Assembly: GCA_021299375.1 (NCBI GenBank) | Contig: JAJTGR010000071.1 | Coordinates: forward strand, 1 to 46,905 | Source of the DNA: Gemmatimonadota bacterium | GTDB lineage: Bacteria > Gemmatimonadota > Gemmatimonadetes > Gemmatimonadales > Gemmatimonadaceae | Direction of reading: 5' to 3' | Length of the DNA: 46,905 bases | Shown: piece by piece, positions 1 through 46,905 of the stretch | Position numbering within the stretch: position 1 is the first letter of the stretch | Layout of the letters: every line of letters begins with the position of its first letter | The notes under the pieces: model-generated | Database searches by the model: none | Seen by the model: the letters and a program-made list of their open reading frames with translations, nothing else | What the model was told of the DNA's origin: nothing | Position numbers and translations under genes: made by a program

Positions 1-102
1 ATCGCTTGCCGCCTGCGGCCCGTGCTGCCTAGCTTGCGCCCGATCCGGTGAGAGTGTCCTGCGTCCCGGCCTCATCGTCCTCGACTTCTGCTTCCCGAAC
101 CT
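1..102. other. non-coding leader upstream of pepA
   Basis: No convincing coding frame enters from the left edge, and there is no clear Shine-Dalgarno sequence before the pepA ATG. A weak sigma70-like pair can be drawn on the + strand: TTGCCG at 6-11, an 18-nt spacer, and TAGCTT at 30-35. It is too degenerate to call as a promoter. The window starts here, so an upstream gene end cannot be excluded. Confidence 0.3.
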
Positions 103-1584
103 ATGTCGCTCAGTTTTCAGCTGGTGCTCACCGCGCCGGCTTCGCTCGAGACGCCGCTCCTGGCGCTGGTTCTCCCTGCCGATGCGACGCTGACGGACGC
201 GCTCGCACCACTCGATGCGCCCCTGCACGGCGCGCTCGCGCGGACGCTTGCTCGTCGGGATTTTCGTGGGGGGCGCGACGAGACGGTGCTGCTGGTCGGC
301 GGAGATGCCGGGGTCCAGCGGCTGCTGCTCGTGGGCCGCGGCAGCACACCCCTGACGCGCACGACCGCGCGCCGCGCGGCCGCGATTGCCGCCCGACAGG
401 CCGCGAAGCTCGGGATGGGCACCATGCACCTCTGGCTACCGGACGCCGATGCCGCAGCCATCGAGGGCCTCGTGGTGGGAGCGGCGGCCGGCAGTTGGTC
501 GTATCCCGACCTGCAGACGCCCCCTCCGGAAAAGGACCGCCGCGCACGCCTCACACAGGTCGGCGTCATCGGGGCCGATCTGCCCGGGCTGCAGGGAGCC
601 CTGAATGCCGGCGTGGCGATCGCGGAAGGGCAGGCCATCGCGAAGCGGCTTGGGCAGATGCCGGGCAACTACTGCACGCCCCAGACCTTCGTGGACCTCG
701 GTCAGGAGATCGCGCAGCGACACGGCATGACGCTCACGGTGCTCGGACGCGCGGAGATGGCTGCGGCGCAGATGGGATCGTTCCTGTGCGTGGCGCAGGG
801 CACGTCGCAGGAGCCACGCCTGGTGGCGCTCGAGCATCGCGGCGGTCCGGCCGATCAGCAGCCGATCGTGCTCATCGGCAAGGGCCTCTGCTTCGACACC
901 GGGGGGATCTCCATCAAGCCGGCGCCTGAAATGGAGTGGATGAAGTTCGACATGATGGGTGCCGCTGGCGTCATGGGCGCCATGGAGGCGATCGGCCGCC
1001 TGCAACTGCCGGTCAACGTGGTCGGCATCATCGGCTCGACGACGAACATGCCCTCGGGCGAGGCCGTCAAGCCGGGCGACGTCGTGCGCGCGTCGAACGG
1101 CAAGACGATCGAAATCATCAATACCGACGCCGAGGGTCGGCTGGTGCTGGCTGATCTGCTGGTGTACGCAAAACAATTCAATCCGGCGGTTGCCATCGAT
1201 GCGGCTACGCTCACAGGCGCCATCGTCATCGGGCTTGGGCATCACGCCGTCGGCGTCTTCGGTCCCGACCGGGCGGTGGTGGACGAGGTGCTAGCTGCCG
1301 GGTCCGCGGCGGGGGAACCGGGATGGCCGCTGCCGATGTGGGAGGAGTACCGCGAGCAGATCAAGTCGGACGTGGCCGACATCAAGAACACCGGCGGTCG
1401 CGCGGCGGGCTCGATCACGGCGGCGCTCTTTCTCCAGGAGTTTGTCGACGGCTACCCGTGGGTCCACCTCGATGTGGCTGGCACGGCGTATTCCCAGAGT
1501 GACCTCGGATGGATTCCCAAAGGGCCGACCGGGACACCGGTCGGGACGTTCGTGGAGTTCGTGCGCGCGCGCGCTGGTCGGTGA
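103..1584 (+). CDS. pepA: Leucyl (cytosol) aminopeptidase, M17 family
   Basis: A 493-residue M17 aminopeptidase, the usual family length, which removes N-terminal residues from peptides in the cytoplasm using two metal ions. The N-terminal half (about 1-180) is the variable macro-like domain. The C-terminal half is the catalytic domain. The metal and substrate segment IGKGLCFDTGGISIKP lies near residue 260, and the family signature NTDAEGRL is at residues 340-347. The ATG at 103 starts a typical N-terminus (MSLSFQLVL). No good ribosome binding site is visible. Its stop overlaps the GTG start of the next gene by 4 nt, so the two are probably co-translated. The family assignment is certain; the physiological substrate is not visible from sequence. 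Confidence 0.96.
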   Translation: MSLSFQLVLTAPASLETPLLALVLPADATLTDALAPLDAPLHGALARTLARRDFRGGRDETVLLVGGDAGVQRLLLVGRGSTPLTRTTARRAAAIAARQAAKLGMGTMHLWLPDADAAAIEGLVVGAAAGSWSYPDLQTPPPEKDRRARLTQVGVIGADLPGLQGALNAGVAIAEGQAIAKRLGQMPGNYCTPQTFVDLGQEIAQRHGMTLTVLGRAEMAAAQMGSFLCVAQGTSQEPRLVALEHRGGPADQQPIVLIGKGLCFDTGGISIKPAPEMEWMKFDMMGAAGVMGAMEAIGRLQLPVNVVGIIGSTTNMPSGEAVKPGDVVRASNGKTIEIINTDAEGRLVLADLLVYAKQFNPAVAIDAATLTGAIVIGLGHHAVGVFGPDRAVVDEVLAAGSAAGEPGWPLPMWEEYREQIKSDVADIKNTGGRAAGSITAALFLQEFVDGYPWVHLDVAGTAYSQSDLGWIPKGPTGTPVGTFVEFVRARAGR

Positions 1585-3518
1585 TCGCGTCGCGCGTGCG
1601 TACGTGGGTACGGTGGTTCGTGCGCATGGCCATGCTGGGGTTGGCGGCGCGCGAGGGCTCGGCGCAGGTCCGACCGGACAGCACCAAGCGTGATTCCGTG
1701 GCCGCGGCGGTGCCGGACAGCGCGGCCGCCGACTCGGTCATGCGTGCCCGCATCCTGGCGCGGACCGACAGCGTCCAGAAGGCGATTCTCGCCGATACGC
1801 TCAAGGCGCCCATGGCTCGCTTCGAAGCGCCCACCGGCGGCGAGGTCACCGAGCGGCTGCGGTTCACGGGGAACGCCATCCTCGCCACGGGCGCACTCAA
1901 TCTCGCCGACCTGCTCGATCGGGTGCCCGGGGTGACCACGATGCGCAGCGGGTGGATCCCGGGACTGCACGCTGCGAGCTTCAACGGAGACCCGGGCCGC
2001 ATTCGCATCTTTCTCGACGGCATCGAGATGGACGGGATCGAACCGCGCAACGGCGGCGCCCTCGATCTCACCGACATTCAGCTCTGGACCCTCGACGAAG
2101 TGGTCATCGAGCGCGCACCCGGTGAAGTGCGGGTCTGGCTGCGGACCTCCACCGTGATCAAGACCACGCCGTACACCCGCGTCGATATCTTCACGGGCGA
2201 TCTGAACACGAACGGGTTTCGTGGACTGTTCGCGCGGCGGTGGCGGAATGGCTTCCTCCTGCAACTCGGCGGTCAGCAGGTGGCCACGCAAACCGGGCGC
2301 GTGTCTGCCTTTGGGGCACCGGCGGGTGGAACCACGTCGCAGCGTCTGCGTGGCGACGGTACCATCCAGGGGTTCATGGCACGCACCGGGTGGGCCCGCG
2401 GCCGACTCAGCGTCGACGCCTTCGCCTCTTCCGTGTCGCGAGATCGTGATGCCCACACGCCGCGTCCCGATTTCGACAGCTTGCCGGGTTTCAAGGGTGG
2501 CCGACGGGAGGGCTACCTGCGGTTTGGCTTTGGCGACACCACCCGTGGCTTCTGGACACAGGCCCTCACTGGCGCTCTCCGCACGAGGCAGGAGGGCGAC
2601 AGCGCCGCCGCCGCGGTGTCGACGTCACCACCGACGGATTCGACGGCGGTCGCCGCCCCGCTCGACACGATTCGCTCGCAGACGCAGCACCTCATCGCGG
2701 TGGGCTATCGGGGCGCTCGCTGGTCGGTTTCCGTCGCGAATCGCGCGCGCCCCATCAACGGCGCGTTGCGGCATGCGCCGGTGGTTCGGGCGGGAGCGAC
2801 TGTCTGGAAGGTCGAGGTCGGCGGGTACAGCGAACGCAACGGCCGCGACTCCACGGATCGCACCGACCTGTTCGCCCGGGTCCGGCCGCTCTCCTGGCTC
2901 ACGCTGACGGCGGGGCGCAGCAGCCGGGCGCCGGACGATACGACCGGCCGTCCCGAGACCAGCACGCTGCGAACGGAGGCGGCAGTGCGGCTGCGCACCG
3001 TGTGGATCGGGGGCGGCGTCCTGCGCGACGCCGCGCGCATGTACGCCAACCCGGTGCTGATCGGCGCCCCGGTGGCCACACTGACGAGCCGGGCCTCGCA
3101 GGGGCTCCTCATCAGCGCCCATGGGCGGCTCTACAAGGACGTTCATCTGGACGTCCAGGCGCTGCGGTGGGACGATGCCCAGTATAGTCGGCCCAAGACG
3201 CAGCTGCGGGTGGAGCTCGCGCTGCTCAGCGAATGGCGGCGCCGGTTTCCCAAGGGGGAGTTCAGCATCAATGCGCGGCTCCTGTACGATCGACGCGGTG
3301 GCGTCCCGTTCTTTTATGGGGTAGCGAACGGCGAGGCCATTGTGCGGATCACGGAACCGGCGCAAGTCGCCACCGGGCTGCTCGAGCTGCGCATTCAGCG
3401 CGCCACGCTCTTCTATCAGTACCGCAATCTCACCGGCGGGCAGTACGAGCAGATTCGGGGCATCACGATGCCGCCGGCCGTGCAGATGTACGGGGTGCGC
3501 TGGGAGTTCTGGAATTGA
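1581..3518 (+). CDS. TonB-dependent receptor plug-domain outer-membrane protein
   Basis: A predicted 645-residue outer-membrane protein. I chose the GTG at 1581, which forms a GTGA overlap with the pepA stop, because it directly precedes a signal-peptide-like segment (basic residues, then WFVRMAMLGLAAREGSA) ending near residue 28. An open frame continues upstream to 1509 but lies inside pepA. A Ser/Asp/Ala-rich linker follows. A plug-like domain at about residues 88-180 contains LADLLDRVPGV, a pattern of the RIRIFLDGIEMDG type and DEVVIERAPGE, as in TonB-dependent receptors. The remaining 450 residues alternate polar and hydrophobic residues like a beta-barrel. It is shorter than typical receptors and I see no obvious N-terminal TonB box. 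The ligand is unknown. Confidence 0.72.
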   Translation: MIASRVRTWVRWFVRMAMLGLAAREGSAQVRPDSTKRDSVAAAVPDSAAADSVMRARILARTDSVQKAILADTLKAPMARFEAPTGGEVTERLRFTGNAILATGALNLADLLDRVPGVTTMRSGWIPGLHAASFNGDPGRIRIFLDGIEMDGIEPRNGGALDLTDIQLWTLDEVVIERAPGEVRVWLRTSTVIKTTPYTRVDIFTGDLNTNGFRGLFARRWRNGFLLQLGGQQVATQTGRVSAFGAPAGGTTSQRLRGDGTIQGFMARTGWARGRLSVDAFASSVSRDRDAHTPRPDFDSLPGFKGGRREGYLRFGFGDTTRGFWTQALTGALRTRQEGDSAAAAVSTSPPTDSTAVAAPLDTIRSQTQHLIAVGYRGARWSVSVANRARPINGALRHAPVVRAGATVWKVEVGGYSERNGRDSTDRTDLFARVRPLSWLTLTAGRSSRAPDDTTGRPETSTLRTEAAVRLRTVWIGGGVLRDAARMYANPVLIGAPVATLTSRASQGLLISAHGRLYKDVHLDVQALRWDDAQYSRPKTQLRVELALLSEWRRRFPKGEFSINARLLYDRRGGVPFFYGVANGEAIVRITEPAQVATGLLELRIQRATLFYQYRNLTGGQYEQIRGITMPPAVQMYGVRWEFWN

Positions 3519-3541
3519 CCCGTCCCCCCTATCATTGACCG

Positions 3542-4417
3542 ATGATTCGTTCGATGACGGGCTACGGCCAGGCGGAAGGCACGGTGGGCATGCTCCGGGT
3601 GCACGTGGACGTGCGGACGGTCAACCACCGGTTCTTCTCCCCCAGCATCAAGTTGCCGGGTGCCTTCGGACGGTGGGAGACAGAGGTGCGAGAGGTCATG
3701 CGCCTCAAGGTGAGCCGGGGGCATGTGACCCTGACCGTCCGCTCCGAGCGGGTCGCCGAGGCGTCGGTTGCCATCGACGAGGCGCGTTTTGCTGCCATCG
3801 CCGCCCAGCTGCGGAGCTTGCACGAGCGCTATGGCCTTTCCGGGGGGGTGGATCTCGCGTCGGTGCTGCGTATGCCCGACGTCATGGCGGCGCCGCGCGA
3901 CGACGACGAGGGCGGGACGTCGGCCGAACTGCTGGCCATCGTCGACCAGGCGCTCGATGCCCTCACGAAGTCGCGTGCCGATGAAGGCGAGCGGTTGGCG
4001 ACGGTCCTGAGGCAGCGCCTCGAAGTGATCGATGGGGCGCTGGGGCGGATTGGCGCCCGCGCACCCGAGCGGCTGATCGCGCATCGCGACCGCCTGCGTG
4101 AATCGGTCCGGGTGTTGGCTGATGGCCTGACGATCGACGAGACCCGCCTCGCCCAGGAGATCGCCTTGCTGGCCGACCGCATGGATGTCGCGGAGGAGCT
4201 GGACCGGTTCCGGTCGCACCTGGTGGCATTTCGCGCGGCCCTGGACGACTCCGCCGGGGAACCGATTGGCAAGCGGCTCGGCTTCGTTCTGCAGGAGATG
4301 CTCCGCGAGGCCAACACCACGGGAAGCAAGGCGGCCGACTCCGCCATCCTCCACGAAGTGGTCGGGCTGAAGGAGGAATTGGAACGTATCCGGGAGCAGG
4401 TCGAGAATCTCGAGTGA
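3542..4417 (+). CDS. yicC: YicC family endoribonuclease-like protein
   Basis: A 291-residue YicC protein, matching the family length. The N-terminus MIRSMTGYGQAEG and the motif VNHRFF at about residues 30-35 are characteristic of the YicC_N domain. The C-terminal domain (about 210-291) includes the conserved GKRLGFVLQEMLREANT segment and ends in an acidic helix. YicC proteins are linked to stress survival and, in some species, to RNA cleavage; that is family knowledge. It overlaps gmk by 4 nt and lies in the common yicC-gmk-rpoZ arrangement. There is no Shine-Dalgarno sequence. A TATCAT box ends only 6 nt before the ATG, which would fit a leaderless transcript. Confidence 0.92.
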   Translation: MIRSMTGYGQAEGTVGMLRVHVDVRTVNHRFFSPSIKLPGAFGRWETEVREVMRLKVSRGHVTLTVRSERVAEASVAIDEARFAAIAAQLRSLHERYGLSGGVDLASVLRMPDVMAAPRDDDEGGTSAELLAIVDQALDALTKSRADEGERLATVLRQRLEVIDGALGRIGARAPERLIAHRDRLRESVRVLADGLTIDETRLAQEIALLADRMDVAEELDRFRSHLVAFRAALDDSAGEPIGKRLGFVLQEMLREANTTGSKAADSAILHEVVGLKEELERIREQVENLE

Positions 4418-5061
4418 GCGCCTTTCCGGTCATCCTGTCCGCCCCTTCCGGGGGTGGGAAGACGACGATTGCCCGTTCCCTGCTGGAGCGGCGAGCGGAT
4501 CTGGGTTATTCTGTCAGTTGCACGACGCGTGCCCCCCGCGAGGGTGAGGTGGACGGGCGCGACTACCGGTTCCTCGACCGGGAGGCCTTTCTCGCCGCGC
4601 GCGACCGCGGGGAGTTCGCTGAATGGGCCGAGGTGCACGGCAACTTCTATGGCACAATGCGGTCGGAGGTCGAGCGGGTGCTCGGTGCCGGTCGGCATGT
4701 GCTCATGGATATCGACGTGCAGGGCGCGCGACAGTTCCACGTCGCGTTCCCGGACACGGTGCTCATCTTCGTGCTGCCGCCATCGGGGGAGGTGCTCAAG
4801 GCCCGGCTGTCGGCGCGCAAGAGTGAGGACCGTGCGAAGTTGCTCGTCCGCCTGCGCAACGCGCGGGCCGAGTTGGGGGAGGTCGGGCACTATCACTACG
4901 TGGTAGTGAACGACAATCTCGACAAGGCCGTGGAGCAGGTGAGTGCGATCATCGATGCCGAAGGACTTCGTCACGATCGGGTGCACGCACTCGAAGCACA
5001 GGTCGAGGGGCTGATCGCCCAACTCGAGCAGGAAATCCATCTCTTCAGCAAGGGCGACTGA
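4414..5061 (+). CDS. gmk: Guanylate kinase
   Basis: A 215-residue guanylate kinase that converts GMP and ATP to GDP and ADP in the cytoplasm. The P-loop SAPSGGGKTT is at residues 9-18 with Lys16. GMP-binding residues lie in VSCTTRAPREGEVDGRDYRF, and the core beta-strand VLMDIDVQGA follows. The lid segment reads SARKSEDRAKL instead of the usual RGTDS-type sequence, a local divergence that does not remove the arginines. The GTG start at 4414 overlaps the yicC stop (GTGA), and the stop overlaps the rpoZ ATG by one base, so it is probably translationally coupled on both sides. Confidence 0.95.
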   Translation: MSAFPVILSAPSGGGKTTIARSLLERRADLGYSVSCTTRAPREGEVDGRDYRFLDREAFLAARDRGEFAEWAEVHGNFYGTMRSEVERVLGAGRHVLMDIDVQGARQFHVAFPDTVLIFVLPPSGEVLKARLSARKSEDRAKLLVRLRNARAELGEVGHYHYVVVNDNLDKAVEQVSAIIDAEGLRHDRVHALEAQVEGLIAQLEQEIHLFSKGD

Positions 5062-5267
5062 TGCAGGTATTCACTCCCACCGATGTGGCCAAGCACGCGG
5101 CCAACAAGTATCTCAGTGTGCTCATCGCGGCCAAGTTCGCGCGTGTTCTCAACGAGTTTCCGCGCGACCGCTCGCTGCACGAGAAGAAGCTGACCACCCG
5201 CGCTCTCGAGGAGCTGTCGAACGGCGAGATCGACTACAAGGTGTTGCCACGGCGTCGCCCGTCCTGA
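5061..5267 (+). CDS. rpoZ: DNA-directed RNA polymerase subunit omega
   Basis: A 68-residue small protein with the omega pattern: an N-terminal segment followed by AANKYLSVLIAAKFARVLNE, then KKLTTRALEELSNGEIDYK. Omega binds the C-terminus of beta-prime and helps RNA polymerase assembly. The ATG at 5061 shares one base with the gmk stop (TGATG). Its position directly after gmk is the typical arrangement in many bacteria. The length is at the short end for the family, and identity rests partly on this context. Confidence 0.87.
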   Translation: MQVFTPTDVAKHAANKYLSVLIAAKFARVLNEFPRDRSLHEKKLTTRALEELSNGEIDYKVLPRRRPS

Positions 5268-5288
5268 CACTGCGTCGTCCGCAGGGCC

Positions 5289-5321
5289 CCGCGCCGCGTC
5301 GAGACTTCCGTCCCGGCGCGG
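5289..5321 (+). terminator. candidate GC hairpin after rpoZ
   Basis: An 8-bp inverted repeat, CCGCGCCG at 5289-5296 and CGGCGCGG at 5314-5321, with a 17-nt loop. It is followed only by CGTCGTTTCC, a weak T-tract. It lies in the 134-nt gap between rpoZ and the glycosylase gene, a sensible place for a transcript end, but the long loop and poor T-run make it a weak call. Confidence 0.3.
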
Positions 5322-5401
5322 CGTCGTTTCCACCCCCATTCGTGTGACGTCCGCCGTGGCGCGTCAGCTGTTTTCTCCTCCTCCTCCGCACGGCGAACCC
5401 C

Positions 5402-6520
5402 GTGGACGCTAGAGACCGACTGCGTCGCTATCTGGAACAGCGCCGAGAACTCGGCGAGTCCGAGTTCGTGCTCGACGGCCTGCCGGTCGAGGACGTGCTG
5501 AAGCTGGTGGGGGCGAAGGCCACCGCGACACGGGCCCTCCGTCACGGGGGAGAGGGGCCAGCGCGGCGTGAGACGGCTCGCGCGCCGGAGACGGAGCCCC
5601 CGCTGCCCCAGGTTCCGAGCGGCGACGCTCCGGACGCGTCGCCGCGGGAGCCGGTCGCCCCGCCGCCGGCACCGGCGGTGCGCTTCGGGCGCGACACGAG
5701 TACCGATTGGCGTGACATGCTGCGCAGGGCGGGGGCCGAGGGGCCCCGCGGGGTGGCCGAAGGGTCGCCCGCGACCGGTCCGGCGGCGGCGCCCACGGAG
5801 AGCCGGCGCCCGGCTGCCGGCGCCCCCGCGCCCGCAGGGAGTGCCTCGCTGCCGACGTGGCTCGAGGCGCTCGGCGTACCGGCCGGTCTGGAGGCCGGAC
5901 GCCTGCGCGTCGCCGAACTGGCACCGGACATCGCGGTGCTTCCAAGCCTCGACGACCTCGCCGCGCATGTCGCGGCGTGCCGCGGCTGCGCGCTCCACGC
6001 GTCGGCGCGAAATCCGGTGCCTGGCGAGGGTAATCCGCAAGCGGACTTCCTGTGCGTCGGCGAGGCGCCTGGCGCGAATGAGGACGAGCAGGGCCGCCCC
6101 TTCGTCGGTGAAGCGGGGCAGCTCCTGACCAAGATCCTCGGGGCGATCCAGCTTTCGCGCGCCGACGTCTTCATCTGCAACGTGCTCAAGCACCGGCCAC
6201 CCGGGAATCGCGACCCGCAGCCCGACGAGGTGCTGGCGTGTCAACCGTACCTGCTACGGCAGATTGAACTCGTGAAGCCGCGCGTCATCCTGGCGCTCGG
6301 CCGGTTCGCCGCGCAGACCCTATTGCAGACGACCACTGCCATCGGTGCCCTGCGGGGGAGGGTGCACCGGTACCACGGCGTGCCCCTGATCGTGACCTAT
6401 CATCCGGCGGCGCTGCTTCGCAATGAGGCGTGGAAGCGTCCCACGTGGGACGACGTGAAGCTCGCCCGTCGCGTTCTCGACGCCGCACGCGCTGCCAACA
6501 GCAGCGCAGGGACCACCTGA
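5402..6520 (+). CDS. Uracil-DNA glycosylase, family 4/5-like Fe-S type, with long N-terminal extension
   Basis: A 372-residue protein whose last 190 residues are an Fe-S uracil-DNA glycosylase, which removes uracil from DNA in base excision repair. Motifs are GEAPGANEDEQGRPFVGEAG (about residues 220-239), the NVLKxRPPGNRDP segment, and HPAALLRN near the end. Cluster ligands appear as Cys193, Cys196 and Cys280. The third expected ligand, the Cys of KCRPP, is His264 here (KHRPP), with a Cys five residues upstream at 259. The first 190 residues are a charged helical segment (RDRLRRYLEQRRELGESE) and a Pro/Ala-rich low-complexity linker, absent from compact members of the family. The GTG at 5402 is the best available start, without a clear ribosome binding site. 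Confidence 0.9.
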   Translation: MDARDRLRRYLEQRRELGESEFVLDGLPVEDVLKLVGAKATATRALRHGGEGPARRETARAPETEPPLPQVPSGDAPDASPREPVAPPPAPAVRFGRDTSTDWRDMLRRAGAEGPRGVAEGSPATGPAAAPTESRRPAAGAPAPAGSASLPTWLEALGVPAGLEAGRLRVAELAPDIAVLPSLDDLAAHVAACRGCALHASARNPVPGEGNPQADFLCVGEAPGANEDEQGRPFVGEAGQLLTKILGAIQLSRADVFICNVLKHRPPGNRDPQPDEVLACQPYLLRQIELVKPRVILALGRFAAQTLLQTTTAIGALRGRVHRYHGVPLIVTYHPAALLRNEAWKRPTWDDVKLARRVLDAARAANSSAGTT

Positions 6521-6521
6521 C

Positions 6522-8039
6522 ATGACCAGCCTCGCCATCACCGGTCCTGGCGGCAGCGGACTGACGCCGCCGGCGAGCCGCGACCCGTACAAGGAGCGGC
6601 GCCCGCCATGGTCGGAGGAAGCCGAGCAGGCCGTGCTCGGCGCCATGCTGCTCGACGCCGACGCGATCCTGCGCGCCGCCGAGCATGTGGACGACACGAT
6701 GTTCTATCGCGAGGGCCACCGGCGCCTCTACCGCGCCATGATTGCCATCACCGAGCGTGGAAGCGTTGTCGATCCGCTCACGTTGGCCGATGAACTCGAG
6801 CGGCGCGGGGAGCTCGAACATGCCGGCGGCCGCGAGTACCTCGCGTTCCTGCTCGATGCCGTGCCCACCGTGGCCAACGTCGAGTACCACGCCCGCATCG
6901 TGAAGGAGAAGGCGCTGCTGCGCCGCCTCATCGAGGTGAGCACCGAGATCGTGCAGGAGGCGTTCGAAGGGCGCACGACCGCGACCGACCTCCTCGATCA
7001 CGCGGAATCGCGCATCTTCTCGCTGGGGCAGAGCAAGGAAAAGGGCGGCTTCGCGCGCATCAAGGAGCTGCTCTGGCCGGCCATGGAGAAGCTCGAGCTG
7101 CTCGCCCAGCGCGACCAGGCCATCACCGGCGTACCCACGGGCTTCACGGAGCTCGATCACATGACGTCGGGTTTTCAGCCGGCCGACCTCATCATCGTGG
7201 CCGCCCGTCCGTCCATGGGCAAGACCGCGTTCACGCTCAATATCGCGCAGCATGCGGCCATCACCGCCAAGGTCCCGGTGGCGTTCTTCTCGCTGGAAAT
7301 GAGCAAGGAGTCGCTGGTGCAGCGCATGCTGGCAGCCGAGGCGCTCATCGATGCGCAGGCGTTGCGTAAAGGTGGTCGGGCGCTCGACGAATCGATGCCA
7401 CGTCTGGCGCAGGCGGCTGGTATCCTGAGTCATGCCCCGATTTTCATCGACGATACACCCGGCATCACTCTCCTCGACATGCGTGCCAAGGCGCGCCGCC
7501 TCAAGGCCGAACACGACCTGGGGCTCATCATCGTGGACTACCTGCAGCTCATGACGGGACCCGCCGGCGTGGAGAACCGTCAGCAGGAAGTCTCGCAGAT
7601 CTCGCGCGGACTGAAGGCGTTGGCAAAGGAGCTGGGGGTGCCGGTCGTGGCGCTGTCGCAGCTCTCGCGCGCGCCCGAGCAGCGCACTGGTGACGACAAG
7701 GGACGTCCCCAGCTCTCCGACTTGCGCGAGTCGGGCGCCATTGAACAGGATGCCGACGTCATCATGTTCATCTTCCGTCAGGAAGTGTACGCCGAACGCG
7801 ATGAAGCCGGTCGGCTCAAGGACCCGTCGCTCGAAGGGCGCGCGGAGATCATCATCGGCAAGCAGCGTAACGGACCGATCGGCAGCGCCCGGCTCTACTT
7901 CCACAAGCAGTACACGCGCTTCGACAACTTCTCCAGCCGCCAGCCGCCCTCCGAGTATGGTGGCGGCGGTGTCGGCGGCGGCTACGGGGGGCCCAAGCTG
8001 GTGAAGGGCGCTGACGACTTCGATGGGACGCCGTTCTGA
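6522..8039 (+). CDS. dnaB: Replicative DNA helicase DnaB
   Basis: A 505-residue hexameric 5'-3' helicase of the replication fork. The N-terminal domain (about 25-130) starts at PPWSEEAEQAVLGAMLLD. The RecA-like C-terminal domain begins near residue 200, with Walker A ARPSMGKTAF (Lys234), Walker B LGLIIVDYLQLM, SQLSRAPEQR and DLRESGAIEQDAD. There are no intein-like insertions. The last 33 residues (473-505) are unusual: a Gly-rich stretch followed by an acidic tip, DDFDGTPF, that resembles the C-terminal tail of single-stranded DNA-binding protein. The gene starts one base after the upstream glycosylase stop, and its own stop shares one base with the radA ATG. Confidence 0.97.
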   Translation: MTSLAITGPGGSGLTPPASRDPYKERRPPWSEEAEQAVLGAMLLDADAILRAAEHVDDTMFYREGHRRLYRAMIAITERGSVVDPLTLADELERRGELEHAGGREYLAFLLDAVPTVANVEYHARIVKEKALLRRLIEVSTEIVQEAFEGRTTATDLLDHAESRIFSLGQSKEKGGFARIKELLWPAMEKLELLAQRDQAITGVPTGFTELDHMTSGFQPADLIIVAARPSMGKTAFTLNIAQHAAITAKVPVAFFSLEMSKESLVQRMLAAEALIDAQALRKGGRALDESMPRLAQAAGILSHAPIFIDDTPGITLLDMRAKARRLKAEHDLGLIIVDYLQLMTGPAGVENRQQEVSQISRGLKALAKELGVPVVALSQLSRAPEQRTGDDKGRPQLSDLRESGAIEQDADVIMFIFRQEVYAERDEAGRLKDPSLEGRAEIIIGKQRNGPIGSARLYFHKQYTRFDNFSSRQPPSEYGGGGVGGGYGGPKLVKGADDFDGTPF

Positions 8040-9436
8040 TGGCCAGGGCAAAGTCGGTGTACCGTTGCACCGAATGTGGCGCCGAGTCACCGAAGTGGGC
8101 AGGGCGCTGCGAGGGCTGCGGGGCCTGGAACACGCTTGGCGAGGAGATTGTCGCCTCGCTGCCGACCAGCAAGCGCACGGCCGCCCGCAGCGTGGGTGGT
8201 GTCGCGGGCAGTACCGTCATGCTTGGCAGGGTGGTCACCACGGAAACGCCCCGCTGGCGTACGGGCCTTGACGAGTTCGACTTCGTGCTCGGGGGCGGCA
8301 TCGTGCCCGGCAGCATGGTTCTGGTGGGCGGCGAGCCGGGCATCGGCAAGAGCACCCTGCTGTTGCAGGTGGCGGCGCGCCTCGAGGCCGCAGGACATGC
8401 CACGCTCTACGTCTCGGGGGAGGAGAGTGCGCTGCAGGTGCGGCTGCGTGCCGAACGCCTGAGCGAAGATGCGCGCGGCGTATCGCTGCTGACCGAGACG
8501 TCACTGGAGACGCTGCTCGCCACCGCGGCGCAGCCGGTCGCCGACGGTCGCCGGGTGAACACGCTGATCGTGGACTCCATCCAGACCGTGCATACCGAAC
8601 TCCTCGAAGGGGCGCCGGGCAACGTGGGGCAGGTGCGCGAATGTGCCGCGCGGCTCATGCGCTTCGCGAAGGACACCGGTACCACGGTGTTCGTGATCGG
8701 GCACGTGACCAAGGGCGGCGGCATTGCCGGCCCCAAGACGCTCGAACACATCGTGGACACGGTGCTGTACTTCGAGGGTGACGGTACGCTTGACCACCGG
8801 GTACTGCGGGCAACCAAGAACCGCTTCGGCAGTGTCGACGAAATCGGGGTCTTCCGGATGCTCGGGACCGGGCTGGTACCGGTCGAGAATCCCTCCGCGC
8901 TGTTTCTTGGTGACCGGCGCGATGTCGCCAGTGGGAGCGCGGTCTGTGCGCTGATGGAAGGGACGCGCCCGGTGCTGGTGGAAGTTCAGGCGCTCGCGGC
9001 GAAGGCGGGCTTCGGGACGCCGCAGCGTGTGGCCAACGGCATTGATGCGCGTCGTCTGGCGCTGCTGCTTGCGGTGCTGGACAAGCGTGGCGGCTTCTCG
9101 TGCGCCCAGCTCGACGTGTTCTGCAACGTGGTCGGCGGCATGCGGGTGCAGGAGCCCAGCGTCGATCTGGCCATCGTGGCGGCACTGGCGTCGAGTGTGG
9201 TCGACCGGCCGCTGCCGGCGCAGGCGGTGTTTCTCGGTGAGCTGGGCCTGGGTGGCGAGGTGCGGCCGGTCTCGCAGCTCGAGCGTCGGCTGGCCGAAGC
9301 GGCGAAGCTGGGCATGACGAAAGCGTTCCTGTCGGATCGCGCGATGCCGCGCCGGGCGCCTGGCGATCTTGACCTGGTAGGGGTCCGGACGCTGAGCGAC
9401 GTGCTCCGCTGCACGGTGGGCAGGGAGGCCGCATGA
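8039..9436 (+). CDS. radA: DNA repair protein RadA (Sms)
   Basis: A 465-residue RadA, a DnaB-like ATPase that drives branch migration and D-loop extension in recombination and transformation. The N-terminal zinc finger uses Cys10, Cys13, Cys24 and Cys27. Walker A is GGEPGIGKSTLL (Lys104), the RadA-specific KNRFGS motif is followed by VDEIGVF, and the last 150 residues are the Lon-protease-like domain (EVQALAAKAGFGTPQR, FLGELGLGGEVRPV). The ATG overlaps the dnaB stop by one base (TGATG), and its stop overlaps ispD (ATGA). The adjacency of dnaB and radA fits coordinated replication and repair. Confidence 0.97.
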   Translation: MARAKSVYRCTECGAESPKWAGRCEGCGAWNTLGEEIVASLPTSKRTAARSVGGVAGSTVMLGRVVTTETPRWRTGLDEFDFVLGGGIVPGSMVLVGGEPGIGKSTLLLQVAARLEAAGHATLYVSGEESALQVRLRAERLSEDARGVSLLTETSLETLLATAAQPVADGRRVNTLIVDSIQTVHTELLEGAPGNVGQVRECAARLMRFAKDTGTTVFVIGHVTKGGGIAGPKTLEHIVDTVLYFEGDGTLDHRVLRATKNRFGSVDEIGVFRMLGTGLVPVENPSALFLGDRRDVASGSAVCALMEGTRPVLVEVQALAAKAGFGTPQRVANGIDARRLALLLAVLDKRGGFSCAQLDVFCNVVGGMRVQEPSVDLAIVAALASSVVDRPLPAQAVFLGELGLGGEVRPVSQLERRLAEAAKLGMTKAFLSDRAMPRRAPGDLDLVGVRTLSDVLRCTVGREAA

Positions 9437-10212
9437 CAGACGAATCGCAGCCCGCGCCGCGGCGTATCATTCCGCCGCCGGTCGTCGCCTCACGCGGCGA
9501 CGGCCTGCGTGCGGCGTCAACCGCGGTGCGCGACGTGGGAGTCGTGATCGTGGCCGGCGGGTCGGGGTCACGGACAGGAAGCACGGAGCTCAAGCAGTTC
9601 CGCTGGGTCTCGGGCAAGCCGGTGCTGCTGCACAGTGTGCAGACGTTCATGGCGCGCCCCGACGTGGCGGTCGTGGTGGTTGTCTTGCCCAAGGCCTACG
9701 CTGCGGACCCGCCGCCGTGGTTGTTCCAGTGCGACGTCGACCGGCTGCTGGTGTCCGTCGGTGGGCGCGAGCGGCATGAGAGCGTGGTGAACGGGCTCGA
9801 GGACCTCCCCGAGGAGGTTTCCGTCGCCGTGGTGCACGATGCCGCGCGCCCCTTGGTGACCGATGCCACCATCGACCGCGTGATCGCCGAGGCGCGCCGG
9901 GGCCATGGTGCCGTGGCGGCACTCCCCGTCGTCGACACCCTCAAAGAGGTCGATGCCGACGGGCGCATCGTGCGCACGGTCGACCGCACCCACCTGTGGC
10001 GCGCGCAGACGCCGCAGGCCTTTCCACGCGTCATGCTCGAGGCGGCCCATGTCGCGGCGCGCCGCGACGGCGTGGCGGCCACCGATGACGCCTCGCTCTG
10101 TGAACGCCTCGGGCTGCCCGTGGTCGTGGTCCGGGGCAGCGAACGCGGCCTGAAGATCACCGAAGAAGCCGACTTTGCCCGCGCCGATGCGCTCAGCCTG
10201 TTGGTGGACTGA
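9433..10212 (+). CDS. ispD: 2-C-methyl-D-erythritol 4-phosphate cytidylyltransferase
   Basis: A 259-residue IspD, which joins CTP and methylerythritol phosphate in the non-mevalonate isoprenoid pathway. The nucleotidyltransferase domain begins near residue 35 with VVIVAGGSGSRTG. It continues with KQFRWVSGKPVLLHSV, VHDAARPLVT (about 136-145), the substrate segment TLKEVDADG, and RTHLWRAQTPQAFP. The N-terminal 33 residues (Pro/Arg-rich) are extra. The glycine-rich loop reads GSRTGSTELKQF where most family members have RMG and PKQ, so a conserved Pro is replaced by Leu. The ATG overlaps radA by 4 nt. No ispF is fused or adjacent. Confidence 0.9.
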   Translation: MTDESQPAPRRIIPPPVVASRGDGLRAASTAVRDVGVVIVAGGSGSRTGSTELKQFRWVSGKPVLLHSVQTFMARPDVAVVVVVLPKAYAADPPPWLFQCDVDRLLVSVGGRERHESVVNGLEDLPEEVSVAVVHDAARPLVTDATIDRVIAEARRGHGAVAALPVVDTLKEVDADGRIVRTVDRTHLWRAQTPQAFPRVMLEAAHVAARRDGVAATDDASLCERLGLPVVVVRGSERGLKITEEADFARADALSLLVD

Positions 10213-10227
10213 CCGCATGCGCCGCGT

Positions 10228-10899
10228 ATGACACGCGCCTCCCTCACCAGCCCGTTCTGGTCACCCGCCGAGGTGGAGGGTGCGCTGCGCAGCGCCCTCG
10301 CCCATCTGCATGAGGGGGGCGTGCTCGCGTATCCCACGGAGACGGTGTACGGGTTTGGCACCGCGCTCGATCATGCGTCGGTGGAGGCGCTCGTGCAGAT
10401 GAAGGGACGCCCCCCGGGCAAGCCGTTCCTGCTGTTGATCGGCGATCCTGCCCAGGTGGCGCGGCTCGATCTGCACCTCCCGCCGTATGCCGCCCATCTT
10501 GCGGCGCGCTTCTGGCCGGGCCCCCTCACGCTGGTGCTGCGTGGTGGCGAAGGCCGCGTGCCCCCGCGCTTGCGCGGTCCGGAGGGCGGCGTGGCCGTGC
10601 GCCTCACGCCACAGCCCGGGTTGCAGCGTCTGCTGCGCGCTTATGGCGAACCGATCACCAGTACCAGTGCCAACCGCCCCGGGGTGCCACCGGCAATGAC
10701 CGTCGCCGAGATTGTCGACCAGTGGCCAGACGAAATCCACCGCGGTCTCCTGCACGTGCTCGACGGCGGTCGCCTTGCCCCATCCCCCCCGTCGACGGTG
10801 GTGGACTGCACGGGGCGTCGTCCGCGGGTGATTCGGCCTGGCGTGCTCTCCGCCGCCACCTTGCGTGAGGTCGTGCCCGACCTTGTCGGCGACACCTGA
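10228..10899 (+). CDS. L-threonylcarbamoyladenylate synthase (Sua5/YrdC/YwlC family)
   Basis: A 223-residue protein made almost entirely of a YrdC-like domain. It forms threonylcarbamoyl-AMP from threonine, bicarbonate and ATP, the first step of the t6A modification of tRNAs reading ANN codons. Diagnostic segments are YPTETVYGFGTALD (about residues 33-46), KGRPPGKPFLLLI, ITSTSANRPG and STVVDCTG. It has no C-terminal Sua5 extension, so it is the short TsaC/YwlC form. It lies just before a YwlE-like phosphatase, an order also known from Bacillus, where ywlC and ywlE are near neighbours. Confidence 0.93.
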   Translation: MTRASLTSPFWSPAEVEGALRSALAHLHEGGVLAYPTETVYGFGTALDHASVEALVQMKGRPPGKPFLLLIGDPAQVARLDLHLPPYAAHLAARFWPGPLTLVLRGGEGRVPPRLRGPEGGVAVRLTPQPGLQRLLRAYGEPITSTSANRPGVPPAMTVAEIVDQWPDEIHRGLLHVLDGGRLAPSPPSTVVDCTGRRPRVIRPGVLSAATLREVVPDLVGDT

Positions 10900-10962
10900 G
10901 CACCCGGACATGGTCTCTTTCCTCGTCGCTGGCTCTCACACCACGGTCGGAGCCCCCGCCTG

Positions 10963-11427
10963 ATGCACCTGCTCTTCGTCTGTACCGGTAACACCTGCCG
11001 CAGCCCCTTGGCGGAAGTCATTGCGCGACGCCAGATCGCCGAGCGCCAGTTGCCCGACGTCACCGTGGGCAGCGCCGGCACCAGTGCCTGGCCTGATGCG
11101 CCGGCGTCGGACGGGGCACTGCTGGTTGCACTCGAACACGGAATGGATCTGGGTGAGCACCGTGCCCGCGTCTTGTCGCCGGAATTGGTCGCCGGCGCGG
11201 ACGTCGTGCTGGCGATGGGGCCGCATCACCTCGACCGTGCCGAGGCGCTTGGCGGCGCGGGCCGTGTCTGGATGCTGACGGCGTTCGCTGGGGGCGCGGC
11301 GCGTCCGATCAGCGATCCATTTGGCGGCGACCTGACCGTATACCGCGCCACATACGTTGAACTCGAGCGCGAGATCAGCGCCGTTCTCGATAAGGTGGCC
11401 GCCGATCGTGCGCGGCGGTCCGCCTGA
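10963..11427 (+). CDS. Low-molecular-weight phosphatase, probably YwlE-like protein-arginine phosphatase
   Basis: A 154-residue cytoplasmic phosphatase of the low-molecular-weight tyrosine phosphatase fold. The catalytic loop is FVCTGNTCRSP with nucleophile Cys7 and Arg13, and the general-acid loop SDPFGGD has Asp118. Residue 11 is Thr, as in the arginine-specific Bacillus YwlE, where tyrosine phosphatases usually carry Ile at the same place (family knowledge). This and the neighbouring YwlC-type gene favour phosphoarginine as substrate, but tyrosine phosphatase activity cannot be excluded. The ATG at 10963 is 63 nt after the previous gene; no strong ribosome binding site is visible. Confidence 0.88.
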   Translation: MHLLFVCTGNTCRSPLAEVIARRQIAERQLPDVTVGSAGTSAWPDAPASDGALLVALEHGMDLGEHRARVLSPELVAGADVVLAMGPHHLDRAEALGGAGRVWMLTAFAGGAARPISDPFGGDLTVYRATYVELEREISAVLDKVAADRARRSA

Positions 11428-11464
11428 GCGCGCACCCCATGGTCCACCGAAGAGGCTGCAGCCG

Positions 11465-12361
11465 GTGAACTGCACCCGGGCGATTCGCACGGTCGCGTCA
11501 GCCCCTCCACGCGGCCTGGTTCTCCTCGGCGATCCCGTGGCGCAGTCCATGTCGCCAGCGTTCCAGAACGCCGCACTGGCCCATGCGAACCTGACCGTGC
11601 GATACGAGCGGCGAAACGTTCCCGCTGAACACCTCGACGAGGCATTGGCGGCCTGCCGGGCGCACGACATTGCCGGCAACGTCACCATCCCGCACAAGGA
11701 GGCCATGGCTGGGCGTGCCGCCCACCTGTCGGCACGTGCCCGTCGATCCGGCGCCGTCAACACCTTCTGGTGGGACGGAGGGATGCTTGTCGGGCACAAC
11801 ACCGATGTCGACGGTGTGCTGGCTACCATTGCTGCACTCCGGCCAGCCGGTGTGCGTGGACCGGTGGTGGTGCTCGGGAGTGGCGGTAGTGCCGCTGCCG
11901 TGCTCGTGGCGCTCGCGGAGCTTGGGCTGAGCGAGGTGCATCTCGTTGCCCGCTCGCCGGCACGGGCCGCCGCGCTGGGGCAGCGTATCGGTGCGGCGGC
12001 CACGGTGCACCCCTTCGCGTCTGATGCCCCCGAGCCGATGGTGTCAGCACGCGAGGTGCTTGCCGGCGCGTCCCTGGTGATCAATGCGACCCCAACGGGT
12101 ATGCAGGATGTGCAGCAGCCTGTCCCCGTGGCCTGGCTTGGATCGCGGACGGCCGTCTTCGACCTGGTCTACCGGCGCGAGGGGACGGCGTGGGTCCATG
12201 CCGCCCGAGCGCGGGGCCTCCCTGCCGAGGACGGCCTGCGCATGCTTATAGAGCAGGGGGCTGCCGCCTTCGAGGCTTGGTTCGATCAGCCCGCCCCGCG
12301 GGCGGTCATGTGGGCCGCCCTCGGTCTGGAGATGCCGGCGCCCGACCGCGTGCGAGGCTGA
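11465..12361 (+). CDS. aroE: Shikimate dehydrogenase (NADP+)
   Basis: A 298-residue AroE that reduces 3-dehydroshikimate to shikimate in aromatic amino acid synthesis. I place the start at GTG 11465, with AGAGG at 11451-11455 as ribosome binding site. The open frame runs upstream to 11357, but that part overlaps the phosphatase gene. The substrate-binding GDPVAQSMSPAFQN segment has the Ser-x-Ser pair. Catalytic Lys78 is in NVTIPHKEAM and Asp114 in NTDVDG. The nucleotide loop is GSGGSAAAV, followed by NATPTGM and a DLVYRREGT motif. It overlaps no gene and ends 8 nt before comF. Confidence 0.94.
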   Translation: MNCTRAIRTVASAPPRGLVLLGDPVAQSMSPAFQNAALAHANLTVRYERRNVPAEHLDEALAACRAHDIAGNVTIPHKEAMAGRAAHLSARARRSGAVNTFWWDGGMLVGHNTDVDGVLATIAALRPAGVRGPVVVLGSGGSAAAVLVALAELGLSEVHLVARSPARAAALGQRIGAAATVHPFASDAPEPMVSAREVLAGASLVINATPTGMQDVQQPVPVAWLGSRTAVFDLVYRREGTAWVHAARARGLPAEDGLRMLIEQGAAAFEAWFDQPAPRAVMWAALGLEMPAPDRVRG

Positions 12362-12369
12362 CGGCGGCA

Positions 12370-13206
12370 GTGCGGTGGCGTGATGTCGCGCGCGGTGCGC
12401 TGGACCTGCTGCTGCCGGCTGCGTGCGCCGTGTGTCGACGTCCGCACGTCCCCGATACCGGGGGGATCGTCTGCCCAGCCTGCCTCGGCCGTCTCGCCTC
12501 CCTCGCATGGCCGCAGTGCGATCGCTGCGGCCATCCCCGGCTGTCCACGGTCATTCCGCTGCCCACGGGCAGGGCCACCACCGGCGGCACGTCGCTCCCG
12601 TCGGCCAGTGCACTGCCGCCATGCCGATGGTGTGACCGGCTGATGCCAGCCATCCGGACCGTGCGATCGGTGGCCCGCATGGACACCGGCACCGGGGCGC
12701 AGCTGGTCCACGCCCTCAAGTATCAGGGGTGGCAGGCAGCGGCCGTCCCCATGGCACGGCGCATGGCGCAGTTGCAGTGGCCCACCGACGTGCACGAGGA
12801 ACGTGCGGCCGTCGTCCCGTTGCCGCTCTCGCCCGAGCGCCTCCGTGAACGCGGTTACAATCAGGCCGAGTGTCTGGCGCGTGCGCTGGCACCGGCGTGG
12901 CGGGTGCCCGTGTGGGGGGATGCACTCCGGCGTATCCGCACCACCCACTCGCAGGTGCGGTTGACACCTTCGGAGCGGGCAGGCAACGTTTCCGGGGCGT
13001 TCGCTGTGCCCGAGAGCCGGCGCGCACAGCTTCGCGGCCAGCACGTGGTGCTGGTAGACGATGTGGTGACGACCGCCGCGACGCTCAATGCCGCGGCTCA
13101 GGCTCTCCTGGAGGGCGGCGCCCGCATCATCAGCTGTGTAACCTTCGGACGGGCGCCCGATCCCGGCGACCGCGCCATTCCTGACTCTGACTTTACCCGG
13201 ACCTGA
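12370..13206 (+). CDS. comF: ComF family protein (phosphoribosyltransferase-like)
   Basis: A 278-residue ComF homologue. The start is GTG 12370 (N-terminus MRWRDVARGALDLLLPAAC); the frame stays open upstream inside aroE. An N-terminal zinc-binding region carries repeated CxxC pairs (CAVC, CPAC, CDRC, CRWC). The C-terminal phosphoribosyltransferase domain has the motif HVVLVDDVVTTAATL near residue 220 and the conserved ERGYNQAE segment. ComF is required for DNA uptake in naturally competent bacteria; its exact enzymatic role is unsettled. A GAGG at 12354-12357 may serve as ribosome binding site, at a long spacing. The region between the CxxC pairs is longer than in compact homologues. Confidence 0.9.
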   Translation: MRWRDVARGALDLLLPAACAVCRRPHVPDTGGIVCPACLGRLASLAWPQCDRCGHPRLSTVIPLPTGRATTGGTSLPSASALPPCRWCDRLMPAIRTVRSVARMDTGTGAQLVHALKYQGWQAAAVPMARRMAQLQWPTDVHEERAAVVPLPLSPERLRERGYNQAECLARALAPAWRVPVWGDALRRIRTTHSQVRLTPSERAGNVSGAFAVPESRRAQLRGQHVVLVDDVVTTAATLNAAAQALLEGGARIISCVTFGRAPDPGDRAIPDSDFTRT

Positions 13207-13212
13207 CACGAC

Positions 13213-14223
13213 ATGGGCATTCGCGTTGGCATCAACGGCTTCGGCCGCATCGGCCGCCAGGTGCTTCGCGCCGCCAAGCAGCAGGGCGTCGCCGACATCG
13301 ACTTTGTCGCCATCAACGACCTCACCGACACCAAGACGCTGGCGCACCTGTTCCAGTACGACTCGGTGCACGGCAAGTTCGACGGCCAGGTGTCGGCGGA
13401 AGCCGATGCGATCACCATCGACGGGGATCGCATCAGGATCCTCGCCGAGCGCGATCCGGCCAAGCTGCCGTGGGGTGAGCTCGGCGTCGACATCGTGCTC
13501 GAGTCAACAGGCCGCTTCACGGCTGCGGCCGACGCGCGCAAGCACATCGAAGGAGGCGCGAAGAAGGTCATCATCTCGGCGCCCGCCACGAACGAGGACA
13601 TCACCATCGTGATGGGCGTGAACAGCGACAAGTACGATCCGGCGTCGCATCACATCATCTCGAACGCGTCCTGCACCACCAACTGTCTCGTGCCGATGGT
13701 CAAGGTCATTCGTGACGCCTTCGGTTTCGTGCACGGCTCGATGGTCACCATCCACAGCTACACGAACGACCAGAGCATCCTCGACCTGCCGCACAAGGAT
13801 CTGCGACGCGCCCGCGCGGCCGCGGTCAGCATGATCCCCACCACGACCGGCGCCGCCAAGGCCACGTCGCTCGTGATCCCCGAGGTCAAGGGCAAGATCG
13901 ACGGCATTGCGGTTCGCGTGCCGACGCCCGACGTGTCGCTGACCGACCTGACGTGCATCGTCGAACGCCCGGTCACGAAGGACGAAGTCAACGGCGCGTT
14001 CAAGGCCGCCTCGGAAGGTGCGCTCGACGGCGTCCTCGGTTACAGCGAGGTACCACTGGTCTCCATCGACTACGTCGGCAACCCGATGTCCTGCACGCTC
14101 GACGCGCTCAGCACGATCGTCATCAACGGCACGATGGTGAAGGTCTCCGGTTGGTACGACAACGAGTGGGGCTACTCGAGCCGCTGCGTCGACCTCCTGC
14201 GCTATGTCGGCGCCCGCTTGTAA
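13213..14223 (+). CDS. gap: Glyceraldehyde-3-phosphate dehydrogenase
   Basis: A 336-residue GAPDH, which oxidises glyceraldehyde 3-phosphate to 1,3-bisphosphoglycerate with NAD+ in glycolysis. The NAD-binding N-terminus is [10 protein letters not shown], and the active site is SNASCTTNC with nucleophile Cys154. The substrate segment HSYTNDQ, the TTTGAAKA loop and the C-terminal WYDNEWGYS are all present. Length and motifs are fully canonical. It heads the gap-pgk-tpiA glycolytic cluster. A stem-loop with a T-tract sits between it and pgk, so downstream genes may be attenuated or separately transcribed. Confidence 0.97.
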
Positions 14224-14261
14224 GCGTCGACGACCTCGCGTACGAATCACCTGATGCTGAT

Positions 14262-14306
14262 CGGCAGGGAGGCCACCACCATACGGGTGCCTCCCTGTCG
14301 TGTTTT
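14262..14306 (+). terminator. intrinsic terminator or attenuator between gap and pgk
   Basis: The left arm at 14262-14277 (CGGCAGGGAGGCCACC) pairs with the right arm at 14286-14300 (GGTGCCTCCCTGTCG). This gives about 15 pairs with one G-T wobble and a one-base bulge, an 8-nt loop, and TGTTTTCC directly after. These are the features of a Rho-independent terminator. It lies between co-directional glycolytic genes, so partial read-through is plausible. Confidence 0.75.
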
Positions 14307-14339
14307 CCTCTCGCCGGTCCGCACTTTCGCCTTCCACGC

Positions 14340-15536
14340 ATGCCCACCAAGACCATTCGCGACCTGACGGACGCCGAGATCGCCGGCCAGCGCGCCCTCG
14401 TGCGCGTGGACTTCAACGTGCCGCTCGACGACGCCGGCCAGGTTGCCGACGATACCCGCATTACCGCCGCACTGCCCACCATCACCGCGCTGCTCGACCG
14501 CGGCGCCCGCGTCGTGCTGCTCGCCCACTTCGGCCGCCCCAAGGGCGCACCGGAGGCGAAGTATTCGCTGGCGCCCGTCGCCGCGCGCCTCAAGTCGCTC
14601 CTGCCGCGCCCCGTGCACTTTCTCGACGTCACGGTGGGCGAGCGCGCCGTCGAAGCCACGCAGAACCTGGCTGCCGGCGAGGTCCTGCTCCTCGAGAACA
14701 CCCGCTTCCTGCCGGGCGAGGAGACGAACGACGAGGCGCTGTCGTACCAGATGGCGCAACTCGGCGACTTCTACGTGAACGACGCCTTCGGGGCCGCGCA
14801 TCGCGCGCATGCCAGCACAGCCGGCGTGGCCAAGTTCTGTCGTCCGGCGGTGGCTGGACTGCTGATGGAAAAGGAACTCGCCTACCTCGGCGGCGCGCTC
14901 GCCACGCCCGGGCGCCCGTTCGTGGCTATCCTCGGCGGTTCCAAGATCTCCGGCAAGATCGACGTGGTGGAGGCGCTGCTCCCCAAGGTGGACAAGCTCC
15001 TCATCGGCGGGGCCATGGCGTGCACGTTCTTCAGGGCCATGGGCTACGAGACGGGCACCTCGCTCGTGGAGCCGGATCGCCTGGCAATGGCCACCGACCT
15101 GCTGGCGCGCGCCGGCGACAAGCTGGTGCTGCCGGTGGATGCGATGATCGCGCCGGCCATGGACGCCGGCGCGCAGGCAACCGCCGTGATGCGGGATGCC
15201 ATTCCCGCCGGCCAGGCGATGTTCGACATCGGGCCGGCGAGTGTGTCCCAGTACCGGGCGCTGGTGGAAAGTGCACACACGGTACTCTGGAACGGACCGA
15301 TGGGCGTCTTCGAGAAACCGCCATTCGACGCCGGCACGCGTGGCGTGGCCGAGGCCATGGCCGTGGCCACGGGCAAGGGGGCGACCACGATCATCGGCGG
15401 CGGCGACTCGGCGGCCGCCGTGGCCGAAGCGGGCCTCGAGGCGCAGATGTCCCACGTGTCGACGGGCGGCGGGGCCTCGCTCGAATTCCTCGAAGGCAAG
15501 GACCTGCCGGGCGTGAGCGCGTTGGACGCGCGCTGA
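14340..15536 (+). CDS. pgk: Phosphoglycerate kinase
   Basis: A 398-residue PGK, which transfers phosphate from 1,3-bisphosphoglycerate to ADP. The start is ATG 14340 (MPTKTIRDL); the same frame is open far upstream, but that part overlaps gap. The N-terminal signature [11 protein letters not shown] is at about residues 21-31, followed by [10 protein letters not shown] and [16 protein letters not shown]. The ATP-binding GGSKISGKI, the NGPMGVFE segment and the C-terminal GGGDSAAAV with [14 protein letters not shown] are present. It lies 116 nt after gap, behind the hairpin, and 30 nt before tpiA. Confidence 0.97.
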
Positions 15537-15566
15537 CCGTCGGTCCACACTCATACCCCTCTCATC

Positions 15567-16322
15567 ATGCATCGCAAGCCGGTCATCGCCGCCAACTGGA
15601 AGCTCAATCACGGCCCAACCGACGCCAAGGCGTTCCTGCAGCGGTTTCTCGCCCAGTCGCCCAAGCTCAACGAGCGGACGCTGATTTTCTTCCCATCCGC
15701 GATCACCCTGACCACAGTGGTCGAAGGGCTGCGCGAGCGGCCGGAAATCTGGGTCGGCGTGCAAAACGTGCACGGCGAGGCTCAGGGGGCCTTCACCGGC
15801 GAGAACTCGGTGTTGATGGCTCGCGACGCCGGGGCCCGGGTGGTGCTCGTGGGCCACTCGGAACGCCGGCACGTGTTCGGGGAGTCGGACGCGGCGACGA
15901 CCAAGAAGATGGCGCTCATCGCTCAGGCCCGTCTGGTGCCCATGCTGTGTGTGGGCGAGACGCTGGCGGAGCGGGAGGCGGGGCGGACGGGGCTGGTGGT
16001 GGAGCGGCAGCTGGCGGCCGGCCTGGCCGAGCTCGATGACGCACAGATTGCCAGCATCATGCTGGCCTACGAGCCGGTCTGGGCCATTGGGACTGGCCGG
16101 ACCGCCACGCCGGAGGATGCCAGTGAGATTCACGGTGTGCTGCGCCGGGCGCTGGTTTCCCGCGTGGGGGACAAGGTGGCGGCCGGCATCCCGATTCTGT
16201 ACGGTGGGTCGGTGAACCGCGGGAATGCGCCCCAGCTGCTGGCCGCCGCGGACGTGGACGGCCTGCTGGTCGGCGGAGCGTCGCTCGACCCGGACAACTG
16301 GGCCGGGATCGTTCGGGCGTGA
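15567..16322 (+). CDS. tpiA: Triosephosphate isomerase
   Basis: A 251-residue TIM-barrel enzyme that interconverts dihydroxyacetone phosphate and glyceraldehyde 3-phosphate. The N-terminal AANWKLN carries the substrate-binding Asn and Lys, His97 is in GHSERR, and the catalytic Glu169 is in AYEPVWAIGTG. The phosphate-binding loops YGGSV and LVGGASL close the barrel. All active-site residues are intact. It follows pgk by 30 nt. A perfect hairpin without a T-run lies just after its stop. Confidence 0.97.
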   Translation: MHRKPVIAANWKLNHGPTDAKAFLQRFLAQSPKLNERTLIFFPSAITLTTVVEGLRERPEIWVGVQNVHGEAQGAFTGENSVLMARDAGARVVLVGHSERRHVFGESDAATTKKMALIAQARLVPMLCVGETLAEREAGRTGLVVERQLAAGLAELDDAQIASIMLAYEPVWAIGTGRTATPEDASEIHGVLRRALVSRVGDKVAAGIPILYGGSVNRGNAPQLLAAADVDGLLVGGASLDPDNWAGIVRA

Positions 16323-16337
16323 GCTGATCGGTGTCGA

Positions 16338-16361
16338 GGCATCGCGGGCCAGCGCGATGCC
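16338..16361. repeat. perfect 9-bp hairpin between tpiA and secG
   Basis: GGCATCGCG at 16338-16346 and CGCGATGCC at 16353-16361 are exact reverse complements around a 6-nt loop. There is no T-tract downstream, so it is not a standard intrinsic terminator. It could be an RNA stabiliser or processing stem at the 3' end of the glycolytic message, or a protein site. Confidence 0.5.
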
Positions 16362-16472
16362 CCTGCGCCCTTGTCCGCGGGGGGAAAACAGTTGAAGTTA
16401 AGGGGCTTCGGTGGAGCGCCCAGATCGCGCCGCTCCGCCCACTCCGACGACTCGAGCCGCGCCGCTGCCGTT

Positions 16473-16859
16473 ATGTACACGTTCCTGCTCACCCTGCTCA
16501 TTCTCGACGCCATCGTCCTGGCGATCGCTGTGCTTCTTCAGTCAGGCAAGGGGGGCGGGCTGGCGGCGAGCTTCGGCGGCGCGAGTTCGTCGTCCGACTC
16601 GCTGATCGGCAGCCGCCAAGCGGGGAACCTGCTGACCAAGGCGAGCTGGTGGTGCGGCGGCATCTTCCTCGGCCTCGCGTTCATCCTGCAGATGATGTCG
16701 AGCCGTTCGGCGGCGCCGAAGTCGGTGCTCGACAAGCTTGCGGCGCCTGCGGCCGCTCCTGCTGCCCCGGGAGCCCCGACCGGCACCGCGGCGCCTGCTT
16801 CGCCGCTGACGCAGCCGAACCCACCGGCCAGCCCGGCGGCGACGCCGCCGAAGCAGTAA
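16473..16859 (+). CDS. secG: Preprotein translocase subunit SecG
   Basis: A 128-residue inner-membrane protein of the SecYEG channel. Start at ATG 16473, where the first transmembrane helix begins (YTFLLTLLILDAIVLAIAVL, residues 2-21). The frame is open to 16371, but the extra residues do not look like SecG. The conserved loop LLQSGKGGGLAASFGG and the FGGxSSS segment precede a second helix at about 55-75. The last 50 residues are an Ala/Pro-rich tail, longer than in many SecGs. The position after tpiA is a common bacterial gene order and supports the assignment. Confidence 0.9.
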   Translation: MYTFLLTLLILDAIVLAIAVLLQSGKGGGLAASFGGASSSSDSLIGSRQAGNLLTKASWWCGGIFLGLAFILQMMSSRSAAPKSVLDKLAAPAAAPAAPGAPTGTAAPASPLTQPNPPASPAATPPKQ

Positions 16860-16873
16860 GGCGCTCGGTGTTC

Positions 16874-17980
16874 ATGCAGGCGCCCAAGGGGTTCCTCCTC
16901 CTCGAGGACGGGACCCTTTTTTCCGGCCGGCTCGTCGGCCCGACGAGCCCCACCGTGGCCGAGGTCGTATTCACGACGAACATGACCGGGTACCAGGAGG
17001 TGTTCACCGATCCCTCCTATCGCGGGCAGATTGTCGTCATGACAGCCCCGCAGATCGGCAATTACGGCATCAACGCTGAGGATCCGGAGTCCGCGCAGCC
17101 GCAGATCGCCGGGGTCGTGGTCCGGGAACTCTCGCCCACCTACTCCAACTGGCGCGCCACGGGTGGCCTGCGCGAGTGGCTGGAGCGCGCGGCCGTGCCG
17201 GTGCTTACGGAGGTGGATACGCGCCGGCTGACTCGGCACCTGCGCACCGTCGGCGTCATGAAGGGTGTCATCGGGGAGGGTGAGACCCCATCCGGAGCGG
17301 CCCTCGCGGCGCTCGATGCCTGCCCGAGCATGGAAGGCCTCGATCTCGCGACCGTGGTGTCCACACGCGAGATATACACGTGGGGGCCGAGTGACGCGCC
17401 GTACCATATCGTTGCCTACGATTACGGCATCAAGCGCAACATCCTGCGGCTCTTCGAGGCGCACGGATGTCGGGTGACGGTCGTTCCCTCGGACACCCCG
17501 GCCGAGCGCGTGCTCGCCATGGACCCCGACGGTGTGTTCCTTTCCAATGGTCCCGGCGATCCGGCGGCGGTGGCCTACGCCCCCGCGACGATTCGCGAGA
17601 TTGCCAGCCGGCAGATCCCCATGTTCGGCATCTGCCTTGGCCATCAGCTGCTTGGGCTCAGCTTTGGCGGCCACACGGTCAAGATGCCGTACGGCCATCG
17701 GGGCGGAAACCAGCCGGTCAAGGACTTGGCCACCGGCCAGGTGCTCATCACCTCGCAAAACCACGGGTTCGCCGTCGCCGGCTCGGGTGAGGGCGTGGAG
17801 GGGGCGCCGGAGCTCGCGGTCACACACCTCAACCTGAACGACCGGACGGTCGAAGGGCTGCGGCACCGTACGCTGCCGGTATTCGGCGTGCAGTACCACC
17901 CGGAAGCCGCGCCGGGGCCGCATGACGCCGTTCCGTTGTTCGACCAGTTTCTGACGGCGCTGAGAAATCGTCGCGGGTGA
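16874..17980 (+). CDS. carA: Carbamoyl-phosphate synthase small subunit (glutaminase)
   Basis: A 368-residue CarA that hydrolyses glutamine and channels ammonia to the large subunit for pyrimidine and arginine synthesis. Start at ATG 16874 (MQAPKGFLLLEDG). GTG 16868 is possible and is better spaced from an AAGG at 16858-16861. The N-terminal domain contains EVVFTTNMTGYQE and RTVGVMKG. The class I glutamine amidotransferase domain has nucleophile Cys254 in FGICLGHQLL and the His/Glu pair in QYHPEAAPGPHDA. No carB is adjacent, so the large subunit must be encoded elsewhere. Confidence 0.95.
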   Translation: MQAPKGFLLLEDGTLFSGRLVGPTSPTVAEVVFTTNMTGYQEVFTDPSYRGQIVVMTAPQIGNYGINAEDPESAQPQIAGVVVRELSPTYSNWRATGGLREWLERAAVPVLTEVDTRRLTRHLRTVGVMKGVIGEGETPSGAALAALDACPSMEGLDLATVVSTREIYTWGPSDAPYHIVAYDYGIKRNILRLFEAHGCRVTVVPSDTPAERVLAMDPDGVFLSNGPGDPAAVAYAPATIREIASRQIPMFGICLGHQLLGLSFGGHTVKMPYGHRGGNQPVKDLATGQVLITSQNHGFAVAGSGEGVEGAPELAVTHLNLNDRTVEGLRHRTLPVFGVQYHPEAAPGPHDAVPLFDQFLTALRNRRG

Positions 17981-17994
17981 GATGACCCAAACGC

Positions 17995-18023
17995 TTGACT
18001 GATAAGCACTAAGGCCATACGTT
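17995..18023 (+). promoter_or_regulatory. candidate sigma70-type promoter for the HU gene
   Basis: TTGACT at 17995-18000, a 17-nt spacer, and TACGTT at 18018-18023. The -35 matches 5 of 6 consensus bases and the -10 matches 3 of 6. It lies in the 112-nt gap after carA, about 70 nt before the HU-type start codon. Predicted by eye only. Confidence 0.45.
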
Positions 18024-18092
18024 CGCTTCGCGGGCACCGAGCGGCTGCTTGGTGCTCGTCGCGTTTCTGCTCCGTTTCTCAACGCTCGCCTC

Positions 18093-18437
18093 ATGACCAA
18101 AGCCGACCTGGTCGAGAACGTCACGGCACGCATCGCTCGGACCGCCGGACCGACCATCTCCAAGAAGGACTGCGCGCGCGTCGTGGACGCCTTCCTCGAT
18201 GCCATCAAGGATGCGCTCCAGGAGCAGAAGAACATCGAGGTCCGCGGGTTCGGCACCTTCAAGATCCGGCAGCGCAAGACCCGCATGGCACGGAACCCGC
18301 GCACGGGGTCGCCGGTCGAGGTTTCGGCCCGCCCGGTCCCGGTTTTCAAGCCCAGCAAGGAGTTGCGGGCCATGGTGGCTGGGGTCGAGGCGCATCTGCT
18401 CGAGGACGATGACGCCGAGGAGATGCACGACGCCTGA
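18093..18437 (+). CDS. HU/IHF family DNA-binding protein
   Basis: A 114-residue nucleoid protein. The N-terminal helical dimerisation part starts MTKADLVENVTARI. The hallmark EVRGFGTFKIRQRKTRMARNPRTG at about residues 50-73 includes the RNPRTG tip that inserts into the DNA minor groove. The core is followed by about 18 extra residues with an acidic end (LLEDDDAEEMHDA). HU and IHF cannot be separated reliably by eye; the GFGTF core and the RxARNPxTG arm occur in both. It appears to be monocistronic, with its own promoter candidate upstream. Confidence 0.93.
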   Translation: MTKADLVENVTARIARTAGPTISKKDCARVVDAFLDAIKDALQEQKNIEVRGFGTFKIRQRKTRMARNPRTGSPVEVSARPVPVFKPSKELRAMVAGVEAHLLEDDDAEEMHDA

Positions 18438-18554
18438 CGCGCCCGCTCGGGCAGTTGCTGCGCGCCCCGTCCATTGCGCTGACTCTCCAGTGCCCGGGCG
18501 GGGCGCTGGCACAGGCGGGGGCGTTACCAGGGAACTCCGTCGCGGGCCGCGCAC

Positions 18555-18560
18555 TATCTT
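18555..18560 (+). promoter_or_regulatory. candidate -10 box close to moaD start
   Basis: TATCTT lies only 9 nt before the moaD ATG at 18570, so transcription would begin at or just before the start codon. No convincing -35 is present at 16-18 nt upstream. The surrounding 132-nt gap after the HU gene holds no other gene or strong hairpin. Confidence 0.25.
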
Positions 18561-18569
18561 CCACCAACC

Positions 18570-18812
18570 ATGAGCGTGTCCGTCCTGCTTTTCGCCTCGT
18601 ATGCCGACGCATTCGGCTCGCGTCGTGTGCTGGTGCCAGTCAGCGCCCCATGCGCCGCAGCCGACCTGGTCGAGGCGATGCGGTCCATGCCTGGCGGCGA
18701 TCGACTGCCCGAGCGGCCCCTTGTCGCCGTGAACAGGGCCTGGGTGGACCTCGCCGCGGTCGTCCAACCCACCGACGAGGTGGCCGTGATTCCCCCCGTT
18801 GCCGGTGGATGA
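18570..18812 (+). CDS. moaD: Molybdopterin synthase small subunit MoaD
   Basis: An 80-residue ubiquitin-fold sulfur carrier that supplies sulfur to the dithiolene of molybdopterin. It starts MSVSVLLFASYADAFG and ends PPVAGG; the C-terminal Gly-Gly is the site of adenylation and thiocarboxylation. VAVNRAWVDL and the TDEVAVIPPVAGG end are family features. There is no Shine-Dalgarno sequence before its ATG. The codons for the C-terminal Gly-Gly overlap the start region of moaE. Confidence 0.92.
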   Translation: MSVSVLLFASYADAFGSRRVLVPVSAPCAAADLVEAMRSMPGGDRLPERPLVAVNRAWVDLAAVVQPTDEVAVIPPVAGG

Positions 18813-19298
18813 CTCGGTGGCTTCCGCTGCGCCGCCAGCCAGCAGCACGGGGCTGCTGCACGCCGCCATCGTGCACCGTCCCATCGATGTGGGTGCCCTC
18901 ATCGCTCGCGCGCAGGTTCCCGGCGTTGGCGCCCTCTCGGTGTTTCTGGGGACGGTGCGCGATTTCAATGATGGGCGGCTGGTCTCCGGCATGGACTACG
19001 AGGCCTATGAGAGCATGGCCGCTTCCGAACTCGCCGCCGTCGCGCGCGAGGTGTGTGATCGCTCCCCGGGATTGCGGGTCACGCTCGAACACCGCATCGG
19101 CACCCTGGCCATCGGCGATGTGAGCGTGGCCATCGTCGCGGCGCACGCCCACCGCGGCCCTGCGCTCGATGGCGCCCGCGCCATTATCGAGTCGCTCAAG
19201 CAGCGGGTGCCGATCTGGAAGCGTGAACACTATGTCGACGGGGAGCGCATCTGGATCGATCCCACGCGCGCTGCCCTGCCTGGCGAGGAGCCTGGTTA

Positions 19299-19299
<1 letters not shown>
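18805..19299 (+). CDS. moaE: Molybdopterin synthase catalytic subunit MoaE
   Basis: About 164 residues from GTG 18805; TTG 18799 and GTG 18817 are alternatives. MoaE binds MoaD and converts cyclic pyranopterin monophosphate to molybdopterin. Key segments are GALSVFLGTVRDFNDG, MDYEAYESMA, HRIGTLAIGD and AAHAHRGPALDGARAIIESLK. The conserved Lys and Arg pocket lies in RVPIWKREHY. The start region overlaps moaD, and its stop overlaps the moaA ATG by one base (TAATG), so the trio is probably one translation-coupled unit. Confidence 0.92.
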
Positions 19300-21375
<2,076 letters not shown>

Positions 21376-21385
21376 GGCAAACGCG

Positions 21386-21426
21386 ACCGGCGCGCTCACC
21401 ATGGTGACCGCGCCGGTTTCTTCTTT
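21386..21426 (+). terminator. intrinsic terminator after mdh
   Basis: ACCGGCGCG at 21386-21394 pairs exactly with CGCGCCGGT at 21409-21417. Inside, TCACC and GGTGA also pair around an AT centre, separated from the main stem by one C-C mismatch. TTCTTCTTT follows. This is a strong Rho-independent terminator 11 nt after the mdh stop. An apparent in-frame ATG for sdhC at 21401 sits in its loop and is unlikely to be used. Confidence 0.88.
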
Positions 21427-21436
21427 CACCCCGCTT

Positions 21437-22153
21437 ATGTACGCTCTCTCGCGCTTCTGGCAGAGCACGATCGGCAAGAAGATCGTCATGGCTGTGACCG
21501 GGATCATCGGGATCCTGTTCGTGCTTGGCCACATGTCCGGCAACTTCCTGATGTTCAAGGGGCAGGGGGCGATGCACGACTACGCCCTGCTGCTCCGTAC
21601 GAGCATGCCGCTGCTGTGGGCGGTCCGCCTGGGCCTCCTCATGGCCGTGGCGCTGCACGCCGTGGCCGCGTATCAGCTCACGATGATCTCACGCGCGGCC
21701 CGCCCGCAGGCATACGCACAGCGCCGCCCGCAGGTGACCACGTTGGCCGCCAAGACCATCCGCTGGGGGGGAGTCCTCCTGCTGGTGTTCATCGTGTTCC
21801 ACATCCTGCACATGACGCTGGGCACGGTGCACCCCCAGTTCACGCATCTCGACCCGTACAACAACGTGCGCATCGGCCTCGCGAATCCGGCCGCGGCCGC
21901 GTTCTACATCCTCGCGATGGCCGCGCTTGGCCTGCATCTCTTCCACGGCACGTGGGCAGCGGTGCGTACCCTCGGTGCGGCGCGCCCGGCGGCTCAGCCG
22001 CTCAAGCGGCGGCTGGCGCTGGTCCTCGCGATCGTCGTCGCCGGCGGCTTCATCGCCATCCCCGTCGCCTCAATGGCCGGGCTCTTCCCCGAAGCGCCGG
22101 CGCTGCAGGACGGCACGGCTGCCTCGACCACGGCCGCGTCGGAGACCCACTGA
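21437..22153 (+). CDS. sdhC: Succinate dehydrogenase cytochrome b subunit (one-piece B-type anchor)
   Basis: A 238-residue membrane protein from ATG 21437; an upstream ATG at 21401 lies in the mdh terminator. Five hydrophobic helices are visible (about 15-38, 52-74, 97-120, 138-160, 175-197). Helix-associated His residues in [22 protein letters not shown] and GLHLFHG fit diheme B-type succinate:quinone reductases, where one polypeptide replaces SdhC plus SdhD. This type is known from Bacteroidota, Epsilonproteobacteria and Bacillus. It anchors SdhAB to the cytoplasmic membrane and reduces the quinone. It precedes sdhA by one base. Confidence 0.9.
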
Positions 22154-22154
22154 C

Positions 22155-24068
22155 ATGCTCGACCTGAACTCCAAGATTCCGAGCGGTCCCCTCGAGTCCA
22201 AGTGGGACCAGCACCGCTTCGCGATGAAGCTGGTGAACCCGGCCAACAAGCGGAAGCATTCCGTGATCGTGGTGGGCGCCGGGCTCGCCGGTGCGTCGGC
22301 GGCGGCGACGATGGCCGAACTCGGCTACAACGTCTCCTGCTTCGTCTTCCACGATTCGCCGCGCCGCGCCCACTCCATCGCGGCGCAGGGCGGCATCAAC
22401 GCCGCCAAGAACTACCAGAACGACGGCGACTCGGTGCGGCGCCTGTTCTACGATACCATCAAGGGCGGGGACTTCCGCGCCCGCGAGGCGAACGTGTACC
22501 GCCTGGCACAGGTGTCGGTCAACATCATCGACCAGTGTGTGGCACAGGGCGTGCCCTTCGCGCGCGAGTACGGCGGGCTGCTTGCCAATCGCTCCTTCGG
22601 TGGCGCACAGGTCTCGCGGACGTTCTATGCGCGAGGCCAGACTGGCCAGCAACTGCTGCTCGGCGCCTACTCGGCCCTCGAGCGGCAGGTGGCGCTCCAG
22701 AAGGTGCAAATGCACACCTTCGAGGAAATGCTCGACCTGGTGGTAATCGACGGCGTTGCGCGCGGCATCGTGACGCGCCACCTGCTCACCGGCAAGATCA
22801 CCTCACACGCAGCCGACGCCGTGGTGCTGGCGACCGGTGGCTATGGCAACGTGTTCTACCTGAGCACGAACGCCATGTACTCCAACGTCACGGCGTCCTG
22901 GCGCGCCCACAAGAAGGGCGCGGCGTTCGCTAACCCGTGCTACACGCAGATTCATCCCACGTGTATCCCGGTCCACGGGGAGCATCAGTCCAAGCTGACG
23001 CTCATGTCGGAGTCGCTGCGCAACGACGGGCGCATCTGGGTGCCGAAGACCAAGGGCGACACGCGCCCGCCGGCACAGATCCCCGAGTCGGAGCGCGACT
23101 ACTATCTCGAGCGCAAGTATCCGAGCTTCGGTAACCTGGCGCCGCGTGACATCGCGTCGCGCGCCGCCAAGGAAGCCTGCGATGACGGGCGTGGCGTGGG
23201 GCCCGGCGGCCTTGGCGTCTACCTCGACTTCGCCGATTCCATCAAGCGCCTCGGCAAGCAGACCATCGCCGAGCGGTATGGCAACCTGTTCGACATGTAC
23301 CAGCGCATCACGGACGAAAATCCATACGAACAGCCGATGCGCATCTACCCGGCCGTGCACTACACCATGGGCGGGCTCTGGGTGGACTACAACCTCATGA
23401 GCACCATCCCTGGTTTGCACGTGGCCGGTGAGGCGAACTTCTCCGACCACGGCGCCAACCGGCTCGGTGCGTCCGCGCTCATGCAGGGGCTCGCCGACGG
23501 GTACTTCGTGCTGCCTTACACGATTGGCGACTATCTGGCCAGCACGAAGCTCGAGAAGCTCGACACCACGCATGCCGCGTTCCGGTCGGCCGAGGAGGCG
23601 GTGAGGGTGCAGCAGCACCGGTTTCTCGGCATCAAGGGCAAGCGCACCGTCGACTCGTTCCACAAGGAACTTGGAAAGATCATGTGGGAGTATTGCGGCA
23701 TGGCGCGCGACCGGGCCGGCCTCACCAAGGCGCTGGAACTGATCCCGGCGCTCAAGGAGGAGTTCTGGAGTAACGTGAACGTGCCAGGGAGCGGCGACTC
23801 CCTCAACCAATCCCTCGAGAAGGCCGGCCGCGTGGCCGACTTCATCGAACTCGGTGAGCTCATGTGCCGCGACGCCCTGGACCGTGAGGAGTCGTGCGGC
23901 GGTCACTTCCGCACCGAGTACCAGGACGACGGCGAAGCCAAGCGCAACGACGACGCGTATGCGTACGTGGCGGCGTGGGAATACGCCGGGGAAGGGAACG
24001 CCCCGATCCTCAACAAGGAACCGCTGGTGTACGAGAACGTGCACCTCTCCACGCGGAGCTACAAGTAA
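22155..24068 (+). CDS. sdhA: Succinate dehydrogenase flavoprotein subunit
   Basis: A 637-residue flavoprotein that oxidises succinate to fumarate. Start at ATG 22155 ([13 protein letters not shown]), two bases from the sdhC stop. FAD-binding is shown by [14 protein letters not shown] (about 37-50). Covalent FAD attachment is expected at His73 in [17 protein letters not shown]. Catalytic residues lie in the HPTCIP region, [12 protein letters not shown] and [15 protein letters not shown]. The length and the lack of the E. coli-type N-terminus match B-type enzymes. The stop shares bases with the sdhB ATG (TAATG). Confidence 0.96.
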
Positions 24069-24841
24069 TGAAGCTCACACTCAACGTCTGGCGTCAGCCG
24101 GCCGCGCAGGCTCCGGGGAAGCTGGAGACGTACACCCTCGATGGCGTCAGTGCGGACATGTCGTTTCTCGAGATGTTCGACATGCTCAACGAGCAGCTCA
24201 CGCTCGAGGGCAAGGAACCGGTGGCGTTCGCCCACGACTGTCGTGAGGGCATCTGCGGCTCGTGCGCCATGATGATCAACGGCCAAGCGCACGGGCCCTG
24301 GAAGGGGGCCGCGACGTGCCAGTTGCACATGCGGGCCTTCAAGGACGGCGACATCATCACCGTCGAGCCCTGGCGGGCGTCGCCGTTCCCGATCGTGAAG
24401 GACCTCGTGGTGAACCGCGGCTCATTCGATCGCATTATCCAAGCCGGCGGCTACATCTCGGTCAACACCGGCGGCGCGCGCGACGCCAACGAGATCCTCA
24501 TCGGCAAGGACGTGGTCGAAGAGGCGATGGATGCCGCGGCCTGCATCGGATGCGGCGCCTGCGTGGCGGCATGTCCGAACGCCTCGGCAGCGCTCTTCAC
24601 CGGGGCCAAGATTTCGCATCTCGGCTTGCTGCCCCAGGGCCAACCCGAGCGGGAGAAGCGGGCGCTGGCCATGGTCGAGCAGATGGATCTCGAGGGTTTC
24701 GGGCACTGTACGCTCACGGGTGAGTGCCAGGAAGCGTGTCCGAAGGAGATCAGCATCGACGTGATCAAGCGAATGAACCGCGACTACCTGCTGGCGAGCG
24801 CGAAGCGGCAGGAGCCACGGGCGACGGTCGGCTCGGGGTGA
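24068..24841 (+). CDS. sdhB: Succinate dehydrogenase iron-sulfur subunit
   Basis: A 257-residue protein that passes electrons from FAD to the membrane anchor. Start at ATG 24068, overlapping sdhA by one base. Cysteine sets for three clusters are intact: CREGICGSC with a later Cys for [2Fe-2S], [12 protein letters not shown] for [4Fe-4S], and [14 protein letters not shown] for [3Fe-4S]. The frame remains open upstream inside sdhA. It completes a sdhCAB operon. A 77-nt gap without a visible terminator separates it from the diheme cytochrome gene. Confidence 0.96.
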
Positions 24842-24918
24842 TCCGGGGGCCGACCGCATGGACACGGCGTCGGCGTTCACCGCTGGCGCCGTCGTTGTTT
24901 CGCGCGATATTGGCACGC

Positions 24919-25794
24919 ATGGACTCGCCGTCCCGCTCTCGCGCCTCGTGGCTGCTGTCGCTGGCCATGGCGATCTCGTGCGCGCCGGCCTCGGAGCGCC
25001 CGGTGCCGGACACGGCAGGGGGCCGAACGGCCCGGACTCCCGCGACGCTCCCCGGCGACGCCGTGCGCGGACTGGCGCTGCTCACGGCATTCCGCGATTC
25101 GTTGCCCGAGCACAGCGGCAACACCCTGCGATGCACCAGCTGCCATCTGGACAACGGCACTCGGGGCACAGCCATGCCATGGCTGGGCAGCGCGGCGCGC
25201 TATCCGCGCTATCGGAGTCGCCCGGGGTACGAGGAGACCATGGAACGCCGCATCAACGAGTGCATTGCCCGGAGCCTTGCCGGGCGAATGCTCGCTGAAC
25301 GCGGACGCGACATGCAGGACATGGTCGCCTATATCGAGTCGCTTCGGCAGCGGCCCAGGCCAACGCCGGTCGATTCCGTGAAGCTTGTCGGCAAGGTGGT
25401 GCAGGGGGCTGGCGGCTACGCACAACAATGCGCGCGCTGTCACGGGAGCAACGGGGAAGGAAACCCGGCGTTGTCCGCGCCGGCCGTATGGGGACCTGAC
25501 AGCTATTCCATCGGCGCGGGCATGGCGCGGCAGTTCACGCTCGCCACGTTTCTGCGTCACAACATGCCGTTCGACCACGCCGATACGCTCAGCGACCGCG
25601 AGGCGGCTGACATCGCGGCCTACGTCTTGTCCAAACCGCGACAGGACCATCCCGGCAAGGAACGCGACTGGCCGAACGGCGACCCGCCGGCCGATGTCGC
25701 CTACGCCACGACGGCGGCGCGTGCGTCGGGCACGTCGTTGCCGCCGAAGCGCCCGGTGCTGCGTCGCCGTGTGTCCCCTGACTCCATCCGCTGA
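24919..25794 (+). CDS. Diheme c-type cytochrome resembling thiosulfate dehydrogenase TsdA
   Basis: A 291-residue exported cytochrome from ATG 24919. The N-terminus (SWLLSLAMAISCAPASE) looks like a lipoprotein or Sec signal with a possible lipidation Cys at about 21. Heme sites are CTSCH (72-76) and CARCH (171-175). Around the first heme, the pattern CHLDNGTRGTAMPWLG, YPRYRSR and RRINECIARSLAG is the TsdA type. In TsdA a Cys in the ING-C-x-x-RS motif is the axial ligand of the catalytic heme, and Cys115 sits there. Met216 in HNMPF is a candidate ligand for heme 2. TsdA couples thiosulfate to tetrathionate. A SoxA-like or other periplasmic cytochrome role is the alternative. Its stop overlaps the next gene by one base. 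Confidence 0.75.
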   Translation: MDSPSRSRASWLLSLAMAISCAPASERPVPDTAGGRTARTPATLPGDAVRGLALLTAFRDSLPEHSGNTLRCTSCHLDNGTRGTAMPWLGSAARYPRYRSRPGYEETMERRINECIARSLAGRMLAERGRDMQDMVAYIESLRQRPRPTPVDSVKLVGKVVQGAGGYAQQCARCHGSNGEGNPALSAPAVWGPDSYSIGAGMARQFTLATFLRHNMPFDHADTLSDREAADIAAYVLSKPRQDHPGKERDWPNGDPPADVAYATTAARASGTSLPPKRPVLRRRVSPDSIR

Positions 25795-26417
25795 TGACCA
25801 CGCCCCCCGAGCGCCGCCGTTTTCTCTCCCGACTCGCCGCCTGGAGCGCGAGCATGAGCCTCGTCGCTCCGCGCCTGGCCGACGCCGGCGTCCCGGTGAG
25901 GCCGAGCGTGGCCGATGACCCATGGGTCAACCGGCTGCAGGGTGCGCACCGCGTGGTGTTCCACTCGCACCTGCCCACCGATGGGTTGGCCATTCGCTGG
26001 GCGCAGACCTACCTCGACACGCAGAAGGCCCACTACGGATTCGCCGATGCGGATTCCAGTGTGCTGGTCGGCCTCAATGGCCGCTCGATCGGGTGGTTTT
26101 TCGGCAACGCCCTGTGGGCCAAGTACCCGACGATCGGGGAGGTCATGGGAGCGCCGGGGGCAAGTAACCCCCAGGTGACGCTCGTCGCCAACCTGGTGGC
26201 CCGCGGCGTGATCCTGCTGGCCTGCGGCAACTCCATCCGAGCGTCGGGCCAGCGCTTCCTGCCGGCGGCACAGCAGGGCGATGCCGCGGCACGCACCGCC
26301 TTCACCGACGAAGTGCGCGCCACGTTACTCCCCGGCATCGAGGTGGTCCCTTCCATGGTCGTCACGCTGCAACAGGCGCAGGAGCGCGGCTGCCGGTACA
26401 TCTACGCCGGCGGCTGA
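25794..26417 (+). CDS. Tat-exported DsrE/DsrF-like protein
   Basis: A 207-residue protein with a twin-arginine signal pattern (RRRFLSRLAAW) followed by a hydrophobic stretch and an Ala-rich cleavage region near residue 31. The mature part fits the DsrE-like alpha/beta fold: VVFHSHLP, a strand and loop VLVGLNGRSIGWFF, and GVILLACGNSIRASG with Cys144 where many DsrE-like proteins carry their active Cys. DsrE proteins trap or relay sulfur. Its ATG shares one base with the cytochrome stop (TGATG), so the two proteins are probably made together and may act on a shared sulfur substrate outside the cytoplasm. The substrate is unknown. Confidence 0.7.
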   Translation: MTTPPERRRFLSRLAAWSASMSLVAPRLADAGVPVRPSVADDPWVNRLQGAHRVVFHSHLPTDGLAIRWAQTYLDTQKAHYGFADADSSVLVGLNGRSIGWFFGNALWAKYPTIGEVMGAPGASNPQVTLVANLVARGVILLACGNSIRASGQRFLPAAQQGDAAARTAFTDEVRATLLPGIEVVPSMVVTLQQAQERGCRYIYAGG

Positions 26418-26418
26418 G

Positions 26419-26973
26419 TCAGATGCGCGGCAGCGTCACCCCATGCTGCCCCTGATACTTGCCTTTCTTGTCGCCGTAGCTCACCTCGGGATCCTCATCG
26501 CCGGTGAAGAACACCACCTGCGCAATCCCCTCGTTGGAGTAAATCTTGGCCGGCAGGGGCGTGGTGTTGGAGATCTCGAGCGTCACGTACCCTTCCCATT
26601 CGGGCTCGAACGGCGTGACGTTGGTGATGATGCCGCACCGGGCATAGGTGCTTTTGCCCACCGTGAGCGTGAGCACGTTGCGCGGAATGCGGAAGTACTC
26701 GACGCTGCGCGCCAGCGCGAACGAGTTGGGCGGTACGATGCACACCTCGCCTTCGAACTCGACAAAACTCTTCGGGTCGAACTGCTTCGGGTCGACCACC
26801 GAACTCAGCACGTTCGTGAAGATCCGGTACTCCGAGGCTACGCGCATGTCGTAGCCGTAGGAACTGACCCCGTAGGAAATGACGCCGGCGCGGACCTGCC
26901 GGTCCTCGAACGGGTCGATCATGCCGTGTTCGCGCGCCATGCGCGTGATCCATCGATCTGAGCAGAGGCCCAT
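26419..26973 (-). CDS. dcd: dCTP deaminase
   Basis: The only - strand gene. It encodes a 184-residue protein of typical length that converts dCTP to dUTP for dTMP synthesis. The N-terminus [19 protein letters not shown] matches the SDRWI-x-x-MA family start. The conserved [35 protein letters not shown] and [10 protein letters not shown] segments include the catalytic Glu in TLEISN. It could be a bifunctional deaminase/dUTPase; that is not visible by eye. It is convergent with the DsrE-like gene with a one-base gap and divergent from nuoA. Confidence 0.95.
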
Positions 26974-27014
26974 ATGGCGGCAGCAGCAGTAGGTAGGTGG
27001 GAGACGTCAGGGTA

Positions 27015-27028
27015 GGACCGACCGGTCC
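27015..27028. repeat. 14-bp palindrome in the dcd-nuoA intergenic region
   Basis: GGACCG, two bases (AC), then CGGTCC: a perfect inverted repeat 42 bp upstream of the dcd start on its - strand. With a 2-nt centre it is more likely a protein-binding site than an RNA hairpin. No known regulator is assigned. Confidence 0.4.
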
Positions 27029-27047
27029 GAAGTTGGTGCGATTTCAC

Positions 27048-27061
27048 CGCGCCAAGGCGCG
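27048..27061. repeat. second 14-bp palindrome in the dcd-nuoA region
   Basis: CGCGCC, AA, GGCGCG: a perfect inverted repeat lying 33 bp (centre to centre) from the GGACCG palindrome. Both fall in the 280-bp divergent region between dcd and nuoA. High GC makes such repeats more likely by chance. Confidence 0.35.
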
Positions 27062-27141
27062 CGGTCAAGTTAGAGCCACGCAGGAAGCATCGCCACGGCG
27101 TGTTTGGTGGTTACTTCTCGGAAAAAGAGGCACCGGTCCTG

Positions 27142-27170
27142 TTGAGCGACGCTGGTCCCATTGGTACCTT
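27142..27170 (+). promoter_or_regulatory. candidate promoter for the nuo operon
   Basis: TTGAGC at 27142-27147, a 17-nt spacer, and TACCTT at 27165-27170. It is on the + strand, 84 nt before the nuoA ATG, and is the best sigma70-like pair I can find in this divergent region. A CRP/FNR-type palindrome follows it closely. Confidence 0.4.
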
Positions 27171-27183
27171 CCCTTGCGTCATT

Positions 27184-27199
27184 TGTGAATTCTTTCACG
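27184..27199. promoter_or_regulatory. CRP/FNR-family-like operator upstream of nuoA
   Basis: TGTGA, six bases (ATTCTT), then TCACG. This matches 9 of 10 positions of the TGTGA-N6-TCACA consensus recognised by CRP-type regulators. It is centred 14 bp after the end of the candidate -10 box, a position that would suit repression from that promoter, or activation of another start site. The regulator is not known. Confidence 0.4.
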
Positions 27200-27253
27200 A
27201 AGTCGGCGGTGCGCACGGTGCCCCGACATTCGACGGATCTCCGCTGCGCCGCG

Positions 27254-27658
27254 ATGCTACGCAACTACCTGCCCGTCCTGCTTCTTCTTGGATTCGTGAT
27301 CCTCAACGCGGTGCTGATCCTCGGCCTCGCGCACCTGACCACGAAGGCGCAGCCGACGGCGGTGAAGTCCCAGCCCTACGAGTCCGGCATCAGCCCACTC
27401 GGCGACGCGCGAGATCGGTTCTCGGTCAAGTTCTATCTGGTGGCCATGCTGTTCATCGTCTTCGACATCGAGACGGTGTTCATGATCCCGTGGGGCGTGC
27501 ACTACCGCCAGCTGTCCTGCCAGGTGCCGCTGCTCGATGGGGTCTGCCCGACCGGACAGCTGTCGTTCTTCGGGCTCGGGGAGATGCTGGTTTTCGCCGC
27601 CATTCTCGTGGTCGGCTTCATCTACGTCTGGAAGAAGGGAGCGCTCACGTGGGACTGA
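27254..27658 (+). CDS. nuoA: NADH-quinone oxidoreductase subunit A
   Basis: A 134-residue membrane subunit from ATG 27254 ([17 protein letters not shown]). The frame is open upstream to 27161 but that part lacks NuoA character. Three transmembrane helices flank the conserved loop [22 protein letters not shown], which contacts the quinone site. The second helix carries the FDIETVF motif with its acidic residues. It is the first gene of a complete nuoA-N operon and overlaps nuoB by 10 nt. Confidence 0.94.
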
Positions 27659-28275
27659 TCCCCGCGGCGGATTCGCGCCTGGTGCAGGTTGACCCAGGGT
27701 CACAGGACGGGTGGGTCACCACCCGCCTCGATTTCCTGGTGAATTGGGCGCGCGCCGGCTCGCTGTGGCCGATGCCGTTCGGCACGGCCTGCTGCGCTAT
27801 CGAATTCATGGCCACCGCCGCCAGCCGCTTCGACCTCGCCCGCTTCGGCATGGAGCGCCTCAGCTACTCTCCGCGTCAGGCCGACGTGCTGTTGTGCGCC
27901 GGCCGCGTGCCGCTCAAGCTCGCCCCGGTGCTGCGGCGCATTTACCAGCAGATGCCGCAGCCCAAATGGGTCATTTCCATGGGCGCCTGCGCGTCCACCG
28001 GCGGCATGTTCGACAACTACGCCGTGGTGCAGGGTATCGACACCATCATTCCGGTGGACGTCTATGTGCCCGGGTGCCCGCCCCGACCCGAAGCGCTGAT
28101 GCACGGCATCATCATGCTGCAGAAGAAGGTGATGCAGGAGCGCCTCAAGGATGGCACACGGCACATCGAGATCGAGCCCGATCCCACGAGCCAGCTCTAC
28201 ATCCCGCCGTCGCGGATTGACGAGCTGTCCGAACCGTTCGGGAACTCGGTGCATCAAACCCGGTCAGCCCCGTGA
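27649..28275 (+). CDS. nuoB: NADH-quinone oxidoreductase subunit B
   Basis: A 208-residue subunit that carries the terminal [4Fe-4S] cluster N2, next to quinone. Start at GTG 27649, inside the end of nuoA, preceded by an AAGAAGGGAG ribosome binding site. Ligands are Cys48 and Cys49 (tandem CC in GTACCAIEF), Cys114 in MGACASTGG and Cys143 in [10 protein letters not shown]-terminal tail of 40 residues is variable. The open frame runs well upstream but overlaps nuoA. The stop overlaps nuoC (GTGA). Confidence 0.95.
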
Positions 28276-29000
28276 CGACGCCGACGTCCGTAGCTCCCGC
28301 GGAGGCGATGGCCGCCGTAGCATCCGACGCCTCCGGCATGCCCATCACCCCGGTCAATGTGCCGCGCACCGGCGCGCCTGCGAATCCGACGCTTGCCGTG
28401 CTGCAGGCGCGGTTCGGGGAGGCAATCGTGCGCACCGAGGTCGTGTGGGGGGAATCCACGGTCTATGTGAGTGCCGACGCTCTGCACGACATCGTGCGCT
28501 GGCTGCACGACGAGCCGTCCGAGCGGTACGACTACCTCGTGGACGTGACCGCGGTGGAGTACCGCGACGCCGATCGCCCGATCGAAGTCGTCTGGCACCT
28601 GCGGGCGCTGGCCCACCGCCGGTTCCTGCGCCTGAAGGTGGAGCTGCCCAAGCGTGGCCTGCTGGTGGTGCCGAGCATCACCGATGTCTACACCGGGGCC
28701 GACTGGCTCGAGCGCGAGTGCTTCGACATGTTCGGCGTGCGATTCGAGGGACATCCGGACCTCCGCCGCATCCTCATGTGGGAGTCATATCGCGAGGGGT
28801 TTCCGCTTCGAAAGGATTTTCCGTTGCGTGGGCGGTTTTCCCGCGCGGAACAGCTCAAGCAGGCCCTCGCCGCCGATCCCGAGGCGCGCTACTCCATGGA
28901 GGAACTCAGCATCGCCGAGGCCTTCGATTCGCTCCCCGAGGATATGAAGGCACGGCTTGCCGAGCGCAGTGCGCACGGTGAAATGCAGGAGGGCCTATGA
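28272..29000 (+). CDS. nuoC: NADH-quinone oxidoreductase subunit C
   Basis: A 242-residue peripheral-arm subunit. Start at GTG 28272 in a GTGA overlap with nuoB. The first 40 residues are Ala/Pro-rich and not conserved-looking. The core contains [14 protein letters not shown], the LTDIY-like [14 protein letters not shown], and the signature [19 protein letters not shown] near residues 150-170. It is separate from nuoD, unlike the E. coli NuoCD fusion. The stop overlaps the nuoD ATG (ATGA). Confidence 0.93.
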
Positions 29001-30304
29001 GCACCCGCCGCACGCTCGAGGTGGCGCTGGGGACGAGCGGGCTCGACGCCCAGGGGCGTCCCCTGCGCGCCCCATTGGTCGCTCAGGGCGGGCACGCCGT
29101 CGCGGTGGAGTCGCCGCCGCCCGCCGAGCCTGAGTTCGACTCCGATCACATGCTGATCAACATCGGCCCGCAGCACCCGGCCACGCACGGTGTGCTCCGG
29201 TTGGTGCTGGAACTCGATGGGGAAACGGTCGTGCGCTGCATCCCCCACATCGGCTATCTGCACTGCGGTTTCGAGAAGATCGGTGAGTATCGGCAGTACA
29301 ATCAGATCATTCCCTGGACCGACCGCGAGGACTACCTCAACTCGCCGGGAAACAACGTGGCCTTCGTGCTCGGCGCCGAGCGACTGTTCGGTGTGGGCAT
29401 GACGGAGCGGTGCAAGGTGTTGCGCGTCGTCCTCATGGAGTTGTCGCGCATCATCTCCCATCTGGTGTGGCTCGGCACCACGTCGGTCGACATCGGGGCC
29501 TTCACGCCGTTCCTGTGGCTCTATCAGGAACGCGAAAACGTCTACAATCTGCTCGAAGGCTGGGTGGGCGCACGGCTCACCACCACCGCCACCCGCGTGG
29601 GCGGCATGGCCGCCGACATTCCCGATGGCTGGCTCGACGGCCTGCGCGCGTTCCTCAAGGGGTTTCCCAAGACCCTCGAGGAATCGGTGCGCATGCTCGA
29701 GACCAACGCCATCTGGGCGGGGCGCACCGTGGGGCTTGGTGCCCTCAGCGCGCAGGACGCCGTGAACGCCGGACTCTCGGGACCGATGCTCCGGGCCTCC
29801 GGCGTCGCGTACGACGTGCGCAAGGATTTCCCGTATCTCGACTATGAGACGTATGACTTCGACGTGCCCGTCGGGACACAGGGGGACGTCTACGATCGCT
29901 TCCTCGTGCGCGTGGAGGAGATGCGGCAGAGCGTCCGCATCCTCGAACAGGCCGTGCGGCGTCTGCCTGACGGCCCGGTGAACCTCGACGATCCCCGCCT
30001 CATCCTGCCGCCAAAGCACAAGGCAACCAGCGAGATGGAGTCGATGATCCATCACTTCAAGGTCGTGATGGAGGGCCCTCGGCCCCCGGTCGGCGAGTGC
30101 TATGTCGCGGTGGAGAGCCCGAAGGGCGAGAAGGGATACTACTTCGTGAGCGACGGCACCTCGAAGCCGGTGCGCTGGCGCATTCGGCCTCCGTCATTCG
30201 TGAACCTGTCGGCGATCCCGAGGATGGTGGAAGGGCACCTCCTCTCCGATGTGATCGCGATCAATGCCAGCATCGACATCGTCATGGGAGAGATCGACCG
30301 GTGA
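28997..30304 (+). CDS. nuoD: NADH-quinone oxidoreductase subunit D
   Basis: A 435-residue subunit related to the large subunit of NiFe hydrogenases. It forms the quinone cavity with NuoB. Start at ATG 28997, overlapping nuoC, with AGGAGGG at 28987-28993 as a strong ribosome binding site. Conserved segments are INIGPQHPATHGVLRL near residues 55-70, with the quinone-contacting His, then HIGYLHCGFEK, EREDYLN-like TDREDYLNSPG, and the C-terminal KPVRWRIRPPSF and GEIDR end. The first 50 residues are extra and variable. Confidence 0.96.
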   Translation: MSTRRTLEVALGTSGLDAQGRPLRAPLVAQGGHAVAVESPPPAEPEFDSDHMLINIGPQHPATHGVLRLVLELDGETVVRCIPHIGYLHCGFEKIGEYRQYNQIIPWTDREDYLNSPGNNVAFVLGAERLFGVGMTERCKVLRVVLMELSRIISHLVWLGTTSVDIGAFTPFLWLYQERENVYNLLEGWVGARLTTTATRVGGMAADIPDGWLDGLRAFLKGFPKTLEESVRMLETNAIWAGRTVGLGALSAQDAVNAGLSGPMLRASGVAYDVRKDFPYLDYETYDFDVPVGTQGDVYDRFLVRVEEMRQSVRILEQAVRRLPDGPVNLDDPRLILPPKHKATSEMESMIHHFKVVMEGPRPPVGECYVAVESPKGEKGYYFVSDGTSKPVRWRIRPPSFVNLSAIPRMVEGHLLSDVIAINASIDIVMGEIDR

Positions 30305-30852
30305 GTCACGGGCCTTCCGCCAGCGGCGGCGCGCTCGTCGCCGCTCCACCGCACGGGCATCGCCACCACGCGCCACATGAACCGGTGTTCGTGGGCGCTG
30401 CCCGCGCCGAACTCGACTCCATCCTGTCGCGCTATCCTACTCGGCAGGCGGCGCTGCTCCCGGCGCTATGGATGCTGCAGGACGCCCGGGGGTGGGTGAG
30501 CGAAGGTGGCATGGAGGAGATCGCCGGGCTTCTCGGCATCACGCCCGCGTACGTCAAGGGGGTGGTGAGCTTCTACACCATGTACCACCAACACCCGGTG
30601 GGCCGGCACTTCATCCAGGTGTGCACCACGACGCCGTGCAACGTGTGCGGGGCGGAGGATGTCGTGAAGGCGTTTCTCGATCACACGGGGTGCGGCGACC
30701 TTGGCCTCACCAGTGCCGACGGCAGGTTCACCGTGATCGAGGTCGAATGCCTCGGTGCGTGTGGCTTCGCAACGCCGGTGATGATCAACAACACCTTCCT
30801 CGAATCCGTGACGCCGGAGTCGGTGCCACGCATTCTGTCGGAGCTGACGTAA
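30301..30852 (+). CDS. nuoE: NADH-quinone oxidoreductase subunit E
   Basis: A 183-residue subunit of the NADH-oxidising module, from GTG 30301 in a GTGA overlap with nuoD. The thioredoxin-like [2Fe-2S] domain (cluster N1a) uses CTTTPC and CLGAC pairs. The segment LPALWMLQDARGWVSEGGMEEIA is the conserved helical domain. The first 28 residues are Gly/Pro-rich and His-rich (His18, 20, 22, 23, 26), not usual for NuoE. The stop overlaps the nuoF ATG. Confidence 0.93.
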   Translation: MSHGPSASGGALVAAPPHGHRHHAPHEPVFVGAARAELDSILSRYPTRQAALLPALWMLQDARGWVSEGGMEEIAGLLGITPAYVKGVVSFYTMYHQHPVGRHFIQVCTTTPCNVCGAEDVVKAFLDHTGCGDLGLTSADGRFTVIEVECLGACGFATPVMINNTFLESVTPESVPRILSELT

Positions 30853-32180
30853 TGGGCTATCCACATCCCTCCCATCCGCGGGAGACACCGGTGCTCTCGA
30901 GGTTCTTCGGAGACCCGGAGGCGCGCACGCTGGCGGGGTGGCAGGCGCGTGGTGGGTACGAGGCGCTGCGTCTGGCGCTCGCAACCGACCCGCAAGAGTT
31001 GCAGGCCGTCGTCAAGGAGTCCGGCCTGCGCGGGCGGGGAGGCGCCGGCTTCCCCACGGGCATGAAGTGGTCGTTCATGAAGCCCGACGGCAAGACGCAC
31101 TACCTGTGCTGCAATGCCGACGAGTCGGAGCCGGGCACCTTCAAGGACCGCGAGATCATGCGCTGGACCCCGCACGGTCTCGTGGAGGGTGTGGCACTCG
31201 GCGCCCATGCGATCTACGCCGAGACGGCGTACATCTACATTCGCGGTGAGTTCACGGAGCCCTTTGCCCGGGTCACGAAGGCAGTCGAAGAGGCCTACGC
31301 CGCCGGCATTCTGGGTGCGAACGCCATGGGATTCGGCAAGCGGCTCGACGTGCACGTGCATCGCGGCGCGGGGGCGTACATCTGCGGCGAGGAGACGGCA
31401 CTGATGAACTCGCTCGAAGGGCGCCGTGGCAATCCGCGCATCAAGCCGCCGTTCCCGGCGGTTGCCGGCCTGTTCGGCAAGCCCACGACGATCAACAACG
31501 TCGAGACGCTCACCACGGTCCCCTACATCATCAAGAACGGGGCGGAGTGGTACAAGCAGTTCGGGCGCCCCGACAACCCCAAGAGCATTGGCACGAAGCT
31601 GTTCTCGGTGTGCGGCAACATCACGCGCCCGGGCAACTACGAAGTGGCGCTCGGTTTCCCGTTCAAGGAGTTCCTGTACGATCTCTGCGGTGGCGCGCTG
31701 CCGGGGCGTGACATCAAGGCGGTCATTCCCGGCGGATCGTCGGTCCCCATCCTCACGCGGGAAGAGGCGGAAGGTGCCATCATGGACTACGAGGGCATGG
31801 TGGCCGCCGGGACGATGCTCGGATCGGGCGGTGTGATTGTGTTCGATGACCGCCAGTGCATGGTGCGGCAGATCGCGCGCTTGACGCGATTCTACGCGCA
31901 TGAGAGCTGTGCGCAGTGCTCGCAGTGCCGCGAGGGAACGGCGTGGACCACCCGCATCATGGAGCGTATCCGTGACGGCGAAGGCAGCATGGAAGACCTC
32001 GACACGCTGCTGGCCATCGCCGACAACATGAGCGGCAAGACCATTTGCGTCCTCAGCGACTCGTGTGCCACCCCGGTCATCTCCGGACTGAAGAAGTTCC
32101 GCCACGAGTTCGAGGCGAAGATCGCCGCGAACCGCTCGATGGTCACCGTGCCCGGGGCGCTGCGCGCCTCGGCGGCGTGA
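30852..32180 (+). CDS. nuoF: NADH-quinone oxidoreductase subunit F
   Basis: A 442-residue NADH-binding subunit that oxidises NADH with FMN. Start at ATG 30852 (MGYPHPSHPRE), overlapping nuoE by one base. GRGGAGFPTGMKW binds FMN and NADH, YLCCNADESEPGTFKDR and GAGAYICGEETALMNSLEG follow. The N3 [4Fe-4S] ligands are the SCAQCSQCREG set plus the Cys in KTICVLSDS. Many homologues have CGKCTPCREG, so spacing is kept with other intervening residues. It is 7 nt before nuoG. Confidence 0.96.
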   Translation: MGYPHPSHPRETPVLSRFFGDPEARTLAGWQARGGYEALRLALATDPQELQAVVKESGLRGRGGAGFPTGMKWSFMKPDGKTHYLCCNADESEPGTFKDREIMRWTPHGLVEGVALGAHAIYAETAYIYIRGEFTEPFARVTKAVEEAYAAGILGANAMGFGKRLDVHVHRGAGAYICGEETALMNSLEGRRGNPRIKPPFPAVAGLFGKPTTINNVETLTTVPYIIKNGAEWYKQFGRPDNPKSIGTKLFSVCGNITRPGNYEVALGFPFKEFLYDLCGGALPGRDIKAVIPGGSSVPILTREEAEGAIMDYEGMVAAGTMLGSGGVIVFDDRQCMVRQIARLTRFYAHESCAQCSQCREGTAWTTRIMERIRDGEGSMEDLDTLLAIADNMSGKTICVLSDSCATPVISGLKKFRHEFEAKIAANRSMVTVPGALRASAA

Positions 32181-32187
32181 GGGCGGC

Positions 32188-33753
32188 ATGGCTGACGTGA
32201 AACTGGTCTCCCTGACCATCGAAGGACGGCCGGTCACCGTTCCGGACGGTACGTCGATTCTGGAAGCGGCCAAGACGGCCGGCGTACTCATTCCGCATTA
32301 CTGCTACCACCCCGGCCTGCCGGTGGCGGGCGTGTGCCGGATGTGCCTGGTGGAGGTGGAGAAGTTCCCCAAGCTTGCCCCGGCGTGTGCCACGACGGTT
32401 GGCGAGGGGCAGGTGGTGCACGTGCACTCGCCCAAGGCGCTCGAGGCCCGCAAGGGGGTGCTCGAGTTTCTGCTCATCAATCATCCGCTCGATTGCCCGA
32501 TCTGCGATCAGGCGGGCGAGTGCGAATTGCAGGATTACACGTTTGCGGAGGGCCGGGCCGACTCGCGCTACCGTGAACCCAAGCGCTTCAACCCGGTCGA
32601 GGACTTCGGGGGTGATGTCCTGTACGTGGCGAACCGCTGCATCCTGTGCACACGCTGCGTACGCTTCATGACGGATGTGGCGCACGATCCGGTACTCAAC
32701 GTCTCCGAGCGCGGCGATCGGGCCTTCATCGGGAAGGCCGAGGGGCACGACCTCACCAATCCGTGGGCTGGAAACGTTGTCGATCTGTGCCCGGTCGGGG
32801 CGCTACTGTCCAAGGATTTCCTGAACAAGGCCCGCGCGTGGGAGCTCGATCGCGCGCCTACCATCTGCACGGGCTGCAGTCAGGGCTGCAACGCGGTGGC
32901 CGAGACGCGCGACAACGTGGTCGTGCGGCTCAAGCCGCGTCCCAACGATCAGGTGAACCAATACTACCTGTGCGATGTCGGCCGTCTCGGCTATCGCGAC
33001 TTCAACCGCCGGGATCGTGCCGACCAGCCGCTGGTCCGCACGACCGGCGCGCTGCAGATCGTGGACTGGCACGAGGCACTCGCGTCCGCTACTGCGGCGC
33101 TGTCGGGGAAGCGGGTGGTGGTCCTCGCCTCGCCGAATCTCTCGAACGAGGCGCTGTTCCTCCTCGAGCGGCTGCTGTGCCAGGTCGGCGGGGTGGGAGT
33201 ATTCCGGATGCCCCGCGGCCCGGAGGCGGCCTTGCCGGGTGCGCCCGACCTCGCGTTGCGGGCCGAGCGTGCGGCGAACGGCGCGGGGGCGCGAGCGCTG
33301 GGCTTCACCGAGGTTGCGGATCTCGGGGGCGTACTCCAGCGCGACGATGCGCTGCTCATCGCGGGGGAGCAGATTGTCCCCCTCGAGGCCGCGGACCTCG
33401 CACGCGCGGGGACGGTCATCTACGCCGGATGCACGATCCCGTCCGCCGTGGCGACCAGTGCGTCGGTGATTCTGCCGATCACCAATACGCTGGAGGAGGA
33501 GGGCACCTTCACCAACCTCCGGGGACGCGTCCAGCGCTACCTGCAGGCGAAGACGGCCCCCGGCGTGGCGAGACCGGCGTGGTATGTGCTGGCCGACCTG
33601 CTGGCAGCGCTGGGTGGCAACGGTCGATTCTTCCTTCCCTCAGAAGTGTTCGCGGCAATGGCTGGTACCCATGCCACCTTCGGCGACCTCGACTACGAGT
33701 CACTTGCCCTGCGCGGCTTGCCGATCGCCGAGCCCGCCGGAGCGGGCGCATGA
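32188..33753 (+). CDS. nuoG: NADH-quinone oxidoreductase subunit G (short form)
   Basis: A 521-residue Fe-S subunit. An N-terminal ferredoxin-like domain has the N1b cysteines in HYCYHPGLPVAGVCRMCLVEV. The N5 set includes the His ligand in INHPLDCPICDQAGEC, and N4 uses CILCTRC with a later VDLCPVGAL Cys. A CTGCSQGC plus later LCDVGR Cys set matches the off-pathway N7 cluster. The molybdopterin-like C-terminal part is only about 250 residues, so the protein is much shorter than the 700-900 residues of Thermus or E. coli. The N-terminus begins MADVKLVSLTIEGRPV. Confidence 0.94.
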   Translation: MADVKLVSLTIEGRPVTVPDGTSILEAAKTAGVLIPHYCYHPGLPVAGVCRMCLVEVEKFPKLAPACATTVGEGQVVHVHSPKALEARKGVLEFLLINHPLDCPICDQAGECELQDYTFAEGRADSRYREPKRFNPVEDFGGDVLYVANRCILCTRCVRFMTDVAHDPVLNVSERGDRAFIGKAEGHDLTNPWAGNVVDLCPVGALLSKDFLNKARAWELDRAPTICTGCSQGCNAVAETRDNVVVRLKPRPNDQVNQYYLCDVGRLGYRDFNRRDRADQPLVRTTGALQIVDWHEALASATAALSGKRVVVLASPNLSNEALFLLERLLCQVGGVGVFRMPRGPEAALPGAPDLALRAERAANGAGARALGFTEVADLGGVLQRDDALLIAGEQIVPLEAADLARAGTVIYAGCTIPSAVATSASVILPITNTLEEEGTFTNLRGRVQRYLQAKTAPGVARPAWYVLADLLAALGGNGRFFLPSEVFAAMAGTHATFGDLDYESLALRGLPIAEPAGAGA

Positions 33754-35132
33754 GTGCCGTGCTGCCCGTGGCGGCCGCGCTCGATCTCGCGGCGTGGTTT
33801 CCGCGCTCCAATCCGCAGGAGGCGCCGACGGCAATCGGCACCTATGTCCTCGCCAGCAGCATCAAGATCCTGATCGTTTTCGGCCTTTGGATGGTGGGCG
33901 TGGCGTTTCTCACGCTGGCCGAGCGCAAGCTGGCGGCCTGGTTTCAGGATCGGCGCGGGCCGAATCGCGCAGGCCCTGGCGGCATCCTGCAGCCGGTGGC
34001 CGACGGCATCAAGAACCTCATGAAGGAAGAGACCAATCCGGTCTTCGCCGATCGTTGGCTCTTCATGGTCGCGCCCGCGCTGGCCTTCATCCCGGCCATG
34101 CTCACGTGGGCCGTGCTGCCGCTCGCAGCGCCGCTGCCCACGCCGTGGGGACTGATCGACATGGCAGTGGCGCCGCTTCCCGTGGGTTTCCTGTTCACGC
34201 TCGCCATTTCTTCTTTGGGTGTCTACGGGATCGTGCTGGCCGGCTGGTCGTCCAACAACAAGTACGCGCTGCTGGGTGGACTGCGCTCGAGCGCCCAGAT
34301 GGTGTCCTACGAAATCGCGATGGGGATGTCGACCATCCCGGTGATCATGTTGGCGGGCAACGTGTCGCTGACGACCATCATTCAGGAACAGGCGACGGTA
34401 GGATGGAACGTGCTGACGCTGACGATCGCGTGGTTCACGTTCCTGGTGGCCGCCTTCGCCGAAACGAACCGACTGCCGTTCGACCTGCCCGAAGCCGAGT
34501 CGGAACTCGTGGCCGGCTACCACACGGAGTACAGCGGCATGAAGTTTTCGATGTTCTTTATTGCCGAGTATGCGAACATGGCCACGGTGAGCGGCCTCAC
34601 GGCGACGCTGTTCTTCGGCGGCTGGGACATTCCCTTCACGCAGTGGGACAACACGGGTCCCTACACCATCGTCAAGACGCTGGCGACGCTGGCGATGATG
34701 GCTGCCAAGACTGGGGCGTTCCTGTTTCTCTTCATGTGGATTCGCTGGACGCTCCCGCGTTTCCGGTACGATCAGCTGATGTCGCTTGGCTGGAGCATCA
34801 TGCTGCCGATCGCCCTCGCCTACATCGTGATCATTGCCGCAGCGACGCTCGGGCTGGATGCACTCGGGGTGGCCCGCGGAGTGCAGTTCTCACTCGCGCT
34901 GCTTGGCCTCAACATCGGGCTCATCGTGATCCTGCTCGCGTGGCTTGACCGCGGGAAGCTCATCAGCCCCGCCAGCGCCCGGGTGGCCCCCACCGACCTC
35001 GAGCGGCTGCGCGCTCGCGGGCTCGACCTGTCGCGCCGGCAGCTGGCATCACCACCGTCGGCGGCAGTCCTGAACGCGCCAGCCCCTGCGCGTGAAGCGC
35101 GGCCGGCACTCGCCGCCAACGGAGATCGCTGA
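33750..35132 (+). CDS. nuoH: NADH-quinone oxidoreductase subunit H
   Basis: A 460-residue membrane subunit at the quinone chamber. Start at ATG 33750, overlapping nuoG (ATGA); the frame is open upstream inside nuoG. The protein has about eight to nine helices. ERKLAAWFQDRRGPNRAGP is the conserved loop, with LQPVADGIKNLMKEE and ETNRLPFDLPEAESELVAGYH carrying the acidic residues near the quinone site. The last 57 residues (404-460) are a charged, Ala/Pro-rich extension not seen in typical NuoH. It overlaps nuoI by one base. Confidence 0.94.
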   Translation: MSAVLPVAAALDLAAWFPRSNPQEAPTAIGTYVLASSIKILIVFGLWMVGVAFLTLAERKLAAWFQDRRGPNRAGPGGILQPVADGIKNLMKEETNPVFADRWLFMVAPALAFIPAMLTWAVLPLAAPLPTPWGLIDMAVAPLPVGFLFTLAISSLGVYGIVLAGWSSNNKYALLGGLRSSAQMVSYEIAMGMSTIPVIMLAGNVSLTTIIQEQATVGWNVLTLTIAWFTFLVAAFAETNRLPFDLPEAESELVAGYHTEYSGMKFSMFFIAEYANMATVSGLTATLFFGGWDIPFTQWDNTGPYTIVKTLATLAMMAAKTGAFLFLFMWIRWTLPRFRYDQLMSLGWSIMLPIALAYIVIIAAATLGLDALGVARGVQFSLALLGLNIGLIVILLAWLDRGKLISPASARVAPTDLERLRARGLDLSRRQLASPPSAAVLNAPAPAREARPALAANGDR

Positions 35133-35629
35133 TGGCCATCGGCGTAAAGGTCCTGGAACGCCCGCTTGAGCGCGTCAGCTACGTGCGCGCCACGCTGAAG
35201 GGCATGGCCAGCACCCTCAAGCACCTCGTGGACCCCCACAAGGTCACGATGCAGTATCCCGAGACGAAGTGGGATCTGTCGCCACGTTGGCGCGGCACGC
35301 ATCGGATGCTCACCACGGAAGACGGCAAGGCCAAGTGCGTCGCCTGCGGGTTGTGCCCGACGGTGTGCCCCGCCAACTGCATCAAGCTCACCCCGGGCGA
35401 GGACGAGCAGGGCAATCGCTATCCGCTGGTGTTCGAGATCGACGAGTTCCGCTGCATCTTCTGCGGCTACTGTCAGGAGGTGTGCCCGGAAGAGGCGATC
35501 CACGTCGGTCGGCACTACGAGAACGCCGAGTACGACCGGGCGTCCTTCATCTATGATCTCGAGCGCCTCACGTCCCAGACCCATCCGGTGAGTGAGCTCT
35601 GGGACCCTGCCGATCCGAAGGGCGAATGA
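35132..35629 (+). CDS. nuoI: NADH-quinone oxidoreductase subunit I
   Basis: A 165-residue ferredoxin-like subunit with clusters N6a and N6b. Two classical CxxCxxCxxxC sets are visible, CVACGLCPTVCPANC and CIFCGYCQEVCPEEA. The N-terminal helix includes GMASTLKHLVDP, which lies along the membrane arm in known structures. Start at ATG 35132 in a TGATG junction with nuoH. The stop overlaps the nuoJ ATG (ATGA). Confidence 0.95.
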   Translation: MAIGVKVLERPLERVSYVRATLKGMASTLKHLVDPHKVTMQYPETKWDLSPRWRGTHRMLTTEDGKAKCVACGLCPTVCPANCIKLTPGEDEQGNRYPLVFEIDEFRCIFCGYCQEVCPEEAIHVGRHYENAEYDRASFIYDLERLTSQTHPVSELWDPADPKGE

Positions 35630-36132
35630 ACGGCTTCTACGAGTTCCAGTTCTACCTGTTCTCGCTGCTGGCGATCGCGTCGGCCCTCTTGTTCGTCACC
35701 CGGAAGAATCCGGTCCCGGCAGCGCTCTGGCTGGTCAACGTCATGTTTGCCCTGGCCGGATTGTACGTCATGCTCGACGCCCCGTTTGTCGGTGCGGTGC
35801 AGGTTCTGGTGTATGCGGGGGCGATCATGGTCGTGTTCGTGTTTGTGGTCATGCTGCTCAACCTCGGGCGTGATGGTGTCACCGACCTGCGGTCGCTGGC
35901 CTCCCGGCTCGGGGCAGGGATCGTCGGCCTGGCCTTGCTCGCCACGCTGCTCGTGACGCAGCGCCAGCGTCTCCCGCGCCTCGAATCAGCCCCGGTAGCC
36001 GAGAACGTGGTGGCACCGGTCGCCGCCTCCCTGTTCACGGAGTACCTCGTGGCCTTCGAACTCACCAGCATCGTCCTGCTGGTTGCCGTCGTGGGTGCCG
36101 TGCTGCTCGCCAAGAAGCGAGTGCAACCATGA
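35626..36132 (+). CDS. nuoJ: NADH-quinone oxidoreductase subunit J
   Basis: A 168-residue membrane subunit with about five helices. The third helix region has [26 protein letters not shown], including the conserved YAGAIMVLF-type pi-bulge motif. The C-terminal [21 protein letters not shown] helix is also typical. Start at ATG 35626, overlapping nuoI, and the stop overlaps nuoK. Confidence 0.93.
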
Positions 36133-36422
36133 TCACCGAAGCCCTCATCGTCTCGGCCATCCTGTTCGTCATCGGGGTGATCGGGGTCCTGACGCGCCGA
36201 AACGCCATCATCCTGTTCATGTGCGCGGAGCTGATGCTCAACGCGGTCAACCTCAGCTTCATCGCCTTTGCCAAGCTGCACAACGTGACGGGGCAGGTCT
36301 TCGTGATCATGGCCATGAGCATTGCCGCGGCCGAGGCTGCGGTCGGCCTCGCCATCATTATCGCGGTCTTCCGGCACTTCGGCACCGTGGACCTGGCCAA
36401 TCTCCGGACACTGCGCGGATGA
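36129..36422 (+). CDS. nuoK: NADH-quinone oxidoreductase subunit K
   Basis: A 97-residue membrane subunit with three helices, related to MrpC antiporter subunits. The conserved Glu of the second helix is in [13 protein letters not shown], and that of the third is in [13 protein letters not shown]; both are needed for proton transfer in studied homologues. Start at ATG 36129, overlapping nuoJ; the stop overlaps nuoL. Confidence 0.95.
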
Positions 36423-38446
36423 TCGCTGCCCTGTTGCCGCTCCTCATTTTTCTGCCCCTCCTTGGCTTCGTCGTCAACGGTGCGATCGCGCTGACGCGGC
36501 GGACCGGCGTCGGCGAGGCGGCGCCGTCCACGGCGCGTCATCCGCTGGTGTCCGTCGTCGGCCCGGGGGCGATCATCGCCGCCTTCGGCGTCGCGGTGGC
36601 GCTCTTCATGCGCATGCGCGTGGCGTTTGCCGGCCCGGTCATCATCACCTTCGGCCAGTGGATGCCCGTCGGGAACCTCAGCATCGACTGGAGCTTCCAG
36701 CTCGACCAATTGTCGATGCTCATGGTCCTCGTGATCACGGGTGTCGGCTCGCTCATCCATCTGTTCTCGATCGGCTATATGCAGGACGACCCGGGATACG
36801 CACGGTACTTCGCGTATCTCAACCTGTTCGTGGCGTTCATGCTGGTGCTCGTGCTCGGCGGCAGCTACCCCGTGATGTTCGTCGGGTGGGAAGGGGTCGG
36901 TCTGGCGTCGTACCTGCTCATCGGGTTCTGGTTCTCGGACCAGGCGAACGCCGAGGCCGGCAAGAAGGCGTTCGTGGTCAACCGCATCGGTGACTTCGGG
37001 TTCCTGGTCGCGATGCTCCTGATCTGGGTGACCACCCAGAAGCTCGACTATCTGGGCGCACACGCCGTGCTGGGCGGGATGGCCGGATCGTCGGTCGTGC
37101 TCGCGATCGCGCTGTTCCTTTTCCTGGGCTGCGCCGGCAAGAGCGCGCAGGTGCCGTTGTACATCTGGCTGCCCGACGCCATGGCCGGGCCGACGCCCGT
37201 GTCGGCACTCATTCATGCGGCCACCATGGTGACGGCTGGCGTGTACCTGGTGGCGCGGGCGGCTCCGGTATTCTCGGGGGCCCCGGAGGCGTCGCTGCTG
37301 ATCGCCGTGATCGGTGCGCTCACGGCGCTCTTCGCGGCCACCATCGCGCTGCGCCAGTGGGACATCAAGAAGGTGCTGGCCTATTCCACGGTGTCGCAGC
37401 TGGGATACATGTTCGTGGGCGTCGGTGCCGGCGCCTACACGGCGGGCGTGTTCCACCTCGTCACGCACGCCTTCTTCAAGGCGCTGTTGTTCCTCGGCGC
37501 CGGGTCGGTGATTCACGCCATGCATCACGCGTATCATCACGCACACCGGCACGACGATCCGCAGGACCTCCGCAACATGGGCGGACTCGTCCGCTTCATG
37601 CCTGCGACCGCGGGCGCCATGACGCTGGCGACCCTCGCCATTGCGGGCATTCCCCCGCTGGCAGGTTTCTTCTCCAAGGACGAGATCCTCGCCTCGGTCG
37701 TTGCCAGGGCCCAGGGCTCGCCGCTGGCCACTACGTCGCTGCTGGGGATGCCCGGCACGACGTGGCTCTATGGTGTGTACGCCCTGGGTGTGGTCACTGC
37801 GCTCCTGACCGCGATCTACATGACCCGCATGCTCATGCTCGCGTTCTACGGCGAGAACCGGACCGGCGAGGCCGAACGACGCGTCCTGCACGAAGCCCCT
37901 GCGGTGATGACGGCCCCGGTCCTGGTCCTGGCGGCGCTCACGCTGATCGGTGGATGGCTCAATCTCCCGGCGTTGCTGCCGTGGGGACCGGTGGGCATCC
38001 TCGAACGGTGGCTCGCCCCGGTAACGGGCACCAGCGCAGCTCGGCTCGCTGGTACCGGTCATCTCGATCACGACACCGAGCTCTTGCTCCTCGGGATTGC
38101 CACCGGTGTCGCCGTGCTCGGCATCGGGATGTCCGTGGCGTGGTATCGTCGGCCGCGCGAGGACAAGGCGCATTCCCCCGAAGACACGAGCCTGCTGGCC
38201 CGCGCGTATGGTGTCGATGCCGTGGTCCAGGCCGTCGTCGTGCGGCCCGTACACGCGCTCGCCGATCGCGTGCTGGCACGCGGGGTCGACCGTGGCGTCG
38301 ACCGCATCTTCAATGCGGGCGGCGCGGTGCTGACCCGCACCGCCGCCCTCGTGGGGACGAAGCTGCAGGATGGCGATGCCGGCAAGTACGCGTGGTTGTT
38401 GGTCGCCGGTGCGGTGGCGTTGATCGCGGCCCTCACCTTGAGCTGA
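36419..38446 (+). CDS. nuoL: NADH-quinone oxidoreductase subunit L
   Basis: A 675-residue antiporter-like subunit. Start at ATG 36419 in an ATGA overlap with nuoK; the frame is open upstream inside nuoJ/K. The conserved Glu is in [19 protein letters not shown], the Lys in [16 protein letters not shown], and [16 protein letters not shown] and GFFSKDEIL follow. A His-rich insertion lies at residues 366-378 in the loop before NMGGL, where E. coli has a shorter segment. The C-terminal region should hold the long lateral helix. It ends 4 nt before nuoM. Confidence 0.95.
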
Positions 38447-38450
38447 CCAC

Positions 38451-40025
38451 ATGCGTGATCTGATGCTTTCCCTTGGTGTCGACCGCTGGGTGCTGCCGGC
38501 GCTCCTCGCGTGGCCGATCGTTGCGGGCGTGTTCGTCCGCCTGCTCGGTCGTGACGTCTCACGTGATGACACGGGAGCTGAAGCCCCGAGCGGCGGGCCG
38601 GATGCCCGTGTGCTTACGGCGGCGGCGCTCGTTGTCGAGGCGGCCCTGGCGGTTGCCCTCTGGGGAGTGTACGACCCGAACGGGCGTGGCTGGCAGGCGC
38701 GCGTCGATCTGCCCTGGCTTGCGGATCTCGGGGCGACGTTCAGCGTGGGCGTGGACGGGCTGTCGCTCCCGATGGTGCTGCTGACCGCGCTGGTCATGCC
38801 GCTCACGTTGTTCGGGTCGTGGGACAACGTGCGGGTGCGTACCCCGGCATTCGGTGCGCTGGTGTTGCTGCTCACGAGCGGTCTGATGGGCGTGTTCGTG
38901 TCGCTGGATCTGCTCCTCTTCTACCTTGCGTGGGAGTTGATGCTCATTCCCACGTACCTCCTCGTCGGGGTGTGGGGCGCCGCCGGCCAGTCGCGGGCAA
39001 GCCTGCGCTACGTGCTGTTCACGCTCGTGGGCTCGCTGCTGATGCTCGTGGCGATCATCGCGCTCTGGAGCCTCGCTGGCGGCGAGACGCTGCACCTCGA
39101 CGATCTCGCCCAGTTGCCGCTCCCGCAAACGGCGCAACTGCTCATGTTCGGTGCCTTCTTTGCCGCCTTCGGCGTGAAGTCGGCGCTGGTGCCGTTCCAT
39201 ACGTGGCTCCCCGATGCGCAGAGCGCCGCCCCGACCCTCGCGACCGTGACCTTGGGGCTCAAGGTGGGTGCCTACGCCATCCTCCGCTTCGCCATCCCGC
39301 TGTTCCCGGCCGCGGCGACCCATGAGACGGTCCGCACGGTCATCCTGGTATGCTCGGTGGTGGCCATCGTGTACGGAGCGCTGCTCGCCATGGCCCAACA
39401 CGATCTCAAGCGCCTCATTTCCTATAGTTCCATCAGCCATCTCGGCTTCATCATGCTCGGCTGCTTTGCCCTCACCCAGCAGAGTGTGCAGGGTGCCGTG
39501 GTGAGCATCATCAACAGCGGCATCTCGACGACGGCACTCTTCCTGCTCGCCGGCATGCTTGAAGACCGCCGGGGTACCACCGCGCTGCCAGCCTTCGGTG
39601 GCCTCGCCCGCGTGATGCCGTGGTTCGGGGTGATGCTCACCGTGGTGATGCTCTCCACCGTGGCACTTCCCGGCACGAACGGGTTCGTGGGGGAGTTCCT
39701 CGTGCTGATCGGAACCTACGCAGATCGCCCGGTCCTCGCCGTGGTCGCCACCAGCGGCGTCATCTTCGCGGCAGCCTACGGCATGCGGGCCCTGCAGCGC
39801 GTCCTCTTTGAGCGCCTCGATGAATCGGCCAACGGCGCCCTCGTCGATCTGTCGGGGCGCGAGAAGGCGGTCATGATGGCGTTTGCCGTGGCCATCATGT
39901 ACCTCGGCATTGTGCCGCAGCCGCTGCTGAAGCGCGTCGAGCGCGCCTCGCTGGATCTGATCGAAGCCGTGCGCTTCGGTCCGAACGCGCCGGCGACGCT
40001 CCCTCCCGTATCGCTGAGCCGGTGA
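38451..40025 (+). CDS. nuoM: NADH-quinone oxidoreductase subunit M
   Basis: A 524-residue antiporter-like subunit with about fourteen helices. The key Glu is in FYLAWELMLIPTYLLVGVWG, the Lys in GVKSALVPFHTWLPDAQ, with SSISHLGFIMLG and NGFVGEFLVL further on. The ATG at 38451 gives an N-terminal helix consistent with the family. The stop overlaps the nuoN GTG. Homology to MrpD-type antiporters is family knowledge. Confidence 0.95.
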   Translation: MRDLMLSLGVDRWVLPALLAWPIVAGVFVRLLGRDVSRDDTGAEAPSGGPDARVLTAAALVVEAALAVALWGVYDPNGRGWQARVDLPWLADLGATFSVGVDGLSLPMVLLTALVMPLTLFGSWDNVRVRTPAFGALVLLLTSGLMGVFVSLDLLLFYLAWELMLIPTYLLVGVWGAAGQSRASLRYVLFTLVGSLLMLVAIIALWSLAGGETLHLDDLAQLPLPQTAQLLMFGAFFAAFGVKSALVPFHTWLPDAQSAAPTLATVTLGLKVGAYAILRFAIPLFPAAATHETVRTVILVCSVVAIVYGALLAMAQHDLKRLISYSSISHLGFIMLGCFALTQQSVQGAVVSIINSGISTTALFLLAGMLEDRRGTTALPAFGGLARVMPWFGVMLTVVMLSTVALPGTNGFVGEFLVLIGTYADRPVLAVVATSGVIFAAAYGMRALQRVLFERLDESANGALVDLSGREKAVMMAFAVAIMYLGIVPQPLLKRVERASLDLIEAVRFGPNAPATLPPVSLSR

Positions 40026-41596
40026 CCATGGGCGAATTCCTTTCAGCTGGCGAACTGGCGCGCGTCCTTGCCCCGGAACTACTGCTTTCGGTGGGCGCCA
40101 TGGTGATGCTCCTGGCGACCGTCTGGCGCCCGCAGGGCGCGCATGCCACTGCCGCGGACGGCGCCGAGCGCACGTCGCTCCTCGCGCGCTTCGGCATCGT
40201 CCTGTGCCTGCTGGTGTCATTGGTCGTGATGATCGCCTGGGGCGACGGAGTCGCCGGCACCTCCGACCAGCGCCTGGCCGGCGACGGGTTCCGGTGGGCC
40301 ATCGACTGCGTCATCATGCTCGGCACGATCCTCACGCTGTGCCTCGTCGAAGCTGAGCATCACCGGAGCGGCGCCTACAGCCCCGAGGTTCCCGTCCTGA
40401 TCCTGCTGGCCGCCGTGGGCATGCTGGTGCTGGCGGCGGCCCGTGACCTGATGCTCGTGTACATCGGCATCGAGTTGATGTCCCTTGCCGTGTACGTGCT
40501 CGCCGGAGTCAACCGGCGCAGTGCCCGCGGCGCCGAAGCGGCCATCAAGTACTTCCTGCTCGGCGCCGTGGCCTCCGGGTTCCTCTTGTACGGCATCGCC
40601 CTGCTGTACGGCGCCACCGGGAGCACGCGGTTCGTGGACATCGCCGCCTGGGTCAGCGCCCACGCGATGCTCTCACCGCTCTTCGTCGTCGGGACGGCAT
40701 TGCTCCTCGTCGGCTTCGGCTTCAAGGTGGCGGCGGCCCCGTTCCACCTCTGGACGCCAGACGTGTATGACGGCGCGCCGCTGCCGATCACGGCCTTCAT
40801 GTCGGCAACGGTCAAGACGGCCGGCTTCGCGGTGTTCGCGCGGGTACTCGTGGAATCGCTTGCCGGGGCGGCCGCCCGCTGGCACGGTGGCCTCTGGTGG
40901 TTGGCCGTCGTCACGATGGTTGTCGGCAATGTCTTCGCGCTGTCGCAGCGCAACCTCGTGCGCATGCTGGCCTATTCGAGCATCGCCCATGCGGGTTACC
41001 TGCTCGTCGCGCTCGTGGTGGCCTCGCCGGCCAGCACGACCGCGGTGGTGTTCTACACGGTGTCGTACACGCTCGCCACCATGGGGGCGTTCGGTGTGCT
41101 GGTGACGCTCAACGCCGGCCGCGATCGCGCACCGACCATCGACGACATCGCCGGCCTCTGGCTCGTTCGGCCATGGATGGCCACGGCCATGGCCGTCTTC
41201 CTCCTCGCCTTCATGGGGATGCCCCTCGTGGGAGGCATGGGCTTCTTTGCCAAGTGGTACGTGCTGCAGGCCGTCCTGCAGGCGCCCGCGCCGCAGACCA
41301 CGCTCGCCGTGGTCGTGGTGATGACGAGCGCGGTGTCCGCGGCCTATTATCTGGCCGTGGTCAGCGCCATGTTCATGCGCCCGCGACCGGATGGCCAGCC
41401 AGTTCCGTCCACGGCACCCCTGGCGCGGTCGCTGATCACCCTCACTGCGGTGCTGCTCCTCGCGCTCGGGCTGTATCCCACACCGGTGGTGGAGGTCGCA
41501 CGGCTCGCCGTGACGAGCCCGGCCACCGCGCCGGCCGCCCCGACTGACCGCGCGCCTGGCCCAACGCGATTGCAGGCCGCCAGCCTCCCGCGATAG
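40022..41596 (+). CDS. nuoN: NADH-quinone oxidoreductase subunit N
   Basis: A 524-residue antiporter-like subunit. Start at GTG 40022 in a GTGA overlap with nuoM; an in-frame ATG at 40028 is an alternative. The conserved Glu is in YIGIELMSLAVYVLAG, and FKVAAAPFHLWTPDVYDGAP, with its Lys, is the proton channel motif. SSIAHAGYLLVA and FFAKWYVL follow. The last 30 residues are Pro/Ala-rich. It ends the nuo operon; no strong terminator hairpin is visible before the next gene. Confidence 0.95.
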   Translation: MTMGEFLSAGELARVLAPELLLSVGAMVMLLATVWRPQGAHATAADGAERTSLLARFGIVLCLLVSLVVMIAWGDGVAGTSDQRLAGDGFRWAIDCVIMLGTILTLCLVEAEHHRSGAYSPEVPVLILLAAVGMLVLAAARDLMLVYIGIELMSLAVYVLAGVNRRSARGAEAAIKYFLLGAVASGFLLYGIALLYGATGSTRFVDIAAWVSAHAMLSPLFVVGTALLLVGFGFKVAAAPFHLWTPDVYDGAPLPITAFMSATVKTAGFAVFARVLVESLAGAAARWHGGLWWLAVVTMVVGNVFALSQRNLVRMLAYSSIAHAGYLLVALVVASPASTTAVVFYTVSYTLATMGAFGVLVTLNAGRDRAPTIDDIAGLWLVRPWMATAMAVFLLAFMGMPLVGGMGFFAKWYVLQAVLQAPAPQTTLAVVVVMTSAVSAAYYLAVVSAMFMRPRPDGQPVPSTAPLARSLITLTAVLLLALGLYPTPVVEVARLAVTSPATAPAAPTDRAPGPTRLQAASLPR

Positions 41597-41629
41597 TTGC
41601 CGAGTCATGCGTCCCATCCTCCACGTCTC

Positions 41630-43009
41630 ATGAGCATCAGCCCCACGATCTTCCGCCAGTACGACGTGCGCGGCATCGTCGGTCAGGACCTGACTGAGGA
41701 GGTTGCCTACAACCTGGGCCGCGGGTATGCGACACTGCTCGCCGCACGGGGCATCCACGGGGCGGTGGCCGTCGGTCGGGACAATCGCCCGAGCGGCACA
41801 TCGCTGCGCCACGCCCTTGTCCGTGGACTGACGGAGTGCGGCCTCGACGTGGTGGACATCGGTGTCGTGCCCACGCCGCTCCTGTACTGGGCGCTCCACC
41901 ATGAGCCGGTGGTTGGCGGCATTCAGATCACGGGTTCGCACAATCCTCCCGAGTACAACGGCTTCAAGATGTGCGTGGGAACGGGCTCGCTGCACGGCGC
42001 GGACATCCAGACGCTGTACCGGTGCATCGTGGCGGGAACGCACCCGACCGGGCGGGGCGAGGTGCGCCATGCCGAGGTCATCGACCGGTACGTGCGGGAC
42101 ATCGTCACCCGAATCGGGCCGATCGCGCATCCGGATGGATCGCGCGTCAGAGTGGTGTACGACTGCGGCAACGGCGCCGGTGCCCTCGTGGCCCCACAGC
42201 TCATGGCCGCGCTCGGTGTGGATGGGGTCGGACTGTTCACCGAGAGCGATGGCACGTTTCCCAACCATCACCCCGATCCGACGGTCCCCGAGAACCTCGC
42301 GGACTGCATCGCGGCGGTGCGGGCGTCCGGGGCCGAACTGGGGGTGGCCTTCGACGGGGATGCCGACCGTATCGGCGTCGTCGATGGGCAGGGCCGGATC
42401 ATCTGGGGCGACCACATCCTCATCTTGTACGCACGCGACGTCCTCGCGCGCACCGGCGTCGGCCAGCCAATCATCTTCGACGTCAAATGCTCGCAGGCGC
42501 TGACCGATGCGATCGCGCTGGCGGGCGGTACGCCCGTGATGTGGAAGACGGGGCACTCCCTCATCAAGGACAAGATGAAGGCGATGGACGCCCCGATCGC
42601 CGGCGAGATGTCGGGCCACATGTTCTTCAGCGAGGGCTTCTACGGCCACGATGATGCGCTGTACGCGGCAGCCCGCCTCTTGCGCATCGTGGCCGACTCG
42701 GGGCGTCGGATCGATGAGTTGCTCGCCGATGTGCCGCCATTCGTCGCCACGCCGGAGATCCGCATCGACACCGACGAGGTCACGAAGTTCGCGGTCATGT
42801 CGAAGGCGGTCCCGCACTTCGCGGCCACGCACGAAGTGATTGACGTCGATGGCGTCCGCGTGCTGTTCGGCGACGGATGGGGACTGCTGCGCGCGTCGAA
42901 CACCCAGCCGGTCATCGTAGCCCGCTACGAGGCGCGTACCGCGGAACGGCTCGCCGAGATTCGCGGGGTCATGGAAGACTGGCTGCAGTCACAGGGCGTC
43001 ACGCCCTGA
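41630..43009 (+). CDS. Phosphomannomutase/phosphoglucomutase
   Basis: A 459-residue alpha-D-phosphohexomutase like Pseudomonas AlgC, which interconverts 1- and 6-phosphates of mannose or glucose for cell-surface sugar synthesis. Start at ATG 41630 (MSISPTIFRQYDVRG); the frame is open a little further upstream from a TTG. The phosphoserine is Ser103 in ITGSHNPPEYNGFKM. The metal loop is DGDADRIG, the sugar loop GEMSGHMFF, and the phosphate-binding loop RASNTQP. Substrate preference cannot be read exactly; the family may act on both sugars. It follows nuoN by 33 nt. Confidence 0.93.
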   Translation: MSISPTIFRQYDVRGIVGQDLTEEVAYNLGRGYATLLAARGIHGAVAVGRDNRPSGTSLRHALVRGLTECGLDVVDIGVVPTPLLYWALHHEPVVGGIQITGSHNPPEYNGFKMCVGTGSLHGADIQTLYRCIVAGTHPTGRGEVRHAEVIDRYVRDIVTRIGPIAHPDGSRVRVVYDCGNGAGALVAPQLMAALGVDGVGLFTESDGTFPNHHPDPTVPENLADCIAAVRASGAELGVAFDGDADRIGVVDGQGRIIWGDHILILYARDVLARTGVGQPIIFDVKCSQALTDAIALAGGTPVMWKTGHSLIKDKMKAMDAPIAGEMSGHMFFSEGFYGHDDALYAAARLLRIVADSGRRIDELLADVPPFVATPEIRIDTDEVTKFAVMSKAVPHFAATHEVIDVDGVRVLFGDGWGLLRASNTQPVIVARYEARTAERLAEIRGVMEDWLQSQGVTP

Positions 43010-43030
43010 CGATGCACCGGATACGCTGAC

Positions 43031-45565
43031 GTGCAAGCGCGGCGCTGGCTGCTCATCGCGCTGGCAATCGCCGCCGTCGTGCTCCTCGTGGGGCGCGCCG
43101 CGACGGCGCTGTACGTCGATCACGCCTGGTATACCGCCATGGGGGCGCCGGCGCTGTTCTGGGAGCGGGTCCTCGATACGGCCATCCTGCAGGGCGGCGC
43201 CTGGATCGTCGGGTCGGTCTTCGCCTTTGCGAACCTGCATGCGGTGCGGCGTACGATCCTGGCGGTGGCGATGCCCTCGCGGGTGGCGAACATCGAATTG
43301 ACGGCCATGGTGCCGGGTCGACGCCTGTTCACGGCGACCGTGGTGGCCGCCATGCTCGTCAGCGCAGTGCTCGCAACGCCCGTGACGAACTGGGCTGATC
43401 TCGCGTTGGTCCGTCATGGGGTGCCGTTCGGTGAAATCGAGGGGATTCTCGACCACGACCTCGGTCACTACCTGTACTGGCTCCCGCTCGAGGAGACGCT
43501 CTATCTCTGGGCGCTGGTGAGTCTCGTCTCGCTCACGGCCATGGTGCTGGTGCTGTATGCCCTCACCCGGTCGCTGCGCCTGGAGGGACGCCGTCTGGCC
43601 GCCAGCAATCACGTCCGTCGCCACCTGAGCGTGCTCGGGTGTCTGGTCCTGCTCCTCCTCGCCTGGAGCTATCGGCTCGACGCATTCGACCTGCTGCGGC
43701 AAGGCAGCGGCCCGGACGGGTTGTTTCTCAATGTCGACCATCGCGTGACGCTGCGAGTGGATTTCCTGTTGTCGTATGGCGCGGGCATTGCCGCGTTCAT
43801 CATCCTGCGCACCGGTTGGGTGGGGCAGATGCGGGCGGCCTTCGTCACGCTGAGCGTCGTGCTCGCGGCCACTGTTGGTCTGCGGCATCTGCTGCCCGCT
43901 GTGGTGACGCGAGGGGACCTGCTCGGTGACCGGAACCGTCGCGACCGCGACTACCTCGCGGCGCGCGCCCTCTTCAGCCGGCGCGCGTTCGATGTCGACG
44001 CCATGCGGATCGTCGGGACGGACAGCGGCACCGGGTCGCCATTGCCGCTGCCGGTGCAGGCGCTGCGTGACCACGCCAGTCTCTGGGATCGCGACGTGCT
44101 CGGCCGGGGGCTTGGCAGCGTCGCGGGCGAGAACGCCACCAGCGCCAGCGGGGCGGGGGGCCTCGTCGATGCGGCGCCGGTCGGCTGGACTCGGGTCGAT
44201 GGCCATATCGCCGCCTTGCGTGTGCGACGGCCCCTGGCAAGCAGCGACGAGTGGAGTCTCGCGGTGGTCGACGTCACCCGCCCGGATGTCCGCGACCATG
44301 TGATCGAGCTGTCGGTTGAGCGGGCAGGCAGCGAGGCGGGCGCCTGGCCATTGATCGGCCCCGGCGTGGAAGGCACCCGGCTGCTCGATCAGTCACGGGC
44401 GCCAGACATCCCCGCCGCGACGCTCACCACCCGGCCGTCGCGGATCGCGCATGCCTGGGCCCTTCGCGACGTCGCACTGTTGGAAGGCGACTCCGCAACC
44501 ATGGCCTCCCCGGTGCTGGTGACGCATCGGGACGTTCGGGATCGACTACGCCGGTTGGCGCCGGTGTTCGTACAGGGCGACGACGTGTTGCCCCTCCGCG
44601 ATGGCGACCGGTTCTACTGGGTCGTGCAACTGTACAGCGCCTCCGACCGATATCCGCTCAGCCAGCGCTGGCAGATTGCTGGCGGCATCTACTCGTACTT
44701 CAAGCTCGCCGCGACCGCGCTCGTCGATGCCCGTACCGGGCGCGTGCAACTGGTGCCGGTCGCGAAGCCGGATGCCATCGCCCGCACCTGGATGGCACGC
44801 CTGCCGGCCTTGTTCACTCCGGCGGCCGCGCTTCCGTCGTCGCTCGTGGCCCAACTGCCCATGCCGACCGAAAGCGCCGTGGCACAGATCCGGACCTTTG
44901 CCCGCTACGGGTCGCGGCTCGACGGCCCCGTCCTGCGACACCTGCCGGACAGTGCGCTCGTCGGCGGTGCGCCGGCCCCGTTCATTGTCGGGGAGTCAGC
45001 GGCTGCCACCACGGCGTGGAGCGTTCCGCTGCTGGATGCAGGAGATCAGCTCGAAGGGGTGGCCACCGCTGTGGGCGGTGCCGATCGGGCCACCTGGTGG
45101 CTGGCCACGCCGTCGCCTCGCCCGCGTTGGAGTGCGCTGCGCAACCAGTTGCAGGCCACCCTGGACAGCGCGCAAGCCGCGGTACCCGAATCTGCCAGGC
45201 GGGAGACCCGACTGACCGCCGGACGTGTGGAGCCACTCGTGACGACCCGCGGCGTGTTGCTGATGCAGACGGTACGCACGACCGGAGGCGACGGTCGCGT
45301 GGTCATCACCCGCGTCGGCATCACCGACGGTGAGCGGGTGGGGATCGGGTCGACGGTCGCGGAAGCGCTGGCCGGAATCGGTGCCCTCACCAGTCCCGGC
45401 CGCCCGGGTGCTCGGCCGGGGTCCGCGAGCTCCGATGAACCTGCGGCAGGAACTGCCGCCCGGTTGTACGAGAGCATGAAGCAGGCGATGCGCCGTGGTG
45501 ACTGGAACGGCTTTGGAGTAGCGTTCGACAGCCTCGGACGCGTGTTGCAACGACCGCCGCAATAG
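43031..45565 (+). CDS. Divergent UPF0182 family membrane protein
   Basis: An 844-residue protein from GTG 43031. About seven transmembrane helices are in the first third (near 5-25, 53-73, 97-120, 157-180, 198-216, 245-265, 268-290), followed by a large domain of 550 residues presumably outside the membrane. The layout, the LFWERVLDTAILQGGAW helix-loop, the late YGSRLDG segment and the C-terminal amphipathic part (SMKQAMRRGDWNGFGVAFDSLGRVL) resemble UPF0182 (COG1615). It is weakly conserved and shorter than the usual 900-1000 residues. The function of this family is unknown. Neighbours give no firm hint: phosphohexomutase upstream and sucC downstream. Confidence 0.62.
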   Translation: MQARRWLLIALAIAAVVLLVGRAATALYVDHAWYTAMGAPALFWERVLDTAILQGGAWIVGSVFAFANLHAVRRTILAVAMPSRVANIELTAMVPGRRLFTATVVAAMLVSAVLATPVTNWADLALVRHGVPFGEIEGILDHDLGHYLYWLPLEETLYLWALVSLVSLTAMVLVLYALTRSLRLEGRRLAASNHVRRHLSVLGCLVLLLLAWSYRLDAFDLLRQGSGPDGLFLNVDHRVTLRVDFLLSYGAGIAAFIILRTGWVGQMRAAFVTLSVVLAATVGLRHLLPAVVTRGDLLGDRNRRDRDYLAARALFSRRAFDVDAMRIVGTDSGTGSPLPLPVQALRDHASLWDRDVLGRGLGSVAGENATSASGAGGLVDAAPVGWTRVDGHIAALRVRRPLASSDEWSLAVVDVTRPDVRDHVIELSVERAGSEAGAWPLIGPGVEGTRLLDQSRAPDIPAATLTTRPSRIAHAWALRDVALLEGDSATMASPVLVTHRDVRDRLRRLAPVFVQGDDVLPLRDGDRFYWVVQLYSASDRYPLSQRWQIAGGIYSYFKLAATALVDARTGRVQLVPVAKPDAIARTWMARLPALFTPAAALPSSLVAQLPMPTESAVAQIRTFARYGSRLDGPVLRHLPDSALVGGAPAPFIVGESAAATTAWSVPLLDAGDQLEGVATAVGGADRATWWLATPSPRPRWSALRNQLQATLDSAQAAVPESARRETRLTAGRVEPLVTTRGVLLMQTVRTTGGDGRVVITRVGITDGERVGIGSTVAEALAGIGALTSPGRPGARPGSASSDEPAAGTAARLYESMKQAMRRGDWNGFGVAFDSLGRVLQRPPQ

Positions 45566-45577
45566 ATGCGGCCGGAG

Positions 45578-45626
45578 ACGGCGTCGCCGGTTCACGGCGT
45601 CGACTCCGTACGGACGTGTTCGGACG
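45578..45626. repeat. short direct repeats upstream of sucC
   Basis: ACGGCGTCG occurs at 45578-45586 and 45594-45602, 16 bp apart start to start. CGGACG occurs at 45611-45616 and 45621-45626, exactly 10 bp apart. They lie in the 132-nt gap before sucC. Spacings of one to one-and-a-half helical turns fit operator half-sites, but GC-rich chance repeats are likely. No promoter is obvious here. Confidence 0.25.
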
Positions 45627-45697
45627 CGCACACGCTGCGCCGCCCGGATCCGGCCACCTGGCAGTGAACCGCTGACATTCCCCAGTTCGGAGAACGC

Positions 45698-46843
45698 GTG
45701 AACCTACATGAATATCAGGCGAAGGAGCTGTTGCGGGCGGCCGGCGTGCCGATCCCGCCCGGCGACATCGCCACGACCCCGGAGCAGGCGGAAGCCATTG
45801 CGCAGCGCCTCGGCACTGCCGTGATGGTCAAGGCGCAGGTGCACGCGGGTGGCCGCGGCAAGGCGGGCGGCGTGAAGTACTGCCCCACACCCGATGCGGC
45901 CAAGGAGAAGGCCACGGCCATCCTCGGCATGACGATCAAGGAGTTGACGGTCGAGAAGGTACTCGTCACCGTGGCGGCCGACATCGCGTCCGAGGCGTAC
46001 GTGGGCATCATCGTCGACCGGGCAACCAAGAAGCCGGTGTTCATGGTGTCCGCGGCTGGCGGCATCGACATCGAGGAAGTCGCAGCCACCACCCCGGAAA
46101 AGATTCTCTATCTCCCGGTGGACACGCGCTACGGCCTGCTGCCGTTCGAGGCGATGCGCATGGGCTTCTTCCTCTACACGGACGTCAAGCTTGCGCGGCA
46201 GGCGGCGAAGATCATGCAGCAGCTCTACACGGCGTTCATGAGCGCCGGCTGCTCGCTCGCCGAGATCAATCCGCTCGTGATGACGCCGCAGGGTGAACTG
46301 ATCGCGGTGGACGGCAAGATGGTCATCGACGACAACGAACTCGACCGTCGCCCCGAGATCGCCGCGCTCCGCGACGAAAGCAGCGAGGCGCCGAGCGAAG
46401 TCGATGCGCGCAACGCCAACCTCACGTTCATCAAGCTCGATGGCAACGTGGGCTGCGTCGTGAACGGCGCCGGGCTGGCGATGGCCACGATGGACCTCGT
46501 GAAGTACTACGGCGGCGATCCAGCCAACTTCCTCGACATTGGCGGCTCGTCGAACCCGGAGAAAGTGGTGAACGCGCTGCGGATCATCACGGCCGATCCG
46601 AACGTGAAGTGCATCCTGTTCAACATCTTCGGCGGCATCACGCGCACCGATGACGTGGCCAACGGCATCGTGACCGCGACGAAGCAGAACCCGCTGAAGG
46701 TGCCCATCGTCATTCGTCTCACCGGCACCAACGAGGAGTTGGCGTTGCAGATCCTGAAGGAAAACGGCTTCTCGGCTTCGAGCGACATGGACTCGGCCGT
46801 GCAGCGCGCGGTGCAGCTTGCCACGCAGGGAGGTGCGGCGTGA
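45698..46843 (+). CDS. sucC: Succinyl-CoA synthetase (ADP-forming) beta subunit
   Basis: A 381-residue ATP-grasp subunit that makes ATP and succinate from succinyl-CoA in the TCA cycle. Start at GTG 45698 (MNLHEYQAKELLRAAG), with GGAG at 45689-45692 as ribosome binding site. VKAQVHAGGRGKAGGVK is the nucleotide-binding loop, then AEINPLVMTP, LDGNVGCVVNGAGLAMATMD, FLDIGGSS and NIFGGITR. It is full length. Its stop overlaps the sucD GTG (GTGA). Confidence 0.96.
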   Translation: MNLHEYQAKELLRAAGVPIPPGDIATTPEQAEAIAQRLGTAVMVKAQVHAGGRGKAGGVKYCPTPDAAKEKATAILGMTIKELTVEKVLVTVAADIASEAYVGIIVDRATKKPVFMVSAAGGIDIEEVAATTPEKILYLPVDTRYGLLPFEAMRMGFFLYTDVKLARQAAKIMQQLYTAFMSAGCSLAEINPLVMTPQGELIAVDGKMVIDDNELDRRPEIAALRDESSEAPSEVDARNANLTFIKLDGNVGCVVNGAGLAMATMDLVKYYGGDPANFLDIGGSSNPEKVVNALRIITADPNVKCILFNIFGGITRTDDVANGIVTATKQNPLKVPIVIRLTGTNEELALQILKENGFSASSDMDSAVQRAVQLATQGGAA

Positions 46844-46905
46844 GCATCTTCATCGACAAGAGCACCAAGCTGGTGGAGCAGGGCATCACGGGCCGCAACA
46901 GCTCG
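46840..46905 (+). CDS. sucD: Succinyl-CoA synthetase alpha subunit, partial (5' end)
   Basis: The first 22 codons of sucD, from GTG 46840 in a GTGA overlap with sucC, cut by the window end. They read MSIFIDKSTKLVEQGITGRN; the IDKxTK and QGITGR pieces are the typical SucD N-terminus, where QGITGR begins the CoA-binding Rossmann domain. The rest is outside the window. Confidence 0.92.
   Translation, partial: MSIFIDKSTKLVEQGITGRNSS

Follow-up and report, generated by a model that had tools for sequence, protein, structure and literature searches.

The described systems closest to the locus reported here are the dihaem cytochrome TsdA of Allochromatium vinosum and Campylobacter jejuni, the haem-free thiosulfate dehydrogenase TSD of Acidithiobacillus ferrooxidans (AFE_0042; NF052225), the SoxAX and SoxYZ proteins, and the DsrE-type proteins, namely the DsrE3A/TusA thiosulfonate carriers of Metallosphaera cuprina, DsrEFH and TusBCD. 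The SoxYZ fold differs from the DsrE fold, and DsrE3A/TusA, DsrEFH and TusBCD are cytoplasmic and not known to be coupled to a cytochrome. In the A. vinosum enzyme (AvTsdA), the active-site residues are Arg109, Arg119, Cys123, Ser127 and Arg224, of which Ser127 is invariant among TsdA and missing from SoxA, according to the available part of PMC4423706. An Asn-Met pair at haem 2 is a feature of the C. jejuni tetrathionate reductase TsdA (PMC5146829, excerpt), and Acidithiobacillus TSD forms tetrathionate and cannot reduce ubiquinone or horse cytochrome c (excerpt of the review PMC6335251). For a DsrE-family protein it has been described that it forms a Cys-S-thiosulfonate with tetrathionate and passes it on, being unreactive with thiosulfate (PMC4175335, excerpt), and the role of a lone SoxCD in Gemmatimonadetes without other Sox enzymes is a stated open question in the available part of PMC6704655.

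The window, meaning the whole analysed stretch of 46,905 nucleotides (contig JAJTGR010000071.1 of the Gemmatimonadota assembly GCA_021299375.1), encodes a TsdA-type cytochrome followed by a protein of predicted DsrE fold (Table 1). The two are a real, conserved pair, and there is a strong case for a functional link between them. Both open reading frames lie on the + strand and overlap by one base, and the shared base described in a first-pass annotation is confirmed: the cytochrome runs from an ATG at 24919 to a TGA at 25792-25794, whose A at 25794 is the first base of the DsrE-fold ATG. In 15 of 23 same-genus pairs, the second gene begins at -1 or -4, counted from the stop of the cytochrome gene, and the gene coupling is therefore a recurrent arrangement. 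A promoter and terminator scan gave weak pattern matches only. The source genome (4.48 Mb, 116 contigs) has a single TsdA-type cytochrome and three members of the DsrE-fold family, two of them away from the pair. From motifs, we take the upstream neighbour to be sdhB and the downstream gene on the opposite strand to be dcd. The respiratory genes around had been cited in support of the pair, and this argument did not hold: sdhB was seen beside the pair in same-genus loci only, and the sdh/nuo surroundings were therefore rejected as its explanation.

Table 1. Features of the cytochrome/DsrE-fold gene pair (positions in the window)
Feature	Position	Strand	Basis
TsdA-type dihaem c-type cytochrome gene	24919..25794	+	ORF; 291 aa
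Gene for DsrE-fold protein with predicted Tat signal	25794..26417	+	ORF; 207 aa
TGATG stop/start overlap of the two genes	25792..25796	+	sequence; relatives
Haem 1 (catalytic) CTSCH, residues 72-76	25132..25146	+	sequence; His invariant in 39 + 52 homologues
Arg101 = AvTsdA Arg109, putative thiosulfate site	25219..25221	+	alignment; role from PMC4423706 (excerpt)
Arg111 = AvTsdA Arg119	25249..25251	+	alignment; PMC4423706 (excerpt)
Cys115 = AvTsdA Cys123, putative axial ligand of catalytic haem and S-thiosulfonate site	25261..25263	+	alignment; invariant 39/39 + 52/52
Ser119 = AvTsdA Ser127	25273..25275	+	alignment; PMC4423706 (excerpt)
Haem 2 CARCH, residues 171-175	25429..25443	+	sequence; alignment
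Arg204 = AvTsdA Arg224	25528..25530	+	alignment
Asn215-Met216 at haem 2 (AvTsdA Lys-Met; C. jejuni TsdA Asn-Met)	25561..25566	+	alignment; PMC5146829 (excerpt)
Twin-arginine motif RRRFL	25812..25826	+	sequence; RR in 73-74/78 family rows
Cys144, conserved DsrE-position cysteine	26223..26225	+	family alignment; common to TSD

The cytochrome matched PF21342 (SoxA-TsdA_cyt-c) with 39.9 bits (cut-off 27) and also Cytochrom_C, and its best solved relatives are the A. vinosum TsdA chains (E about 1e-34, residues 44-242; by phmmer against 4wqc, E 7e-35 over residues 44-242). It has homology over the full catalytic length together with two CxxCH haem motifs, and C115 (in the motif RINECIARSL), R111 and S119 occupy the positions of the Cys ligand of haem 1, Arg119 and the TsdA-specific Ser127 (A. 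vinosum numbering). All five residues of the AvTsdA thiosulfate site are kept (R101, R111, C115, S119, R204), with Met216 at haem 2, and this complete active site bears out the TsdA pattern with Cys115 that had been noticed at first reading. We examined residue conservation in 39 Gemmatimonadota cytochromes and in 52 cytochromes linked to TSD genes: the two CxxCH His residues, the Cys, the Ser and the Met never vary, and the Arg119 position is Arg in 38/39 and 52/52, respectively. The Arg109 position is Arg in 39/39 Gemmatimonadota sequences and Lys in 44/52 TSD-linked ones, and the Arg224 position is conserved in Gemmatimonadota only (39/39, against 6/52 of the TSD-linked cytochromes). The protein is like TsdA of A. 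vinosum and C. jejuni in its two c haems, Cys-ligated catalytic haem, R/R/C/S/R site and haem-2 Met, but differs in a possible lipoprotein signal, in an Asn for the A. vinosum haem-2 Lys, and in being coupled to a gene for a DsrE-fold protein, not TsdB. The N-terminal signal contains a possible lipobox AISC with Cys21. When 148 Gemmatimonadota cytochromes were scored with a simple rule, 88 showed a lipobox-like pattern ahead of the domain; the AISC of this cytochrome fails that rule. Assignment as SoxA was rejected, because the SoxA model TIGR04484 gave 33 bits, under its cut-off of 110, and the TsdA-only Ser is present. The cytochrome tree has a single characterised TsdA among its references and long branches.

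The second protein had been labelled DsrE-like, and this label stands for the fold but not for the Pfam family. No Pfam family matched the protein at all, and Pfam DsrE (PF02635) found nothing in it, nor in the genome at E 0.001, so that the fold had to be shown through structure; a sequence search of the PDB returned nothing up to E 5. The structure was predicted for the core from residue 48, the N-terminus aligning unreliably with TSDs alone. The AlphaFold core model (pLDDT 77; five-model means 77 to 44) was matched by Foldseek to 2pd2 (E 4e-5) and 1l1s (E 6e-5), and was aligned by VIA to 1l1s (Z 15.6, rmsd 1.6, 111 aligned), YchN (1jx7; Z 12.4, rmsd 2.7, 116 aligned) and DsrEFH (2hy5_C; Z 10.9, rmsd 2.3, 100 aligned), which gives the second protein of the pair a predicted DsrE/YchN fold. 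Cys144, in the motif LLACGNSIR, is presumably at the DsrE active position and is Cys in all 77 rows covering the site in a family alignment of 78 rows, so the cysteine that the first-pass annotation had placed there, and whose lack of conservation it had named as grounds for refutation, is a family feature. The protein resembles DsrE3A/TusA, DsrEFH and TusBCD in combining a DsrE fold with an active-position cysteine. The twin-arginine signal was likewise upheld as a prediction from the sequence motif: the N-terminus, ERRRFLSRL, is of Tat type, and its RR is conserved in the family alignment. As in SoxAX with SoxYZ, a Cys-ligated cytochrome of the SoxA/TsdA superfamily stands beside a single-Cys-site protein, here predicted to be periplasmic, but the cytochrome has the TsdA-only Ser, the partner has a DsrE fold, and SoxY was found in 0/32 Gemmatimonadota genomes, with 3/4 control genomes positive. 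A SoxYZ-type carrier was rejected for this protein, as it had no Pfam match and the SoxY model PF13501 found nothing in the source genome when positive controls were included. As a separate observation, one same-genus DsrE-fold protein (L026:1240-1803) seems to be without the stretch from the domain start to the W.KY motif; the accompanying cytochrome is intact.

The first-pass annotation had missed the kinship of this protein to the haem-free TSD. Of the NCBIfam models, just one matches it significantly, NF052225 (thiosulfate dehydrogenase), with 40.6 bits (E 1.7e-10), which misses the equivalog cut-off of 300 bits, and 10/10 diverse Gemmatimonadota members matched NF052225 and no other family. 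Identity to TSD is about 19-29%, and Cys144 aligns with the TSD Cys, which is invariant in 42/42 TSDs. With a significant sequence relation, the same predicted fold and the same conserved Cys, the protein is placed in the TSD superfamily; on sequence comparison and modelling it is a remote homologue and belongs to a sister family of the Acidithiobacillus-type TSD, a sister family because the cut-off was failed. It is therefore a relative of Pfam DsrE by fold and of the TSD equivalog by homology, and a member of neither. Above the cut-off were, among others, proteins of Paraburkholderia (416.8 bits) and Acidithiobacillus ferruginosus (414.7 bits). The A. ferruginosus locus has two TSD copies, 75.6% identical, with neighbours whose sequences suggest sbp, doxDA and rhodanese, and by analogy it appears to match the A. 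ferrooxidans AFE_0042/AFE_0050 cluster (76% identity) as described in the available part of PMC6335251. The predicted structure of the A. ferruginosus TSD (pLDDT 85) aligns to DsrE/YchN proteins, with a VIA Z of 11.9 to 2pd2; Foldseek gave nothing under E 0.001 for this model (best 1l1s, 0.014). Compared with A. ferrooxidans TSD, as judged from A. ferruginosus and other family sequences, the protein of the window shares the predicted Tat signal, the predicted DsrE fold, the conserved Cys and the W.KY motif, but lacks the His that follows the TSD Cys as well as the N-terminal PRRR region. For TSD, for which no cofactor requirement is reported, the DsrE-fold cysteine becomes a testable candidate active site. 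No description of TSD as a DsrE-fold protein or of a TsdA/Tat-DsrE pair was found among the listed titles and abstract openings of open-licence papers, which is weak evidence that both are new.

The pairing is more than a quirk of one genome. Among 26 same-genus loci fetched by the DsrE-fold protein, the cytochrome is directly upstream in 23; one of the others ends at a contig end (L014), and two are without an upstream cytochrome (L007, L013). In one draw of 249 Gemmatimonadota genomes of at least 90% completeness, with family matches taken to E 1e-20, the cytochrome family was present in 119 and the DsrE-fold family in 118: both in 117, the cytochrome alone in G010 and G070, DsrE alone in G207, and neither in 129, these counts ignoring phylogeny. 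Within two genera (g5 and g25), the families are present together or absent together. The genome survey proposed earlier thus turned out in favour of the pair, with adjacency far beyond the source genome and near-perfect co-occurrence, although adjacency outside the genus is a minority state. None of the conditions that the first-pass annotation had given for refutation was borne out, as far as a tree with one reference TsdA can show for the placement of the cytochrome. We took 105 further cytochrome loci (30 best hits and 75 picked from the hit list, among them one locus from the same genus, in genome G010), of which one was without a complete cytochrome; in the 104 scored, nearly all outside the genus, a DsrE gene lies on the same strand within 300 bp in 24 (about a quarter) and farther off or reversed in four, and none was seen in the examined flanks of 76, some of which end at contig ends. 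On a quick cytochrome tree, the paired state takes 15 changes, pairing being gained or lost, at least eight of them forced by starred branches; the tree set includes loci picked by the DsrE protein, and its pair proportion is not a frequency. The DsrE-side tree agrees on repeated changes of pairing and has the TSDs as one clade. Variant arrangements were also seen, such as two tandem DsrE-fold genes ahead of the cytochrome, opposite to the usual order (L027:1474-3517), and a cytochrome-DsrE pair behind which lies the gene for a rhodanese-domain adenylyltransferase of MoeB/MoeZ type (L210:3208-5229).

We give about an even chance to the reading that the pair is a two-gene periplasmic thiosulfate/tetrathionate unit, in which the cytochrome acts like TsdA and Cys144 of the DsrE-fold protein takes or hands over a thiosulfonate. 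By analogy with TsdA and SoxAX, the cytochrome would join thiosulfate oxidatively to Cys115, the ligand of haem 1 (PMC4423706, excerpt), and electrons would pass through haem 2 (His/Met216) to the respiratory chain. Cys144 would most likely take the thiosulfonate from the cytochrome or hand it over to it, as the SoxY Cys does with SoxAX, and the DsrE-fold protein would then release it as tetrathionate or pass it on. What was observed for this reading are the residues, the predicted fold, the TSD homology, the adjacency and the co-occurrence, from which we infer the protein contact, the thiosulfonate on Cys144 and the net oxidation. The exchange between Cys115 and Cys144 is proposed from the DsrE precedent in the available part of PMC4175335 together with the TsdA/SoxAX analogy, and since the DsrE protein described there does not react with thiosulfate, loading by the cytochrome would be an extrapolation. 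Repeated gain or loss of pairing, the TsdA-type cytochromes near 50 of 80 TSD loci and the soxC genes behind 25 of 79 unpaired tsdA genes (both below) also count for this reading. Against it stand the low identity to TSD with its widely missed cut-off, the 76 of 104 cytochrome loci with no DsrE gene in the examined flanks, and the TSD loci of Acidithiobacillus and most Bradyrhizobium, which have no TsdA close by; the co-occurrence, counted without regard to phylogeny, could also stem from a common lifestyle.

A less probable, though possible, reading makes the DsrE-fold protein a thiosulfate dehydrogenase in its own right, comparable to Acidithiobacillus TSD, and the cytochrome mainly its electron acceptor or a second, parallel thiosulfate dehydrogenase. 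TSD is the only significant family match of the protein, and TSD makes tetrathionate without reducing the two acceptors named above (PMC6335251, excerpt), so that its natural acceptor could be another. Furthermore, genes for TsdA-type and TsdB-like cytochromes frequently lie in one cluster with true TSD genes. We scanned contigs with a profile seeded by an alignment of three TSDs, and analysed the best 80 of 258 confirmed stretches, which are mainly from Proteobacteria and include many Burkholderia that are not independent. A TsdA-type cytochrome lies on the same strand within 4 kb in 50 of these best 80 loci (in 45 when the count is confined to the 65 loci that extend 4 kb to either side), and within 250 bp at six; cytochrome-then-TSD order, as in the window, was seen in an Acidobacteria MAG (L116) and in L125, L129 and L130. 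At least two bacterial lineages encode members of the TsdA and the TSD superfamily together. At 28 of the best 80, including Acidithiobacillus, Sulfuriferula and most Bradyrhizobium, no TsdA-type cytochrome was seen nearby, and the Acidithiobacillus and most Bradyrhizobium loci, unlike the window in this respect, indicate that some TSD works without one. Against this two-enzyme reading, the cytochrome keeps a full TsdA catalytic site, needless for a mere acceptor, and the DsrE-fold protein, at about 25% identity, lacks TSD-specific features such as a PRRR motif at the N-terminus and a His following the Cys.

Several TSD loci deserve mention in their own right. A thiosulfate cluster on a Paraburkholderia fungorum plasmid (L082:1-8426) encodes TsdB-like and TsdA-type cytochromes together with TSD, a DsrE family protein, a TlpA-like protein and two substrate-binding proteins; most of them carry no annotation beyond hypothetical or c-type cytochrome. 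On plasmids of Novosphingobium (L081:2025-4408) and Rhizobium (L083:2160-4582), a serine hydrolase (beta-lactamase-like) gene directly precedes TSD. In a Burkholderia locus (L100:8837-11014), one reading frame next to the TSD gene carries five CxxCH motifs and has the look of a TsdBA-type fusion.

For the direction of the reaction, which the first-pass annotation had read as sulfur oxidation, the sequence gives no firm answer: in place of the AvTsdA haem-2 Lys, this cytochrome has the Asn of the C. jejuni tetrathionate reductase. A pair working in reverse, as a tetrathionate (or thiosulfonate) reductase and detoxification system, with the DsrE-fold protein presenting or receiving thiosulfate, would agree with Asn215-Met216 (PMC5146829, excerpt) and with the known DsrE reaction being one with tetrathionate (PMC4175335, excerpt). 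We regard it as quite unlikely, because the same Asn is found in 52/52 TSD-linked cytochromes, beside thiosulfate dehydrogenase genes, and because soxC behind many sister tsdA genes points to oxidation. The adjacency and co-occurrence of the two families could instead reflect a shared sulfur lifestyle, the DsrE-fold protein serving another periplasmic sulfur or thiol process without contact with the cytochrome, as might be suggested by a family of up to seven copies per genome with many members away from any cytochrome and some adjacent copies 100-300 bp away, but this is very improbable in view of 117 genomes with both families against three discordant ones, the simultaneous lack of both in some genomes of genera where the two otherwise occur, an adjacency that was repeatedly gained or lost, and correlated cytochrome and DsrE distances (r = 0.64, 28 pairs, uncorrected for species history).

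Returning to the two-gene thiosulfonate unit, the soxC genes just mentioned suggest how it might extend in the phylum. Of 79 unpaired Gemmatimonadota cytochrome loci, 25 have a SoxC-like gene next (L249, L258, L263, L278 and 21 more), as against 0/25 paired loci, paired here meaning within 400 bp and the flanks being mostly shorter. The one SoxC-like gene tested gave 497 bits with TIGR04555 (cut-off 420), and a monohaem cytochrome gene follows tsdA-soxC in 22/25, the other three stretches ending before any was seen. SoxB over the cut-off was found, like SoxY, in 0/32 Gemmatimonadota genomes, with 3/4 control genomes positive; weak SoxB matches in all 30 same-genus genomes, none over the cut-off, were rejected as SoxB for this reason and are probably 5'-nucleotidase-like proteins. 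We put forward, as a rather unlikely but consequential idea, that Gemmatimonadota have a 'Sox without SoxYZ and SoxB', in which a TsdA-type cytochrome would load thiosulfate on the Cys of an exported DsrE-fold protein, this carrier would be in many members the missing partner of the orphan SoxCD whose genes lie directly behind tsdA, and TSD, from the same superfamily, would be a DsrE-type thiosulfonate protein. If true, thiosulfate oxidation would proceed on a carrier that has no kinship with SoxYZ. The repeated occurrence of soxC behind tsdA gives a context to the question on lone SoxCD in Gemmatimonadetes, as it is put in the available part of PMC6704655. A DsrE-family gene is present elsewhere in the genome in 24 of the 25 tsdA-soxC genomes, and in one genome (G025, locus L079) it lies back to back with tsdA-soxC-cytochrome.
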